Assembly (NCBI RefSeq): GCF_002355655.1
Contig: NZ_AP017569.1
Span: forward strand, 1,674,001-1,738,000
Direction: 5' to 3'
DNA length: 64,000 nt
From: Halorubrum trapanicum
GTDB taxonomy: Archaea > Halobacteriota > Halobacteria > Halobacteriales > Haloferacaceae
Both the position numbers and the translations under genes were made by a program. Positions 1 to 64,000 of the stretch are shown here, piece by piece; the stretch's first letter is position 1; each line of letters begins with the position of its first letter. The notes under the pieces were generated by a model. It searched no databases. It was not told the DNA's origin and saw only the letters and a list, made by a program, of their open reading frames with translations.

Positions 1-856
1 CGCCGACGCCGGTGTACAGCAGGAACGACGAGAGGTAGTCGCGCGGCTGGAGCAGCACCCACACTGGGAGCGCGCTCGCGACGCCGGCGTACACCATCAC
101 GACCGGGATCCAGGCGGCGGTGTTCCCGCCGAGCGCCGCCGCGCCGGGAACCCAACTTCCGGTACTCCCGCTGAACAGGACGAACGTCCCCGCGGGGTGG
201 CTCCCCTCGGCGAGCGCGAACAGCGCGAACGGGTACTGGATGCCGACCCAGACGCCGGCGAAGACGCCGGCGACGAACAGGATCGTCCCCGGGACGAACG
301 GACCGTTGAGCTGGTAGAGGTAGACGCCGAACGCGAGCGCTAAGACCACGTACACCGTACTCGCGGTGGTCACCTGCGGGAACGCGTTGAACACGATCCC
401 GACGACGAGGGCGAACACCGCGACGACGAGGATGATCGTGAGGAACGCGAACCACAGCAGCAGGTTCTTCCCTCGTTCCCCGACGTACTGCCCCACGATA
501 TACCCGATCGAGCGCCCCTCGTGGCGGATCGAGCTCGACAGCGAGATGAAGTCGTGGACCGCGCCCATCAGCGGGTTACCGAGCGCGATCCACAGCATCG
601 CGGGAACCCATCCCCAGATGGCGCCCGCAGTGATCGGGCCGACGATCGGTGCGCCCCCCGCGATGCTCGAGAAGTGATGCCCCAGTAGTACCGGCTTCTT
701 CGACGGTACGTACTCCTGTCCGTCCTCGTACTTGTGCGCCGGCGTCTCTCGTTCGTCGTCGAGGTCGACGAAGCGGGAGAGGTACCGCGAGTACCCCATG
801 TATCCGACGGTGAACGTTCCGAGAACCGCGACCATTATCCATATTACGTTTGTCAT
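1..856 (-). CDS. cstA: CstA-family peptide transporter, N-terminal part (cut by window edge)
   Basis: The minus-strand frame beginning with the ATG at 854-856 (MTNVIWIMVAVLGT) stays open to the window edge, giving about 285 residues of a multi-pass membrane protein. The segment HHFSSIAGGAPIVGPI near residue 60 and the following GNPLMGAVHDF are hallmarks of the carbon-starvation CstA family, which imports peptides or pyruvate. Full-length members have roughly 500-700 residues, so about half is missing because of the window boundary, not because the gene is broken. A TATA-like box lies about 44 nt upstream. Substrate is inferred from family only. Confidence 0.9.
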   Translation of the reverse strand, partial: MTNVIWIMVAVLGTFTVGYMGYSRYLSRFVDLDDERETPAHKYEDGQEYVPSKKPVLLGHHFSSIAGGAPIVGPITAGAIWGWVPAMLWIALGNPLMGAVHDFISLSSSIRHEGRSIGYIVGQYVGERGKNLLLWFAFLTIILVVAVFALVVGIVFNAFPQVTTASTVYVVLALAFGVYLYQLNGPFVPGTILFVAGVFAGVWVGIQYPFALFALAEGSHPAGTFVLFSGSTGSWVPGAAALGGNTAAWIPVVMVYAGVASALPVWVLLQPRDYLSSFLLYTGVG

Positions 857-894
857 GAGTTCCCCTGCCTCACGAACTCGGTTTGGAAAGAACG

Positions 895-905
895 TATTAA
901 ATATT
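895..905 (-). promoter_or_regulatory. TATA-like box upstream of cstA
   Basis: The palindromic AT-rich stretch TATTAAATATT is centred 44 nt before the cstA start, in otherwise GC-rich DNA. That spacing fits a TATA box with a short 5' leader. A second AT-rich palindromic patch (AAAATTAATTTT, about 986-998) lies further upstream and has no assigned role. Confidence 0.5.
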
Positions 906-1053
906 GGCTTCGACCGTGATAGTTTTCGCCAGATCCGATCGAATGACTGGGTCAGAGGCCGCACCGCAATTCGTTCCGGCTCTGTGAAAATTAATTTTGT
1001 ATTTAAACTGCCAGTCCTTATTCGCGCGCGCCCCCTCGAAGAGGGGAAGAGGG

Positions 1054-2031
1054 CTACTCGCGAGCGGCGGCCGGCTCTCCCGTTTCGACGTCGAGCGCGG
1101 CCGCGACCTCCGAGAGCACGTCGCCGCGGACCTCCCGCGTCCGCGACTCGATCTCGGCGACCAGCGGCGGGTCGAACTCCTCGCGGACCTGGTCGAGCCG
1201 CTCCCGTTCGGTCGCGACCTTGTCGCGGAGGTAGGTGGCGCCGCGCCCCTCCTCGTGTTCCTCGGGCGACGGCGTGAGCTTGTTCGCGACGAGCCCGCGG
1301 ACCCGCAGGTCGCGCTCGGTGAACTCCTCGATCGCCCGGCCCGTCTCGTTGACGGACAGCTGGTCGGGGTTCAACACGAGGAAGAAGGCGGCGTCGTTCC
1401 GCATCGTGTCGCCGGCGAACTCGAAGAACTCCTTGCGGCGCTGGAGGCGCTCTAAGACGGGGTCGCCGTCCATCAGTCGCCGCGGCTCCATATCGCCGAT
1501 CGCGGCCTTCTCGAACAGGTCGATCGACTGCTTGCGCTTGTACAGCAGGCGGTCGATCCAGTCGCCGAGGAACTCCGGGAGCCCGAGCAGCCGCAGCGTC
1601 GACCCGGTCGGCGCGGTGTCGAAGACGACGCGGTCGTACGGCTCGCTCTCCTCGCGCATCACGTCCACGAACGCGTCGAAGAGGGCGGACTCGTACGCGC
1701 CGGGCGTGCCGTGGGACATCTCCAGCTGCCGGTTGATCTCCGAGACCATCGCCGCCGACACCTGCTCGGAGAGCGCCTCGCGGATCTCTTGGAGGTGTCG
1801 CTGCATCTCGTCTTCGGGATCGAGCTCCAATGCGTCGAGGCCGCCGACGCCGTCGACGGACTCCGGCTCGTCGCCGAACCCCTGGTCGAACACGTCGGAC
1901 ACGGAGTGCGCGGGGTCGGTCGAGACGACCAGCGTGCGCAGCCCGGCGTCGGCGCAACGGTACGCGTAGGCGCAGGAGACGGTCGTCTTGCCGACCCCGC
2001 CCTTCCCGCCGAAGAAGACGAACTGCTCCAT
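1054..2031 (-). CDS. ArsA/GET3-family ATPase
   Basis: A 325-residue P-loop ATPase beginning MEQFVFFGGKGGVGKTT; the deviant Walker A GGKGGVGKT sits at residues 8-16, followed by STDPAHSVSDVF and VFDTAPTGSTLRLL, all typical of ArsA/GET3 proteins. It is a single-domain form. Archaeal members may drive arsenite export or handle tail-anchored membrane proteins; no arsB or arsenic regulator is nearby, so the role is open. The ATG at 2029-2031 overlaps the stop of the upstream 99-residue gene, so the two are translationally coupled. An ATG-less extension upstream (to 2184) is rejected because it would overlap that gene. Confidence 0.9.
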   Translation of the reverse strand: MEQFVFFGGKGGVGKTTVSCAYAYRCADAGLRTLVVSTDPAHSVSDVFDQGFGDEPESVDGVGGLDALELDPEDEMQRHLQEIREALSEQVSAAMVSEINRQLEMSHGTPGAYESALFDAFVDVMREESEPYDRVVFDTAPTGSTLRLLGLPEFLGDWIDRLLYKRKQSIDLFEKAAIGDMEPRRLMDGDPVLERLQRRKEFFEFAGDTMRNDAAFFLVLNPDQLSVNETGRAIEEFTERDLRVRGLVANKLTPSPEEHEEGRGATYLRDKVATERERLDQVREEFDPPLVAEIESRTREVRGDVLSEVAAALDVETGEPAAARE

Positions 2032-2330
2032 CAGAAGTGGTACTGCTGGCCCTTGCGCTCCATGAGGCTCTCCCGGTCCCACAGCCGCCGCTCCCACGCC
2101 TCGAACTCGTCTTCGAGGTAGGGGAGCAGCTCGGCGGTGTAGTACGACACCGGCGACGGGACCCCGAACGCGTCCGGGAAGCACGCGAGCATGAACTCGT
2201 CTTCTACGTCCTCGGCCTCCTTCTCAATCTTCTCGTAGGCCGGATGGGTGAACATCCCGTGATACAGGCCGCGGAGCCACTCCTCCAGCGCGGCTCGGAA
2301 CGTTTCGATCCGGTCGGCTACTGTCATCAT
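2031..2330 (-). CDS. Conserved small acidic protein coupled to the ArsA-type ATPase
   Basis: A 99-residue protein starting MMTVADRIETFRAALEEWL, rich in aromatic and acidic residues, with no signal peptide, membrane segment or metal motif. Its stop codon overlaps the ATPase start by one base, so it is the first gene of a two-gene operon; a TTTTAA box about 25-30 nt upstream (near 2355) suggests a nearly leaderless mRNA. I do not recognise a named domain. Partnership with the ATPase is inferred only from coupling. Confidence 0.75.
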   Translation of the reverse strand: MMTVADRIETFRAALEEWLRGLYHGMFTHPAYEKIEKEAEDVEDEFMLACFPDAFGVPSPVSYYTAELLPYLEDEFEAWERRLWDRESLMERKGQQYHF

Positions 2331-2422
2331 CTCTCATGATACTCTTCCGGCGTTAAAACCTGTCGCGGCCGGGGCGCCGCGATCGCGGTCTCCGGTGCGG
2401 ATCGCCCTCGGAGCGCGAGGCG

Positions 2423-2629
2423 TCAGGCGGTGTTCCCTTCTGCGAGTTCGCCCGACGCCTCGTCGGAGTCGGCGTCGTCGTCGTCCAGTTCCGGTTGATC
2501 CTCGTTACCGGGGCTCGGGGTGTGGATATCGCTGCCGAGCGCTCCCCAGACGAGGTACAGCATCGCGGCGACCATCAGCACTGTCACCGCGACGCTGACC
2601 AGCGACACGGTGGCGGCGGACAGAACCAT
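2423..2629 (-). CDS. Small single-span membrane protein, unknown
   Basis: Sixty-eight residues from the ATG at 2627-2629 (MVLSAATVSLVSVAVTVLMV). Residues 1-32 form one hydrophobic helix; the rest is a very acidic tail (DDDDADSDEASGE), as expected for a haloarchaeal protein with a charged domain outside the bilayer. Divergent from the CobW gene at 2755. No family recognised; an upstream in-frame start (2659) is less likely because it would place charged residues before the helix. Confidence 0.6.
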   Translation of the reverse strand: MVLSAATVSLVSVAVTVLMVAAMLYLVWGALGSDIHTPSPGNEDQPELDDDDADSDEASGELAEGNTA

Positions 2630-2754
2630 GTCCCGAGTTCGACGACCGCAGCCTATCAACGTATCGGCTCGGATCGGCCTGCGGCGGGGGCCCGCGTCCG
2701 ACCGCTCCCGCGCGCCGCCCGGGGGTTCAAGAGCGTCGTGGCCGATCCGACCGT

Positions 2755-4056
2755 ATGGACGACCGCATCCCGGTGACCGTGCTCTCGGGGAGCCTCGGCG
2801 CCGGTAAGACGACCCTTCTGAACCACCTGCTGCGGAACGCCGGCGACCGCGACCTCGCGGTGCTGGTCAACGACATGGGCGACGTGAACGTCGACGCCGA
2901 GCTGATCGCCGAGGAGTCGGAGGTCGGCGTCGAGGGCGTCACGGAGCTGTCGAACGGCTGTATCTGCTGCGAGCTTCAGGACGACTTAGAGACCGCCGTG
3001 GTGCGGCTCGCGAACGAGCGCTCCTTCGACGCCCTGGTCGTCGAGTCGTCGGGGATCTCCGAGCCCGCGCCGGTCGCCCGGCTGTTCACGACCGAGTCGC
3101 GCGCGGCGGCCCGGTACCGGGTCGACGCGCTGGTGACCGTGATCGACACGCGGCAGTTCCTCGACGCCTTCGCGGGCGAGCAGGCGCCGGAGCGGCGCGT
3201 CGACCCCGACGCGGAGGCCGGCGCGGGCGACGGCGACGCCGAGCGTCCCCTCTCTGACCTCCTCGTCGAGCAGGTCGAGGTGTCGAACCTGGTGGTGTGT
3301 AACAAGGCCGACCTCTGTACCGACGCGGAGATGGACGAGGCGATCGAACTCGTGGGCGCGCTCCAGCCCGACGCTGAGACGGTCGTCGCGGAGTTCTCCG
3401 CGGTCGACCCTGACCGGATCCTCGACGTGGGCCTGTTCGACGCGAGCGAGCTCGGGGACCTGCCGGGGTGGAAGCGCGCGCTGGCCGAGGGCGGGGCTCA
3501 CGGGCACGGAGAGGAAGACGGCCACGGGGAGGGCGACGGCCACGGGGAGGGCGACGGCCACGGGGAGAGCGACGACCACGGCCACCGCCACCCCGACGAG
3601 GTGTACGGGGTTTCCTCGTTCACGTACCGCCGCCGCCGACCGTTCCAGCCGGAGCGGATCGCCGCCGTCCTCCGGGACCTCCCCCCCGAGGTCGTCCGCT
3701 CGAAGGGGACGCTGTGGATCGCGGGCACCGACCAGCGCCAGCAGGTCGGGCAGGCCGGCGCGTCGGTGCGGGTCGAGGCGCTCGGCCCCTGGATCGCGAG
3801 CCTCCCGTCGGTCGAGCGCGACATGCTGCGCTCGAACCGGCCGAACCTCGACTGGGACGACGAACACGGCGACCGACTGACGGAGTACGTCGTCATCGGC
3901 ACCGACATCGACGAGGCGGCGATCCGCGAGCGCCTCGACGACGCGCTCGTCACGGACGAGGAGTGGGCGGCGGCCGAGGCGGACGACGACGAGATCGGCG
4001 GGGAGCTCCCCTTCCCGACGGAGCAGGGCGAGGAGCTGGCGCTCCGCGAGCCGTGA
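2755..4056 (+). CDS. CobW/G3E-family GTPase metallochaperone
   Basis: A 433-residue G3E GTPase. Walker [13 protein letters not shown] is at residues 12-23, the metal-binding CICC (CxCC) at 69-72, SSGISEP near 99 and the guanine-specificity NKAD near 183. A histidine-rich linker of HGHGE/DGHGE repeats occupies about residues 242-282, followed by a CobW C-terminal domain. G3E proteins insert or traffic metals (Zn, Co, Ni); the His stretch supports zinc or nickel buffering. No cobalamin, hydrogenase or urease gene is adjacent, so the client protein cannot be assigned. Confidence 0.9.
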
Positions 4057-4092
4057 AAAAGAGCGTCGGCCGCCGCGCCGCGGGAGCCGATC

Positions 4093-4332
4093 TCAGCAGG
4101 CGCAGCCGGTCCCGCTCGCGCGCTCGAACCGCATCGACTCGCCGCAGTCGGGACATGCGGGCGTCCCGTCGCCGTCGCGGTCGAGCCCCTCTTCCTCGAC
4201 GTCGACGTCTCGGACCCGGACCCCGCAGTCGTCGCACCAGTACGAGCCCTCCGAGCCGTCGTCGCCGGCGTTGCCGGGCGCGCGCTGCGTCGACCCCTCC
4301 ATCACGTCCGTCACCGTGTCGAAGATTCCCAT
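4093..4332 (-). CDS. Zinc-ribbon protein with C-terminal CAC, unknown
   Basis: Seventy-nine residues from the ATG at 4330-4332 (MGIFDTVTDVMEG). Two CxxC knuckles (CDDCG and CPDCG) about 28 residues apart could bind one zinc ion, and the chain ends in GCAC. It lies tail to tail with the CobW gene, 36 bp away. A GTG 24 nt upstream is a possible alternative start. No function recognised. Confidence 0.65.
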   Translation of the reverse strand: MGIFDTVTDVMEGSTQRAPGNAGDDGSEGSYWCDDCGVRVRDVDVEEEGLDRDGDGTPACPDCGESMRFERASGTGCAC

Positions 4333-4428
4333 GAACGATCGTACGAAATCCGCCACCTTATTTCTCCGGTGATGTGTGAACGTGACGCACAGGCGCGGCT
4401 CCGGCGGGAGTCGAGGGGAGTCGAACGG

Positions 4429-4755
4429 TCACAACAGCGGAACGGTGAGCGCGACGATCAGGACGCCGAGGCCCATGCCGGCGTACAGCAGGCGCTCGAC
4501 CCGCGGTCCCGGCGGGAGCGGGCCGGCGTCGATCGGCGGCGCGTGGCGGACGAGCTGTCGGTACGCGACGGCGGTCGCGACGGCGAACGCCAGCGTCGAC
4601 AGCGTCAGCGACGCCTGAAGCGTGAGCCCGTACGACAGCCCGTAGATCGGCCCGAACGAGAGCGCGAACGTGAACGCGATCCCGACGGTGACGAGGAACG
4701 GGACCGGGTCGATCCGATCGCCGTGCCGGTTGCGTACGCGCACGTGGCCGCTCAT
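4429..4755 (-). CDS. Small three-span membrane protein, unknown
   Basis: A 108-residue protein (MSGHVRVRNRHGDRIDP...) with hydrophobic segments at about residues 19-36, 45-64 and 90-108, the last reaching the C-terminus. It is divergent from the next small membrane gene (4815), 59 bp away. No family recognised; likely a haloarchaea-specific membrane protein. Confidence 0.65.
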   Translation of the reverse strand: MSGHVRVRNRHGDRIDPVPFLVTVGIAFTFALSFGPIYGLSYGLTLQASLTLSTLAFAVATAVAYRQLVRHAPPIDAGPLPPGPRVERLLYAGMGLGVLIVALTVPLL

Positions 4756-4814
4756 GGGTGTTCTACGGGCCGCACGGACAAAGAGCTAAGTGTCGGTCTC
4801 CCGCGGGAGTTCGT

Positions 4815-5030
4815 ATGAGCGAGGAGCCGAAGGGGATCCGCGACGGCGTCGAGGAGTCGAAGGGGGACCTGCGGCTGATCCTGCTTTTGAACGCGGTGCT
4901 GTCCGCCTGGTTCGGCTGGACCGTCGTCTGGGGGCTCGACCGCCTCGGCGTGACCGAGCTGAACGCGGTGAACGTCGTCGGGCTCTCGCTGCTCATCTTC
5001 GGGATCACGTACCTCGCGGTGTTGCGGTGA
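4815..5030 (+). CDS. Small two-span membrane protein, unknown
   Basis: Seventy-one residues from the ATG at 4815 ([15 protein letters not shown]). An acidic N-terminal 20 residues is followed by two hydrophobic helices (about 21-41 and 50-70). The in-frame start at 4758 lies inside the divergent promoter region and is rejected. Function unknown. Confidence 0.65.
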
Positions 5031-5133
5031 GTCGGCGGGGTTCGAGGAGCCGGCTGCGTTTTCCGAGCCGGCCGGACGCGTCGGGTCCGCCGCCGAGGCG
5101 CGGCCGAGCGGCGCCGTCACGCCCGGTCCGCCA

Positions 5134-5140
5134 TATTTTA
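5134..5140 (+). promoter_or_regulatory. TATA box of upp
   Basis: TATTTTA lies 30 nt before the upp ATG (5167), the spacing expected for a transcript beginning at or within a few bases of the start codon, common in haloarchaea. Confidence 0.6.
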
Positions 5141-5166
5141 AGCCGGACGCGGCCCCTCTCCCGACA

Positions 5167-5844
5167 ATGACGATCGAAGACCGAGACGACGCACACCTCA
5201 TCACGCACGCGCTGGCGACGGACACCCTCTCGCGGCTGCGCGACGTCGAGACGGAGCAGGTCGCGTTCCGAAAGGGGCTGGTGAAGCTCGGCCGCATCTG
5301 CGGCTACGAGATCATCGACGGCGCGATGGAGACGGAGTACGTCCCCGTCGAGACCCCCCTCGCGGAGACGACCGGCGAGCGCGTGAAGGGGCTCGACGAC
5401 GTGGTGATCATCAACGTCCTCCGCGCCGCGACGCCGTTCGTCGAGGGGCTTTTAAAAGCGTTCCCGCGCGCGAAGCAGGGCGTCATCTCCGCCGGCCGCG
5501 ACGAGGAGGCCGGGATGACCGCGGACGGCGAGTTCCCGATCACCATCGACTACGTGAAGCTCCCCGAGATCCGCCCGGAGGACACCGTCATCGTCGCGGA
5601 CCCGATGCTCGCGACGGGATCGACGATGGTCGCCGTCCTCGACCACGTCCTCGACGAGGCCGACGACTTCGAGGACCTGTTCGTGCTCTCCGCGGTCTCC
5701 GCACCGGCCGGCCTCGTCCGCGTGAGCGAGGCCGTCCCTGAGGCGGACCTGCTGACGGTCGCCATCGACGACCGCCTCGACGACGACGGGTTCATCGTCC
5801 CCGGCCTCGGCGACGCCGGCGACCGCGCGTTCCGGACGGTGTGA
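5167..5844 (+). CDS. upp: Uracil phosphoribosyltransferase
   Basis: A 225-residue type I phosphoribosyltransferase that converts uracil and PRPP to UMP in pyrimidine salvage. The PRPP loop reads [12 protein letters not shown] near residues 139-150, and [13 protein letters not shown] and the GLGDAGDR C-terminal uracil-recognition loop are present. Length matches the family. Stand-alone transcription unit. Confidence 0.95.
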
Positions 5845-5964
5845 GGCTCAGTCCGACAGTTCCGGTGCCATCCTCCGGCGTTCCCGGCGCCGTCCCCCGT
5901 CCCCTCGTCGCCGTCCCCGACCCGTCGACGTACTTTTAAGAGCCGCCGCCGCGACCGGTACGAC

Positions 5965-6180
5965 ATGAGCGACGCGCCGACGACCGAGCCCTGCGACGCC
6001 TGCGGCGAGCCGACGACGGATGCGCTCTCGCGCACCGTCCGGCTGAGCGTCGACCGGGCGAACATCGACACCCAGCGGCTCTGCCCCGACTGCTTCGCCG
6101 ACTGGATCCAGCGCTACCAAGACCGCCTCGGCTCCGGCGGCGATGAGGGCGACGACACCTCCGAGATCATCGTCGACTGA
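5965..6180 (+). CDS. Small zinc-finger protein, unknown
   Basis: Seventy-one residues with two CxxC pairs (CDACGE at residues 10-15 and CPDCF near 40), then a short helix and an acidic tail. A TTTTAA box 27 nt before the ATG suggests a leaderless message. Many such one-domain zinc proteins exist in haloarchaea, mostly uncharacterised. No function assigned. Confidence 0.7.
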   Translation: MSDAPTTEPCDACGEPTTDALSRTVRLSVDRANIDTQRLCPDCFADWIQRYQDRLGSGGDEGDDTSEIIVD

Positions 6181-6182
6181 GA

Positions 6183-6250
6183 CCAAACACTTTCGTTCCG
6201 GCCGACGACCGAACACCTTCGTTCCGGCCGGCAACGTCCGTTCCGACCGC
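6183..6250. repeat. Short imperfect tandem repeat between the zinc-finger gene and thrC
   Basis: The unit AACACTTTCGTTCCGGCCG and its near copy AACACCTTCGTTCCGGCCG occur 26 nt apart, followed by a third degenerate piece (GTCCGTTCCGACC). It sits downstream of one gene and upstream of the thrC promoter (CTTAAG near 6255). It could be slippage-derived or a paired binding site. Confidence 0.5.
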
Positions 6251-6285
6251 CCGTCTTAAGCCGCGGCGGAACGGACCTTGACGTA

Positions 6286-7569
6286 ATGGATCTCGCCATC
6301 GACGCCCCGGCCCCGGCGGCGCCCGACTGCGCCGCCGACGGGACGTGGCTCGCGTGTATCGAGTGCGACGAGACGTTCGCCCCGTTCGACGACGTCCGGT
6401 ACACCTGCGACGACTGCGGCGGCCTGCTGGAAGTCCGGTACGCCGACCCGCCGACGTTCGACGAGTTCGGCGCGGGCGCGCCCTCCGACGGCCCCGACCG
6501 CGGCGTCTGGCGCTACCGCGAGGCGCTCCCCTTCGACCTCGGGGTCACCCTCCCCGAGGGCGACACCCCGCTCCACCGCGTCCCGCGCATCGAGGAGTCG
6601 GTGGGCGTCGACGCGCTCCGGATCAAACACGAGGGGATGAACCCCACCGGCTCGTTCAAGGACCGCGGGATGACCGTCGGCGTCCGCGTCGCGCAGGAGC
6701 TGGGCGTCGGCGCGCTCGCGTGCGCCTCGACGGGCAACACCTCTGCCGCGCTCGCCGCCTACGGCGGCCGCGGCGACATGGAGACGCTCGTGTTGCTCCC
6801 CCAGGGGAAGGTCGCCGCCGGGAAGGTCGCGCAGGCGAGCCTCCACGGCGCCCGAATCCTGGAGGTCGACGGCAACTTCGACGCCTGCCTCGACATCGTT
6901 CAGGAGCTGGCCGCCCGGGGCGAGGCGTACCTGCTCAACTCGCTGAACCCGTTCCGCTTAGAGGGGCAGAAGACGATCGGCTTCGAGATCTTAGAGGCGT
7001 TCTACGCCGATTATGGCGCGTTCCCGGACCGGATCGTCCTCCCCGTCGGCAACGCGGGCAACACCTCGGCGCTTTATAAGGGATTCCGCGAGCTCGTCCA
7101 GTCGGGCGCGCTCGCCGTCGACGAGGTCCCCAAGCTCACCGGCGTCCAGGCCGAGGGGGCCGCCCCGATGGTCGAGGCGATCGAAGAGGGGAACGACGAG
7201 ATCCGGCGCTGGGAGGAGGTCGAGACGCGCGCGACCGCGATCCGCATCGGCAACCCCGTCAACGCGCCGAAGGCGATCCCCGGAATCCGCAACACCGGCG
7301 GCACCGCGGTCGCCGTGAGCGACGAGGCGATCACCGACGCCCAGCGCGACCTCGCCGAGGAGGGGGTCGGCGTCGAGCCCGCCTCCGCCGCGAGCCTCGC
7401 GGGCCTGAGGAAGCTCCGCCGCGAGGGCGTCGTCGCGGACGACGAGCAAGTGGTCTGCCTGACGACCGGCCACCTCCTCAAGGACCCCGACGCCGCCTAC
7501 GAGGCCGGCGGCGACCCCGAACCGGTCCCGAACGACGTGGACGCGGTCGTCGAGCACCTACACGAGTAA
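6286..7569 (+). CDS. thrC: Threonine synthase
   Basis: A 427-residue PLP enzyme converting O-phosphohomoserine to threonine. An N-terminal zinc ribbon (CIECDE and CDDCGG, about residues 25-46), common in archaeal threonine synthases, precedes the fold-type II core. The PLP lysine lies in NPTGSFKDRGM (K near 125), and STGNTSAALAAY and the glycine-rich VGNAGNTSALYKG phosphate loop follow. Start at ATG 6286; TATA-like CTTAAG about 28 nt upstream. Confidence 0.94.
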   Translation: MDLAIDAPAPAAPDCAADGTWLACIECDETFAPFDDVRYTCDDCGGLLEVRYADPPTFDEFGAGAPSDGPDRGVWRYREALPFDLGVTLPEGDTPLHRVPRIEESVGVDALRIKHEGMNPTGSFKDRGMTVGVRVAQELGVGALACASTGNTSAALAAYGGRGDMETLVLLPQGKVAAGKVAQASLHGARILEVDGNFDACLDIVQELAARGEAYLLNSLNPFRLEGQKTIGFEILEAFYADYGAFPDRIVLPVGNAGNTSALYKGFRELVQSGALAVDEVPKLTGVQAEGAAPMVEAIEEGNDEIRRWEEVETRATAIRIGNPVNAPKAIPGIRNTGGTAVAVSDEAITDAQRDLAEEGVGVEPASAASLAGLRKLRREGVVADDEQVVCLTTGHLLKDPDAAYEAGGDPEPVPNDVDAVVEHLHE

Positions 7570-7630
7570 AATCGACCAGAGGGGCGTCAGCATCGAATTT
7601 TAATTGTTCGTCTCACAAACAGCCAACGGC

Positions 7631-7777
7631 GTGACCAGCGAACGGATCGAGATCAGCGAGGAGACGTACGATCGGCTCCATCGGCGGAAGCTGGGGGAGG
7701 AGCCCGTTGACGCGGTTCTCAAACGGTTACTCGATCAGACCGAACCCGACCGAGGCGACGAGTCGGACGATGAGTGA
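7631..7777 (+). CDS. Short antitoxin-like protein (VapB/DUF7557 type)
   Basis: A 48-residue ORF from a GTG at 7631 (reads VTSERIEISEETYDRLHRRK), a pattern typical of short haloarchaeal ribbon-helix proteins annotated as VapB-like antitoxins. A TTTTAA box at about 7597-7603 lies 28-30 nt upstream, supporting the GTG. No PIN-domain or other toxin gene is adjacent, so it is an orphan or acts in trans. Family assignment rests on pattern similarity. Confidence 0.6.
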   Translation: MTSERIEISEETYDRLHRRKLGEEPVDAVLKRLLDQTEPDRGDESDDE

Positions 7778-7878
7778 CCGGACTATTCGGACATTCGACA
7801 CTTTCGCTTATAAATCGAAACGCCCACTAGGAAACCCGCCCGGAAACTGCCGGTTGCGTTCGAGAGGGTGCGAGACGC

Positions 7879-9483
7879 CTACTCGTCGGCGCGCCCGTCG
7901 GCGCCGTCCAGCGTGATCTCGGTGATCTCGACGATCCGGTCGTCCGCGAGCAGCTCATCGATCGCGGCGTCGGGGACGGCCGAGTCGAGGTTGTAGACGG
8001 TGAGCGCCTCGCCGCCCTGCGTCTCGCGGCCGTTGAACATCCCGGCGATGTTCACGTCGTGGTCGCCGAGGACGGTGCCGATGAGCCCGATGACGCCCGG
8101 CTCGTCGGTGTTGCGCGCGACGAGCATGTGACCGTACGGGACCGCGTCGACGCGGAACCCGTCGATCCGGACGATGCGGGCGTCCTCGCCCGCGAACAGC
8201 GTCCCCTCGACCGCGATCTCGTCGTCGCCGTTGCGCACGGTGACGCGGACGAGGCTCTGGAAGTCGTCGGTCTGCCGGGTCTTCGACTCCGTCACCTCGA
8301 TGCCGCGCTCCTCGGCGAGCCGGGGCGCGTTCACCGCGTTCACCTGCCACTCCAGCGGCTCGAAGACGCCCTTCAGGGCGCTCGCGGTGACGAGGTCGAC
8401 CTCCTCGGCGGCGATGTCGCCCTCGTAGGTCGCCTCCACCTCGGTGATCCGGCCGTCGAGCAGCTGGGCGGCGACCTTCCCGGCGGTCTCGGCCACGTCG
8501 ATGTACGGCTCGATCCGCGGGAAGGCGCTCTCGTCGACCGAGGGCGCGTTGAGCGCGGTCAAGACCGGCTCGTCGTCGAACGCCGCGAGGACGGCCTCCG
8601 CGGTGTCGACCGCGACGTTCTCCTGTGCGGCCTCGGTCGAGGCGCCGAGGTGCGGCGTGAGGACGATATCCTCGACGTCGAGCAGCGGCGAGTCCGCGGG
8701 GAGCGGCTCCTCGGCGAAGGAGTCGAGCGCGGCGCCCGCGAGGACGCCGTCGTCGACCGCCTCGGCGAGCGCGTCCTCGTCGACGATGCCGCCGCGGGCG
8801 CAGTTGATGAGGTAGCCGCCCTCCAGCTGGGCCAGCTCGGCCTCGCCGATCATCCCCTCCGTCTCGGGGAGGAGCGGGGTGTGGATCGTCGCGAAGTCGC
8901 CCGCGGCGAGCGCGTCGTGGAGGTCCTCGACGAGCTCGGCGCCCATCCGCTCGGCGCGCTCCTCGGAGATGTACGGGTCGTAGACGACGAGGTCCATCCC
9001 GAGCGAGTCGAGCCGCTTGGCGACCTCCTGGCCGACGCGGCCGAGGCCGACGATGGTGAGCGTCTTGTTGTTCACCTCGGTGCCGAGGAACTCGCCTTTC
9101 GCCCACTCGCCGCCGACGAGGCGCCCGTGCGCCTGCGGGATCGAGCGCGCGACGGCGAACGTCATCGCGACCGTGTGTTCGGCGGCGGCGCGGACGTTGC
9201 CCTCGGGCGCGTTGGCGACGATGACGCCGTGGTCGGTGGCGGCCTCGATGTCGATGTTGTCGACGCCGATGCCGGCGCGGCCGACGATGACGAGGTCGGT
9301 CGCGGCCTCGAAGACGGCCTCGTTCACGTCGGTCCCGGACCGAACGATCAGCGCGTTCGCGTCGGCGACGGCGTCGAGCAGCGCGTCGCCCTCGCTCTCG
9401 TAGTCGGTGACGACCTCGTGGCCGGCGTCTCGGAGTCGGTCCAACCCCGCGTCCGCGATGGGGTCGGTCACGAGTACCTTCAT
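7879..9483 (-). CDS. serA: D-3-phosphoglycerate dehydrogenase
   Basis: A 534-residue long-form enzyme oxidising 3-phosphoglycerate in the first step of serine synthesis. The substrate-binding part begins MKVLVTDPIADAGL; the NAD Rossmann motif is GLGRVGQEVAKRL (about 147-159), RGGIVDEDAL and the catalytic-His region LTPHLGASTEAAQ follow. An intervening domain and a C-terminal ACT domain (LVARNTDEPGVIGLIG) allow serine feedback. The ATG at 9481-9483 is chosen over an extended frame because homology begins there. serB, the third pathway enzyme, is at 58.3-59.0 kb. Confidence 0.95.
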   Translation of the reverse strand: MKVLVTDPIADAGLDRLRDAGHEVVTDYESEGDALLDAVADANALIVRSGTDVNEAVFEAATDLVIVGRAGIGVDNIDIEAATDHGVIVANAPEGNVRAAAEHTVAMTFAVARSIPQAHGRLVGGEWAKGEFLGTEVNNKTLTIVGLGRVGQEVAKRLDSLGMDLVVYDPYISEERAERMGAELVEDLHDALAAGDFATIHTPLLPETEGMIGEAELAQLEGGYLINCARGGIVDEDALAEAVDDGVLAGAALDSFAEEPLPADSPLLDVEDIVLTPHLGASTEAAQENVAVDTAEAVLAAFDDEPVLTALNAPSVDESAFPRIEPYIDVAETAGKVAAQLLDGRITEVEATYEGDIAAEEVDLVTASALKGVFEPLEWQVNAVNAPRLAEERGIEVTESKTRQTDDFQSLVRVTVRNGDDEIAVEGTLFAGEDARIVRIDGFRVDAVPYGHMLVARNTDEPGVIGLIGTVLGDHDVNIAGMFNGRETQGGEALTVYNLDSAVPDAAIDELLADDRIVEITEITLDGADGRADE

Positions 9484-9653
9484 GCCGAAACGCACCCGCG
9501 GCGCGGGGTTAACGCTTTCCGAATCGCGCCGTTTTGCCGCCCGGACGGATCCGCGCTCGTGGGTATCGACCCCTCCGTTTCCGGTGGAGAATGCGCGTTC
9601 GTGGGTATCCTCGCCGTCGGTACTCCCTTTTATACCCGGGCGCATGTGGTCGT

Positions 9654-10955
9654 ATGGACCTCACGATCGCGTTCGTCGGCGTCGGCGCCATCCTCGCGCT
9701 GACCGCCGTGAGCGCCTTCTTCTCCAGCTCGGAACTCGCGGTGTTCTCCGTGCCGACCCACCGGATCGACTCGCTCGTCGCGACCGACGCCCCGGGCGCC
9801 CGGGCGCTGTCGGCGCTGCGCGACGACTCGCACCGCTTCCTCGTCACGGCCTTAGTGAGCAACAACGTCGCCAACATCGCCGCCGCCTCGGTCGCGACCG
9901 CGGTGTTCGTCCGCTTCGGGTTCTCCGGCGGCGAGGCGGCCACGGGGTCGACGCTCGTCACCTCGCTCTTCGTCATCGTCTTCGGCGAGATCGCGCCGAA
10001 GTCGTACGCGGTCGCGAACGCCGAGAAGCACGCGCTCCGCGTCTCGCGGGTCGTCGTCGCGATCCAGCGCGTCCTCCGCCCCGTCCTGTACGTGTTCGAG
10101 GCGCTGTCGGGCGTCGTCAACCGCTTCACCGGCGGGGAGTCCGACATCGAGTCGTACCTCTCCCGCGAGGAGATCGCGACGCTCGTCCGGTCGGGCGAGG
10201 CCGCGGGCGCGCTCGACCCCGACGAGGGCGCGATGATCCGCGGCGTTCTCGACTTGGAGACCACGACCGTCGCCGCGGTGATGGTCCCGCGGACCGACGT
10301 CGTCGCGCTCCCCGACACCGCGACGCCGGCGGACGCGCTCTCGCGGGCGGCGAGCGAGGGCGTCACCCGGATGCCCGTCTACGGCGAGAACCGCGACGAC
10401 GTGGTCGGGATCGTCGACGTCCGGGACGCGATCCGCGCGGACGAGTCGGGCGCCGACCTCGCGAGCGCGCTCAGCGAGCCGGCGTTCGTCCCCGAGACGA
10501 AGCCGCTCGACGAGCTGTTCGCCGAGATGCGCGCGAGCGAGGCGCGGATGGTGATCGTCGTCGACGAGCACGGCGCGGTCGTCGGGATCGCGACCTTGGA
10601 GGACCTCTTCGAGGAGGTCGTCGGCGAGCTGGTCGGGCGCTGGGAGACGGACGCCGTCGACGTGGTCGCGCCCGACGCCGCCGTCGTCCGCGGCTGGACG
10701 ACCGTGACGCACCTCAACGAGACGCTCGGGCTCTCGCTGCCCGCGGGCGCGGGCGCCGAGACGGTCGCGGGCCTGATAACCCGACAGCTCGGCCGACTGC
10801 CCCGGGAGGGCGACCGCGTCGCGGTCGGCGACGTCACGCTCGCCGTCACCGGCGCGACCACGACGCGGGTCACCCGCGTCCGGGTCGAACACGCCGACGA
10901 GAACGGGTTCGCCGCGGCTCGCGGGAGCGGCGACGAGCCGGCGGGCTCCGCGTGA
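9654..10955 (+). CDS. CNNM/CorC (HlyC)-type membrane transporter
   Basis: A 433-residue protein with an N-terminal CNNM transmembrane domain (about residues 1-170; FFSSSELAVFSVPTHRI and LVSNNVANIAAAS are typical), a tandem CBS pair (about 200-320; VPRTDVVALPDTATPADAL, VVDEHGAVVGIATLEDLFEE) and a C-terminal CorC/HlyC domain. The family is linked to Mg2+ efflux or Na+/Mg2+ exchange. TATA box TTTTATA about 25 nt before the ATG. Confidence 0.9.
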   Translation: MDLTIAFVGVGAILALTAVSAFFSSSELAVFSVPTHRIDSLVATDAPGARALSALRDDSHRFLVTALVSNNVANIAAASVATAVFVRFGFSGGEAATGSTLVTSLFVIVFGEIAPKSYAVANAEKHALRVSRVVVAIQRVLRPVLYVFEALSGVVNRFTGGESDIESYLSREEIATLVRSGEAAGALDPDEGAMIRGVLDLETTTVAAVMVPRTDVVALPDTATPADALSRAASEGVTRMPVYGENRDDVVGIVDVRDAIRADESGADLASALSEPAFVPETKPLDELFAEMRASEARMVIVVDEHGAVVGIATLEDLFEEVVGELVGRWETDAVDVVAPDAAVVRGWTTVTHLNETLGLSLPAGAGAETVAGLITRQLGRLPREGDRVAVGDVTLAVTGATTTRVTRVRVEHADENGFAAARGSGDEPAGSA

Positions 10956-11039
10956 CCGTCGCCGTCGCCCCCGCGGCGCCACACACATAACACAACATAC
11001 ATCTGCGTCCGGCGGGTCCCGGAACACACGTTCTCGATC

Positions 11040-11870
11040 ATGGTGAGCCGCTGGGCGTGTGACCGGTGCGGGTTCGTCGCGTGGACGCGGGACCGCTCGG
11101 AGATGGCCGACGTGACGGGGTCGCACCTGCTCGCCCACCACTCGGACGCGCTCTCGAAGTCGGACTTCCGCGTGAGCTGGGACTGCCCGTACTGCGCCAC
11201 CGCCAAGACCGCCTACGACACGGACGGCGCGGTCGCCGAGTTCAAGGCGCACCTCCACGACCACGTGGTCGACCGGATCGCCGACGGGGTCCACGTGGCC
11301 GACCGGCTGGGATGGGACGGCGTCGTCCGCGTCGACGCCTCGCCCACCGGCGGCGAGGCCGACGCGCTCCGGACGCACTTTCACGGCGCCGCGGGGCTCG
11401 TCGTCGCCGTGACGCCGACGCCGGAGCGACTGGTCCGCACGCTCGACGAGCGCCTCGCGTCGTGGCCCCGCCGGACGGTGCTCGTCACCACCGGCGAGTA
11501 CGACTTCGAGGCGACCCCCGACGTCGACTTCGAGGGGCTCGACGTCGAGCTCGTCGAGCTCGACCCGCGCCTCTCCCCCGACGAGGTCGGCGAGACCGTC
11601 TCGCGGATCCTCGACGCCAACCACGAGTCCGGCGAGCGCGTCTCGCTGGAGGTGAGCGTCTTCGGCCAGATCGTCGCCGCCTTCGACGTCGAGCGCGCGG
11701 TCGCGTTCGTTCGCATGCTCGCTGCCCGCCTCGCGGACGCAGAGGGAGTGTTACAGCTGTACGTGGACGCCGACGCGGACCGAAACGTCGCCACCGTCCT
11801 GAACTTCCTCGACGAGACGATCGACCTGACGGTCGCGGTCGACGACGGCCGGTTCGTTCGCCGGCCGTAG
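11040..11870 (+). CDS. Zinc-finger protein with degenerate RecA/KaiC-like domain
   Basis: A 276-residue protein. The N-terminal 85 residues carry two zinc-finger-like modules (CDRCGF...HLLAHH and CPYC...HLHDH). The remainder (VVAVTPTPERLVRTLDERL, VLVTTGEYDFE, SRILDANHES) resembles haloarchaeal KaiC-like DUF7504 proteins but has no Walker A, so nucleotide binding is unlikely. Possibly regulatory. Stand-alone, convergent with the HEAT-repeat gene 27 bp away. Confidence 0.7.
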   Translation: MVSRWACDRCGFVAWTRDRSEMADVTGSHLLAHHSDALSKSDFRVSWDCPYCATAKTAYDTDGAVAEFKAHLHDHVVDRIADGVHVADRLGWDGVVRVDASPTGGEADALRTHFHGAAGLVVAVTPTPERLVRTLDERLASWPRRTVLVTTGEYDFEATPDVDFEGLDVELVELDPRLSPDEVGETVSRILDANHESGERVSLEVSVFGQIVAAFDVERAVAFVRMLAARLADAEGVLQLYVDADADRNVATVLNFLDETIDLTVAVDDGRFVRRP

Positions 11871-11897
11871 GCGCCGTCTCTCCGACTCTTCGCCCGT

Positions 11898-13316
11898 CTA
11901 GCCCTCGTAGCTCTCCGTGTAGTCCGCGGGCCAGCGGACGTAGACGTACTCCACGTGCCGGTCCGCGGCCGCCTCGACGACCGCCCGCTTGAACCGTCGC
12001 AACACCGCTCTGGCGCGCTCCCGCGCCGCCTCGGAGGCGGTCCCGTCGCTCGCGAGCGCCCGGAGCTTTCGCTCGACGTCGACGCCGAGCGGCGGTTCGC
12101 TCCCGCGGTCCGGCCCCTCCGCGGACCCGTCCGCCGAGGCTATCCGCGGCAGGTACGCGGCGGCGAGGTCCGCAACCAGTCGGTCCCGGTGGTCGAGCGC
12201 GTCGATCAGCCACTCGACCGCGGTCGACCGGTCGGCGGCGGCCGGGTCCGCCGCTTCGAGGAGCTCACAGTACAGCCACGCCGCGTACCGCTTGGTCTCG
12301 GCGTCGACGCGCTCTCGCGATCCGGAGACCGCGCTCCCGCTTTCTCCCGCCCGGTCGGCCGCGGTTCGCTCCGCGGCGACCGCCCGGAACACCGCGAGCG
12401 GGCCGTCGGTCTCGAACGGTCGCTCGGTGAGGAGGCGGTCGCGAACGTCGCCCGCGGGGACCGCGTCCGCCCCGGCGACCACCGCGGCGACGGACCTCGC
12501 GGCCGCCCGGCGGACCGCCTCGGAGGGGTCCCGTAGCGACCCGATCAGCACCCCGGTCGCGTCCCGTCGGTCGAGCGCTCCCAGTCGTTCGACGACGACG
12601 AGGCGGAGCCGCTCGTTCCCGCGCCGCGCCGCGAGCGCGAGCAGTTCGACCGCGTCGTCGCTGTCCATCGCGACGAGCGCGTCGGCCGCGGCGCCGCGCA
12701 CGAGGTCGTTCGGCGCGTTCACCAGCGGTCGGACCGCCTCGACCGCCTCGCCGCCGACCCGCGCGTATCCCCTGACGGCCCGGGCGCGGACTCGGGCGTC
12801 GTCGTCGTCGAACGCCTCGCGGAGCCGGGGTGCGGCACCCCTCCCGCCGACCGCCGCCAGCCCGGTCGCCGCGACCATCCGATACGCGGCCCGATCGTGT
12901 TCCAGCCACCGGGCGAACGTCTCCGCGGCATCGCGTCCCGCCGCCCGGGATCCGCTGCCCGCGCCGTTCGCCCCGTCTTCGCCGTCGCCCCGCCGCTTCG
13001 CGATCCGCCGCGCCAGCCGGTCGACGTGGTCGTCGCCGTGGAAGTACAGCGACTCGATCGCCGCCGCGCGGACGGCCTCGTCGGGGTCGTCGAGCGCGGT
13101 CTCGAACAGCGCCTCGACGATCCGCTCGGCGGCGGCGCTCATCGAGCTGGAGGGGTTGCCGAGCGCCTCGGCCGCCTCGCGCCGCGCCGACGCGTCGAAC
13201 CGCCGGTCGAGCCGCGCCAGCGCCGGGGGGTCACCGTCGGTCGGTCGGCCGCTCCGCCCGGCGCCGCCGCTCTCCGCCGATCCCGTGGCGCCCTCCGATC
13301 GCGGCCTGTCGTCCAT
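11898..13316 (-). CDS. HEAT/PBS-lyase-repeat scaffold protein
   Basis: A 472-residue protein from ATG 13314-13316 built of about nine helical HEAT-like repeats (e.g. DDPDEAVRAAAIESLYFHG, DDDARVRARAVRGYARVGG, DPSEAVRRAAARSVAAVV). The N-terminal 40 residues are Ser/Gly-rich, and the C-terminal tail ends in basic and aromatic residues (VEYVYVRWPADYTESYEG). Such repeats mediate protein contacts; no enzyme motif is seen. Confidence 0.75.
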   Translation of the reverse strand: MDDRPRSEGATGSAESGGAGRSGRPTDGDPPALARLDRRFDASARREAAEALGNPSSSMSAAAERIVEALFETALDDPDEAVRAAAIESLYFHGDDHVDRLARRIAKRRGDGEDGANGAGSGSRAAGRDAAETFARWLEHDRAAYRMVAATGLAAVGGRGAAPRLREAFDDDDARVRARAVRGYARVGGEAVEAVRPLVNAPNDLVRGAAADALVAMDSDDAVELLALAARRGNERLRLVVVERLGALDRRDATGVLIGSLRDPSEAVRRAAARSVAAVVAGADAVPAGDVRDRLLTERPFETDGPLAVFRAVAAERTAADRAGESGSAVSGSRERVDAETKRYAAWLYCELLEAADPAAADRSTAVEWLIDALDHRDRLVADLAAAYLPRIASADGSAEGPDRGSEPPLGVDVERKLRALASDGTASEAARERARAVLRRFKRAVVEAAADRHVEYVYVRWPADYTESYEG

Positions 13317-13402
13317 CTGTGAACCCCTCACCGATCCGGTACGTTAAACGTACGCCCGCGGCTATCACCGGTGAGAATCGACGCCGGTCGGCGAGCGGGA
13401 CC

Positions 13403-13981
13403 TCACGGTCCGAGCCCGAACTCTCGGACGGTGTCGTACTCCGGTCCCGACGCGGTCAGCGTCGACTCGACCAGCCGGATCTCGTCGACCGAGAACGATC
13501 CGACCTCCGGGTCCGTCGCGTCGAGCGCGTCCCGGACCGCCTCGGCGCCGGTCGCGTTCTCGACGCGGCCCAGCGTCACGTGCGGCGTGAAGTCGTGGTC
13601 GGCCGGGTCGACGCCGAGCGCGGTCGTCTCGACTTCGAGGGCCTCGTGGAGCGCGGCGAGGTCGTCGCCGCCGCGGTCGATCCCCGCCCAAACGACCGAG
13701 ACGTACTCGCGGTTCGGGAAGACGCCGAGGCCGGCGACTGCGCATTTAAATGGGACGACGGTGGCGCGGTCGACCGCGCGCTCGCCGGCCTCGATGACGT
13801 CGCTGAGGGAGGGTTCGGTCCCGTCGTCGTTCTCGTCGACCTCGCCGAGAAACTTCATCGTCACGTGCGCCTGTTCGGGGTCGACGGGGTTGACGCCGGG
13901 TGCGTCCGCGAATGGGGCCTGCGCGTCTGCGATGGCAGGCGCGAGGGAGTCGGGGAGGTCGACGGCGAAGAACGCTCGCAT
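13403..13981 (-). CDS. thpR: RNA 2',3'-cyclic phosphodiesterase (2H superfamily)
   Basis: A 192-residue 2H phosphoesterase with both HxTx motifs: HVTM near residue 40 and HVTL near 134. These enzymes hydrolyse 2',3'-cyclic phosphates and can join tRNA halves in vitro. The ATG at 13979-13981 lies about 28 nt after a TTTATAA box (14008-14014) that is also the distal end of repeat element A, so this gene's promoter may be supplied by the element. Confidence 0.9.
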   Translation of the reverse strand: MRAFFAVDLPDSLAPAIADAQAPFADAPGVNPVDPEQAHVTMKFLGEVDENDDGTEPSLSDVIEAGERAVDRATVVPFKCAVAGLGVFPNREYVSVVWAGIDRGGDDLAALHEALEVETTALGVDPADHDFTPHVTLGRVENATGAEAVRDALDATDPEVGSFSVDEIRLVESTLTASGPEYDTVREFGLGP

Positions 13982-14007
13982 TACGTGTGAGTTTTTGATC
14001 GAGTTTG

Positions 14008-14409
14008 TTTATAAGTGTCTGGCGTAGTGTCGCTCGTTGATTTATAAACTACTCTCAGCGAGACGGACACCTCCAAAGTCCCAGCCGTCCGGCTATATAC
14101 GCCTGATAATAGACCTACAGAGAACGCCTCCAAAGCCCCAGCCGTGAGGCCGGCGGACGCTCGCTGTGCTCCTCGGTCGCTCACTCCGTTCGCTCCCTGC
14201 GGTGCTTACATCGCCTCCGCCGGCCTCACGGCTGCCCCTTTGAGTCCCGCCCCGCACCGCACGGCACCGAAACCTCACCCCTCCCCAGCCTCGTCGCCCG
14301 GCCTCCGCTTCGCTCCGGCCGGGCGACTCCCTCGCGCGGTGCCGTTCGCGGCCGCCGGGGCGGCCGCTCACGGGCACGCGCCGACCGCCACCGCCGCGTC
14401 CATTTATAA
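14008..14409 (-). repeat. Three-hairpin intergenic element, copy A
   Basis: Read on the minus strand, it starts at TTTATAA (14403-14409) and contains hairpin III (arms 14348-14356 and 14359-14367), hairpin II (14293-14303 with 14317-14327) and the long hairpin I (14140-14157 with 14216-14233, perfect 18-bp arms). Fixed linkers GAGGCTGGGGAGG, GGACTCAAAGGGGCAG and CTGGGGCTTTGGAGG are present. A 57-nt tail unit is followed by two shortened ones, with TTTATAA at 14041 and 14008. It lies between uvrC and thpR, in their orientation. ORFs within it are not credible. Confidence 0.85.
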
Positions 14410-14435
14410 GATATCGTTGCCGTCCACAGTTCCGT

Positions 14436-16220
14436 TTATAAACGCTCCCGGATCGTGTCGGCCGTCGCGTCGCCGACGCCGTCGACGTCGGTGAGGTCCG
14501 CGCGGGAGGCGTCGCGGACGTTTTCGACCGAGCCGAATCTGCGCAGGAGTCGGCGGCGCGTCTCGGGGCCGACGCCGGGCACGTCGTCGAGGACGGTCTT
14601 CACCTCGTCGCGGACGGTCTGGTGGTAGGAGACGGCGAAGCGGTGCGCCTCGTCGCGCACGCGCTGGAGGAGGTGGAGCTCCGGGGCGTCGTCGTCCCAC
14701 CGCCGGGTACCCGTCGGGGTGACGACCAGCTCCTCGGCCTTCGCGAGCGCGACGACGGGCACGTCCCACCCCGTCTCCGCGAGCGCGTCGCGGGCGGCCC
14801 CGAGCTGGCCCTCGCCGCCGTCGATCAGGAGGAGGTCGGGGTCGGGGCGGTCGTCGCGGCCCTCGACCGCGCGCTCGGCGCGCCAGCGGATCAGTTCGCG
14901 CATGTTCGCGTAGTCGTCGTTGCGGTCGGTGAGATTCTTCCGGCGGTAGTCGGCCGTCTCGGCGCTCCCGTCGACGAAGCACACGTCGGAGCCGACGACG
15001 GCGGTCCCCTGCGCGTGGCTCACGTCGAACCCCTCGATCCGGTCGGGGCGTGAGATTCCGAGCCGGTCGCCGAGCGCGCCGACGGGGTCGTCGCGGCCGC
15101 CGCGCTTCCGGGCGTTCTTCAGCGCGAGTTCGACGAGCTTCGCCTCGCGGCCGGCGCCGGGGACCCGGACCGCGACCCCCTCGCCCTCCAGCCAGTCGAC
15201 CACGTCCGGGTCGGCGGGGCGCTCGGCGAGGAGGACCGCGTCCGGGAACTCCCGCTCGGCGTAGTACTGCGCGAGGAACGCCGCGAGGACGGCGGCGGGG
15301 GTGTTGGCGTCGGCGTCTCCCGTGTCGCCCGCATCTCCGTCGCCCGTCGACCCTTCCTCCACCGCCGCCGCGTCCAGTCGGTGCCGGCTCCGGTCGACGA
15401 GCTGGCCCCGCTCGCTGTGGAGTCGGGCCACGCGGGCGGTGTCGCCCTCGACCGCGGCCGCCAGCACGTCGACGGTGCGGTCGTCGCTCCGGTCGCTGAC
15501 GGCTTCGCCGCCCTCGCCGTGGAACGCCTCGACCGCTTCGAGCCGGTCGCGGAGGTTCGCGGCGCGCTCGAACTCGTTCGCCTCGGCGGCGGCCTCCATC
15601 CGGCGGCGGAGGGGGTCCGCGAGGACGCCGGTCTCGCCCTCGAAGAAGCGCCGCGCGGCGGCCACGTCCTCGGCGTACTCTTCCGGCGAGATCTCGCCGG
15701 TACACGGCGCCGAGCAGATGCCCATCTCGTAGTCGAGGCAGGGCCGGTCGCGCCCCTCGTACTTGTGGTCCGAGCAGCCGCGGAGGCCGTACACCTCCCG
15801 CACCGCCTTCACCACGGTCTCGACGCGCCCCACGTCGGTGAACGGGCCGTACGCGGCCGCGCCCGCCTCGGGGTCGCGCGTCACCTCGATCCGGGGGACC
15901 TCGTGGTCGGAGAAGGCGACCAAGGGGTACGACTTGTCGTCCTTCAGCCGGACGTTGTACCGCGGCCGGAGCCGCTTGATGAGGTTCGCCTCCAAGAGGA
16001 GCGCCTGCGTCTCCGTGTCGGTGACCGCGAACTCGATCCGGTCGGCGCGCTCGACCATCCCGCGGATGCGGCCCGAACGCGGGTCCGCGTACGACCGCAC
16101 CCGGTCGCGCAGGTCGAGCGCCTTCCCGACGTACAGCGTCGTCTCGCCCGCGCGGAACTGGTAGACCCCCGGCTCCGTCGGGAGGTCGCGGGCCCGCTCG
16201 CGCACCGCGTCGGCGTCCAT
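14436..16220 (-). CDS. uvrC: Excinuclease ABC subunit C
   Basis: Nucleotide-excision repair nuclease that makes both incisions in a UvrAB-marked strand. From the ATG at 16218-16220 it has 594 residues: GIY-YIG domain (about 18-95; GVYQF...LYVGKA), a cysteine cluster ([20 protein letters not shown] is within it), the UVR helical motif ([17 protein letters not shown]), the RNase H-like domain ([10 protein letters not shown]...[10 protein letters not shown]) and C-terminal HhH motifs ([17 protein letters not shown]). An ATG 33 nt upstream is possible. The TAA stop lies inside a TTTATAA box (14435-14441), 26 nt from element A. Confidence 0.94.
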
Positions 16221-16363
16221 CGGTCTCGGATCGCCGTAGCCGCCCGACGCCATTGAACGCTGCGGGCCCGCGGGCGACCCTCTCGTTCGTCACCCGCCGG
16301 TTATCAAAAATGAACACCGGAACGTGCGGTTTATCATGGCGGTTGGGAGACGGTGACGTAGAC

Positions 16364-17986
16364 ATGACTGGACTTCGCGAGCGCCTGCGGAACGTCTTCG
16401 GGCGAGGCGGCGACTCCCGATCGGTCCCCGACGGGGGCGTCGTCGTCGAGGACGCGCCGGGGGCCGACGCCGACACGGCCGCGGTCGACGAGTCCGGCGA
16501 CCCGGACGGCGGAGCGTACAGCGTCGCGGAGACGGACGGCGCGGACCGGGCCGGAGCCCTGGCCGGCGCCGGCTTCGCCGAGGTGTTCAACGCCACGGGG
16601 GTCCCGACGTTCATCCTCGACGAGGAGGGGAACGTCGCCGAGTGGAACGAGTCGCTCGCGGCGCTCACGGGCGTCGACCGCGGAGACGCCCTCGGCCACG
16701 GCTACGCCTCGGAGCTGTTCTACCCCGACGGCCGGCGCGCGGACACGCTCGCGGACAAGGTGCTCGAAGCGCCCGAAAACGCCGACGAGGTGTACGACCT
16801 CGAGCGATGCGGAAGCGCCCGGACCCGCTACCGCGACACGAGCACGATGGTCGACCGCCACGGCGACGAGAAGCACATCGAGTTCACCGCGACGCCGATG
16901 TACGACGACGAAACCGCCGAGCTCGTGGGTGTGACCGAGGTCGTCATCGACCGGACCGAGAACGTCAACGAGCGCGACGCCACGGGCGAGCTGGTCGCCG
17001 AGGTCCGGGAGACCGCGGAGGCGATCGGCGAGGGGAACCTCGACGCCCGCGCGAGCCGCCGCGACTCGTTCGATCACCTCGGCGCCGACCTGGTCCGCGT
17101 CGTCGACGTCGTCAACCAGATGGCCGAGAACTTAGACCAGCTCTCCTCGGGCGTCCACGAGAAGGCGCGCGACCTCGACGAGACGGTCGAGGAGGCGAGC
17201 GCCGCGGCCGCCGACATCGCCGAGAACGTCGACGAGCAGAACGAGCTCCTCGAAGAGAGCGTCTCCGAGATGCAGTCCTTTTCCGCGGGGATGGAGGAGG
17301 TCGCGGCGACGGCCGACCAGGTCGACTCCGCCGCGGTCGCGGCGGCCGACGCCGCCGACGAGGGGCTCGACGCCAGCGAGGACGCCCGCGAGGCGACCGA
17401 GGACGTCGTCGAGATCGGCGACGAGCTCGTCGAGAGCGTCGGCGCGCTCTCCGAGCGCATGGACGACATCGAGGAGGTCATCGAGGTGATCTCCGACGTG
17501 GCCGAGCAGACGAACCTGCTCGCGCTCAACGCCAACATCGAGGCCGCCCGCGCCGGCGAGGGCGGCGACGGCTTCGCGGTCGTCGCCGAGGAGGTGAAGA
17601 AGCTCGCCGACGAGACCCGCGGCTACACCGAGGAGATCACGGAGAGCCTCGACAAGCTGCAGGCGCAGTCCGCGGAGACCACCACCGCGGTCGAGCGCTC
17701 CCACGAGCGCATCGAGGACGCGGGCACCGAGATCGAGACGGTACTCGACTCCTTAGAGGAGATCGCCGACGCGGTCGACGAGGCGGCCGCGGGCGTCGCG
17801 GAGGTCGCCCGCACTACCGACGACCAGGCCGCGACCGTCGAGGAGCTGACCTCGTCGCTGGAGGCGGTTCGCGAGCGCTCCGACCGCACGGAGGACGCGA
17901 CCGAGCGCATCGTCGACGCCACCGACGACCAGGAGGCGGCCGTCGACGAGCTGATCGCTCGCGTCGAGCAGCTCGACGCGCGGTAA
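16364..17986 (+). CDS. Soluble methyl-accepting transducer with PAS domain
   Basis: A 540-residue haloarchaeal transducer (Htr). An acidic N-terminus precedes a PAS domain (about 68-185; [20 protein letters not shown]), a linker resembling HAMP and a long coiled-coil signalling domain whose hairpin tip reads [20 protein letters not shown] near residues 381-400, where CheA/CheW bind. No transmembrane helix is seen, so it should sense cytoplasmic or redox cues. No che gene is nearby. Start chosen at ATG 16364; a TTTATC box lies about 34 nt upstream. Confidence 0.9.
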
Positions 17987-18074
17987 CGCTCCGACTCCGC
18001 TAGCGCCCCTTCGGTTTTCTCCCCCAGCTCTCGTCCCGCCGAACGTTTAACCCCGCTCAACCCCCAGAAATCGT

Positions 18075-19466
18075 ATGTCCGTTACGCCGCCCGGACCGCT
18101 GGGCGACCCCCTGTTCGGCAACGGTCGCCAGTTCGCGGACGACCCGTTCGGCTTCCTGCGCGCCTGCGCCGACAGCTACGGCGACGTGGTGCGGCTGAAC
18201 CTCGGCCCCCGCGAGACGTACCTGCTCACGAACCCCGCCGACGTGGAGCGCGTGCTCGTCGCGGACGCCGAACGCTACCGCAAGCCGCAGTTCGACGACG
18301 CGATGGACACGCTGCTCGGCGACGGCCTCCTGATGAGCGAAGGGGAGACGTGGCAGCGCCAGCGGAAGCTGGCGAACCCCGCCTTCCACAACCGCCGTAT
18401 CGGCGCCCTCGCGGGCGTGATGGCCGACCACGCCGAGTCGCACGTCGCCGACTGGGACGACGGCGACGTCGTCGACATCCAGCTGGAGCTGGCGCGGCTC
18501 ACGGTCAAGATCATCGTCACGGCGATGTTCGGCGCCGACATCAGCGACGAGGAGGTGAAGACGGTCCAGGAGAACCTCGAACCCCTCGGCGCGCGCTTCG
18601 AGCCCGACCCCCGCCGGTACCTGATCCCGGACTGGCTGCCGACCCGCGAGAACCGCGAGTTCGACGCCGCGATCGACACGCTCGAATCCGTCATCGACGA
18701 CATCGTCGCCCGCCGCCGCGGCACGGAGCGCGACCCGAGCGTCGACCCGGCCGGCCCCGACGGGACCGGGGTCCGCGGGCCGCCCGGCGACCCCGACGCG
18801 GACCTCCCGATGGACCTCCTCTCCGTCCTGCTCCGCGCCCGCGACCGCGGCGAGCAGACCGACGAGAACCTCCGCGACGAGCTGGTGACGATGCTCTTGG
18901 CCGGCCACGACACCACCGCGCTCGCGCTCACCTACGCGTTCTACCTCCTCTCGAACCACCCGGATGCCCGCGACCGGGTCGCGAGCGAGGCCCGGGAGGC
19001 CGTGAGTAGCGGCCCCCTGACCGCGGACGCGGTCCGCGAGATGGCGTACACCGAGAACGTGCTCAACGAGTCGATGCGGCTCTACCCGCCCGTCTACACG
19101 CTGTTCCGCGAGCCGAAGCTCGACGTGAAACTGGGGGGCTACCGGATCCCCGAGGGGTCCGCGCTGATGGTCTCCCAGTGGGTGATCCACCGGTCCGAGC
19201 GCTGGTACGACGACCCCGAGGCGTTCGACCCGGACCGCTGGACGCCAGAGCGCCGCAGTCAACGCCCCCGATTCGCCTTCTTCCCGTTCGGCGGCGGCCC
19301 GCGCCACTGCATCGGGAAGGCGTTCTCGCTGTTGGAGGCGAAGATCATCCTCGCGACCGTCTGCTCGCGGTTCGACCTCGACTACGAGGGGCCGAGCCTC
19401 GCCCTGCGCGGCTCGCTGACGATGCACCCGAACCACCCGGTGCCGATGCGGATCCGCGAGCGCTGA
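18075..19466 (+). CDS. Cytochrome P450
   Basis: A 463-residue haem monooxygenase. I-helix oxygen motif AGHDTTALAL near residue 276, K-helix ESMRLYP (ExxR) near 335, PERF-region analogue and the haem-binding FPFGGGPRHCIGKAF near 400-415 with the axial Cys. No membrane anchor, so probably soluble with ferredoxin-type partners, none of which is adjacent. A TTTAAC box 29 nt before the ATG implies a leaderless message. Substrate unknown; fatty acid or carotenoid-like substrates are only guesses. Confidence 0.93.
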   Translation: MSVTPPGPLGDPLFGNGRQFADDPFGFLRACADSYGDVVRLNLGPRETYLLTNPADVERVLVADAERYRKPQFDDAMDTLLGDGLLMSEGETWQRQRKLANPAFHNRRIGALAGVMADHAESHVADWDDGDVVDIQLELARLTVKIIVTAMFGADISDEEVKTVQENLEPLGARFEPDPRRYLIPDWLPTRENREFDAAIDTLESVIDDIVARRRGTERDPSVDPAGPDGTGVRGPPGDPDADLPMDLLSVLLRARDRGEQTDENLRDELVTMLLAGHDTTALALTYAFYLLSNHPDARDRVASEAREAVSSGPLTADAVREMAYTENVLNESMRLYPPVYTLFREPKLDVKLGGYRIPEGSALMVSQWVIHRSERWYDDPEAFDPDRWTPERRSQRPRFAFFPFGGGPRHCIGKAFSLLEAKIILATVCSRFDLDYEGPSLALRGSLTMHPNHPVPMRIRER

Positions 19467-19469
19467 GGG

Positions 19470-19655
19470 ATGCCCGGTGACGAGACGGCGTCGTACTGCG
19501 CCCGCTGCGGCGAACCCCTCTCGCGGGGCCTCGTCGCGAGCGAACAGCGCGCGTGTTGTCTCAACGGGACCCCCATCGCCGGCGTCTGCCCGACCCACGG
19601 GCCGGTGGGGCCGCACCACGCGGTCGAGGAGCCGAACGCGGTCGACGACGCGTAG
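19470..19655 (+). CDS. Small cysteine-rich protein, unknown
   Basis: Sixty-one residues starting 3 nt after the P450 stop codon. It contains CARCGE, a CC pair and CPTHGPVGPHH, a pattern fit for one zinc site. Tight spacing suggests co-transcription with the P450. Element B begins 32 nt downstream. No family recognised. Confidence 0.55.
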   Translation: MPGDETASYCARCGEPLSRGLVASEQRACCLNGTPIAGVCPTHGPVGPHHAVEEPNAVDDA

Positions 19656-19687
19656 GCGGTCTCGACCGTCAGCCGCGGTGTCCTTCA

Positions 19688-20130
19688 TTTATAAATAAGT
19701 GCTCCTGCGGTCGGCGCGTGCCTCCGAGCGCTCAGCGGGCGCGAGGAGCACGCGCGAGGGAGTCGGCCGACCGGAGGGAGGCCGACGAGGCTGGGGAGGT
19801 GTGAGGCTGCGGTCCCGCGAGCGACCGGTGGGAGCGAGCGGGAGCACGGAAGTCGCAGCCCGCGCAGCGAGCGAAGCGAGCGAGCAGGACCGTCTTCCGG
19901 CGGTGCGGTCGCGGTCGGGTGGGACTCAAAGGGGCAGCCGGGAGGCGGGCGCAGGCGACGTAAGTAGCGTGGCGCGACGCGCCACGGAAAGCCGGCGGCG
20001 GAGCCGCCGGCGACACCGCAAGGAGTGAGCGGAGCGAACGACTGAGGAGCGCAGCGAGCGTGTGCTGTCCTCGCGACTGGGGCTTTGGAGGTGGTCACCG
20101 ACACCCCGCAATCGATCAGTTATAATTCGA
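19688..20130 (+). repeat. Three-hairpin intergenic element, copy B (mosaic, extra hairpin)
   Basis: Starts at TTTATAA (19688-19694) and carries all fixed linkers on the plus strand. Hairpin II arms are GTCGGCC/GGCCGAC. A segment at about 19804-19918, shared with copy F, adds a hairpin (TCCCGC/GCGGGA). Hairpin I is broken: the left arm after 19936 matches copy C, whereas the right arm (20061-20077) resembles copy F and is not complementary. About 55 nt with two small hairpins (GCGTGGCG...CGCCACG; GCCGGCGG...CCGCCGGC) is inserted in its interior. One 57-nt tail unit ends in TTATAA (20120-20125), which contains the stop of the following gene. Confidence 0.8.
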
Positions 20131-20677
20131 CGCTCGCTGCGACCTCTCGGAACTCCGGGTCCCACACGTCGAGCGCGTGGACCCGCCACCGGACCGGGTC
20201 GAACTCGCTGTCGACGAGGCCGGCGACCGCGCCCGGCTCGGGATTCCCGCCGCGAGCCAGCGTGATGTGGGGTACGTACTCGTCGCCCTCGATGCCCTCG
20301 ACCGCGCCGAACGCGTCACAGAGCCGGCGGTGAACCCCAACCAGCCCCTCGCTCTCGACAGTCAGGTATACCACCGGCCGCGACCCCGACCGCGGCGCGT
20401 CGAAGACGTCGACGCCGGTGACGGCGACCTCGAAGGGATCGACCCCAGCGAGCGGCCGGCGGAGGCGCTCACGGAGGCGGTCGAGGGCGGCCTCTTTGCC
20501 CGGTACCTCTGGCCCCTCCGCTCGCCCGCCCTCCTCGTCCCGCACGTCGTCGACGCCGAACCGCTTACAGACGAGGGTGCGCCGGTCGCGCACGCGGTCG
20601 AACCCCGTTAGTTTCGGGTGGAGATCGCTCGCGAGCCGCTCGACCGCGGACGGCAGCGGGACGTTGAGGCTGAACAC
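20120..20677 (-). CDS. 2H-superfamily (2'-5' RNA ligase-like) protein
   Basis: A 185-residue protein from a GTG start (MFSLNVPLPSAVERLASDL). The C-terminal motif PHITLARG is a normal HxTL; the first motif position is occupied by HPKLTGFD, so the first half-site may be absent or displaced. The family covers cyclic phosphodiesterases and RNA ligases; activity is uncertain here. It follows the 62-residue membrane gene by 13 nt on the same strand. Its stop codon overlaps the terminal TTATAA of element B. Confidence 0.75.
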   Translation of the reverse strand: MFSLNVPLPSAVERLASDLHPKLTGFDRVRDRRTLVCKRFGVDDVRDEEGGRAEGPEVPGKEAALDRLRERLRRPLAGVDPFEVAVTGVDVFDAPRSGSRPVVYLTVESEGLVGVHRRLCDAFGAVEGIEGDEYVPHITLARGGNPEPGAVAGLVDSEFDPVRWRVHALDVWDPEFREVAASVEL

Positions 20678-20690
20678 GTCGCCGTTCGTC

Positions 20691-20879
20691 TCAGATCCGA
20701 TCCGTGAGGTGTAAGGCGATCACGACGACGAGCGCGAGCCCGATCAGCGGCGCGAGGGCGTCGAACAGCCAGGAGGCGACCTCGAGGACGGCCCCGACGA
20801 TCTCCAGGAGAAGCCACACGACGACGAGCAGCAGCACGACCTTCAGGAGGTCGTCGGTGTCGATCTCGGCGCGGTTCAT
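20691..20879 (-). CDS. Small two-span membrane protein
   Basis: Sixty-two residues (MNRAEIDTDDLLKVVLLLVV) with two hydrophobic helices over residues 12-60 and a short acidic N-terminus. Similar short proteins are widespread in haloarchaea (DUF7554-like, by recollection of the pattern). Probably co-transcribed with the downstream 2H protein gene. Confidence 0.65.
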   Translation of the reverse strand: MNRAEIDTDDLLKVVLLLVVVWLLLEIVGAVLEVASWLFDALAPLIGLALVVVIALHLTDRI

Positions 20880-20961
20880 GCTCCAGAGAGCGCGCGGCAG
20901 CGGTAAAAATCCGGTGACTGGCGGCGACCGAGTCCGAGCGGTCGGCCCACTCCGTGGCGAC

Positions 20962-21876
20962 CTACGCGATCTTCTCGTACTGCTCGGAGAGCTTCTCGGC
21001 GGCCTCGTCGAGCAGCTCCGACTCGTACTCGTCGAGGTCCCACTCGACGACCTCCTCGACGCCGTCCGAGCCCAGCTTCGCGGGCACGCCGAGCGCGGTG
21101 TCGTCGTAGCCGTACTCGCCGTCGAGCACGACCGAACAGGGGAGCACCTCGCCGGTGTCGTTGAGGATCGCCTCGACGGTGTGGGCGACGCCCGTGGCGG
21201 GCCCCCACTGCGTGGCGCCCTTCCGGCTGATCACGTCCATCGCGGACTCCTGGAGGTCCGCGAGGATCTCCTCTTTCTCGTCGGCGTCGAACGACGGGTC
21301 GCGGCCGTTCACGCGCACCTTCGAGAAGACGGGCGCCTGCGCGTCGCCGTGCTCGCCGAGGATCGTCGCCTCGACGTTCTTCACGGGCGCGTCGAAGCGT
21401 TCGGAGAGGACGTAGCGGAAGCGCGCGGAGTCGAGCCGCCCGCCGAAGCCGACCACCTTGTGCCGGTCGCGGTCGCCCGCCTCGTAGAGGTGGCGGTTGA
21501 GCAGGTCGACCGGGTTGGAAGTGGTGACCGTGACGAAATCGTCGTTGTGCTCGGCGAGCGACGAGCCGATGTCCTCCATGATGGGGGCGTTGTCGCCGGC
21601 CAGATCGATGCGGGTCTGGCCCTCCTTGCGCGGGATGCCCGCCGTGATGACGACGACGTCCGAGCCGGCGGTGTCCGCGTACTCGCCCTGCCGGACGGTC
21701 GTGTTCGAGTCGTAGGCGACGCCGTGGTTCGCGTCGGCCGCCTGCCCGATCGTCGTCTCGCGCTGGTCCGGGATGTCGACGAAGACGAGCTCGTCGACCA
21801 CGTCGCGTAACGCGAGGTTGTAGCCGGCCGCGGCCCCGACGGTCCCCGCCGCACCGATAACGCTGACCTTTGTCAT
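20962..21876 (-). CDS. mdh: Malate dehydrogenase
   Basis: A 304-residue LDH-like malate dehydrogenase catalysing malate/oxaloacetate interconversion in the TCA cycle. Nucleotide motif [13 protein letters not shown] (8-20), specificity arginine in [11 protein letters not shown] (about 79-89), [15 protein letters not shown] and the catalytic His in [12 protein letters not shown]. Size and acidic surface match well-studied haloarchaeal tetrameric enzymes. Single-gene unit. Confidence 0.95.
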
Positions 21877-21986
21877 ACCGTCTGTACCCGCGACCGGACG
21901 GCGAGTAAACGTTTCGGAACCGCAGTAACGTTCGTGACGGTCGCGTCGCGAAACCCCTAACTCCCGCGGCGTCGAAGCGTCGCCTC

Positions 21987-22580
21987 GTGCCGACGTTCCG
22001 CTACCCGTGTCCCGGCTGCCGGACGACCAACAGCCTTCACGACGCCGACTGCGAGTTCGAGGGCGTGAGCTGGCCGACCGTCGAGAAGGCGTACACGGAC
22101 CTCCTCTCGGTGCTGTCCGCCGAGCCCGACGGCCTCTCGGAGTCGGCGCTTCGGGACGCGATTCCGGCGGAGTGGGGCGGGCTCCACAAGGCGGCGCTGG
22201 GCGCGCTCCAACGCGATCAGCGCGTCGTCGAGGACGGCGACCGACTCCGGCTGCTCACCGCCGCGGAGTTCAAGGAGCGCGTCTCCGAGCCGACCCGCGA
22301 GCCGATGCGCACCGTCTACGAGCACGGCTCCGTCCCCGGCTGCCACGACAACGCCGTCTTCGCGATGGTCGCGTGGTACGAGATGGTCGGCCTCTCGTGG
22401 CCCGAGACGCGCGAGAACGTGATCGAGTGGCTCCATCAGTCGGGCGCGTGGGACCGCGGCGGCTTCGAGGAGTCGACGCCCGAGGAGCTCGTCGACGCCA
22501 AGCGTCACGTGTACGACGAGGGGTACGGCTGGAAGGAGAAGGGACAGGCCGCCAAGCGGGTCATCGAACGCCATATCTGA
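21987..22580 (+). CDS. Conserved haloarchaeal zinc-ribbon protein, unknown
   Basis: A 197-residue protein from a GTG at 21987 ([25 protein letters not shown] region at the N-terminus gives Cys and His ligands). Residues about 30-100 look like a winged helix ([42 protein letters not shown]), and the C-terminal half is helical with [16 protein letters not shown]. Suggests nucleic-acid binding, but no family is recognised. Confidence 0.7.
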
Positions 22581-22629
22581 GGGCTCCTCGCGGCCGCCCG
22601 CTTAAGTTCCAGCGCGACCTCTCGCCACC

Positions 22630-24066
22630 GTGACACACCCGGAAGCCGGCGCGGCGTCGACTGGAGACGGCCCCGACGAGGTCGCCGACGCCGCGGACGC
22701 CGATCCCGCGGGTGCCGACACCCCCGGAACCGAGGGGGACCGCGACCGGACCCCGGCCGTCGCCAACCCGCGCCGGGCGCTCGCGGTGGTGATCGGCGTC
22801 GTGTTCATCGACCTCGTCGGCTTCGGGATCGTGATCCCCATCCTCCCCTTCTACGTCAGGTCCTTCGGCGTCAGCGACGCCTTCATCGGGCTGCTGGCGG
22901 CGTCGTACTCGCTCGCGCAGTTCCTCGCGGCGCCGACGCTCGGCCGGCTCTCCGACCGGATCGGGCGCCGCCCCGTCCTGCTGGCGTCGCTCGCGGCCGC
23001 CGGCGTCGCGTGGACGACGTTCGGCTACGCCGGGGCCGCGGGGACGCGGTTCGGGCCCGTGGCGGCGCTGGCGACGCTGTTCGCCTCCCGGACGCTCGCG
23101 GGCGCGATGGGCGGGAACATCGCCGCCGCGCAGGCGTACGTCGCCGACATCACGCCCCGCGACCGGCGGGCGGGCGCGCTCGGCCTCGTCGGCGCCTCGT
23201 TCGCGCTCGGGTTCGTCTTCGGGCCGGCGATCGGCGGCCTCCTCGCCGCCGACGCCGTCGTCGCCCGCGCCGACGCGCTCCTCCCGGCGTTCGTCCCCGC
23301 CACCGCCTACTCCCTCCCGAGCTTCGCGGCGGCGGGGATGAGCTTCCTCGCGGTCCTCGTCGGGTTCGCCCTCCTCGAAGAGCCGACGCGGACGCGCCCG
23401 GCGGCGGAGACCGAGGGGATTCGCGGCGGCCGCACCACCGCGATCGGCCAGTTCCGCGACGCGCTCGCCTCCGCGTCGCTCCGGCCGCTGACGGTCGCGT
23501 ACTTCGTCGTCGCCGTCGCGTTCGCGGGCGTCCAGGTGATGTTCATCCCGTACGTCGCGGACGCGTTCGGCTACGACGCGACGGCCGCGGCCTTTTTACT
23601 CACGTACGTCGGCGTGCTCGGCGCGATCAACCAGGGCGTCCTCGTCGGGCGGCTCTCCCGGGTCGTCTCCTCCCGGACGCTCGTCGCCGCCGGGTCGGTC
23701 GTCCTCGGGGTCGCGCTCGCGGCGATCCCTGCCACCGGGCTCGTCGACCGCGTCGCCGGCGACGCCGCCCTCGGCGGTCCGGGGTGGTTCACGCTCCCGC
23801 TGGTCGCGCTGCTCGCCGCGCTCGCCGCGCTCTCGCTCGGCAACGCCCTCGTCAACGTCTCGCTGGCGACGCTCGTCTCCGCGTCGGCCGACGACGCCGA
23901 CCAGGGGGCCGCCTTCGGCGTGACGCAGGGCGCGTCGAGCCTCGGCCGGACCGTCGGCCCGCCGCTGATGGCGGTGCTGTACACCGTCGCCGTCGCGTCG
24001 CCGTTCCTGATCGGCGCGCTGCTCCTCGTCCCCGTGGCGGTCGCGTTCGGACGCCGGACCGGGTGA
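22630..24066 (+). CDS. MFS transporter (TetA-like drug exporter family)
   Basis: A 478-residue major facilitator with an acidic 50-residue N-terminal extension and 12 predicted membrane helices. FIDLVGFGIVIPILPFYVRS opens helix 1 and LSDRIGRRPVLL is the MFS signature loop between helices 2 and 3, as in TetA/multidrug proton antiporters. GTG start at 22630. Substrate not predictable. Confidence 0.88.
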   Translation: MTHPEAGAASTGDGPDEVADAADADPAGADTPGTEGDRDRTPAVANPRRALAVVIGVVFIDLVGFGIVIPILPFYVRSFGVSDAFIGLLAASYSLAQFLAAPTLGRLSDRIGRRPVLLASLAAAGVAWTTFGYAGAAGTRFGPVAALATLFASRTLAGAMGGNIAAAQAYVADITPRDRRAGALGLVGASFALGFVFGPAIGGLLAADAVVARADALLPAFVPATAYSLPSFAAAGMSFLAVLVGFALLEEPTRTRPAAETEGIRGGRTTAIGQFRDALASASLRPLTVAYFVVAVAFAGVQVMFIPYVADAFGYDATAAAFLLTYVGVLGAINQGVLVGRLSRVVSSRTLVAAGSVVLGVALAAIPATGLVDRVAGDAALGGPGWFTLPLVALLAALAALSLGNALVNVSLATLVSASADDADQGAAFGVTQGASSLGRTVGPPLMAVLYTVAVASPFLIGALLLVPVAVAFGRRTG

Positions 24067-24147
24067 CGTCCCGCCGAGTCGGCGGCGAGCGGCCGCCCCG
24101 TCCCCGCACGACAGTTTTACGCCCTCCGTCGCCGTCGTATCTCGCAC

Positions 24148-25992
24148 ATGGCACTCGACCTCGTCCCGGCGTGGCCCGCCGTCGGCTCGCTCGCGGGCGG
24201 GGCGGGGGCGCTCGCGCTCGCGTGGGCGATCCGGGAACACCGCGGCCGGCCCGGCGTCGACTGGTTCCTCGGGGTGTTCGCCGCGCAGGCGACGTGGTGT
24301 CTCTCGTACGGGGTCGGACTGCTCGTCTCGGACCCGACGTTCCGGGCCGCGCTGGAGGCGACGATGTGGCTCGGCGTGATCTGGACCGGGATCGCCTTCC
24401 TCGGCTTCGCCCTGGAGTACACGGGTCGGAGCGACGTGGTCCGGAGCCGCCTGTTCGGGTCGATCGTCGGGTTCGGCCTCCTCTCGTCCGCGCTCGTCGC
24501 CACGAACCCGCTCCACGGCGCCTTCTGGACCGACTTCGGCGTCGACCCCGCATTCGGCGTCGAGACCGTCTCCTACGCGTTCGGCCCGTGGGCGTACCTC
24601 ACCGTCGCCGCGGAGACGGTCCTCGTCGCCAGCGCCGTCTTCCTCCTCGTCGACACGCTGCTCAGCTACGGCCCCCTCTACCGCCGGGAGAGCGCTGCGG
24701 TCGCGCTGAGTTCGCTGCCGCCCGGGTTCGCCTTGGTCGCGTGGGCGCTCCAGATCGGGCCGGTCCCGCAGCTACAGCTCGCGCCGCTCATGTTCGTCCC
24801 GCACGTCCTGCTCGACGCGTACGCGTTCGACCGCGCGGAGATGTTCGACCGGAACCCGACCACCAGCCGCGCCGCCGAGCGCACCGCGATCGACGACCTC
24901 CGGGACCCCATCGTCGCGCTCGCGCTCGACCGGCGGGTCGTCCGGCTCAACCCCGCCGCCGAGGCGGTGTTGGGCGTCGACGCCGAGACCGCCCGCGACC
25001 GCCCGCTCGCCGACTTTCTCGACCTGCCCGTCGGACTCGGGGAGGAAGATACGGCGGAGCCTGACGGCGGCCAGTCCGCCGACGCCGACTCCCACGACAC
25101 AGCCGACCCTGACCAGAGCATCTCCCGGGAGACGGTCCGGATCGACGCCGCCGACGGCGCCGGCCGCCGCACGTACGCGGTGTCCGTTTCCCGGCTGACC
25201 GACCCGAACGGGACCCATGTCGGCTACACGGTCGTCCTCTCGGACGTCACCGAGCGCGAGCGCCGCCGCCAGCAGCTGGAGGTGCTCAACCGCATCCTCC
25301 GCCACAACCTCCGCAACGACGCCGGCGTCGTCCACGGCTACGGCGAGATCCTCCGCGACCGCCTGGAGGACCCGGAGCTCGTCCGAATGGCCGACGCCAT
25401 CGAGCGCCGCGCGGGCGCGCTGGCCGCGCTCGGCGAGAAGGCCGGCACCGTCGAGCGCCTCCTCGCCGAGACCGACCCCGAGGCGACGGACGTCCGCGAG
25501 CTCCTCGATTCGGTCGCCGCGGACGCCCGCGAGCGCGACCCGGACGCCGTCGTCGAGACGGCCGTCGACGGCGCCGACGACGCCAACTGGACCACGCGCG
25601 TCAGGCCCGACGCGCTCCGCGCGGTCGTCGAGAACACCGTGGAGAACGCGATCGACCACCACGACGGTGAGGGGACCGAGCGCGAGGAGGGCGGGGCGTG
25701 GGTGCGGGTCTCGCTCCGCAGAGAAGCTAATCGGGACGGAGAGGAATCCGGACGCGGCGACGGCGGCGACCGCTTCCGCCTCTCGGTCGAGGACGACGGC
25801 CCCGGAATCCCGGACCACGAGGTCGAGGCGGTCGAGTCGGGCCGCGAGACGGCCCTCGAACACGGGTCGGGGCTGGGGCTGTGGGTCGTCGCGTGGGGCG
25901 CCGCCGCGGTCGGCGCGGACGTCGAGTACGCCGACCGGGAGCCGCGAGGGACGCGGGTGACGGTGTCGATTCCGGTCGTGGACGATTTATAA
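24148..25992 (+). CDS. 7TM-sensor histidine kinase with PAS domain
   Basis: A 614-residue membrane kinase. Seven hydrophobic helices (about residues 5-225) form the his-kinase N-terminal 7TM region; a PAS domain follows (about 245-370; FLDLPVGLG and TDPNGTHVGYTVVLSDVTER). The phosphoacceptor His is in NRILRHNLRND (about 380-390), N-box NTVENAIDHH near 495, G1 DDGPGIP near 550 and G2 GSGLGLWV near 575. No cognate response regulator is adjacent. It ends DDL-TAA inside a TTTATAA sequence that also contains the stop of the convergent endonuclease gene. Confidence 0.9.
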   Translation: MALDLVPAWPAVGSLAGGAGALALAWAIREHRGRPGVDWFLGVFAAQATWCLSYGVGLLVSDPTFRAALEATMWLGVIWTGIAFLGFALEYTGRSDVVRSRLFGSIVGFGLLSSALVATNPLHGAFWTDFGVDPAFGVETVSYAFGPWAYLTVAAETVLVASAVFLLVDTLLSYGPLYRRESAAVALSSLPPGFALVAWALQIGPVPQLQLAPLMFVPHVLLDAYAFDRAEMFDRNPTTSRAAERTAIDDLRDPIVALALDRRVVRLNPAAEAVLGVDAETARDRPLADFLDLPVGLGEEDTAEPDGGQSADADSHDTADPDQSISRETVRIDAADGAGRRTYAVSVSRLTDPNGTHVGYTVVLSDVTERERRRQQLEVLNRILRHNLRNDAGVVHGYGEILRDRLEDPELVRMADAIERRAGALAALGEKAGTVERLLAETDPEATDVRELLDSVAADARERDPDAVVETAVDGADDANWTTRVRPDALRAVVENTVENAIDHHDGEGTEREEGGAWVRVSLRREANRDGEESGRGDGGDRFRLSVEDDGPGIPDHEVEAVESGRETALEHGSGLGLWVVAWGAAAVGADVEYADREPRGTRVTVSIPVVDDL

Positions 25993-26733
25993 GGCGTGTG
26001 CCTCGCCGTACGCCTGTGCCTTCAGGCGCTTGTAGCGCTCTCGCGAGTCGAGCACCCACTTGTACTCGAACCCGGGCGGTGGGGTGCTCATCCAGTCGAG
26101 GAACGAGCGAGTCTCTTCGACCCCGAAGCGGATCGTTTCGCGGCCGTACGACGGTGAGAGGCCGACCTCCTCGAATAGATTTAAAAGGAACTCCTGACGG
26201 TCGTCTCGGTGTCGTATCCGTATTGCTGCTCTCGGTTCGCCGTACTCCTGAACATCGAGATACCCGTCACAGACGTACCACATCTTTGCGATCCGTGGGG
26301 TTAGCGATAGGCTCTCTGGGAACCGCTTCTCACCCGACTGGTACCATCGGCGAAGTGACCGCATGAACGGGTGGGATCGCGATATGACGGTATACATATC
26401 GTGATAGTTCTCAGCCCTCGCATTTGGACTGAACCCCGATTCACGGTTATTGCGTGCCAGCTCCGCTGCCGTCTTTTTAAGCGAGACACCGGTACTCAAT
26501 ATACCCATCTCGTGGTCGAACCACTCCAAGAATTGCTTGTTAACCATAGGGAGACGGAACAGGCCGTGAGCCCCGTCGTTCGTCTTTGGGACGGACCCGT
26601 CACCCATGAAACAGCCGATGAGAATCTCGCGAAGGTACGTGGGTATTTCGGGGTAGTAACAGCTTCCGCGTGCCCAGTGACTACCGACCCGCTTGAACGA
26701 TTTTCCGCATCCTGGACACGTTTCCCTGGGCAA
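25987..26733 (-). CDS. Free-standing LAGLIDADG homing endonuclease
   Basis: A 248-residue protein from a TTG at 26731-26733, one base after the pcn stop codon; no ATG is available before the first catalytic motif. N-terminal CPGC...H...C could form a zinc knuckle. Two LAGLIDADG helices are visible: LREILIGCFMGDGSV (about 34-48, catalytic Asp) and RIAKMWYVCDGYLD (about 147-160, catalytic Asp). Base composition and codon use are clearly less GC-rich than neighbours, a sign of transfer. No intein or intron host fragment is seen. The 3' end overlaps the histidine kinase by 3-6 bp. Confidence 0.85.
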   Translation of the reverse strand: MPRETCPGCGKSFKRVGSHWARGSCYYPEIPTYLREILIGCFMGDGSVPKTNDGAHGLFRLPMVNKQFLEWFDHEMGILSTGVSLKKTAAELARNNRESGFSPNARAENYHDMYTVISRSHPFMRSLRRWYQSGEKRFPESLSLTPRIAKMWYVCDGYLDVQEYGEPRAAIRIRHRDDRQEFLLNLFEEVGLSPSYGRETIRFGVEETRSFLDWMSTPPPGFEYKWVLDSRERYKRLKAQAYGEAHAL

Positions 26734-26734
26734 T

Positions 26735-27478
26735 TTACTCGCTCTGAATCCTCGGTGCAAGCATATACGTTGCCTGTCCGAGCCCCTCCGCGAACCCGTA
26801 GTGGAGCTTGACGGGGAACTCCTCGCCGAGCTCGACGGTGACCTCTGCGTCGGAGGGGATCGCCTTGTTCATGTCCTTCAGGTAGTCGAGGCTGAACAGC
26901 GAGTCGGCGGGGCCGGCGGTGAGCGCGATGAGGTCCTCGCGGTCGAGCTTGAGGTTCACGTCGTCGGTGTCGCCCTCGGCCTCGATGAAGAACGCCTCGT
27001 CGGTCTCGTCGACGCGGAGGCGGATGTGGTCGGAGACCATGTCGGCGGCCTTGATCCCGCGGTCGAGCTGGGCGCCCTCGACGACGATCTCGGAGGCGAG
27101 GTCGAGGTCCGGGATGTCCGGCTCCTGGCGGATCGAGTCGGGGTCGATGAGCGCGAGGGTGTAGGACAGGCCGTCGATCTCGATGTGGAGCTTGCGGGTC
27201 TCCTCGTCGAGTTCGAGGTGGATCAGGTCGCCGGAGTTGGCCATGCCGGCGATGTCCTCTAAGCGGGCGAGGTTGACGCCGATGACGCCGCCGTCGGCGT
27301 CGTAGGACTCGAACGCGGCGGCTTCGAGGGTGAGGTCGACCATGCCGACGTTGGCGGGGTCGACGGCCCGGATGGAGAGCTCCTCCTCGTTGAGGCGGAT
27401 CTTACACTCGTCGACCAACACGCTCACCGAATCGAGCGCGTCCTGAAACGTCGACGCGCCCACGATGGCCTTGAACAT
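26735..27478 (-). CDS. pcn: DNA polymerase sliding clamp (PCNA)
   Basis: A 247-residue clamp that tethers replicative polymerases, ligase and FEN1 to DNA. Starts [21 protein letters not shown]; the interdomain connector and C-terminal LAPRIQSE are intact. Length is normal, so there is no intein. The endonuclease gene begins immediately after its TAA, making it a candidate landing site. TTTTTA box about 30 nt upstream. Confidence 0.96.
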
Positions 27479-27504
27479 ATACGTTCAGCTTGGGCGGTAT
27501 CACC

Positions 27505-27512
27505 TAAAAAGG
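27505..27512 (-). promoter_or_regulatory. TATA box of pcn
   Basis: On the minus strand CTTTTTAG lies about 30 nt before the pcn ATG, giving a nearly leaderless transcript that may also include the downstream endonuclease gene. Confidence 0.55.
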
Positions 27513-27539
27513 CACCCGATCGGAGCGGCGACCGGCCGC

Positions 27540-27911
27540 TCACAGCGACCGGAGGAGCCGGGCGACGACGACCGCGAGCGTGACGACGGTCCGCCACAGT
27601 CGGAGCCGTTCGAGCCGGTATTCGCGCGCGTCGGATTCGTCCGTCTCGTCTCCCTCGCCGTCCGGTCCGCGGTCGCGTTCGCAGGTCGCGTCGCCGTCGA
27701 GCCGGTCGGGCGGCGGGTCGGTGGCTCGGTCCGGTTCCTCCCGCGGGTCCCGGTCGGGCGTCGCCGGCTCGCGGGACCGGTGGGACGCGTCGCGGTCGGG
27801 TTCCTTTCGATCGGTCGCGTCGTGACCGCCCGCGTCACCGCTCGCGGTCTCGTCGGCTGAGTTCGATTCCGCGTCGATGCCCTCGGTCGCTGGCAGTGGC
27901 TCGTCGATCAT
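27540..27911 (-). CDS. Acidic low-complexity protein with C-terminal helix, unknown
   Basis: A 123-residue ORF (MIDEPLPATEGIDAESNSAD). Residues 1-95 are Asp/Arg/Pro-rich and disordered; the last 28 (EYRLERLRLWRTVVTLAVVV) form an amphipathic-to-hydrophobic helix that could anchor the tail in the membrane. A TTTATAA box at about 27958 lies some 46 nt upstream on its strand. No homologue recognised; low-complexity composition lowers confidence. Confidence 0.5.
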   Translation of the reverse strand: MIDEPLPATEGIDAESNSADETASGDAGGHDATDRKEPDRDASHRSREPATPDRDPREEPDRATDPPPDRLDGDATCERDRGPDGEGDETDESDAREYRLERLRLWRTVVTLAVVVARLLRSL

Positions 27912-28049
27912 GTGGGCTCTCGGCCGGGGTAGGCCGTACGCGACGATACGAGGTTAATTTATAAATAAACGAGCCGAACGCAAGGCGAAACTGAAACTCG
28001 TCCGGGCGGACGCTCCCGACCGGTCACCGCCCGCCGTTCGGGTCCGGCC

Positions 28050-29459
28050 TCAGATGAGCGGTTCGACGAGGTCGCGCCCCTCGGCGAGCAGGTCGTCGAC
28101 GGCGCCCTCGGAGTCGGCCTCGGCGTACACGCGCAGCTTCGGCTCGGTGCCAGAGGGGCGGACGAGCAGCCACGAGCCGTTCTCCAAGAGGAGCTTGAAT
28201 CCGTCGAGGGTGACGACCTTCGCGACGGGGGAGCCGCAGACGGACTCCGGGATGTGGTCTTCGAGCTCGTTGAGGACGCCTTCCTTCCGGTCGTCCGGGC
28301 AGTCGAGGGACACCTTCCCGGCCGCGATGCGCCCGTGTTCGTCGAGCAGGCGGTCGACGCGCGCGTCGAACGGCTCGGCGGCGTGGGTCGCGGCCGCGAG
28401 CAGCGCCATCAGCACGCCGTCCTTCTCGCGAACGTGGCCGCGGAGGGTGAACCCGCCCGACTCCTCGCCGCCGAACAGCGCGTCGTGCTCGCCCATCGCC
28501 TCGGCGACCCACTTGAACCCGACCGGCGTCTCGTACACGTCCTCGCCGTGCGCCTCCGCGATGCGGTCGACGAGGAACGTCGTCGAGACGGTGCGGACCG
28601 CGGGCCCCGAGTCGGTCTCTAGGAGCCGGTCGTAACAGGCGGAATAGAAGAGGTTGGCGTCGAGGACGCCGCGCTCGGGGGTGACGACGGCGATCCGGTC
28701 GGCGTCGCCGTCGTTGGCGACCCCGAGGTCGACGTCGCTGTCGGGGTCGGTGACGCGCTCCGCCAGCGCTTCGAGGTGCTCCGCGGACGGCTCCGGGGAG
28801 CCGCCGCCGAAGGTCACGTCGCGCTCGCAGCGCAGGCGGACGACCTCCGCGCCGGCCGACTCGAGGAGCGCGTCGGTGACGCCGCGCCCGCTCCCGTGCA
28901 TCGCGTCGTACGCGACCGTGAGCCCGGAGAGGTCGACCGCGTCGCCGGTACCGGGGGCGGCGACGCGCCCCACGAGGTCGCGGGCCGCGTCGGCGTGGTC
29001 GCGCACGAGGTCGACCCGTTCGACCGTGCCGCGCTCGGCCTCGGGCAGGAGGTCCGGCTCCGCGAGGCGGTCCTCGATGTCCTCGGTCACCTCGGGGAGC
29101 GCGGGGGCGCCGTCGTGCGGGATGAACTTCACGCCGTTGTACTCGGGCGGGTTGTGGGAGGCGGTGACCATACAGGCACCGGCCAGCCCGCGGGAGACGA
29201 TGGCGTGGGCGATCACCGGCGTCGGCGCGTCGCGCTCGGGGAGGATCACGTCGAAACCGTTCCCCGAGAGCACCTCGGCGAGGCTCTCGGCGAACCCCTT
29301 CGAGGTCTCGCGGGCGTCGTAGCCGACCGCGACCGTCCCGTCGCGGCCCGCCGCGTTGAGGTGGTCCGCGACCGCCTGCCCGACGATTCGCACCCGCTCG
29401 TCGGTGAACGTGTCGAGCGTCGCACGCCAGCCGTCCGTGCCGAAGGCAATCTGATCCAT
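28050..29459 (-). CDS. Phosphohexomutase (phosphoglucomutase/phosphomannomutase family)
   Basis: A 469-residue alpha-D-phosphohexomutase. The phosphoserine loop is TASHNPPEYNG (about 100-110), the Mg2+ loop DGDADR near 240, the sugar loop GGEESGGF near 328 and the phosphate loop RPSGTEPKLR near 440. It interconverts hexose 1- and 6-phosphates for glycoprotein, exopolysaccharide or cell-surface sugar synthesis; glucose, mannose or glucosamine specificity cannot be fixed from sequence. ATG at 29457-29459 chosen because the family begins there. Confidence 0.92.
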   Translation of the reverse strand: MDQIAFGTDGWRATLDTFTDERVRIVGQAVADHLNAAGRDGTVAVGYDARETSKGFAESLAEVLSGNGFDVILPERDAPTPVIAHAIVSRGLAGACMVTASHNPPEYNGVKFIPHDGAPALPEVTEDIEDRLAEPDLLPEAERGTVERVDLVRDHADAARDLVGRVAAPGTGDAVDLSGLTVAYDAMHGSGRGVTDALLESAGAEVVRLRCERDVTFGGGSPEPSAEHLEALAERVTDPDSDVDLGVANDGDADRIAVVTPERGVLDANLFYSACYDRLLETDSGPAVRTVSTTFLVDRIAEAHGEDVYETPVGFKWVAEAMGEHDALFGGEESGGFTLRGHVREKDGVLMALLAAATHAAEPFDARVDRLLDEHGRIAAGKVSLDCPDDRKEGVLNELEDHIPESVCGSPVAKVVTLDGFKLLLENGSWLLVRPSGTEPKLRVYAEADSEGAVDDLLAEGRDLVEPLI

Positions 29460-29536
29460 GTCGACCACGTCACCGGCCGGGACAATAATGCCCCGTGCCG
29501 GTCGCGAGGTTTGCGCGGGCAAGCCGACAGCGGACA

Positions 29537-29910
29537 TTTATAAACGAACCGCGGTGGCGCGTGCCGGTGAGCGGCCGGCAGGCCGCGAACCGCACGCGCG
29601 AGGGAGTCGGCCGACCGCAGGGAGGCCGACGAGGCTGGGGAGGTGAGAGGTGCGGTTGCGGTGCTGTGGGGCGGGACTCAAAGGGGCAGCCGGGAGGCGG
29701 GCGCAGGCGACGCAAGCACCGCAGCGAAGGAGCGGTAGCGACTGAGCGAGGAGCACAGCGAGCGTGCGCCCGCCTCCCGGCTGGGGCTTTGGAGGTGTTC
29801 GCGGTCGATCCACAGTGGACCACGTACAGCCTCCCGGCTGGGGCTTTGGAGGTGTTCGCCGCGGGTCCGTGGTCGGTTACTTATAAACGATCAGCTGGGA
29901 TTTAAAAGAC
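29537..29910 (+). repeat. Three-hairpin intergenic element, copy C (canonical)
   Basis: The cleanest plus-strand copy. TTTATAA (29537-29543) is followed by GGTGGCGCGTGCC, hairpin III (GCGGCC/GGCCGC), hairpin II (GTCGGCC/GGCCGAC) and hairpin I with perfect 18-bp arms (29688-29705 with 29765-29782). The interior contains a nested ACCGC/GCGGT hairpin. Two tail units of exactly 57 nt start at about 29778 and 29835, the second containing TTATAAAC (29881), then a truncated third. It lies between divergently transcribed phosphohexomutase and FMN reductase genes. Confidence 0.88.
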
Positions 29911-30014
29911 CGAAACGCTCCCCAGGGCCGTTGACGAGCCGTCGGCAACCGTCATTTCGTCTCCGGACCGTTCCGATCGCCTCCGTTTTTATTATTCGCT
30001 CCCGAACCCGGCGT

Positions 30015-30587
30015 ATGACCCGAATCGTCGCGATCTCCGGCAGTCGGAGCGCGGACAGCACCACGCGGGCCGCGCTCCGCGTCGCGCTCGACGCCGCGGC
30101 CGACGCCGGCGCGGAGACCGATCTGATCGATCTGGCCGCCGTCGACCTCCCGCTGTACCACCCCGACCAGGGCGCGCAGGGCGACAGCGAGGCGCTGAAG
30201 CGCCGCGTCCGCGAGGCCGACGGCGTCCTCGCGGGCACGCCCGTCTACCGCGGCTCCTACTCGTCGACGTTCAAGAACTTCCACGACTTCTGCGGCTCCG
30301 ACGAGTACGCGAACACGGCCGTGGGCCTGCTCGCGACCGCGGGCGGCGGCTCCTACGGCGGAACCTTAGAACACCTCCGGTCGACGTTCCGGAACGTCCA
30401 CGCGTGGACCGTGCCTCACGAGGTCGGGATCCAGGGCGCCTCCTCGAAGATCGAGACGGGCGCGGCCAGTCCCGACGGCGAGCCGCGGATCACCGACGAG
30501 GACCTCCGCCGGCGCACCGAGCGACTCGGGCGAGTCGTCCTCGAACACGCCGAGCGGATGCGGGGACGACCGGCGACGGACGCGTGA
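30015..30587 (+). CDS. NADPH-dependent FMN reductase / flavodoxin-fold protein
   Basis: A 190-residue flavodoxin-fold protein. The FMN phosphate loop SGSRSADSTTRAAL is at residues 8-21, AGTPVYRGSYSSTFKNFHDF around 75-94 and TAGGGSYGG near 113. Such NADPH:FMN or quinone reductases support redox stress responses. A TTTTTATTATT stretch about 28 nt upstream of the ATG is the likely promoter. The rhodanese gene follows 82 bp downstream on the same strand. Confidence 0.88.
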   Translation: MTRIVAISGSRSADSTTRAALRVALDAAADAGAETDLIDLAAVDLPLYHPDQGAQGDSEALKRRVREADGVLAGTPVYRGSYSSTFKNFHDFCGSDEYANTAVGLLATAGGGSYGGTLEHLRSTFRNVHAWTVPHEVGIQGASSKIETGAASPDGEPRITDEDLRRRTERLGRVVLEHAERMRGRPATDA

Positions 30588-30669
30588 CGACCGGCGACGG
30601 ACGCGTGACTGCCGCCCGCGACGCGCCGCAGGCGGCAGGGGTTTCCGCCGCGGGCCCGACGTTCCGCCG

Positions 30670-31041
30670 ATGAGTCGAATCCGTCCGGACGAGTTGGACG
30701 AGCGCCTCGGGACCGACGGCGAGCCGTTCCTGCTGGACATCCGGCCCGAGTCGGACTACGTGAGCGGCGCGATCGACGGGAGCCGGAACGTGCCGGTGTA
30801 CGACGACCTCCGGAGCGGCGACGACGCCGCGCTCCGCCGCCGTCTCGACGAGGTCCCCGACGACCGCGAGGTCGTCACCGTCTGCAAGATGGGGATCGTC
30901 GCCAAGCGCGCGACGCGGGTGCTCGACGAGGCGGGATACGAGGCGTCGACGCTCGCCGGCGGAATGAGCGGCTGGAACGGGTACGAGCGCGGGTCGCTCG
31001 GCTACAAGCTCCGGTCGCTGTGGTGGCGGCTGCGAGGGTGA
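30670..31041 (+). CDS. Rhodanese-domain sulfurtransferase
   Basis: A 123-residue single rhodanese domain. It has the typical LLDIRPESDYVSGAIDGSRNVP start and the active-site loop VCKMGIVAKRA with the persulfide Cys near residue 75, then the conserved LAGGMSGWNGY. It transfers sulfane sulfur to an unknown acceptor. Likely co-transcribed with the FMN reductase upstream. Confidence 0.88.
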   Translation: MSRIRPDELDERLGTDGEPFLLDIRPESDYVSGAIDGSRNVPVYDDLRSGDDAALRRRLDEVPDDREVVTVCKMGIVAKRATRVLDEAGYEASTLAGGMSGWNGYERGSLGYKLRSLWWRLRG

Positions 31042-31124
31042 CCGCGTGCGGTCGCGTCATCCGGAAACCGAAACCCGCCGGGCTTTTGCCCGGCTCCCGT
31101 CTACGGCCCCCATGACCGAACCGG

Positions 31125-31682
31125 GTGACGACGACCGTGTCCGCTAACCGGAAGGGGGACCGCCGCGAGCGCGAGCTGGTGAACGCCCTCGACGAGGCGG
31201 GGTTCGCCGTGATGCGCGCGCCGGCCAGCGGCTCCGCGACGGAGCGGGAGCTGCCCGACGTGCTCGCGGGCGACGGCGAGACGTTCTACGCCATCGAGGC
31301 GAAGTCGAGCGCGGGCGACCCCATCTACCTCACCGGCGAGGAGGTGGAGGCCCTCCTCTTCTTCGCGCGGAACTTCGGCGCGAAGGCCCGGATCGCGGTG
31401 CGGTTCGACCGCGAGGACTGGTTCTTCTTCCACCCGGGCGACCTCTACACCACCGACGCGGGCTCCTACCGCGTTAAAAAGGAGAAGGCCCTCGCGGACG
31501 GCACCGACTTCCCGGAGTTCGTCGGCGAGACGGAGAAGGTGACGCTCGCGGAGGTCGGCGAGGGCGACGGAACCGGTGACGACGCGGACGGGATCGACCC
31601 GGAAACCGAGGAACGACGGACGATCTTAGAGGCCGTCCGCGACGGCCACATGCCGGTCGAGGACGCGCTCGACGTGCTGTAG
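31125..31682 (+). CDS. hjc: Holliday junction resolvase Hjc
   Basis: A 185-residue archaeal resolvase cutting four-way junctions in recombination. [19 protein letters not shown] provides the conserved Glu, [16 protein letters not shown] the conserved Asp and FYAIEAKSS the catalytic E-x-K. Residues after about 120 form an acidic extension. Start is ambiguous: GTG at 31125 or GTG at 31137 (SANRKGD); an out-of-frame 11-codon ATG ORF (31112-31147) overlaps both. Confidence 0.92.
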
Positions 31683-31775
31683 CGGGGTCCACACGCGCTC
31701 TCGCTCCGCCCGCGCGACGGGCTCGTCGCCGCCGACCCCCTCGCTTATCCCTCGCGGCGGCGAACGACCCGACGA

Positions 31776-32753
31776 ATGAGCGAGGACTTCGGCCTGCTCG
31801 AACCCGCGGACCAGCCGGGCGACGAGTGGGAGCAGCTCGACGTCTCCGACACCGAGGCCGACCGGATCGCCCGGCGGCAGGACCGGGAGTTCGACGAGTT
31901 CCGCAAGCGGATCAAGGACACCGAGCAGTTCAAGCTCCAGGAGTCGGTGTTCGACGACGCCACGCTCGCGGCCGTCTACAAGCTGGTCCAGGACGGCTAC
32001 GTCGACGCCTTCGGCGGGCCGGTGTCGACGGGCAAGGAGGCGAGCGTCTTCGAGGCGCTCGGCGGGCAGGCGGGCGAGCGGCCGGAGCCGGGGTCGGAGG
32101 CGGCCCGCGGCGGCCCCGAGGGCGTCACGCCCGAGCGCGAGGTCGCGGTGAAGGTGTACCGGATCAACTCCTCGAACTTCCGGCAGATGCGCGATTACCT
32201 GGAGGGCGACCCGCGGTTCGAGGGGATCGCGAGCGACAAGAAGGCGGTCGTGCTGGCGTGGACCCGCAAGGAGTTCGCGAACCTCGAACGCGCGCGGAAG
32301 GCCGGCGTCCGGGTGCCCGAACCGATCGCGGTCCAGCGCAACGTCCTCGTGATGGAGCTGGTCGGGCACGCCGAGGACCGCGCCCGGCGGCTGAGCGAGG
32401 TCGACGTGGAGAACCCCGAGACCGCCTACGAGGTCGTCCGCGAGTACATGCGCCGGCTCTACCGCGCCGGGCTGATCCACGGCGACCTCTCGGAGTACAA
32501 CATGATCATCCACGAGGGCGAACTGGTTGTCATCGACCTCGGGCAGGCCGTGACGGTCCACCACCCGAACGCGGGCGAGTTCCTGAAGCGCGACTGCGAG
32601 AACGTGTCGGCCTTTTTCACCCGGCAGGGGATCGACGTCGACCCCGACGACCTCCGCGCGTACGTGACGGAGCCGGAGCCGGACCCGACGGGGGAGCCGG
32701 AGGGGAAGTCGGGCGAGCCGGAGCGCGAATCTGACGGGCCGTCTGACGAGTAG
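31776..32753 (+). CDS. rio1: RIO1-type atypical serine/threonine kinase
   Basis: A 325-residue RIO kinase. Flexible N-terminus, ATP loop STGKEASVFEAL (about 85-96), lysine in REVAVKVYRI, catalytic loop HGDLSEYNMI (near 233) and metal loop VIDLGQAV. Archaeal and eukaryotic RIO1 acts in 40S/30S subunit maturation. The C-terminal 25 residues are an acidic Pro/Glu tail. The KH-protein gene follows on the same strand 103 bp away, a conserved archaeal pairing. Confidence 0.93.
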   Translation: MSEDFGLLEPADQPGDEWEQLDVSDTEADRIARRQDREFDEFRKRIKDTEQFKLQESVFDDATLAAVYKLVQDGYVDAFGGPVSTGKEASVFEALGGQAGERPEPGSEAARGGPEGVTPEREVAVKVYRINSSNFRQMRDYLEGDPRFEGIASDKKAVVLAWTRKEFANLERARKAGVRVPEPIAVQRNVLVMELVGHAEDRARRLSEVDVENPETAYEVVREYMRRLYRAGLIHGDLSEYNMIIHEGELVVIDLGQAVTVHHPNAGEFLKRDCENVSAFFTRQGIDVDPDDLRAYVTEPEPDPTGEPEGKSGEPERESDGPSDE

Positions 32754-32827
32754 ATCGGAGCCGCGTCGCCCGAAAGCGGCCGGAGGACACCGTCACGCGG
32801 CCACACACCGTCCGCGGCGGAACACGC

Positions 32828-32834
32828 TTAAAAG
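32828..32834 (+). promoter_or_regulatory. TATA box of the KH-domain gene
   Basis: CTTAAAA lies 27-29 nt before the ATG at 32857, so the KH gene has its own probable promoter even though it follows rio1. Confidence 0.5.
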
Positions 32835-32856
32835 GCTCCGCCGGGTACTCCGTGAT

Positions 32857-33399
32857 ATGCAACACGTGACGGTTCCGCAGGACCGTATCGGCGTCGTCAT
32901 CGGCGCCGGCGGCGAGACGATGCGGGAGATCGAAGAGCGGGCGAACGTGCGGCTCGACATCGACTCGGAGTCGGGGAGCGTCGCCATCGAGGAGCGCGAC
33001 GACCCCGTGGCGGCGATGGTGGCCCCGGACATCATCAAGGCGATCGGGCGGGGCTTCAAGCCGGAGACGGCGCTGTCGATCCTCGACCACGACCTCCGGA
33101 CGCTCGATTTAATCGACCTGTCGGAGCACACCCGCAACGACAACGACCTCCAGCGCAAGAAGGGCCGGATCATCGGCGAGAACGGCCGCACGCGCGAACT
33201 CATCGAGGAGCTGTCGGGCGCCAACGTCGTCGTCTACGGCTCGACCGTGGGCGCCGTGGGCCAGCCCGAGGAGCTCGAAGTGGTCCGGCGGGCGGTCGGA
33301 ATGTTGCTCGACGGGGCGCCCCACGGCGCGGTGTACTCCTACTTGGAGCGCATGTCCAACGAGCTCGACGACGACGTGAGCTTCAACGCGCCGCAATAA
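32857..33399 (+). CDS. KH-domain RNA-binding protein (Pno1/Dim2-like)
   Basis: A 180-residue protein with two KH modules: VVIGAGGETMREIEERANV (GxxG loop near residue 18) and a second with GRIIGENGRTRELIEELSG near 105. It is the archaeal counterpart of eukaryotic Pno1/Dim2, which binds the 3' end of small-subunit rRNA during maturation; adjacency to rio1 supports that role. Element D begins 35 nt downstream. Confidence 0.9.
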   Translation: MQHVTVPQDRIGVVIGAGGETMREIEERANVRLDIDSESGSVAIEERDDPVAAMVAPDIIKAIGRGFKPETALSILDHDLRTLDLIDLSEHTRNDNDLQRKKGRIIGENGRTRELIEELSGANVVVYGSTVGAVGQPEELEVVRRAVGMLLDGAPHGAVYSYLERMSNELDDDVSFNAPQ

Positions 33400-33434
33400 G
33401 TGGAGTTCTGTGCTGGCGTCGCCGCTGTCGTTCG

Positions 33435-33847
33435 TTTATAAATCGTTGTTACTAGCGGTGTCGTGACTACTGTTACATCTCCAGCCGTTTGCTTATAAAC
33501 AACTGACCACAGATCGACGGCAAACATCTCCAAAGCCCCAGCCGCTCGGCTATACGCTGACACCCCCTGATTGACGGTGAACACCTCCAAAGCCCCAGCC
33601 GTGAGGCAGGCGCAGGCGACGCAAGTACCGCAGGGAGCGAACGAAGTGAGCGACCGAGGAACGCAGCGAGCGTGCGCCTGCCTCACGGCTGCCCCTTTGA
33701 GTCCCACCCCGCACAGCACCTCACGCCTCCCCAGCCTCGTCGCTGGCACCCTCCGCTTCGCTCCGGGAGCCAGCGACTCCCTCGCGCGGTGCGGTTCGCG
33801 CCGCGTTGCGGCGCTCACCGGTACGCGCCGCCGCGGTCCGTTTATAA
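33435..33847 (-). repeat. Three-hairpin intergenic element, copy D (hairpin I interior inverted)
   Basis: Flanks read on the minus strand from TTTATAA (33841-33847) and have all fixed linkers. Hairpin III (33798-33804 with 33808-33814), hairpin II (33739-33747 with 33769-33777) and hairpin I (33597-33614 with 33673-33690) all have perfect arms. The interior 33615-33672 reads GGCGACGCAAGTACCGCAG on the plus strand, opposite to its flanks; in all other copies it agrees with them. Three tail units of 57 nt each follow, with TTTATAA at 33491 and 33435. Located between the KH gene and the thermosome promoter. Confidence 0.87.
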
Positions 33848-33962
33848 GCGATTTGCGTCCAGCAGTTGATCTAGAGTTCTATATAAAGGCCCGTGTGAAC
33901 GCACCGCATACCGGCCGATACTCCCGCACCGTGTTGCGGTTTCGCACGACCCGAGCAAAGGG

Positions 33963-33970
33963 TTTATATA
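33963..33970 (+). promoter_or_regulatory. TATA box of the thermosome gene
   Basis: TTTATATA in an AT-rich patch, 24-33 nt before the two candidate ATGs (33987 and 33996). The spacing favours transcription starting close to 33990 and translation from 33996. Haloarchaeal chaperonin genes are heat-inducible; no clear repressor or heat-shock motif could be identified here. Confidence 0.65.
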
Positions 33971-33986
33971 GAATCACAATCAATCA

Positions 33987-35681
33987 ATGGCTGTAATGTC
34001 ACAGCGTCAGCGGATGGGCAATCAGCCCATGATCGTACTTTCTGAAGAGTCGCAGCGTACCTCCGGAAAGGACGCGCAGAACATGAACATCACGGCCGGG
34101 AAGGCGGTCGCGGAGTCCGTCCGCACCACGCTCGGCCCGAAAGGGATGGACAAGATGCTCGTCGACTCCGGCGGGTCCGTCGTCGTCACGAACGACGGCG
34201 TCACCATCCTGAAGGAGATGGACATCGACCACCCGGCGGCCAACATGATCGTCGAGGTCTCCGAGACGCAGGAGGAGGAGGTCGGCGACGGCACCACCTC
34301 CGCGGTCGTGGTCGCCGGTGAGCTCCTCGATCAGGCCGAGGAGCTCCTCGACCAGGACATCCACGCGACGACCCTCGCGCAGGGGTACCGACAGGCCGCC
34401 GAGAAGGCCAAGGAGATCCTCGACGAGGAGGCCATCGACGTCTCCGCGGACGACCGCGACACGCTCGTCGAAATCGCCGAGACGGCGATGACGGGCAAGG
34501 GCGCGGAGAACTCCAAGGACCTCCTCGCCGAGCTCGTCGTCGACGCCGTCCTCGCGGTCCAGGACGACGACGGCATCGACACGGAGAACGTCTCCGTCGA
34601 GAAGGTCGTCGGCAGCTCGATCGACCAGTCCGAGCTCGTCGAGGGCGTCATCGTCGACAAGGAGCGCGTCGACGAGAACATGCCCTTCGCGGTCGAGGAC
34701 GCCGACGTCGCGCTGTTCGACGGCGCCATCGAAGTGAAGGAGACGGAGATCGACGCCGAGGTCAACGTCACGGACCCCGACCAGCTCCAGCAGTTCCTCG
34801 ACCAGGAGGAGGAGCAGCTCCGCGAGATGGTCGACCACCTCACCGACATCGGCGCCGACGTCGTCTTCGTCGGTGACGGCATCGACGACATGGCGCAGCA
34901 CTACCTCGCGCAGGAGGGCATCCTCGCCGTCCGCCGCGCGAAGTCCGGCGACCTCAAACGCCTCGCCCGCGCGACCGGCGGCCGCGTCGTCTCCAACCTC
35001 GACGACATCGAGACGGACGACCTCGGCTTCGCCGGCTCCGTCGCCCAGAAGGACATCGGCGGCGACGAGCGCATCTTCGTCGAGGACGTCGAGGAGGCGA
35101 AGTCCGTCACCCTCATCCTCCGCGGCGGCACCGAGCACGTCGTCGACGAGGTCGAGCGCGCCATCGACGACTCGCTCGGCGTCGTCCGCACGACGCTGCT
35201 CGACGGCCAGGTCCTGCCCGGCGGCGGCGCCCCCGAGGCCGAGCTGGCCCTGCAGCTCCGCGACTTCGCCGACTCCGTCGGCGGCCGCGAGCAGCTCGCC
35301 GTCGAGGCGTTCGCCGACGCGCTGGAAGTCGTCCCGCGCACCCTCGCCGAGAACGCGGGTCTCGACCCCATCGACTCGCTGGTCGACCTCCGCTCCCGCC
35401 ACGACGGCGGCGAGTTCGGCGCCGGTCTCGACGCCTACACGGGCGACGTGATCGACATGGAGGCCGAGGGCGTCGTGGAGCCGCTCCGCGTCAAGACCCA
35501 GGCCATCGAGTCCGCCACCGAGGCGGCCGTCATGATCCTCCGCATCGACGACGTCATCGCGGCCGGCGACCTCAAGGGCGGCGGCACGGACGACGGCGGC
35601 GACGACGGCGGCCCCGGCGGCGCGCCCGGCGGCATGGGCGGCGGCATGGGCGGCATGGGCGGTATGGGCGGCGCGATGTAA
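33987..35681 (+). CDS. thsA: Thermosome (group II chaperonin) subunit
   Basis: A 564-residue ATP-dependent chaperonin subunit (561 from the second [20 protein letters not shown], which is the more typical start). [28 protein letters not shown] (ATP-binding and catalytic Asp) and [16 protein letters not shown] are conserved. It ends in repeated GGM/GGMGG, the flexible tail projecting into the cavity. Symbol is by analogy; haloarchaea have up to three paralogues. Confidence 0.95.
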
Positions 35682-35970
35682 GCGTCCGATAGGACAACTA
35701 CACCACCCACGCCGACCACAGCCCCTTCGCCGAACCGTCCGCAGACCGACCGTCGCGAGCCCCTTCGGGCCTCGACGACACGCAACTTTTATCGACGGCG
35801 TGACCGCTGAGCCTCGGGCTCGTCGACCGGCCGCGTTTATCGGTACCGAGCCGCATATTCATCGGCGACGACACGAGGGTAACACCGGCGTAACCACCGG
35901 ACAACGGCGTCCGCGAGCGGTTAAGTGACTCCCGACCCTCCGATCCGTCGACGAGGTTCTCACGTTCACT
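35682..35970. other. Intergenic region, no feature identified
   Basis: Between the thermosome and LUD genes. It contains scattered TATA-like pieces (CTTTTATC near 35787, GTTTATCGG near 35836, GGTTAAGTG near 35920), the last possibly serving the LUD gene, but no repeat, hairpin or ORF I would defend. Confidence 0.4.
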
Positions 35971-36627
35971 ATGCCACAGCAGAAAGCCGACTACGCAGAC
36001 GAGACGGAGATCGACGCGGAACTGGACGAACTCCCTGACGACGAGACCGTGGAGGAGACCGTCGCGAGCCTGGAGGAGCGCGGCTTCGACGCCGTCGTCG
36101 TCGACGACGCCGACGAGGCGCTGGAGGCCGTGAAGTCCCAGATCCCCGCGGGGGTCTCGGTGATGAACGGGCACTCGACGACGCTCGAAGAGATCGGGTT
36201 CGACGAGTTCCTGAGCGGGGGCGACCACGAGTGGGAGAGCCTCCCCGACCAGATCTGGGGCATCGACGACGACGCGGAGCGACAGGCCGCGCGCCGCGAG
36301 TCGCAGACGGCGGACTACTTCCTCGGCGGGATCAACGCGGTCGCGCAGACGGGCGAGCTCGTCGCCGCCGACCTCTCCGGCAGCCGCATCGGCGCGTACC
36401 CGTTCGCCGCGGGCAACGTCGTCATCGTCACCGGGATCAACAAGATCGTCCCGACGCTCGACGACGCCCTCGACCGGCTGGAGTCGGTCGCGTACCCGCT
36501 GGAGAACGAGCGCGCGCAGGAGGCGTACGGCGTCGAGTCCGCGATCGCGAAGCAGCTGATCTACCGGCGCGAGACCGAGGAGGGCCGGACGACGGTCGTC
36601 CTCGTGCGCGAGCAGCTCGGCTACTGA
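35971..36627 (+). CDS. LUD-domain (LutC-like) protein
   Basis: A 218-residue LUD-domain protein: VMNGHSTTLEEIGF, ESQTADYFLGGINAVAQTGE and ITGINKIVP-like VIVTGINKIVPTLDDAL are typical of the YkgG/LutC group linked to lactate utilisation. The partner iron-sulfur proteins LutA/LutB are not nearby, so the actual role is uncertain. Confidence 0.85.
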   Translation: MPQQKADYADETEIDAELDELPDDETVEETVASLEERGFDAVVVDDADEALEAVKSQIPAGVSVMNGHSTTLEEIGFDEFLSGGDHEWESLPDQIWGIDDDAERQAARRESQTADYFLGGINAVAQTGELVAADLSGSRIGAYPFAAGNVVIVTGINKIVPTLDDALDRLESVAYPLENERAQEAYGVESAIAKQLIYRRETEEGRTTVVLVREQLGY

Positions 36628-36795
36628 GCGGTTCGCATCACGCGCAGACGCGTCACACATGACGTGTCACACGTCGACGCTTCACACACTTTCTTCCCCC
36701 TTCCGACGATCGCGAGCGACGCCGCTCGCGGTTCCGGGACCGCGATACCGAAATCCGTTTTCCGGTCCTCCGAGAACCGCCGCGTAGGTCCCACC

Positions 36796-37617
36796 ATGAC
36801 GCCCGACCCAGCGGATCTCTCGACGGACGCGTGTACCCTCCCCGACGGACGCACCCTCTCGTACGCGACCGGCGGCGACCCGGACGGGGTCCCGGTCGTC
36901 GTCCAGCACGGCACGCCCGGATCGCGGCTGTTCGGAGCGCTGCTGTCGGACCCCGCGAGCGAGGCTGGCGTTCGGCTCCTCGTTCCCGACCGCCCGGGAT
37001 ACGGCCGTTCCTCGCCGCCCCCGGGTGACTGGTCGTGGGAGGACTGGCCGGCCGACCTCGGCGAACTCCTCGACGCGGAGTCCGTCGACCGGGCCGGCCC
37101 CCTCGGCTTCTCCGGCGGCGGCCCGTTCGCGCTCGCCGCCGCGAGCGACGACCGGGTGGCTCGGGTCGGGCTGGTGAGCAGCGTCGTTCCCCCGGCCGAG
37201 AACGCCCTCGCGACGCTCGCGTCGGTCCCGTTCGCGCTGCGCGCGCTGTTCCGAATCTCGAACGTGGTCGCGTCGGTCTCCGGCCCGAGCGCGGTCGTCT
37301 CGCAGTACACGGACCGGTCCGTCTCCGACCCGGTCGCCGAGGCGGTGGCGGCCGACTTCCACGAGGCCCTCGCCCCCGGCGCCCGGGCGGTCGAACGCGA
37401 GAACCGAGCGTTCGCGAGCGGGTCGCTCGACACCGATTCGGTCAGTGTCCCGGTTCGCGTCTGGCACGGGACGAGCGACGAGAACACGCCGCTTTCGCCC
37501 GCCCGGACGCTCGTTGACGCGGTCGACGGAACGCTGGAGACCGCCGAGGCCGACCACCTCGGAACGCTGCTCGACCGTCGGGCGGCGGCGCTGGAGTGGG
37601 TCGGTCGGGAGGAGTGA
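36796..37617 (+). CDS. Alpha/beta hydrolase
   Basis: A 273-residue alpha/beta-fold hydrolase. Oxyanion motif QHGTPGSR near residue 38, PDRPGYGRS, nucleophile elbow GFSGGG (Ser near 113), acid region WHGTSDENTP and a final His in EADHLG. Substrate unknown. The ATG at 36796 follows the fold start; an upstream ATG (36664) would add an unrelated 44 residues. Confidence 0.85.
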   Translation: MTPDPADLSTDACTLPDGRTLSYATGGDPDGVPVVVQHGTPGSRLFGALLSDPASEAGVRLLVPDRPGYGRSSPPPGDWSWEDWPADLGELLDAESVDRAGPLGFSGGGPFALAAASDDRVARVGLVSSVVPPAENALATLASVPFALRALFRISNVVASVSGPSAVVSQYTDRSVSDPVAEAVAADFHEALAPGARAVERENRAFASGSLDTDSVSVPVRVWHGTSDENTPLSPARTLVDAVDGTLETAEADHLGTLLDRRAAALEWVGREE

Positions 37618-37666
37618 CCGTCGTTTAACTGCTCATCATATAGCGACGCCGCTCGCCGGTGACAGC

Positions 37667-37998
37667 GGGCCGGGAGGGATCCACGCGAGCGAAGCGAGCG
37701 TGGGTCAGTCGCACCCGTCGGGTGCGACGAGATTCGAACCACGCCCAGACGTGCTCGTTCGCTTCGCTCACTGCGCGCGACTGGCCTCTTCGAATCCCTC
37801 CCTTTTCGACGGCCTCGCGGCTCGCGGAGTGCTCGCCGCGAGGAGTACGGGCCGGGAGGGATTCGAACCAAAGCCAGAGGTTCCTGCTCGCTCCGCTGCG
37901 CGGGCTGCCTCTGGCGGGGTTCGAACCCTCCCTCAGCACAGCACCGCCGCTCGCGATATTGCTCGCGGCGGTACAGCGGGCCGGGAGGGATTCGAACC
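37667..37998. repeat. Repeated tRNA-Lys 3'-end fragments (candidate attachment-site remnants)
   Basis: The 21 nt at 37978-37998 (acceptor 3' strand plus T-arm of tRNA-Lys) recur identically at 37849-37869, and their first 14 nt recur at 37667-37680. Further T-arm-like pieces (GATTCGAACC at 37731; GGTTCGAACCCTCCC near 37920) occur between. Spacers of about 110-180 bp hold no gene. Direct repeats of a tRNA 3' end are the usual mark of integrase-mediated insertion and excision; no integrase remains. Confidence 0.7.
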
Positions 37999-38050
37999 CC
38001 CGACCGTCCGGTTAAAAGCCGGACGCTCTCCCTAACTGAGCTACCGGCCC
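37978..38050 (-). tRNA. tRNA-Lys (anticodon UUU)
   Basis: The 73-nt minus-strand sequence starts GGGCCGGTAGCTCAGTTAG and folds into a full cloverleaf: acceptor GGGCCGG/CCGGCCC, anticodon stem TCCGG/CCGGA with loop CTTTTAA (anticodon TTT), and T-arm with GGTTCGAATCC. No intron and no encoded CCA. Its 3' end is duplicated downstream (37849 and 37667). Confidence 0.95.
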
Positions 38051-38155
38051 AGACGACTCCGGATAGGGTCAGCCGAGGGATAAACGTTTAGAACCGCGGC
38101 AGGGGTCGGGGTCGGCACCCGAAACGGTTTCCCGGCCCCCGCCGTCGCCGCGAGC

Positions 38156-39547
38156 ATGGAGTTCGACATGCGCGCGTTCGCCGCCGACTGCTGCCGGCAC
38201 CGCTCGACCGCCGGCGAGGAGGCGGCCGCGGCGGCGTTCGTCGCGGAGCGCCTCGCCGACCTCGGCTTCGAGACGTACGCCTGGGACGCCGACCCCGCCG
38301 TCCTCGCCGACCACCCCTCCTTCCCGGACGACCTCGACGCGGCGGCCGTCGAGGGGCGGCGCAGCGTCGCCGGCGTCCTCGAACTGGGCGACGCGGGCGA
38401 CGCGGCCGACGCGGCCGACGCAGGCGACAGTGACGACGCGGGCGGCGCGGTCGGCGAAGACGACGACGATCCGGTCCCCACCCTCGTCCTGAACGGCCAC
38501 CTCGACGTCGTCCCGGCCGAGCCGTCCGAGTGGTCGAGCGACCCCTTCGAGCCGGTCTGGCGCGACGCCGGGGGCGGAGGTTCGGACGGGAGAACGGGAG
38601 CCGACGGCGACGCGTCCGGCGAGACGCTCACCGCCCGCGGCGCGGCCGACATGAAGTGCGGGCTCGCGGCCTGCGTCGGCGCCGCGGTAGACGTCCGCGA
38701 GGGGGTCGCTGACGGGTCGATCGACCTCCCGCCGTCCGGCCTCCGACTCGTCGTCGAGGCCGTCGCGGGCGAGGAGGACGGCGGCTACGGCGCGGCGACC
38801 GCCGCGCTCGCGAGTCCCTACCCCTTCGAGCGCGACGCGGCGATCGTCGCCGAGCCCACCGAGCTGCGCCCGGTCGTCGCCTGCGAGGGGTCGCTCATGG
38901 CCCGGCTGGAGATCGGCGGGCGGAGCGCGCACGCTGCCACCCGGTGGCGCGGCGAGGACGTGCTCCCGCGGTTCGAGGCGATCCGGGAGGCGTTCATGGA
39001 GCTGGAGGCGGAGCGCGGCGAGGCGGTCGACCATCCCCTGTACGAGCGGTTCTCGGTCCCCTGGCCCGTCGTCTGCGGCCGGGTCGAGGCCGGCTCGTGG
39101 GCGTCGACGGTCCCGGCGACGCTCGACGCGGAGTTCCGGATCGGCGTCGCGCCCGGCGAGACCGTCGCCGAGGTGGAAGCGGCGTTCCGCGAGCGGCTGG
39201 AGCGGGTCGCGGCCGAGGACCCCTGGCTGCGCGAGCACCCGCCCCGGTTCGAGCGGTTCTCGGTCCAGTTCGAGCCCGCGGAGATCGCCGTCGACGAGCC
39301 GGTCGTCGAGGCGGTCCGTGCCGGTCTCGCCGCGACCGGGCTCCCGGACGTCGAGCCGCGGGGCGCGACGTACGGCGCGGACTCGCGACACTTCGTCGCG
39401 GCCGGGATCCCGGCGGTGCTGTTCGGTCCGGGTACCATCGACGAGGCGCACTACCCCGACGAGACGATCGCGTGGAGGCAGGTCGTCCGGGCGAGAGAGG
39501 CGATCGCGGCCGCCGCGGCGCGGTTCGCGCGCGACTACGCGGCGTAG
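38156..39547 (+). CDS. M20-family metallopeptidase/deacylase (ArgE/DapE type)
   Basis: A 463-residue zinc hydrolase. LNGHLDVVPAE (zinc His and catalytic Asp, near 112-122), GAADMKCGLAA (bridging Asp) and the EEDGGYG acid loop match M20 enzymes; a dimerisation lid and GADSRHFVAAGIPAVLFGPG complete the fold. A poly-Asp/Ala insertion (about 78-105) is a halophilic addition. Substrate (N-acetylornithine, succinyl-diaminopimelate or dipeptide) not determinable. Confidence 0.87.
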   Translation: MEFDMRAFAADCCRHRSTAGEEAAAAAFVAERLADLGFETYAWDADPAVLADHPSFPDDLDAAAVEGRRSVAGVLELGDAGDAADAADAGDSDDAGGAVGEDDDDPVPTLVLNGHLDVVPAEPSEWSSDPFEPVWRDAGGGGSDGRTGADGDASGETLTARGAADMKCGLAACVGAAVDVREGVADGSIDLPPSGLRLVVEAVAGEEDGGYGAATAALASPYPFERDAAIVAEPTELRPVVACEGSLMARLEIGGRSAHAATRWRGEDVLPRFEAIREAFMELEAERGEAVDHPLYERFSVPWPVVCGRVEAGSWASTVPATLDAEFRIGVAPGETVAEVEAAFRERLERVAAEDPWLREHPPRFERFSVQFEPAEIAVDEPVVEAVRAGLAATGLPDVEPRGATYGADSRHFVAAGIPAVLFGPGTIDEAHYPDETIAWRQVVRAREAIAAAAARFARDYAA

Positions 39548-39561
39548 CCGGTCGGCGGCGC

Positions 39562-40230
39562 TCAGTCCTCTCCGTCGTCGTCGAGGTACTCGTCGACCGC
39601 GTCGGCGACGATCTCGCCCGGCTCGACGTTCTCCATCGAGGCCCGGCGGCGCAGTTCCACGTAGGTGTCGGCCGGGAGCCGGAGCTGAAGCCGACCGAGC
39701 TCGACGCCCGCCTCGCGGACGGCGGCCTCGATGTCCTCCCCGTCGTTGACGGCGGAGGCGATCGCTCGCACCTCCCGCACGGTGAGCTCGCCGTCGATCG
39801 CCGCCCACGCGAGCAGGTAGCGGTCCCGCCCGCCGAGCCGCGCGACGTGTTTGGCGGCGCTCGGCGCGATCCGCCCGTTGGCGACCTGCCTGCGGATCGC
39901 CTGCGGGAGGTCGTGGACCCGCGCCCACTTGCGGATGAACGCGACGGACACGTCCTCTCCCGCCCGCTCGGCCGCTTCCTTGTACGACCCGACACCGCGG
40001 ACGAGCGCGGCGCAGGCGGCGGCGCCGCGCAGCATCAGGACGTTGTCGCCGTCGCCGACGTCGCCGGCCGCGAACCGGCCCACCGTCTCCGCGGCCTCGG
40101 CGACGCTGTCGGGGTCGTTCGGGTCGAACCCCACCGCGTCCGCGGCCCGGTCGCCCGTCACCGCCGGGTCCGCCCGGACCACCGGCTCGCCGACTGGGGA
40201 CTCTCGGTCGGCGCGTGACTCCTCGGTCAT
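39562..40230 (-). CDS. ParB/KorB-like helix-turn-helix protein
   Basis: A 222-residue protein. Residues about 80-135 (GSYKEAAERAGEDVSVAFIR, then QVANGRIAPSAAKHVARL) resemble the HTH core of ParB proteins, and the C-terminal 40 residues (LRLPADTYVELRRRASMENV) resemble a ribbon-helix-helix. No ParB nuclease or CTPase motif and no ParA neighbour is seen, so a chromosomal transcription or nucleoid role is more likely. The much longer frame upstream is spurious. Confidence 0.7.
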   Translation of the reverse strand: MTEESRADRESPVGEPVVRADPAVTGDRAADAVGFDPNDPDSVAEAAETVGRFAAGDVGDGDNVLMLRGAAACAALVRGVGSYKEAAERAGEDVSVAFIRKWARVHDLPQAIRRQVANGRIAPSAAKHVARLGGRDRYLLAWAAIDGELTVREVRAIASAVNDGEDIEAAVREAGVELGRLQLRLPADTYVELRRRASMENVEPGEIVADAVDEYLDDDGED

Positions 40231-40361
40231 ACACTCCTCTTCGGGGCCGCGGATATAAACGCCGGGCACCGGGGCGGAATTCGCCCGAGCGACGGACGCT
40301 CCTCGCCGGCCGTTCGTGCCTCGCCGACCATCGGCGCCTCGCCGGCCGTCGGCGCTCTCTC

Positions 40362-41060
40362 CTACCTCGCGGTCCGGGGCGCCGCGTCGCCGTCGTCTCC
40401 CTCGTCCGTCCCTCGCGCGTAGCGGAGGTACGAGTACGCGACGGTGACCGCGGCGGTCGCGAGCGCCGGCCCGACGAGGAAGTACACCGCGTACTCGCCG
40501 GCGAAGAGGCCGGCGACCGCGATCAGCGCCGAGAGCTTGAACAGGCGGGCGCCGAGCGCGTGGGTCTTCTCCCACACCGCGTCGTCGCTGAGCGTCCACG
40601 GCGTCCGGATCCCGACGAACCAGTTCGGCTCGACGTGGGGTAACAGCGTCCCGAGGTAGTAGAACAGCGCGGCGCCGCCCGCGACCGCGAGCGTCGTCAC
40701 GTCGACCGCGTAGCCGAGGTTGACGGCGAGCACGGCGAGGTGGACGGCGACGAGGAACGCCGTGAACACGACGACGAACCGGTCGTAGTGGACGCGGAAC
40801 GCGGCGATATTTTCTCCGAGGGGGTCGATCCGCGGGAGCAGCGCGAACAGGCCGATCAGCCCGGCCGCGAGCCCGGGGACGAGCCACATCCCGAGCGCGC
40901 GGGAGAGCGTGCCGGTCGGCTCGCCGGCGCCGTTCCAGCGCGTCACCATCCGCTCGGGGAGGTCCGGTGCGACCGCGAGGCTGGCCGCGGCGCCGACGGC
41001 GACGAGGAGGGCCGCGACGCCGAACCGGAGCCGCGTTGAGAGTCGGAGTTCGGAGGGCAT
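40362..41060 (-). CDS. SdpI/DUF1648-type membrane protein
   Basis: A 232-residue membrane protein with about seven helices. The first module (LPERMVTRWNGAGEPTGTLS) is typical of DUF1648 and the second (FVGIRTPWTLSDDAVWEKTH) is the SdpI-family signature. Bacillus SdpI gives immunity to the SdpC toxin; archaeal roles are unknown. C-terminal 15 residues acidic. Confidence 0.82.
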   Translation of the reverse strand: MPSELRLSTRLRFGVAALLVAVGAAASLAVAPDLPERMVTRWNGAGEPTGTLSRALGMWLVPGLAAGLIGLFALLPRIDPLGENIAAFRVHYDRFVVVFTAFLVAVHLAVLAVNLGYAVDVTTLAVAGGAALFYYLGTLLPHVEPNWFVGIRTPWTLSDDAVWEKTHALGARLFKLSALIAVAGLFAGEYAVYFLVGPALATAAVTVAYSYLRYARGTDEGDDGDAAPRTAR

Positions 41061-41169
41061 GCGGGCGGGAACACGGTCCGCAGCGAGGAAAAGGTTCACC
41101 CGTGGGAGTCTCCCCCGCGGGACGCGGTGCGACGCAACCCTTACGCGTCGTGACCGCCAATCACGGCGC

Positions 41170-42108
41170 ATGACCGACGAACGCGACGACGACGGCCACG
41201 AGTTCTCCTCGGGGCAGGGCGTCGACGCCGACTACGACGCGTTCACGCTGGACCCGCCCGAGCTGGGCGAGGACCCGAGCCGCGTCGACCCCGTCGACTC
41301 CCGCGTGTTGACCGAGGAGCTGGACCGCCGGAACATCGGCAGCGAGGATGTCGACGTCGAGCAGCTGATCGACGTCGGCCTCTCGTACATGGGGATCAAC
41401 CGCTTCGAGGAGGCGACGGAGACGTTCGAGCGCGCCGCCAACTTCGCCGAGGAGGACTCGCTGGAGGCCCAAGAGGCGTGGGTGAACAAGGGGGCCGCCC
41501 ACGCGCAACTGGAGGAGTTCGACCAGGCGATCGGCGCGTACCAGGAGGCGCTGCGCATCGACGAGGAGTCCGAGCACGCCGCGACCGCCGAGACCAACCT
41601 CGCGTACGCGCTCTGGGAGTCCGGTCAGGGCGAGCAGGCGCTCGAACACGCCGAGCGCGCCGTCGAGACCGACCCGCGCTTCGCCGAGGCGTGGTACAAC
41701 CGGGGGTTCCTCCTGGTCGAGCGCGGGCTCGCCGAGGACGCGGTCAAGTGCTTCGACAACGCGATCCGCCTCGGCTACCGCGACGCGGGCGTCTTAGAGG
41801 AGAAGGCGCGGGCCCTCGAAGAGGCGGGCGACCACGAGCAGGCCGAGGAGGTCGCCGACCGCGCCGAGGAGCTCCGCCGCGAGGCGGAAGAGCAGATGGT
41901 CGAAGAGCAGACCGGACAGGCCCCCGGTCCCGGCGGACAGGCTCCGCAGGGCGGTCGCGGTGGGCAGGGCGGCGGTCGCGGTGGGCAGGGCGGCGGCCCC
42001 GGCGGCCAGCCCGGCGGTCGCGGCGGGCAGGGCGGCCGCACCGGGCAGGACGGCGAGGCGGAGGGCCCGGAGCGGGAGCTTCAGGGCGAGGGGCCCGAGG
42101 GCTTCTGA
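41170..42108 (+). CDS. TPR-repeat protein with Gly/Gln-rich tail
   Basis: A 312-residue protein. About five tetratricopeptide repeats (residues 65-240; e.g. AEAWYNRGFLLVERGLAEDA) are followed by a tail of GGRGGQGG-type repeats (about 255-300) that is likely disordered. TPRs mediate protein assembly. Its stop codon is immediately followed by the ATG of the DUF424 gene. Confidence 0.85.
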   Translation: MTDERDDDGHEFSSGQGVDADYDAFTLDPPELGEDPSRVDPVDSRVLTEELDRRNIGSEDVDVEQLIDVGLSYMGINRFEEATETFERAANFAEEDSLEAQEAWVNKGAAHAQLEEFDQAIGAYQEALRIDEESEHAATAETNLAYALWESGQGEQALEHAERAVETDPRFAEAWYNRGFLLVERGLAEDAVKCFDNAIRLGYRDAGVLEEKARALEEAGDHEQAEEVADRAEELRREAEEQMVEEQTGQAPGPGGQAPQGGRGGQGGGRGGQGGGPGGQPGGRGGQGGRTGQDGEAEGPERELQGEGPEGF

Positions 42109-42408
42109 ATGCTGCTGCGCGAGCGAGAGACCGCCGAGGGCCGGCTCGTCTCCGTCTGCGACCCCGACTGCCTCGGCGAGACGTACGACAACGGGCGCGC
42201 GACGCTCACCGTGAGCGAGGAGTTCTACGGCGGCGACGACGCCGTCGAGGCGACCGCCGAGGAGGTGGTCGCGGGGCTCCAGCGCGCGCAGGTCGCGAAC
42301 ATCGTCGGCACCGAGGCGGTCGGCGTCGCCGTCGAGGCGGGACTCGTCGACGAGGAGACCGTTTTGGAGTTCGAGGGGACGCGGCACGCGCAGCTGCTCT
42401 GGCTGTGA
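42109..42408 (+). CDS. DUF424-like archaeal protein
   Basis: Ninety-nine residues beginning directly after the TPR gene stop (no gap), so translated by coupling. The pattern LLRERETAEGRLVSVCD, SEEFYGGDDAVEAT and ANIVGTEAVGVAVEAGLV matches DUF424, a small archaeal family often near translation genes. Function not established. Confidence 0.8.
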   Translation: MLLRERETAEGRLVSVCDPDCLGETYDNGRATLTVSEEFYGGDDAVEATAEEVVAGLQRAQVANIVGTEAVGVAVEAGLVDEETVLEFEGTRHAQLLWL

Positions 42409-42481
42409 GCCCGTCGCGGCGGCGCCTCCGATTTCGCCGGATTCCGAACCGGCTAAGGGCGCGCGCGACGAGGCGAATCCG

Positions 42482-42769
42482 ATGAGACGACTCACGCGGA
42501 GCGAACTGGCGTCGCGGGTGGGGCCGCGGCCGCCCTCGGACGCCTTCTGGCGGCGCGCGATCGACCGGGGAGCGGCCGCGCTCGCCGTCGGCGCGGACGC
42601 GGTCGGGGGCGGAGGGGAGGGGGAAACAGACGAGCCGGCCGGACCGCTCGACACGGGCGACATCGTCGACGTCGGCGACCACGCCTTCGTCGTCGTCGGC
42701 GCCGACCGGACGGAGAGCGGCGGCCGGATCTATCGGATCGAACTCGTCGCCGACCGCGACGAGGGCTGA
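42482..42769 (+). CDS. Small conserved haloarchaeal protein, unknown
   Basis: A 95-residue protein (MRRLTRSELASRVGPRPPSD). N-terminal helical part with FWRRAIDRGAAA, a Gly/Glu-rich insert, then a beta-rich half (GDIVDVGDHAFVVVGADRT, GRIYRIELV). No family named with confidence. Same direction as, and 73 bp after, the DUF424 gene. Confidence 0.6.
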   Translation: MRRLTRSELASRVGPRPPSDAFWRRAIDRGAAALAVGADAVGGGGEGETDEPAGPLDTGDIVDVGDHAFVVVGADRTESGGRIYRIELVADRDEG

Positions 42770-42801
42770 AGCGGCTCGAATTCGGTCGGTGGAGGGCCGG
42801 A

Positions 42802-43920
42802 TTACAGGCCCGCGACGTCCTCGATGGCGTCGGTGAGCTCCGTCACGCTCTCGACGGTGTGTTCGCCCATGTGGCCGATCCGGAACGTCTCCTCGCCGAG
42901 GTCGCCGTAGCCGTTCGAGAAGGCCATGTCGTACGTCTCGTTCACTTCCTCGATGGTCGCGGCAACGTCGATCCCCCGCGTGTTCTCGATACAGGCGACG
43001 GTCTGCGACTCGTACCCCGCCTCGGGGAACATCGCGAAGTGCTCGTCGGCCCAGTCGTGGACGTACGTCATCATCTCGCGGTGGCGCTCGTCGCGGGCGC
43101 GGTGGCCCTCCTCCAGCATGTGTTTCATCTGCTTGCGGTACGCTAACATGATCGGAATGGCGGGCGTCGAGTGGGTCTGTCCCTTCCGGTCGTAGTAGTC
43201 GATGGTGCGGCGGAAGCCGCCGTACCACGAGGAGTCGCCCTTCTCGACCTCGCGGTCGTAGGCGTCGTCGCTGACGACGCAGACGGCGAGCCCGGGCGGC
43301 ATCGCGAACGCCTTCTGGGTGGACGCGAAGATCGCGTCGATCCCGTGGGCGTCGATGTCGACGTAGTCGCCGCCGAGCGAGGAGACGGCGTCGACGGCGA
43401 AGTAGGTGTCCGGGTACTCCTTCAACACGTCGCCGATCTCCTCGATCGGGTTGCGGACGCCGGTCGAGGACTCGTTCATCACGCCCGCGACCATGTCGTA
43501 CTCGGCGTCGGCGGCCTCGACCGCCTCGCGGACGTCCTCGGGCTTGACCGCCTCGCCCCACTCGTACTCCAGGCGGTCGACGTCCTTGCCGAGGCGCTCG
43601 GCGACGTTGGCGTAGCGCTCGCTGAACGCGCCGCAGGTCGGGACGAGGACGCGCTCGTCGACGAGGTTGAGCGTCGTCGCCTCCCAGAACTCGGTGCCGG
43701 AGCCGGTTAAGATTACGACCTCGTTGTCGGTGCCGAGGAACTCCTTCGTGTCCTCGACGATGGTGGTGTACAGGTCGGTCATCCGGTCCATCCGGTGACC
43801 GAACGTCGACTCCGTCATCGCCTCGATGACGTCGTCGCGGACCTCGGTCGGCCCGGGGATGTACAGCGTCTTGTCGTCGTAGTCGTCGCGGTATTCGCGT
43901 TTCTTCGTCACGGGATCCAC
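42802..43920 (-). CDS. Class V aminotransferase (serine-pyruvate/alanine-glyoxylate type)
   Basis: A 372-residue PLP enzyme. It opens [19 protein letters not shown], has [13 protein letters not shown], the aspartate in [13 protein letters not shown] and the PLP lysine in [14 protein letters not shown] (near 205-218). The family transfers amino groups between serine, alanine, phosphoserine-like donors and glyoxylate or pyruvate. With serA and serB in the window but no serC, it could supply the missing step; this is inference. Confidence 0.88.
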
Positions 43921-44131
43921 CTGTTGGATCGTACCGGGACGCGTGAGGGTATGGACCTTGTGTTCCGTTCAAAAGGCGCGATCGCGTTCCGTTCGGAGGG
44001 CGCGGCGCGCGACCGCTTTCGCCCGTCGGAAACGGCGCCCTCGGCCGGATCAACCGGGTTTATACGAACGGAGGCGCGAAAGGACGTATGATACACGTCC
44101 GAAGAGTTACAACCGTCCGAGGTGGGCCGCC

Positions 44132-46519
44132 GTGAGCGGCGACGAGGAGCTGGCGAAGGACCTCGGCCCGCTCGCGGCCCTCACCATCGGGATCGGGACG
44201 ATGATCGGCGCGGGCATCTTCGTCCTCCCCGGCACCGCGGTCGCCCGCGCCGGCCCGCTCGCGGCGTTCACGTTCGTCCTCGGCGGCGTGATCGCCCTGT
44301 TCACGGCGCTGTCGGCCTCCGAGCTCGGGACGGCGATGCCGAAGTCCGGCGGGGCGTACTTCTACGTCAACCGCGCGCTCGGCCCCATGTTCGGCTCCGT
44401 CGCGGGCTGGGCGAACTGGCTCGGACTCGCGTTCGCGTCCGCCTTCTACATGTACGGCTTCGGCGAGTACGTGAACGCGCTCGTCGGGCTCGGCCCGGTC
44501 GGGCTCGGTCCGGTGACGCTGGAGGCCGCACAGGTGATCGGCCTCGCGGGCGCGCTCCTCTTTATCGCGGTCAACTACTTCGGCGCCAAGGAGACGGGGG
44601 GGCTCCAGATCGTCATCGTGATGTCGCTTCTGGGCATCCTCGCCGTCTTCACCGTCGTCGGCCTGCTGAACGCCGAGATGTCGTCGCTGCGCCCGCTCGC
44701 GCCGCCGGGCACGACGAGTCAGGTGCTGCCGGTGACGGGGATCATCTTCGTCTCGTATCTCGGGTTCGTCCAGATCACCTCCGTCGCCGAGGAGATCAAA
44801 GACCCCGGGCGGAACCTCCCGCTCGCGGTGCTCGGCTCGGTGATCATCGTCACGGTCGTGTACGCGCTGTTCCTCCTCGTCCTCCTCGCCGCCGTGCCGA
44901 ACGACCTCGTCGCGAACAACGAGACCGCGGTCGTCGACGCCGCCAGGCTCCTGTTCGGGCAGTACGAGGTGTTCGGCTACTCGCTGGGCGCCGTCGGCGC
45001 CGGCATGCTCCTGATCGGCGGACTGCTCGCGACCGCCTCCTCCGCGAACGCGTCGATCCTCTCCTCGTCGCGGATCAACTTCGCGATGGGCCGCGAGAAG
45101 ATCGTCACCCCGTCGCTCAACCAGATCCACGAGCGGTTCGGCACGCCGTACAAGTCGATCGCGCTCACCGGCGCGCTCATCGTCGTGTTCCTCCTCGCCG
45201 GGAGCGTCGAGTCGCTGTCGACGATGGGCTCGGTGTTACACCTGGTGGTGTACGGCCTCCTCAACCTCGCGCTCATCGTGATGCGCGAGTCGGAGGTCGA
45301 GGGGTACGACCCGGACTTCGAGGTGCCGTTCTACCCGGCCGTCCCGATCATCGGCACCGTGTCGTCGTTCGCGCTGATCTACTACATCGACCCGACGATC
45401 ATCCTGCTGTCCGCCGGGCTCGTCGTCTTCGCGCTGCTCTGGTACCTGCTGTACGCCCGCGGGAAGGTTGAGGCGCGCGGCGTGCTCGGGACGTGGATCC
45501 TCGACCGCTCCGAGGACCTGCCCGAGCCGGCCGTCTCGGCGGCGACCGCCGTCCAGCCGAGCGGCGACGACTACCGGGTGATGGTGCCGCTCGCGAACCC
45601 CAAGACCGAGGAGCACCTGATCACGCTCGCCTCGGCCATCGCCAAGCAGCGGGACGGGACCGTCGTCGCGGTCAACATCGCGAACGTCCCCGACCAGACC
45701 TCGCTTGAAGCGGCGCGCGACCGCGGCGCCCACGAGGCGGCCCACGGCCTCCTCGATCAGGCCCGCGAGGACGCCGAGACGTTCGGCGTCGACGTGGAGA
45801 CGCACGTCGTCTTGTCGCACCGCGTGTTCGAGGAGGTGTTCGACGCCGCGCGCACCTACGGCGCCGACATGACCGTGATGGGCTGGGGCGAGGACTCCCA
45901 CGGAGCGCCCGGGCGCGCCGAGTCCGCCGTCGACGAGCTGGCGTACTCGCTCCCCTCCGATTTCCTCGTGTTCCGCGACCGCGGCTTCGACGCCTCGCGG
46001 ATTCTCGTGCCGACCGCGGGCGGTCCGGCATCGGACCTCTCCGGCGCCGTCGCGAAGATGCTCCAGGCGGAGTTCGACGGCGAGGTGACCCTGCTCCACG
46101 TCGCCGAGGACGGCGAGGAGGCGGGCCGCGCGTTCCTCTCCGAGTGGGCCGCGGACCACGACCTCTCGGACGCCACGCTGCGGATCGAGACCGGAGACGT
46201 CGAGGCCAGCATCGAGCGCGCCGCCCGCGACGCGACGATGCTCATCATCGGCGCGACGCAGAAGGGCCTGCTCTCGCGGCTGGTCCGCGGCTCGCTCGTG
46301 TTGGACGTGCTGGGCGAGGTGGAGTGCTCCGTGCTGCTCGCCGAGCCGAAGAGCGACCGCGGCCTCCTCGACCGCTTGTTCGGCAGCGGCGCGCGGTCGA
46401 ACGACGTCACCGATACGACCGAGACGCCCGCCGACACCGGCGTCGAGCCGGAGCCGTCGACGCCCGAAATCGACGAGAGTTCGGAGTCGAGCGCTGGCGA
46501 AGCGCCGAAGTCCGACTGA
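44132..46519 (+). CDS. APC-superfamily amino-acid permease fused to two universal-stress (USP) domains
   Basis: A 795-residue protein from a GTG at 44132. Residues 1-440 have 12 membrane helices with the APC opening motif [16 protein letters not shown]; residues about 480-620 and 625-760 are two USP domains ([29 protein letters not shown]). The second retains [16 protein letters not shown], close to the ATP-loop pattern G-x2-G-x9-G-S/T. The USP pair probably gates transport by nucleotide. A 40-residue acidic tail ends the chain. TATA-like TTTATA near 44058. Confidence 0.9.
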
Positions 46520-46585
46520 CGCGGCGGCGCTCTTTTTAAACGGTCGGGAGCGCAGCGGCGCGGAAGCCGGCCGAACCGTTCCGCG

Positions 46586-46843
46586 CTAGTCCCAGTGCCA
46601 GAAGTGGTTCCCGTCGTCCTCGACCGGATCGGTTCGCTCCCGGAGGTCGGCCACGTCCTCGGCGGTCGGCTCGTGGTCGTCGGGCAGCTTCTCCATGCAG
46701 TCGAAACAGAGGAAGAACTCCGAGCCGTCGGTGAGTTCGAGCGTGAGTCCCTGCGTCGACTCGAACGCGAAGTTCCACAGGTCGCCGATCCCGCCGGCGA
46801 TCCGGACGGACCGCTCGCAGACGTCGCACGCCTCGGAGGCCAT
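46586..46843 (-). CDS. Small zinc-finger protein (DUF7561-like), unknown
   Basis: Eighty-five residues with CDVCERS near the N-terminus and CFDCMEKL near 45, forming a CxxC...CxxC zinc site, and a His/Trp-rich end (HFWHWD). The pattern recalls a haloarchaeal family of unknown function. Element E lies 69 bp upstream in the same orientation. Confidence 0.68.
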   Translation of the reverse strand: MASEACDVCERSVRIAGGIGDLWNFAFESTQGLTLELTDGSEFFLCFDCMEKLPDDHEPTAEDVADLRERTDPVEDDGNHFWHWD

Positions 46844-46911
46844 ATGTGCGTCCTACTGGGTCCGCGGGGTAAGGCGTGTCGCCTCGATACGTTTACTGGT
46901 ACGTCCGTCGT

Positions 46912-47267
46912 CCCTCGGTGAACGCCGCCAAAGTCCCAATCGTTCGCTTATAAATGACTGTCTATAGATCGACGGACGATACCTCCAAAGCCCCAGCCGG
47001 CGAGGCGGGCGCACGCTCGCTGTGCGCCTCACTCGGTCGCTATCGCTCCCTCGTTCGGTGCTTACGTCGCCTGCGCCCGCCTCGCCGGCTGCCACTTTGA
47101 GTCCCGCCCGACAGCTCCGATACCGCACCTCACGCCTCCCCAGCCTCGCCGCTCGCTCGGGGCTCCCTTCGGTCGCCCGCGTCGCTCGCGGCGTCCCTCG
47201 CGCGTGCTCCTCGCGGCCGCCGATGGCGGCCGCTCGCAGGCACGCGCCACCGCGGATCTATTTATAA
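46912..47267 (-). repeat. Three-hairpin intergenic element, copy E
   Basis: Minus strand from TTTATAA (47261-47267). Hairpin III has GCGGCCGCC/GGCGGCCGC arms; hairpin II is shortened to CGCCGC/GCGGCG; hairpin I has perfect 19-bp arms (46995-47013 with 47072-47090). The linker reads GGACTCAAAGTGGCAG, one base from consensus. One full 57-nt tail unit holding TTATAAA (46948) and a truncated second end it. The thiQ stop codon lies about 12 nt beyond its 5' border. Confidence 0.85.
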
Positions 47268-47278
47268 GCGTTCGTCGG

Positions 47279-48433
47279 TCACCGTGATTCTACTTCGATC
47301 ACGTGCGCGTCTTCGGGGTCGAACCCGACCGCGACCGCGCCGTCGATCGGGTCGACGACGCGGACGACGAGGTCGCGGTCCTCCCAGTCCAGCGTGACGC
47401 GCGTCGTCTCGCCGAGGAACTCCGCGCTGGCGACGGTCGCGCGCAGCGCGTTCCCGCGCGCGGAGGGCGCGGCGTCCCCTGAATTCCCGTCCGCGCCCGC
47501 GACGCGGAGGTTCTCCGGCCGGACGCAGAACGCGATCCGGTCGCCGGCGGTCGGCGAGTCGACGTCGCGCCCGTCGCCGACCCCCACGCGCAGGGTCGCG
47601 TCCCCGCCGTCGACATCGACCGCGAGCTCCCCGTCGGCGGTGGCGTCGACCACCTCCCCGGTGAACACGTTGTTGTCGCCGACGAACTCGGCGACGAACC
47701 GGGTCGCGGGCTCGCGGTAGACGGTTCGTGGGGGCGCCACCTGCTCGGGCGTCCCGTCGTTCATCACCGCGACGCGGTCGGAGACGGCCAGCGCCTCCTC
47801 CTGGTCGTGGGTGACGTATATCGTGGTGATCCCGAGTTCCGACTGGATCTCCTTCACCTGCGCGCGAAGCCGCTCGCGGAGCCGCGCGTCGAGCGCGCTC
47901 ATCGGCTCGTCCAAGAGGAGCACGTCGGGCCCGGGCGCGAGCGCCCGCGCCATCGCGATCCGCTGCTGTTGCCCGCCCGAGAGGCTCTCGGGGTCGCGGT
48001 CGGCCGCGTCGGGGAGGTCGACCAGTTCGAGCAGCTCCGCGACGCGCTCGTCGCGCGTCGTCCCCTCGGGCGGCTCGGCGAAGTTGAGCCCGTACGCGAC
48101 GTTCTCGCCGACGGTCATATGCGGGAACAGCGCGTAGCTCTGGAAGACGACGCCCACGTCGCGGTCCTCGGGCGGGACGCCGGCCATCGACTCGCCGCCG
48201 AACCGGACCGCCCCGCTCGTCGGCTCCTCGAACCCCGCGATCAGCCGGAGCGTGGTCGTCTTCCCGCAGCCCGAGGGCCCGACGAGCGTGAAGAACTCCC
48301 CCTCGCGCACCCGGAGCGTCACGTCGTCGACGGCGGCCGTCTCGCCGTAGCGCTTCGTCACGCCGTCGAGTTCGACGGCGACTGAGTGGCCGTTTTCCGA
48401 ACCCGTAGCCCGCTCAGAGCCCACGGTGCTCAC
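47279..48433 (-). CDS. thiQ: ABC importer ATPase, thiamine-type (ThiQ-like)
   Basis: A 384-residue ATP-binding subunit. Walker A GPSGCGKTTT (about 54-63), signature LSGGQQQRIAMA, Walker B VLLLDEP and switch THDQEEALAVSD; a C-terminal OB/TOBE domain follows. It starts at a GTG and overlaps the permease gene by 20 bp. The binding protein upstream points to thiamine; Fe3+ or polyamine importers have similar ATPases, so the assignment rests on context. Confidence 0.85.
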   Translation of the reverse strand: MSTVGSERATGSENGHSVAVELDGVTKRYGETAAVDDVTLRVREGEFFTLVGPSGCGKTTTLRLIAGFEEPTSGAVRFGGESMAGVPPEDRDVGVVFQSYALFPHMTVGENVAYGLNFAEPPEGTTRDERVAELLELVDLPDAADRDPESLSGGQQQRIAMARALAPGPDVLLLDEPMSALDARLRERLRAQVKEIQSELGITTIYVTHDQEEALAVSDRVAVMNDGTPEQVAPPRTVYREPATRFVAEFVGDNNVFTGEVVDATADGELAVDVDGGDATLRVGVGDGRDVDSPTAGDRIAFCVRPENLRVAGADGNSGDAAPSARGNALRATVASAEFLGETTRVTLDWEDRDLVVRVVDPIDGAVAVGFDPEDAHVIEVESR

Positions 48434-50264
48434 CTCCCAGCCGCTCGATGACGACGAAGCTGAGGCCGGTGACGACCAGCAGGACGACGCCCATGGCGGT
48501 CGCCGGTCCGAGCCGCCGCCCGATGAAGCGTTCGATCGCGACGGGCATCGTGTACGCGTCGGCGCCGGTCGCCAGCACGACGGTCGAGGTGAACTCGCCG
48601 ATCGACACCGCGAACGCGAACGCCGCGCCCGCGACGACGGCGGGCCAGACGAGGGGGAGCTCCACGTCGCGGACCACCCGCGCCCGCGAGGCGCCGAGCG
48701 CCCGCGCGGACTCGACGAGCGAGCGGTCCAGCCCGGCGAGCCCGGGCGACACGGTGCGCACGACGAACGGGTAGCCCGAGACCGCGTGCGCGACGACGAT
48801 CGCGACCGCGCCGCTCGCGGCGATCCGCCACCCCGCGATCTCGACGCCGAAGACGAGCCCCCGAAGCAGGCCGAGGCCGACGATGATCCCGGACACCGCC
48901 AGCGGCGCCATCACGGCCGCGTCGACCAGCGTCCGCCCGCGGTACCGCCGCGTGGTCAGCACCGCGACGACGACGCCCATCGGCAGCGCGAGCAGGGTCG
49001 CCCCCGTCGCGAAGACCAGCGAGTTCCGGATGGCGGGCCACGGCCGCACCTGGAACGCCGCCCCCGTCTGCTGGCGCTCGACGAGGAACCGGTAGTGGTC
49101 GAGCGTGAGCGCGCCGTCACCGCCCGTGACGCTCGCGAGGACCATCGACGCGATCGGCGCGAGGAAGATGATCCCCGCGACGGCGACGTAGGCGGCGAGC
49201 CCCGCCCGCGGCAGCAGCTCTCGGAGGGTGGGGGCCGGCGGGAACAGCGGTCGCCGCGGCAGCGGGCGCGCGCCCCGCGTGTTCGTCGAGCTGCGGGCCT
49301 CGTACCGGAGGTACGCGAGGAGGACCCCGAGCGAGATCGCGAGCTCGACGATCGCCAGCGCGGCGGCCTCGGCGTAGCTCAGGTCGCGCACCAGCCGATA
49401 AATGAACACCTCCACGGTCGCGAGCTGGAACCCGCCGAGCGCTAAGACGATGGGGAACGTGCCGAAGGTGAACACGAAGGTGAGGGCCGCGCCCGTCAGC
49501 ACCGCGGGGTACACCTGCGGCGCGACCACGTCGACGAACGCGCGGACCGGGCCGGCGCCGAGGCTCCGGGCCGTCTCGACCGCGCTCGCGTCCACCGACT
49601 CCCACGCCGCGGCCGTCACGCGCGCCACGAGCGGCGCGTTGTAGAACGCGTGGGCGATCACCACCGCTTCGAGGGTGAAGAGCAGGTCGACCGGCGGGAG
49701 CCCGATCGCGGTCAGCGCGGCGTTCAGGGTGCCGTTGTCGCCGAACGTGGCGACGAACCCGACCGCGACCATGATCGACGGGAGGACGAACGGGACGATG
49801 GTGAGCGAACGCAGCGTCCGCCGGCCGGGGAACTCGAAGCGCGCGAGCAGGTAGGCGGCGGGGAGCCCGAGGGCGACGCTCGCGAGCGTCGAGAGGACCG
49901 CCTGGTACGCGGTGAAGCCGACGATCCCCAGCCGGCGGTCCGGAGAGAGCAGCGAGCGCGCGACCGCGGCCGGCGATTCGCCCGACAGCAGCCGCGCGAG
50001 TTCGCCGAAGTAGAACGGGTCGGTGAGGACCTCGGCGAAGACCGCGAGGGTGACGGCGCCGTCGACGACGACCGCCTCGATCAGGACGGTCGCGGTCGGG
50101 TAGTAGAAGGCGACGACGAGCGCGGCGCTGGTGAGGACCGCGAGCGCGGTCAGCGCGTGCGACTCGACGCCCTCGCGGAGGCGGGTCAGCCGGTCCGCAC
50201 GCCGGCCGTCGTCGGTCGCCCGGTCGTCGTCACCGGTCGCACGCCCGCCGTCGACTCCCGTCAC
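48414..50264 (-). CDS. thiP: Fused double-domain ABC permease (ThiP-like)
   Basis: A 616-residue permease with two binding-protein-dependent transport modules in one chain, each of about six helices, as in bacterial ThiP and ferric FbpB. EAA loops are recognisable: ETARSLGAGPVRAFVDVVAP in the first half and ESARALGASRARVVRDVELP in the second. GTG start at 50262-50264. It sits between the binding-protein and ATPase genes; polar N-terminal 35 residues are cytoplasmic. Confidence 0.87.
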   Translation of the reverse strand: MTGVDGGRATGDDDRATDDGRRADRLTRLREGVESHALTALAVLTSAALVVAFYYPTATVLIEAVVVDGAVTLAVFAEVLTDPFYFGELARLLSGESPAAVARSLLSPDRRLGIVGFTAYQAVLSTLASVALGLPAAYLLARFEFPGRRTLRSLTIVPFVLPSIMVAVGFVATFGDNGTLNAALTAIGLPPVDLLFTLEAVVIAHAFYNAPLVARVTAAAWESVDASAVETARSLGAGPVRAFVDVVAPQVYPAVLTGAALTFVFTFGTFPIVLALGGFQLATVEVFIYRLVRDLSYAEAAALAIVELAISLGVLLAYLRYEARSSTNTRGARPLPRRPLFPPAPTLRELLPRAGLAAYVAVAGIIFLAPIASMVLASVTGGDGALTLDHYRFLVERQQTGAAFQVRPWPAIRNSLVFATGATLLALPMGVVVAVLTTRRYRGRTLVDAAVMAPLAVSGIIVGLGLLRGLVFGVEIAGWRIAASGAVAIVVAHAVSGYPFVVRTVSPGLAGLDRSLVESARALGASRARVVRDVELPLVWPAVVAGAAFAFAVSIGEFTSTVVLATGADAYTMPVAIERFIGRRLGPATAMGVVLLVVTGLSFVVIERLGGEHRGL

Positions 50265-50291
50265 GCGCTCGGTTCCTCGTCGGCCACGCGG

Positions 50292-51545
50292 TTAGTTCCC
50301 GGCGAACTGCCGCTCCCAGGCCTCGACCCACGCGTCGACCGAGCCCTGAAGCTCGTCGTAGGTGAACGTCACCGGGTCGGCCGGCTCCTTCGCCAGCTCG
50401 GCGTAGTCGCTCGGCAGCTCGGCGCCGTTCGTCGCCGGGAACGCGACGTTGCGCCGGGCGATCTGGCCCTGAACCGCCGGCTCCAGCATGAACGACATGA
50501 ACTCCCGGGCGAGGTCGGGTTCGTCCGCCTCGGCGAAGACCGCCATCCCCTCGGGGTTCGCGTACGCCTGGTCGTTCAGGAAGCGGATCTGGTGTTTGTC
50601 GAGGTCCTGCCCCTCCATGTCGGCGAACACCTGGTCGGTGGAGTAGGAGACGACCATCGGCGCCTCTCCCTCGCTCCACGCCGCGTACGCGTCGTCCCAC
50701 GAGCCGAGGACGCGCACCTCGTTCTCCTGGAGGTCCGCCCAGTAGTCGAGGTAGTCGTAGTCGGGGTCGCCGTCCTCGCCCGCGATCGCCTCGCCGTCGC
50801 CGTCGCTCGCGACGCCGCCGTCGCCGAAGCGGTTGACCGTGTGGAGGAGGAACGCGCGCCCGGTCGAGGAGGCGCCGGGGTTCTGCGCGATGAGCGCGCC
50901 CCTGTGCTCCTCGTCGAGCAGCCCCTCGAACGTCTCCGGGGCCTCCGTCGCGGTGCCGTCGTACACGAGGCTGATGTACCCGGTGTCGTACGGGACCGCG
51001 CGGTCGAACGGGTCGAACCGGAGCCCCTCCTTCACCGCGTCGCGCCCGTCGACGTCGCCCGCCTCGACGAAGAGGTCGCCGTCGAGCTCGTCGTCGACGC
51101 GCACGAGGTCCTCCGTGGTGAGCCCCACGTAGAGGTCGGCGTCGATCGACGCGCCGGACGCGGCGCGCTCGATGTAGTAGTTCACCTCGTTGCTCGGGGT
51201 CGCCCACTCCAGCTCGGCGTCGACGCGGCTCTCGAACTCCTCTTTGAGCCACTCGCCGGGGCTCACGGAGGGCGCGTCGATGAAGCTCGTGTACGTCGCG
51301 ACCGTCAGCGTCGGCGTCTCGCCGTCGCTTCCGTCCTCACCGTCGTCGGTGTCGTTTCCGTCGGCCGCACCGTCCCCCTCGCTCTCGGAGCCGTCGCTCC
51401 CGGAGCCGTCGCCCCCGTCGCCGACGCGCTCGGCGCTACAGCCGGCGAGCGCGGCGGCCCCCGCCGCCCCGGCCGCCGTCAGGAACCGTCGTCGGGTGCG
51501 TGACCGGGCGCGTCGCCGCCGCGTCTCGCTCTCGTCGGTAGTCAT
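50292..51545 (-). CDS. thiB: Tat-exported thiamine-type substrate-binding lipoprotein
   Basis: A 417-residue binding protein. The N-terminus has twin arginines (RTRRRFLTAAGAAGAAAL) and lipobox AGC, so it is exported folded and lipid-anchored, followed by an acidic linker (about 45-80). The mature part begins TLTVATYTSFIDAPSVSPG and contains NEVNYYIERAASGASIDADL, like thiamine-binding TbpA/ThiB proteins. First gene of the operon. The ATG at 51543-51545 is preferred over the preceding GTG. Confidence 0.85.
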   Translation of the reverse strand: MTTDESETRRRRARSRTRRRFLTAAGAAGAAALAGCSAERVGDGGDGSGSDGSESEGDGAADGNDTDDGEDGSDGETPTLTVATYTSFIDAPSVSPGEWLKEEFESRVDAELEWATPSNEVNYYIERAASGASIDADLYVGLTTEDLVRVDDELDGDLFVEAGDVDGRDAVKEGLRFDPFDRAVPYDTGYISLVYDGTATEAPETFEGLLDEEHRGALIAQNPGASSTGRAFLLHTVNRFGDGGVASDGDGEAIAGEDGDPDYDYLDYWADLQENEVRVLGSWDDAYAAWSEGEAPMVVSYSTDQVFADMEGQDLDKHQIRFLNDQAYANPEGMAVFAEADEPDLAREFMSFMLEPAVQGQIARRNVAFPATNGAELPSDYAELAKEPADPVTFTYDELQGSVDAWVEAWERQFAGN

Positions 51546-51680
51546 CACTCGGTTGTTGTACCCGGTGGTTACATAAGGGATCCGTCCGCGCCGTCCGCTT
51601 CACCTCCGGGCGGCGGGGACGAGGGGCGTCGCCGCTCGGACCGGCGACATCCATTTATCCGGAGGCGACCACCCCGATCC

Positions 51681-52499
51681 ATGGACGAGCACACCGGAGC
51701 GCGGTCGACGCGGACGACGCGGCGGCGGCTGCTCGCCGGCGGCGCGGCGGTCGGGGTCGTCGGCCTCGCGGGCTGTCTCGGCGGGCGCGACGGGCCGGTG
51801 CCGGCCCCCGAGGTGACGAGCGACCGGATCGAGGACTGGCGGCAGACCGACGAGTCCGAGGGTACCGTGTTCGAGCGGTCGTACGGCCCCGTCACGGTTC
51901 GGGCGCTCGAACGCACGCGGATCTTCGAGTACGCGCCCGTCGCGGACGCGCTCGCCGAGACGGTCGACGCGTCGGGGTCGCCCGTCGTCTTCTTCGCGAC
52001 GCGGATCGACCTCCGGCCCGCGATCGACGGGCTCCCGGCCGGCGTCGGCCGGGATCGGGTGATGAGCGAGGTGGAGACGGCGGCGGTCGACGCCTTCCGC
52101 GCGCAGCTCCGGAACGCCGGCATCGAGAACGTCGAGGTCGCCGAGGAGATGACCACTACCGTGCGCTCCGGCCACACCGCGACCGCGTGGCGACTGACGG
52201 GCGAGTACGCGCTCGACGGTGAGATTCCGCTCCCGACCGGGTCGACCGCGGAGATCGACCGCCCGCTCGAGATCGAGGCCCGGCTCGGCGTCTGGCACGA
52301 CGGGACCGACGTCATCGTCGCCGGCGGCGCGTACCCGACCGAGCCGCTCCTCGAGGTCTTCGACGACGCGCTACCCGACTCGATCGACGCCGAGAGCGCG
52401 GTGACGCGGCTCGCCGACGCCGAGACCGCCGAGGCGCTCGCGACCGACCCCGCCGTCTACGACGAGGACGTCTCGCAGCTGCTCATATCGGTGGAGTAA
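51681..52499 (+). CDS. Tat-type lipoprotein of unknown function (DUF6517-like)
   Basis: A 272-residue secreted protein. Twin-arginine region TRRRLLAGGAAVG, hydrophobic stretch and lipobox LAGC (Cys near 34). The mature domain has alternating beta strands (VFFATRIDLRP, HTATAWRLTGEYAL, DVIVAGGAYPTEPL). Divergent from thiB with 135 bp between. Family name is from recalled pattern; ligand unknown. Confidence 0.75.
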   Translation: MDEHTGARSTRTTRRRLLAGGAAVGVVGLAGCLGGRDGPVPAPEVTSDRIEDWRQTDESEGTVFERSYGPVTVRALERTRIFEYAPVADALAETVDASGSPVVFFATRIDLRPAIDGLPAGVGRDRVMSEVETAAVDAFRAQLRNAGIENVEVAEEMTTTVRSGHTATAWRLTGEYALDGEIPLPTGSTAEIDRPLEIEARLGVWHDGTDVIVAGGAYPTEPLLEVFDDALPDSIDAESAVTRLADAETAEALATDPAVYDEDVSQLLISVE

Positions 52500-52545
52500 G
52501 CGGGTCGAGGCTCCGGAATCACCGAGTTCCGTCGAAACTCTATCA

Positions 52546-53027
52546 TTTATAAATACGGTGTGGTGGCGCGTGCCTCCGAGTGGCCGCCGAAGGCGGCCGC
52601 GAGGAGCACGCGCGAGGGAGTCGGCCGACCGGAGGGAGGCCGACGAGGCTGGGGAGGCGTGAGGCTGCGGTCCCGCGAGCGACCGGAGGGAGCGAGCGGG
52701 AGCACGGAGGTCGCAGCCCGCGCAGCGAGCGAAGCGAGCGAGCAGGACCGTCTTCCGGCGGTGCGGTCGCGGTCGGGTGGGACTCAAAGGGGCAGTCGCG
52801 AGGACGCCGTAGGCGACGTAAGCACCGCAGCGAAGGAGCGGTAGCGACTGAGCGAGGAGCGCAGCGAGCGTACGGCGTCCTCGCGACTGGGGCTTTGGCG
52901 GTGGTCGCCGTTGATCAGCGGCCACCCACGTACAGCCGAGCGATGGGGCTTTGGCGGTGGTCGCCGTCGATCAAGTCTCAGCTATTTATAAACGAGCGAC
53001 TGAGCCTTCGGAGACGTTCGCCGCGCA
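52546..53027 (+). repeat. Three-hairpin intergenic element, copy F (long subtype)
   Basis: Plus strand from TTTATAA (52546-52552). Hairpin III GGCCGCC/GGCGGCC; hairpin II GTCGGCC/GGCCGAC; then the extra segment shared with copy B (about 52665-52776, hairpin TCCCGC/GCGGGA). Hairpin I has perfect 18-bp arms (52794-52811 with 52871-52888), with bases different from the other copies. Tail units of 57 and 56 nt follow, the second with TTTATAA at 52985, then a partial third. In both full tail units GGAGG is GGCGG. It ends 60 nt before hisA. Confidence 0.86.
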
Positions 53028-53056
53028 ACCCTCCGTTTCGTCTCGAACCGACCTGT

Positions 53057-53062
53057 TTAATC
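53057..53062 (+). promoter_or_regulatory. TATA-like box of hisA
   Basis: TTTAAT about 27 nt before the hisA ATG (53086), just beyond the end of element F, so hisA appears to keep its own promoter. Confidence 0.5.
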
Positions 53063-53085
53063 GGCGTCCCCGACTCTCGTTCCGT

Positions 53086-53826
53086 ATGAGCGACTTCCCC
53101 GAGTTCGAGGTGATCCCCGCCGTCGACGTGCAGGACGGCGAGGTCGTCCAGTTGGTCGGCGGCGAGCGCGGGACGGGCAAGCGCTACGGCGACCCGGTCG
53201 CGGCCGCCGAGCGGTGGATCGAGGCGGGCGCCGGCACGCTCCACCTCGTCGACCTCGACGGCGCGTTCGAGGGCGAGCGCGTCAACGCGGCGGCGATCGA
53301 GTCGGTCGTCGAGAGCGTTCCGGACGCGGTCGGCCTCCAACTGGGGGGCGGCATCCGCACGGCAGAGGGCGCGCGCGACCTCCTCGAGTTGGGCCTCGAC
53401 CGCGTCATCCTCGGTACCGCGGCGGTCGAGACGCCCGAGATCGTCGCCGAGATCGACGAGACGCACCCCGGGAGCGTCGTCGTCAGCCTCGACGCGAAGG
53501 ACGGCGAGGTCGTGGTGTCGGGGTGGACCGAGGGGACCGGGCTCGACCCGGCCGAGGCCGCGGCGCGCTACGAAGAGCTGGGCGCCGGCGCGATCCTCTT
53601 TACGAACGTCGACGTGGAAGGGCAGTTAGAGGGGATCGACCGCGAGGCGGTCGCGAGCGTCGTCGAGGCCGTGGACATACCCGTCATCGCCTCCGGCGGC
53701 GTGGCGAGCGTCGAGGACGTTGTCGATTTAAAAGAGGCCGGCGCGGCCGCGGTCGTCGTCGGCACCGCGCTGTACGAGGGCGAGTTCACGCTCCGAGAGG
53801 CGCAGAACGCGGCCGATGAGATTTAA
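53086..53826 (+). CDS. hisA: ProFAR isomerase
   Basis: A 246-residue TIM-barrel enzyme of histidine synthesis (isomerises phosphoribosylformimino-AICAR-P). Catalytic Asp in IPAVDVQDGEVVQL (near residue 12), GGGIRT phosphate loop, ILGTAAVETP, second Asp in SLDAKDGEVV and ASGGVASVED. Full length. Element G separates it from hisB by 500 bp. Confidence 0.95.
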   Translation: MSDFPEFEVIPAVDVQDGEVVQLVGGERGTGKRYGDPVAAAERWIEAGAGTLHLVDLDGAFEGERVNAAAIESVVESVPDAVGLQLGGGIRTAEGARDLLELGLDRVILGTAAVETPEIVAEIDETHPGSVVVSLDAKDGEVVVSGWTEGTGLDPAEAAARYEELGAGAILFTNVDVEGQLEGIDREAVASVVEAVDIPVIASGGVASVEDVVDLKEAGAAAVVVGTALYEGEFTLREAQNAADEI

Positions 53827-53855
53827 ATACTGAACTCCGGATCTGTTGCTGCTTA

Positions 53856-54227
53856 TTTATAAGTGACACTCGGATCGCCGGAGAACACCTCCAAAACTCC
53901 AGTCGCTTGTTAATAAATGACTGACTGTGGATCGCCGGCGAACACCTCCAAAGCCCCAGCCGGGAGGGCGCCGCACGCTCGCTGCGCTCCTCACTCGGTC
54001 GCTCACTGCGTTCGCTCCCTCGTTGCGGTGCTTGCGTCGCCTGCGGCGCCCTCCCGGCTGCCCCTTTGAGTCCCACCCCGCACCGCAACCGCACCTCACG
54101 CCTCCCCAGCCTCGCCGCTCGCTCGGGGCTCCCTTCGGTCGCCCGCGTCGCTCGCGGCGTCCCTCGCGCGGTGCTGCTCGGCCGCAAAGCGGCCTCGCAG
54201 GCACGCGCCACCGCACTCCATTTATAA
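53856..54227 (-). repeat. Three-hairpin intergenic element, copy G
   Basis: Minus strand from TTTATAA (54221-54227), opposite to flanking hisA and hisB. Hairpin III GGCCGC/GCGGCC with loop TTT; hairpin II CGCCGC/GCGGCG as in copy E; hairpin I with perfect 18-bp arms (53958-53975 with 54042-54059). One 57-nt tail unit carries the degenerate box ATTTATTAAC; the next ends in TTATAAAT (53856-53862 on plus strand). Confidence 0.86.
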
Positions 54228-54325
54228 GCATTCTCTCGACTCCCCAATCACGACTGCTCCTCTCTTGCGGAACCGAACCCCGCCCCACCCGCAACCGACT
54301 TACGAATCCCCCGCGACGGGCCCGT

Positions 54326-54922
54326 ATGAGCGAGCACGACCGGACCGCGGCCGTCACCCGCGAGACGAGCGAGACGACGATCGAACTCACCCTCGCGGTC
54401 GACGGCGACGGGGAGAGCGAGGTCTCGACGGGGATCGGCTTCTACGACCACATGCTCGAATCGTTCGCCAAGCACGGCCTCTTCGACCTGACGGTCCGCT
54501 GTGACGGCGACCTCGCGATCGACGACCACCACACGGTCGAGGACGTTGCGATCTGCCTCGGCGAGGCGTTCGACGAGGCGCTCGGCGACAAGCGCGGAAT
54601 TCGGCGGTACGCCGACCGGCGCGTCCCGCTCGACGAGGCGGTCGCGAGCGTCGTCGTCGACGTCGCCGGGCGCCCGTACTACGACTTCTCCGGCGAGTTC
54701 TCGCAGGAGTCGGTCGGGGAGTTCACCAGCGCCATGGCCGACCACTTCGCGCTCTCGCTGGCGCACAACGCCGGGCTGACGCTCCACGCGACCGTCGAGA
54801 CGGGCGACAACGCCCACCACGAGGTCGAGGCGCTGTTCAAGGCCCTGGCCCGCGCGCTCGACGACGCCACCCGCCTCGACGAGCGCCGCAGCGACACGCC
54901 CAGCACGAAGGGGGAGCTCTGA
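54326..54922 (+). CDS. hisB: Imidazoleglycerol-phosphate dehydratase
   Basis: A 198-residue Mn-dependent dehydratase of histidine synthesis. The metal ligands are in [42 protein letters not shown] and [17 protein letters not shown], the paired His motifs of the family. Monofunctional, normal length. The ATG at 54326 lies 98 nt after element G; the longer upstream frame runs through the element and is spurious. Confidence 0.95.
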
Positions 54923-54962
54923 GGCGACGGCCGCGCCCGCGGTGCGCGCTCTCCCCGTCCCG

Positions 54963-55184
54963 TCACTCGGGCGCGGCGAACTCGTTGTACTCCCCGTGGT
55001 GGTAGACGAGTTCGCCCTCGTCTTCCAGCGCGTGGAGGAGGTCGAACACCTCGCTGTACTCCCGGTCGCGGTCGTACTCGACCGCGAGCCGCTGGACGAC
55101 GACCCCCGGCGTCACCGCCGCGGCCTCGTGTTCCTCGACGATCCGGACGGCAAGCCGCCTGAGTTCCTCCGTCTCCGAGTCCAT
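54963..55184 (-). CDS. Small acidic helical protein, unknown
   Basis: Seventy-three residues from ATG 55182-55184 (MDSETEELRRLAVRIVEEHE). VTPGVVVQRLAVEYDRD and FDLLHALEDEGELVYHHGEY look like a small winged-helix module. Convergent with hisB 40 bp away. No family recognised. Confidence 0.6.
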   Translation of the reverse strand: MDSETEELRRLAVRIVEEHEAAAVTPGVVVQRLAVEYDRDREYSEVFDLLHALEDEGELVYHHGEYNEFAAPE

Positions 55185-55286
55185 CTCGTGACGCCGTTCG
55201 GCCGCCCCCGGCAAAACGGTCCGGGCCCGCTCGCACCCCGGGCTCCGCCGACCACTTATCCCACTGCGAACCGTTCGCACGCTCGT

Positions 55287-56177
55287 ATGGAACTCGACTG
55301 CGAGGGCTGCGCCGGCTGCTGTGTCGACTGGCGCCCGCTCGATCCGGCCGCGGCGGGCTCGGACCGCACCGGCCCGCGCCCCCCGCTCGACGACGCCTAC
55401 GACCTCGTTCCCCTCACCCGCGACGAGGTCGCCCGGTTCGTCGACGACGGCCTCGGCGACGCCTTGGTCCCCCGCCTCTTCGAGCCCGCCGAGCGCGACG
55501 ACAGCGTCCGGATCGACGGGACCGACCTCGCCGCGGTCGACGGCCGGCCCGTCTTCGTCGTCGGCCTCCGGAAACCGCCGAAGCCGGTCGCGCCGATCGG
55601 GACCGACGAGCCGCGCTGGCTCGACGCCTGCGCCTTCCTCGACCCGACGACGCTCCAGTGCCGGATCCACGGGGCCGACCGCTACCCGCGCACCTGCTCG
55701 ACGTACCCGGGGCACAACCTCGACCTCGGCGCCGAGACGGAGTGCGAGCGCGTCGAGGCCGCCGGCGGCGGCGACCGCCTCCTCGACGACGAGCCGCCGG
55801 ACGACCTCCCGGCGCCGCCGTTCGGCCCGCAGGCGCTCGGCGCGACCGTGTTCGCCTACCCGGACCCGGACGACCTCGACGGCGTCGTCGCCCGACTCCG
55901 CGACGGGGAGGGGACCGCCGACGACCGCGCGCGCTTCGCCGGCGCCGCCGTCGGCTCTCGCCCGGGGTCGCTGTCGGTGACCCGCGAGCGCATGGCCGAA
56001 GCCCGAGAACGCGCCCGCGAGGCCGACTCGTGGGTCGGCGAAGCGATCGCGGCGTGGACCGAGCGCGCCGGCGAGAACGGTGACCGCGTCGCGCTCGACG
56101 CCGACGCCCGCGACCGACTCGTCCGCGACCTCGAAGACGACGCGGGCGCGCCCGGCACGCCGGGTTGGGGGGAGTGA
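55287..56177 (+). CDS. YkgJ-type cysteine-cluster protein
   Basis: A 296-residue protein. It begins MELDCEGCAGCCVDW and has CAFLDPTTLQCRIHGADRYP with RTCSTYP, the CxxCxxCC and CxxxxxxC cluster of YkgJ/DUF3109-like proteins thought to bind iron-sulfur or zinc. A C-terminal helical extension of about 100 residues is acidic. Role unknown. Confidence 0.82.
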   Translation: MELDCEGCAGCCVDWRPLDPAAAGSDRTGPRPPLDDAYDLVPLTRDEVARFVDDGLGDALVPRLFEPAERDDSVRIDGTDLAAVDGRPVFVVGLRKPPKPVAPIGTDEPRWLDACAFLDPTTLQCRIHGADRYPRTCSTYPGHNLDLGAETECERVEAAGGGDRLLDDEPPDDLPAPPFGPQALGATVFAYPDPDDLDGVVARLRDGEGTADDRARFAGAAVGSRPGSLSVTRERMAEARERAREADSWVGEAIAAWTERAGENGDRVALDADARDRLVRDLEDDAGAPGTPGWGE

Positions 56178-56189
56178 GCCTCTCGCCCC

Positions 56190-57377
56190 CTAGTTCCCGC
56201 CGCGCGGCCGCCGGACGCCCGGCCGCCAGACCCCTTGCCGCCGGTCGAGCCACGCGACAACGACGACGTGCGGGAGCGTCATGGCAGCGATGGCGACCAG
56301 CGACACGGCGAGCAGGTCGCCCGGCGCCGCCACGCCGGCGGGCACCGAGAGGCCGACCGCGCCCACCACGAGGAACCCGCCGAGCGTGAGCGGCGCGGCG
56401 TCGCGGCCGAAGCGGGCGAGCGCCCCGACGGCGTCGCCGGCCGACGCCGCGCTCGCGGCCTCGGGGTCGACGAGGACGAGCCGCCCGACGTGCCGGAGCG
56501 CGTGCCACAGCGCGAAGTACACGCCGATCGCGAACACCGGCGCCGCGAGCAGGAACCACGCCCACAGCACCGCGAGCTCGCCGACGTCGCGGCGCCAGCC
56601 GCCCGGGTCACGCCGCGAGCCGTCCGCGTCGCGCCCGTCCCGGACCCGGCGGTAGCCCAAGACGACCGACGCCAGCGTCGCCGTCGCCATCCCGACGCCG
56701 ACGCCGATCCGGACCGAAGGCGCGAACAGGGGGTCGACCGCGGTCGCGGCCGCGCCGGCGTCGACGAGGAACAGCCCGACGACCCACTCGGCGACCAGCC
56801 GGTACTCCTCGGGGTGCGCGAGGAGGGGAACGCCCATCGGGAGGCCGCCGCGGACGACGAGCGCCAGCCACCGCTCCCCGGAGGTTGGCAGGTGGTCGAC
56901 GCCGGCGATCGCGAGCGTCGCCACGTCGCCCTGTCCCCAGTGGAGCCACGTGAGCGCGATGAACCCGACGAACGCGGCGACGGGCGCGGCGAAGAACGCG
57001 GCGGCGACCGCGCCGCCGAGGACCGCGTAGACGACCGAGACGACCGCGATCGACCGCCGGAGCGACACGCCCGGCGCGCCCCGGAGGGGAACGAGATGGT
57101 CCACCGCGCCGTGGGCCATCCCGACGGCGAGGGTGCCGAGCGCGAACGTCGCGACGCCGAGTTCGACCGGAAACAGGGGGGTCACGGCGCCCACCGGCAG
57201 TAGCGCGGCCAGCGCCAACGCCGGGCGCCGCGCGAACCAGCGGTCGACGCGCTCGGCCGCGGCGTCGGTTCCGGTCCCGGCTCGCTCGCTCGGTGACGTC
57301 ACCCCGGCGTCGCGCTCGCGAGCCTCGGCCGGAGGGGCGTCGGCCGCGCCCGTCGACGCCGATGACGCCTCAGTCAT
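56190..57377 (-). CDS. blh: Brp/Blh-family beta-carotene 15,15'-dioxygenase
   Basis: A 395-residue membrane enzyme cleaving beta-carotene to two retinals. Conserved histidines that bind iron appear in GMAHGAVDHLVPLRG, LTWLHWGQGDV and FALWHALRHVGRL. About ten helices. Its ATG lies inside the end of the crtY gene (8-bp overlap), so the two are coupled, and together supply retinal for rhodopsins; no opsin gene is in the window. Confidence 0.9.
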   Translation of the reverse strand: MTEASSASTGAADAPPAEARERDAGVTSPSERAGTGTDAAAERVDRWFARRPALALAALLPVGAVTPLFPVELGVATFALGTLAVGMAHGAVDHLVPLRGAPGVSLRRSIAVVSVVYAVLGGAVAAAFFAAPVAAFVGFIALTWLHWGQGDVATLAIAGVDHLPTSGERWLALVVRGGLPMGVPLLAHPEEYRLVAEWVVGLFLVDAGAAATAVDPLFAPSVRIGVGVGMATATLASVVLGYRRVRDGRDADGSRRDPGGWRRDVGELAVLWAWFLLAAPVFAIGVYFALWHALRHVGRLVLVDPEAASAASAGDAVGALARFGRDAAPLTLGGFLVVGAVGLSVPAGVAAPGDLLAVSLVAIAAMTLPHVVVVAWLDRRQGVWRPGVRRPRGGN

Positions 57378-58200
57378 CGACCACGTCTGGGTCCGGGTCG
57401 GCCGGCGGCTCCGGGCCGGGGACGTCGCGCTCGGTCCCGCCCGACGGCGACGGCCCAGCGACCGACCCCCGGCGGTCGTTCCAGTCGAGCACCCACTCGA
57501 ACAAGACGAGGCCGTTGATCGTCATCACTCCCGCGGCGACGAAGAACAGCATCTCCTCTATCGGAAGTCCGAGGACCGTGATCCCGCTCGTCAGCTCCGG
57601 CGACAGGTACCAGGTCCCCATCCCGATCGCGATCCGGTCGGCGACCCAGAAGTACGCTGCCGGGACCAGCGTCGCCGTGACCCACAGCCGAGGCGTGCGC
57701 GCGAGGTACCCCCCGCCCACGCTCCACTGGAGCGCGAGGACCGGCCCGACCCACGCGATCAGCCCGCCGAGGTACAGGAACGAGGGGTCGAGCCGAACGA
57801 GTCCCAGCCCGACCGGCACCATCGCGAGGCCGACGAGGACCCCGGCGGCCCGCGGCGCGCGGTCGAAGTCTCCCTCCCGGAACGTCGGGTCGAAGCCGAT
57901 CCGGTGGAGCGCGAGCGCGACGACGACCGTCTGTACCGTGAAAAAGAGGTACTCCCCCAGCGGGATCGACAGCGCCCGCGCGACGACGGCGCCGTCGGCG
58001 TACCCCCACGCCCCCCGTCGGATCATGTAGCTGATCCACGGCGTGGTGTAGGCGTACGCGATAGCGACGAGGATCGCGATCCCGCCGACCGCCCGGCGCT
58101 GGCGCTTCGGCTCGTACCGCGGGGCGACGTACCACAGCAGCGCCAGGACGGGGAGACTGAAGACGAGATGAAACTGGAGATACGTCAGCGTCGGTAGCAT
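57370..58200 (-). CDS. crtY: Lycopene beta-cyclase (CrtYcd-type, fused)
   Basis: A 276-residue protein with seven helices made of two tandem lycopene-cyclase modules, each with the PxE(Y/E)xxFF signature: PLGEYLFF near residue 84 and PIEEMLFF near 208. Converts lycopene to beta-carotene, the substrate of the coupled Blh enzyme. C-terminal 40 residues are Asp/Pro-rich. The bacterioruberin hydratase family is related but the tandem module and the blh neighbour favour CrtY. Confidence 0.88.
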   Translation of the reverse strand: MLPTLTYLQFHLVFSLPVLALLWYVAPRYEPKRQRRAVGGIAILVAIAYAYTTPWISYMIRRGAWGYADGAVVARALSIPLGEYLFFTVQTVVVALALHRIGFDPTFREGDFDRAPRAAGVLVGLAMVPVGLGLVRLDPSFLYLGGLIAWVGPVLALQWSVGGGYLARTPRLWVTATLVPAAYFWVADRIAIGMGTWYLSPELTSGITVLGLPIEEMLFFVAAGVMTINGLVLFEWVLDWNDRRGSVAGPSPSGGTERDVPGPEPPADPDPDVVDD

Positions 58201-58305
58201 CGGACCACCCCAACGAGGACGCTCATGCCCATGTGTACTCCCTATTTCTGTTTAACCCTTCAGCCGAACGTGGTCAGGTATCCCCGGCCCGAACCGGTTC
58301 GGGGG

Positions 58306-58956
58306 TCACGCTTCGGCCGCGAGCACGCCGTGCGACTCCAACACCTTCCCGAGCCGGTACATGGAGGCGACGACCGAGTCGCAGACCGGCCGCACCGCGG
58401 ACTTGGGGACGAACCCGACGGCGAGCCCCGCGACCTCCAGCATCGGCAGGTCGTTCGCGCCGTCGCCGACCGCCACCGTCTCCGCCATCGGCACGCCCAC
58501 CTCGGCCGCGAGGTCGGCCAGCGCGTCGTCCTTCGTCCCCTCGATGAGCGGCCCCTCGGCCTCGCCGGTGAGCGCGCCGTCCGCGTCGGTCGGCAGCCGG
58601 TTCGCGACGATCGTGTCGACCGAGACCCCCTCGCGGGCGAGCGCCGCCTCGACGCCGCGCTCGAACCCGCCGGTGAGCACGGCGACGTGGTGGCCCTCCT
58701 CCCGCAGGCGCTCGATGAGGCGCGCGGCGCCGGGCCGGATCCGGACCGCGTCGAACGCGTCCTCGACTTCCGTCGCCCCGAGCTCCTCTAGCAGCGCCGC
58801 GCGCCGGTAGAGGCTCTCGGCGTAGCCGATCTCGTCGTTCATCGCCCGCTCGGTGATCTCGGCGACCTCGTCGGTGACGCCGGCCCGCTCCGCGAGCAGC
58901 ACCGTCATCTCGGAGTCGGAGAGCGTCCCGTCGAAGTCGAACGCGATGAGGCTCAT
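58306..58956 (-). CDS. serB: Phosphoserine phosphatase
   Basis: A 216-residue HAD phosphatase producing serine. Motif I DFDGTLSDSE (nucleophile Asp 7), motif II VLTGG, and motif III/IV KDDAL... VAVGDGANDLPML. The cap is small, as in SerB. Partner of serA at 7.9-9.5 kb. Confidence 0.9.
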   Translation of the reverse strand: MSLIAFDFDGTLSDSEMTVLLAERAGVTDEVAEITERAMNDEIGYAESLYRRAALLEELGATEVEDAFDAVRIRPGAARLIERLREEGHHVAVLTGGFERGVEAALAREGVSVDTIVANRLPTDADGALTGEAEGPLIEGTKDDALADLAAEVGVPMAETVAVGDGANDLPMLEVAGLAVGFVPKSAVRPVCDSVVASMYRLGKVLESHGVLAAEA

Positions 58957-59031
58957 GGCGTCCGTTCGTCGCGGCGGGGCCTTGAAGCGCGCGGTCGACC
59001 GCGAGCGCTACTGCCGACCGGACGCCCCCGC

Positions 59032-59220
59032 TTACAGCCGCTCGCCGCGGTACTCGAAGTAGGTGACTTCCTCGGCACACCAGGAACAGCCGCACTCGCT
59101 ATAGTAGCCGCTCCGCCCGGTGAGCCGGTCGGGGTGGGTGATCTCGATACCGCGCTGGAACCGCTCCGCGAGCTCGTGGTAGCGGTCACACTCCTCCCAG
59201 AACGACGCCGCGGCGGCCAT
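59032..59220 (-). CDS. Small Cys-containing protein, unknown
   Basis: Sixty-two residues from ATG 59218-59220 (MAAAASFWEECDRYHELAER), with CGCSWC near 44-49 that could hold a metal. A GTG one codon upstream is the alternative. No family recognised. Confidence 0.55.
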   Translation of the reverse strand: MAAAASFWEECDRYHELAERFQRGIEITHPDRLTGRSGYYSECGCSWCAEEVTYFEYRGERL

Positions 59221-59309
59221 CACGTGCGATCACGAGAAACTCGTATTTGAACGTTTCTCCCGAATCGGCCCGCTCTCCCCCGTTGCGACCCTTTCTCACG
59301 CCGCTTCCG

Positions 59310-59513
59310 TCACTCGCCGTCCGCGTCGGCGAGGAACTCCACGTCGCCGGCGATCACCGCGCTCGCGATGACCCCGACCCCGACGACGGTCGCGACTCCG
59401 AGGGTGGTCAGCGTCACCGAGACCGCGGACCCGCCGATCGCGACGCCGACGAACGCCCCGACGGCCCCGCCGACGCCGCCGGCGATCACCGCCAGGGTCT
59501 GTGCCTCGCGCAT
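59310..59513 (-). CDS. Small two-span membrane protein, unknown
   Basis: Sixty-seven residues (MREAQTLAVIAGGVGGAVGA) with two hydrophobic Gly/Val/Ala-rich helices and an acidic C-terminus. A TTTATAA box lies 25 nt upstream on its strand (59534-59540), giving a leaderless message. Confidence 0.65.
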   Translation of the reverse strand: MREAQTLAVIAGGVGGAVGAFVGVAIGGSAVSVTLTTLGVATVVGVGVIASAVIAGDVEFLADADGE

Positions 59514-59608
59514 AGGTGTCGCTTCAGTAACACGGTTTATAAGCGTTCCCGCCGGGTTCTCTCCGGTGATAACGCCGCGAGCGCCGGCCGAATCCGTCCG
59601 GCCCCGTT

Positions 59609-60586
59609 TCAGCGCGGATAGCTCCGGCCGAGGTCGACGCCGCCGGAATCGTCGTCGTCCGCGCCGTCGACGTCGTCGTCCGCCTCGTCGGAGCCGCCTT
59701 CCTCGCCGCCGCCCGTCCCGTCGGAGCCGCCTTCCTCGCCGCCGCCCGGGCTCACGCTCCCGGTCCGGTAGCCCGCCATGTCGAGGGTGACGTACTCGAA
59801 GCCGAGGTCGGTGAGGTGCTCGTGGACGGCGTCGGCGAAGTCGGGGTCGAGCGCGCGCTCTAACTCGTCCGGCGCGATCTCGACGCGGGCGAGGCCGTCG
59901 TGGTCGCGCACGCGGAACCCCTCGAATCCCCACTCGCGGAGCACCCGTTCGGCCTTCTCGACGCGGGTCAACCGCTCCTCGGTCACCTCCAGGCCGGTCG
60001 GGATCCGTGAGGAGAGACACGCCATCGAGGGCTTGTCGGCCACGGAGAGGTCGTACGAGTCGGCGATCGCGCGGACCTCCTCCTTCGAGATCCCGGCGTC
60101 GAGCAGCGGCGAGAACACGTCGAGCTCCTCGACCGCGCGGAGCCCGGGCCGGTGTCCCTCGCCCGGGTCGTCCGCGTTCGTCCCGTCGCAGACGGTGTCG
60201 ATGCCGAGCTCCGTGGCCGTCTCGTACATCTCTCCGAGCCGCATCGTCCGGCAGTGGTAACAGCGGTCGCCGTCGTTGGCGACGAAGTTCGGGTCGTCCA
60301 GCTCGGAGAACGTCACCGTCTCGTGGTCGATTCCGATCTCGTCGGCGACGCGCTTCGCGTCGTCGAGCTCCGCCGCGGGGAGCGTCTCGCTGCGGGCGGT
60401 GCACGCCACGGCGTCGTCGCCGAGCGCGTCCCGCGCCAGCGCGGCCACCACCGCGGAGTCGACGCCGCCCGAGAACGCGACGAGAACCCCGTCGCGCTCG
60501 CCGAGCGCGTCGCGGGCGCTCGCCGCCTTCGCCGCCGTCTCGGGTGCGAGCGACCCGTCGTCGGCCGCTCGCGCGTTCCGGCTCAT
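59609..60586 (-). CDS. larE: ATP-dependent sacrificial sulfur transferase (LarE/ExsB-like)
   Basis: A 325-residue PP-loop protein. AFSGGVDSAVVAAL (about 37-50) binds ATP; RCYHCRT (near 118) matches the LarE region in which a cysteine donates sulfur to the nickel-pincer cofactor precursor, or holds a 4Fe-4S cluster in other members. The last 55 residues are an acidic Gly/Asp tail. No larB/larC is nearby, so its real target is uncertain. Confidence 0.87.
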   Translation of the reverse strand: MSRNARAADDGSLAPETAAKAASARDALGERDGVLVAFSGGVDSAVVAALARDALGDDAVACTARSETLPAAELDDAKRVADEIGIDHETVTFSELDDPNFVANDGDRCYHCRTMRLGEMYETATELGIDTVCDGTNADDPGEGHRPGLRAVEELDVFSPLLDAGISKEEVRAIADSYDLSVADKPSMACLSSRIPTGLEVTEERLTRVEKAERVLREWGFEGFRVRDHDGLARVEIAPDELERALDPDFADAVHEHLTDLGFEYVTLDMAGYRTGSVSPGGGEEGGSDGTGGGEEGGSDEADDDVDGADDDDSGGVDLGRSYPR

Positions 60587-60719
60587 GGCCGGCGTTCGCG
60601 GCGAGCGCGAAAAAGCCCGTCGCACGCGGAACCGGTCTCGGCCCGCCCTCGGACCGTCACCCCCGTCCCGCGCCATCGACCCGCACGCTTTAGACCGTTG
60701 CCGCGATACCGGCGGGTAG

Positions 60720-62765
60720 ATGGAGCTGGAGGCGATCCCCGGCGTCGGCGCCAAGACGGCCGCGGCCTTACGCGAGCTCGACGACCCGGCCGCGACCGTC
60801 GAGTCCGGCGACGTGGCCGCCATCGCCCGCGCGCCGGGCGTCAACGAGGCACGCGCGGCCCGCATCGCGCGCGGGGCGATCCGCCGCCGCCACGACGACG
60901 ACGGGCGCGTGCTGGCCACCGACCGCGCCCGCGAGCTGTACCGCGAGGCGATCGACCTGCTGCGCGAGCGCACGGTCACCGACTACGCGGCGAAGCGGCT
61001 GGAGACGTTCTACCCGAGCGCGTCCGCCTCGCGGATCGAGGAGGCGCAGGCGTTCGCGGCCGACGCGACGGCGCGCGACCCCGACCCGGCCGTCCGCGAG
61101 GCGCTCGCGGACTGCGCGCCCCTGTCGGACCCCCCGACCGTCCGCGTCCGCGACCGCTGCCTCGCGACCGCCGACGCCGAGACGCTCGCGCGCGCCGAGG
61201 CCGAGGTGCCCGAACTCTCCGTCGAGACCGTCGAGGACGCGCGCGACGTCTCCGAGCTCGGCCGGTCGTACGCCTCCGTCATCGTCTTAGACGAGTCGTT
61301 CGCCGGGCTCGACGTCGAGGGCGACGTGAGCGTGCGGCCGGACGCGCTCGAAAATCCCGCCGAAACCGTCCCCGAACGGCTGCTCGCGTTCTTCGCCGAG
61401 AACCGCGAGCGGCTGGAGGCGGCCGCGGCGGTCCACGAGGCGGCCGCGGCGGCCGGCGACCCGGTCTCGGGCGGGGGCTCTGACCCCGCCCCCCCGGTCG
61501 ACCTCGACCGGCTCCGCGACGCGCTCTCGCGGCTCGACGACGACGGCACCATCGCGGGCGACGCGGAGCTCGACCGGCTGACGGCCGCGGTCGACGACCT
61601 CGACGCCGCGGTGTCGACGGCGGCCTCGGTCGCCGACGACCGCCTGCGCGAGGCGATCCGCGAGCGCGACGTCACCATCGAGGGGACCGACTTCCTCTCC
61701 CTCGTCGAGCAGGGCGCTCGCGTCGACTCCCTCTTGGACCGCGAGCTGGCCGACGAGTACGACGAGGCGATCGACGCCGCCCGCGAACACCTCGCCGACG
61801 CGCTCCGCTTGAAGCCCGAGGAGGCGGAGCTGGCCGAGCGCGTCTTCGGCGGCGACCCCTCCTTCCCGGTCGACCACGACGAGAGCGCCGTCTCCCGGCT
61901 CCGCACCGAGCTCTCCGCGGCCCGCGACCGCCGCGCGGCGAAGCTGAAGGCCGACCTCGCGAGCGACCTCGGCGACCTCCGCGAGCCGGTCGAGGACCTC
62001 GTGCGCGACGCGCTCGAACTCGACGTCGAACTCGCGATTTCGCGGTTCGCACGCGACTTCGACTGCGTCATGCCCGAGGTGGTCGGGCCGGAGGAGGCCG
62101 ACGCCGAGGCCGGCGGCGACGCGGTCGCGGGCTTCCGCATCGAGGGCGGCCGCTCCCCGCTGCTCGACGTCGACTTCGCGGCCGTCGAGCCGGTCGACTA
62201 CGCCGTCTCGGGCGCGACGCTGCTGTCGGGGGTCAACTCCGGCGGCAAGACCTCCACGCTCGACCTGGTCGCCCTGGTCGTCGTCCTCGCGCAGATGGGC
62301 ATGCCCGTGCCCGCCGAGTCGGCGACCGTCGAGCGGTTCGAGGAGGTCCACTACTACGCGAAGTCGCAGGGGACCCTCGACGCGGGCGCGTTCGAGGCGA
62401 CGCTCCGGGACTTCGGCGACCTCGTCGACGGCGCGGACGGCCGGCTCGTCCTCGTCGACGAGCTGGAGTCGATCACCGAGCCGGGCGCCTCCGCGAAGAT
62501 CATCGCGGGCATCCTGGAGGCGCTCGACGACCAGGACGCCACCGCCGTCTTCGTCTCCCATTTGGCCCGCGAGATCCGTGACGCCGCGGACTTCGCGGTC
62601 GCGGTCGACGGGATCGAGGCCGCGGGGCTCGTCGACGGCGAGCTCCGGGTGAACCGCTCGCCGAAGAAAGGGCACCTCGCGCGGTCGACGCCGGAACTCA
62701 TCGTCGAGAAGCTCGCGGACGACCGCGGCGGCGAGTTCTACGGCGACCTGTTGGAGAAGTTCTGA
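60720..62765 (+). CDS. HhH-fused MutS-family ATPase
   Basis: A 681-residue protein. Residues 1-55 are helix-hairpin-helix DNA-binding motifs (IPGVGAKTAAALRELD, APGVNEARAARIARGA). A long helical core leads to a MutS-type ATPase: Walker A SGVNSGGKTSTLDL (near 502), Walker B RLVLVDELES (near 575) and HLAREIRDAADF. It lacks the mismatch-recognition domain and a C-terminal Smr nuclease, so it is nearer MutS2/MutS5-like recombination proteins than repair MutS. HhH in place of Smr is unusual outside archaea. Confidence 0.85.
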   Translation: MELEAIPGVGAKTAAALRELDDPAATVESGDVAAIARAPGVNEARAARIARGAIRRRHDDDGRVLATDRARELYREAIDLLRERTVTDYAAKRLETFYPSASASRIEEAQAFAADATARDPDPAVREALADCAPLSDPPTVRVRDRCLATADAETLARAEAEVPELSVETVEDARDVSELGRSYASVIVLDESFAGLDVEGDVSVRPDALENPAETVPERLLAFFAENRERLEAAAAVHEAAAAAGDPVSGGGSDPAPPVDLDRLRDALSRLDDDGTIAGDAELDRLTAAVDDLDAAVSTAASVADDRLREAIRERDVTIEGTDFLSLVEQGARVDSLLDRELADEYDEAIDAAREHLADALRLKPEEAELAERVFGGDPSFPVDHDESAVSRLRTELSAARDRRAAKLKADLASDLGDLREPVEDLVRDALELDVELAISRFARDFDCVMPEVVGPEEADAEAGGDAVAGFRIEGGRSPLLDVDFAAVEPVDYAVSGATLLSGVNSGGKTSTLDLVALVVVLAQMGMPVPAESATVERFEEVHYYAKSQGTLDAGAFEATLRDFGDLVDGADGRLVLVDELESITEPGASAKIIAGILEALDDQDATAVFVSHLAREIRDAADFAVAVDGIEAAGLVDGELRVNRSPKKGHLARSTPELIVEKLADDRGGEFYGDLLEKF

Positions 62766-62842
62766 GGGGTGGCTCGTCGGCGCCGACCCTACTCGCCGTC
62801 GTCGTCGGTTCGGTCGGCTCAGTCGCCCTCGGATCGGTCGGC

Positions 62843-63223
62843 TCAGTCGCCGTCGAGCTCCGCGGTGACCGTGATCTCGACGTCGAGCGGCGCGGGGAGC
62901 CGAGACACCTCGACGCAGGTTCTCGCCGGGTACGGCTCCGAGAGGAACGCCCGGTACGCCTCGTTGACCGCGTCGTAGTCGTCCATGTCCGTGAGGTAGA
63001 CGGTCGCCGACACGATCGCGTCCGGGGTCGTCCCGGCCGCCTCCAGGATCGCGGCGACGTTTTCGAGCGTCTGCGTCGTCTGTTCGGCGACCGACTCGGG
63101 GGCCTCGCCGGTGTCGGGGTCCACGCCCGTCTTCCCCGAGACGCGGACCGTGTCGCCGGAGACGATCCCCTGCGAGTACGGACCGAGGGCCTCCGGCACG
63201 TCGTCCGTCGTGATTTCTCGCAT
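62843..63223 (-). CDS. ridA: RidA-family enamine/imine deaminase
   Basis: A 126-residue protein. GPYSQGIVSGDTVRVSGKTG and the substrate arginine in YPARTCVEVSRLP (near 106) are conserved. RidA hydrolyses reactive 2-aminoacrylate formed by PLP enzymes from serine or threonine, which fits the serine/threonine genes in this window. Start at ATG 63221-63223. Confidence 0.92.
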   Translation of the reverse strand: MREITTDDVPEALGPYSQGIVSGDTVRVSGKTGVDPDTGEAPESVAEQTTQTLENVAAILEAAGTTPDAIVSATVYLTDMDDYDAVNEAYRAFLSEPYPARTCVEVSRLPAPLDVEITVTAELDGD

Positions 63224-63341
63224 TGCTCGGAGGACGACGCGCCGCGGTATCAAGATGCGGGTCGCGGGGGTCACCCCGACCGCTCCGGACGCTCTTCGCC
63301 CCGCCGACATATTCATACAGGCTCGGTCGGAATCGAGCCGT

Positions 63342-63590
63342 ATGCCAGCCGTGTCCCCGTTCGGCGTCCTCCTCTTCGCGGCGCAGGTCGGCGTCGGCGC
63401 TCAGGTGTCTCGCTCGCTTTCGACCACCGGCCGCGCTCGTCGCGCCGCGGTCGGGCTCGCCGTGGCGGTGCTCGGACTGCTGGTCCTGTTCCGCTTCGGC
63501 GTCATCGCGACGGTCGCCGTCGATCTGGTCGCGCTCCTCGTCGTTGCGAGCGTCATCGGATCGTCCGGTCGTCGCCCGACTGCGGGGTGA
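63342..63590 (+). CDS. Small membrane protein, unknown
   Basis: Eighty-two residues (MPAVSPFGVLLFAAQVGVGA) with hydrophobic segments at about 5-20, 35-52 and 55-73. An ATTCAT patch lies upstream; the start is the first ATG preceding the hydrophobic region. Element H begins 3 nt after its stop codon. Confidence 0.6.
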   Translation: MPAVSPFGVLLFAAQVGVGAQVSRSLSTTGRARRAAVGLAVAVLGLLVLFRFGVIATVAVDLVALLVVASVIGSSGRRPTAG

Positions 63591-63592
63591 CC

Positions 63593-63986
63593 TTTATAAG
63601 GTAGACCGTGGTGTCGCTGTCGGCTATTTATAAACGACCGACGCTGCTAGGGTGCCGATATCCAAAGCCCAGTCGCTCGTTTATAAATAGCTGCTAGCAA
63701 GCCCACGGACGACGCCTCCAAAGCCCCAGCCGCGAGGGCTCGGTGCGGTCGCTGCGGTCCTCGTCGGTCGCTGCCGCTCCCTCCCTGCGGTACTTGCGTC
63801 GCCTATGTCGGCCTCGCGGCTGCCCCTTTGAGTCCCACCCGCACCGCTCCGCACCTCACTCCTCCCCAGCCTCGCCGCTCACGCTTCGCGGCTGCGCCGC
63901 TCGCGTTCGCGGCGTCCCTCGCGGGCTGGCTCGCGGCCGCCGGTGGCGGCCGCTCGCAGGCGCGCCACCGCACTTTCTTTTTATAA
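63593..63986 (-). repeat. Three-hairpin intergenic element, copy H
   Basis: Minus strand from TTTATAA (63980-63986) near the window edge. Hairpin III GCGGCCGCC/GGCGGCCGC; hairpin II CGCCGC/GCGGCG. Hairpin I keeps only 10 paired bases (63728-63737 with 63812-63821), its inner half having diverged. A 57-nt tail unit, a 53-nt unit and a fragment follow, with TTTATAA at 63680, 63625 and 63593. Confidence 0.82.
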
Positions 63987-64000
63987 GCGCTCGTCGCCGT

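What the first reader, a model, noticed from the sequence alone, without database searches (positions are those of the whole stretch)
29537..29580. Each element starts with a promoter-like TTTATAA at a nearly fixed distance from the first conserved box
In seven copies TTATAA is followed after about 10-16 nt by GGTGGCGCG (GGCGGCGCG in D); copy A has a 12-nt insertion. With archaeal TATA-to-start spacing of about 25 nt, transcription would begin inside or just after this box, so each element could be an independently transcribed RNA gene of about 300-450 nt.
Basis: inference. Interest (0 to 1): 0.65.

Follow-up and report, generated by a model that had tools for sequence, protein, structure and literature searches.

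The report
TATA-flanked folded repeats across Halorubrum chromosomes
The TTTATAA motif is a real, position-fixed part of an undescribed repeat that sits between genes about 180 times on the chromosome of a salt-loving archaeon; part of the family still moves like a small transposon, but the motif is probably not the essential promoter of an RNA gene, because copies without it keep an equally perfect folded core.

Summary
Confirmed and extended. All 8 window copies have TTATAA 15-23 nt upstream of GG[T/C]GGCGCG (the G-box). Genome-wide, 71 of 105 copies have it within 40 nt (about 1 expected), mode 16 nt. Spacers are almost all different (73 distinct of 81), so the motif itself looks selected. 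The host is a Halorubrum.

The family: about 180 copies, all on the chromosome, intergenic (85/85 tested). Core = hairpin P1, GAGGGA, hairpin P2, a near-invariant box CGAGGYTGGGGAGGNGNGAGG, long hairpin P3, then 57-nt tail units, most carrying another TTATAA. Stem arms co-vary (z about -22). Seventeen of 120 scorable copies retain inverted-repeat ends; one pair is identical over ~540 nt in unrelated flanks, so it moved recently. The core is in nearly all Halorubrum searched and in another family's genus, which lacks the TATA.

"Independently transcribed RNA gene" is only weakly supported: 23% of copies lack any TATA yet have an equally intact core; the expected start cuts P1's 5' arm; G-U pairs are 1-2% versus 8-10% in this genome's SRP and RNase P RNAs.

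Best reading: a MITE/SMR/BOX-like structured repeat whose core is maintained by selection. Function unproven.

The parts
29537..29544 (+). TTTATAAA, the TATA-like motif of the finding (TTATAA 29538-29543)
   Evidence: enrichment
29553..29565 (+). G-box GGTGGCGCGTGCC; its GCGCGTGCC is the 5' arm of hairpin P1
29557..29599 (+). hairpin P1 with conserved tandem GA/GA internal loop
   Evidence: own vs swapped arms z = -23.6; GA/GA 91 cases
29600..29605 (+). invariant GAGGGA between P1 and P2
29606..29630 (+). hairpin P2
   Evidence: z = -21.4
29630..29650 (+). near-invariant box CGAGGYTGGGGAGGNGNGAGG; about 180 copies in the genome
29679..29791 (+). long hairpin P3: CAAAG-GGG-CAG..../....CTG-GGG-CTTTG
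   Evidence: z = -21.9
29781..29894 (+). two 57-nt tail units CTGGGGCTTTGG...; TTATAA at 29881-29886
19689..20125 (+). copy of the element (TTATAA 19689, G-box 19709, box 19786-19806), with a ~90-nt insert after the box and a double-hairpin insert in P3
52547..52991 (+). copy of the element (TTATAA 52547, G-box 52562), upstream of hisA (53086-53826)
53862..54232 (-). copy of the element (G-box 54212), downstream of hisA, faces the previous copy
46948..47272 (-). copy of the element (G-box 47251)
33436..33852 (-). copy of the element (G-box 33832) beside the thermosome gene; interior of P3 inverted
14009..14414 (-). copy of the element (G-box 14386)
63594..63991 (-). copy of the element (G-box 63969)

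Best explanation
The finding marks the 5' edge of one copy of a chromosome-wide, non-coding, structured interspersed repeat of Halorubrum, of the MITE / small-mobile-repeat / BOX kind. Shown: complete copies are 450-560 nt units with inverted-repeat ends, and at least one has moved recently. Shown: most copies have lost those ends but keep the TATA motif and the multi-hairpin core. Shown: stem arms stay complementary while their sequence changes, partly by whole hairpins being swapped between copies. Inferred: the core is read as a folded single strand (the strand with the GA/GA loops) by some host or transposon factor, and selection on that keeps box and hairpins intact wherever a copy survives. 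Inferred: the TTTATAA boxes at both ends and in the tail are a selected but dispensable module, either a weak promoter or an AT-rich weak point that lets the GC-rich hairpins open. They do not serve as the indispensable promoter of a separate RNA gene.
For: About 180 box copies, all on the 2.84-Mb chromosome, none on the 0.24 Mb of other contigs; backwards-pattern control 0-1. Box mismatches: nearly all copies 0, a few 1, none 2, the rest background. 85/85 copies intergenic; convergent gaps 31, divergent 10, tandem 44, against 37/51/142 elsewhere (p = 0.0006, convergent vs divergent), the pattern read as parasitic insertion for pneumococcal repeats (PMC3049150). No orientation preference in tandem gaps, 21 vs 23. 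Inverted-repeat ends CGATAGCGGGAGTGRGT in 17 of 120 scorable copies. Copies at 2623004 and 2788475 identical over ~540 nt, unrelated outside. Arm co-variation z -21 to -24. P2 swapped between close species at one site while P1 and P3 match. G-U 1.0-2.2% vs 8.1 and 10.2% in SRP and RNase P RNA. Core equally intact with or without TATA.
Against: No transposase was found for the inner or outer ends, and no target-site duplication was demonstrated. Most copies have no ends. A purely selfish repeat should decay after insertion, yet the box is all-or-nothing and copies persist at orthologous sites. Absence from plasmids is odd for a mobile repeat, since the outer ends alone occur on 75-119 plasmid records. 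The gene calls were my own predictor.
Confidence: 0.5

Rival explanations
1. Multicopy non-coding RNA gene family: each element is transcribed from its own TTTATAA into a 300-450 nt RNA, and the conserved box is the RNA's functional single-stranded region.
For: TATA at fixed spacing, kept while the spacer varies and TATA-like variants tolerated. One strand folds better than the other (P3 97%, P2 91% of copies). No orientation link to neighbour genes, as an autonomous unit would show.
Against: TATA-less copies are equally intact. The start would fall inside P1's 5' arm. No TATA in the second genus. Very few G-U pairs, and G-T vs A-C mismatches about equal, 28 vs 26. No Rfam match.
Confidence: 0.22
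2. Chromosomal organisation or maintenance element: the folded or melted DNA is a site for a host factor acting on the chromosome (replication, segregation, nucleoid), with TTTATAA as an opening element.
For: Chromosome only; spacing more even than random (CV 0.80 vs 0.99 +/- 0.07); each surviving box nearly perfect; arms kept complementary with few G-U pairs; kept at orthologous sites; close neighbours mostly face each other (16 of 20 under 3 kb).
Against: Presence at any one site varies among species; copy number runs from 18 to 180 within the genus; recent movement of part of the family; absent from most haloarchaea.
Confidence: 0.2
3. Regulatory 3' or 5' region element of the neighbouring gene: a promoter facing outward or an mRNA stability hairpin.
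For: Often about 70 nt behind a gene's end; hairpins would be read through.
Against: TATA presence does not depend on the direction of the upstream gene (p = 0.28), nor the tail TTATAA on that of the downstream gene (p = 1.0). Folding is strand-specific but orientation to genes in tandem gaps is even. pgm keeps its own separate promoter-like GCATTATTGTCC.
Confidence: 0.08

Closest known systems
Small mobile repeats (SMR-A) and MITEs of Haloquadratum walsbyi (PMC3119063)
   Same: Short, non-coding, inverted-repeat ends, no transposase, sit inside other mobile elements; from haloarchaea
   Different: Here the core is elaborately folded with hypervariable co-varying stems, an almost invariant box and TATA motifs, about 180 copies mostly without ends; no sequence comparison with those families could be made
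BOX elements of Streptococcus pneumoniae (PMC3049150)
   Same: Modular (fixed 5' and 3' parts, tandem middle or tail units 1-6x), stem-loops, intergenic, enriched between convergent genes
   Different: Different domain and sequence; here stems vary while loops and box are fixed, and TATA motifs flank the core
REPINs / RAYT system (PMC3116915)
   Same: Extragenic, hairpin-forming, hundreds of copies, genus-wide
   Different: Depends on a Y1 transposase; genomes with 110-130 copies here have none
Intergenic repeats of halovirus HF2 (PMC8707807)
   Same: Repeats of 56-58 nt with an AT motif; those have proven promoter activity in haloarchaea
   Different: Viral; their reported motifs are not those of the 57-nt tail; no match of this element to any phage record
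Mitochondrial double-hairpin elements (papers listed)
   Same: Hairpins defined by structure, free stem sequence, inserted in intergenic DNA and in each other
   Different: Much shorter; mitochondrial; resemblance mainly to the small inserts nested in this repeat

Membership tests
MITE / small mobile repeat | terminal inverted repeats | tested here: met
   CGATAGCGGGAGTGRGT at both ends in a subfamily; 17 of 120 scorable copies have the left end; not seen in the others
MITE / small mobile repeat | too short to code for a transposase | tested here: met
   450-560 nt; longer ones carry an insert, two of them apparent insertion sequences that I read as IS6-like from memory
MITE / small mobile repeat | moved copies in unrelated flanks | tested here: met
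   2623004 and 2788475 identical over ~540 nt
MITE | ends related to a known transposon | tested here: inconclusive
   Outer ends GGCTCTGTTGAAAYCC found on many haloarchaeal plasmids, but no transposase between them in the three regions read
MITE | target-site duplication | tested here: inconclusive
   None recognised at the ends printed
REPIN / RAYT or IS200/IS605 derivative | resident Y1 (PF01797) transposase | tested here: not met
   None in G053 (128 copies), G107 (130), G210 (110)
BOX-like modular repeat | conserved ends with variable number of tandem units | tested here: met
   Tail units 1 to 6
BOX-like modular repeat | enriched between convergent genes | tested here: met
   31 convergent vs 10 divergent, p = 0.0006
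Independently transcribed RNA gene | promoter whose start includes the whole folded RNA | tested here: not met
   Predicted start inside P1 5' arm; prediction only
Independently transcribed RNA gene | copies without promoter decay | tested here: not met
Independently transcribed RNA gene | a transcript exists | not testable with these tools
   No RNA data available
Any Rfam 15 family | covariance-model match | tested here: not met

The most novel reading that the evidence does not exclude
A chromosome-restricted family of structure-defined elements, each copy individually under purifying selection, shared by two archaeal families, recognised as a folded single strand (RNA or DNA) by a dedicated host factor and flanked by TATA-like opening or promoter boxes: a host chromosomal system without a described counterpart.
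Probability: 0.25. Interest if true: 0.88.

Novelty: new variant of a known kind. Interest (0 to 1): 0.62.

Why it matters
About 180 intergenic regions of a Halorubrum chromosome, and 18 to 171 in the 13 other genus members sampled in one scan, carry this element. It would confound promoter, terminator and small-RNA annotation in the genus, and its TATA boxes could be mistaken for gene promoters. A repeat whose stems are free to change but whose 20-nt box is nearly invariant in every surviving copy, and which is shared by two families, gives a clean test of whether an archaeal interspersed repeat is parasitic or used by the host.

Tried and rejected
IS200/IS605 or RAYT mobilisation: rejected, Y1 transposase does not track copy number. 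Gene cassette or composite-transposon reading of the facing pairs: the genes between are housekeeping (hisA, ffh, cysS and others by recall of their sequences). TATA as promoter of the neighbour gene: no dependence on its direction; pgm has its own conserved AT-rich promoter-like site. Known RNA family: no Rfam match, even at E <= 5. Viral or plasmid origin of the core: no phage record, 8 weak plasmid records. First consensus folding of the MAFFT alignment was uninformative because stem lengths vary, so it was replaced by per-copy folding and arm swapping. Long TIR copies (1.15 kb) taken first for an autonomous parent turned out to hold unrelated insertion sequences. Literature searches found no description of this repeat in the open-access library; subscription papers are not held.

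Full report
WHAT WAS CHECKED. The window is a stretch of the 2.84-Mb main contig of a 3.08-Mb genome. Its pgm protein is 92-93% identical to Halorubrum sp. Atlit-26R, H. sodomense and others, so the host is a Halorubrum species. At 29537 the sequence is TTTATAAA and GGTGGCGCG starts at 29553. Eight copies lie in the window, three on + and five on -.

THE TATA MOTIF IS REAL. In 105 copies with a recognisable G-box, TTATAA lies within 40 nt upstream in 71, and 48 are at 15-17 nt. The background rate gives about one. Counting TATA-like variants, 79 of 105 copies have one at the expected place, against 1 of 105 in a control interval. In 81 copies with TTATAA the spacer to the G-box is mostly 10 nt but has 73 different sequences. 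A homogenising process that copied the motif would have copied the spacer too, so selection on the motif is the simpler reading (inference). The tail shows the same habit: TTATAA is exactly 14 nt before the next CTGGGGCTTTGG in 58 of 67 cases.

ANATOMY. From 5' to 3': TTTATAA; GGTGGCGCGTGCC; hairpin P1; GAGGGA; hairpin P2; box CGAGGYTGGGGAGGNGNGAGG; a G/T-rich linker; hairpin P3 (CAAAG-GGG-CAG...CTG-GGG-CTTTG); and 1 to 6 tail units of about 57 nt. Pairing a 5' arm with the 3' arm of another copy costs much energy: z = -23.6, -21.4 and -21.9 for P1, P2 and P3. P1 and P2 carry a conserved tandem GA/GA mismatch (91 and 41 cases). The strand described folds better than its complement in 76%, 91% and 97% of copies for P1, P2 and P3.

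COPY NUMBER AND PLACE. The box occurs about 180 times, 85 on + and 95 on -, all on the main contig, none on the two others (0.24 Mb); the backwards pattern gives 0-1. Proportional placement would put about 14 on the others. Allowing three mismatches adds only background, and no copy has exactly two: copies are perfect, nearly so, or gone. All 85 copies with callable neighbours are between genes. Convergent gaps are favoured and divergent ones avoided (31 and 10, against 37 and 51 elsewhere). In tandem gaps orientation is even (21 vs 23). Spacing is somewhat more even than random, and 16 of 20 neighbours closer than 3 kb face each other.

DISTRIBUTION. By DNA similarity the element is in all but one or two of the Halorubrum genomes searched strongly, and weakly or not at all in most relatives. 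By the box it is abundant in Halorubrum (14 of 14 genomes, 18 to 180 copies) and in a genus of another family (up to 130 copies), with smaller numbers in two further genera and nothing above noise in most of 243 genomes. The second genus may be Halorussus: the only hint is plasmid matches. Its copies share P1, GAGGGA, P2, box and linker, but have a different 3' part and no TATA. Phage records have no match, and 8 of 72,556 plasmid records a partial one.

PERSISTENCE AND MOVEMENT. At three sites (pgm, thermosome, both sides of hisA) the element is at the same place and orientation in many Halorubrum species, missing in others, and reduced to a stub in some. Stems differ between such orthologues while box and usually TATA are kept. 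L039 and L058 share P1 and P3 at one site but differ wholesale in P2, so whole hairpins are exchanged. Seventeen of 120 scorable copies have an inverted-repeat end CGATAGCGGGAGTGRGT, 16 of them with the extra TTTAAATA box. The copies at 2623004 and 2788475 are identical over about 540 nt and unrelated outside. Around them lie outer ends GGCTCTGTTGAAAYCC...; the inner unit occurs in both orientations relative to these. The outer ends occur on 75 and 119 plasmid records, so the core is scarce on plasmids although its carrier ends are not. No transposase was found.

IS IT AN RNA GENE? Genes of this genome show their AT peak 26-29 nt before the start codon, and HF2 halovirus promoters have the TATA beginning at -26 (PMC8707807). 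From the element's TATA a start would fall at about +9 to +14 of GGTGGCGCGTGCC, inside or at the end of P1's 5' arm. The 28 of 120 copies without any TATA-like motif have equally good boxes, P1/P2 energy and P3. G-U pairs make up 1.0-2.2% of pairs, against 8.1% in SRP RNA and 10.2% in RNase P RNA of this genome, and G-T and A-C mismatches are about equal (28 vs 26). This fits arms kept alike at the DNA level better than selection through RNA pairing. None of this excludes transcription.

MECHANISM, WITH STATUS. Shown: a repeat unit with inverted ends that has moved; a folded core kept intact; hairpin swapping; a conserved TATA motif not needed for core upkeep. Inferred: the core is used as a folded single strand by a factor in trans; the TATA-like boxes help transcription or strand opening. 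Unknown: the factor, the transposase, and whether the host benefits. The all-or-nothing box and the chromosomal restriction speak for a benefit; polymorphic presence and the convergent-gap preference speak for a parasite.

VERDICT. Observation confirmed; interpretation partly supported; an undescribed variant of the known MITE/SMR/BOX kind as far as the open-access library shows, with an open chance of being a host chromosomal system.

Noticed in passing
window about 19970-20020 and P1/P3 of other copies (e.g. L150, L203, L241): Double-hairpin inserts of about 50-60 nt, with freely varying perfect stems and a short linker (GCCA, TGCCAG), are nested inside P1 or P3 of the big repeat; they look like a second repeat family.
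   Followed up: partly
window 33588-33699: In the copy at 33832 (-) the interior of P3 is inverted relative to other copies, as if flipped between the stem arms; the L048 copy looks the same.
   Followed up: partly
window 19815-19902 and 52673-52760: Two copies 33 kb apart share a ~90-nt insert between box and P3 (94% identity across the 240-nt stretch); related inserts are in L041 and L201.
   Followed up: no
G000:C1:928008-928319 and 1916548-1916910: Both the SRP RNA and the RNase P RNA gene have a copy of the element within about 200 nt.
   Followed up: no
L161 (476183-477336) and L237 (1992263-1993422): Short insertion-sequence-like inserts with a transposase-like reading frame (IS6-like by recall, not tested) are inserted in the tails of two full-length copies.
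   Followed up: partly
G000 pairs such as 146294/148443 and 1626972/1627716; window 52547 and 54232: Sixteen of 20 neighbouring copies closer than 3 kb face each other with tails inward, around housekeeping genes.
   Followed up: partly
L068-L073, upstream of pgm: Distant Halorubrum relatives have pgm with a GACGTTATGGTCC variant of the promoter-like site and other unrelated repeats in the same gap.
   Followed up: no
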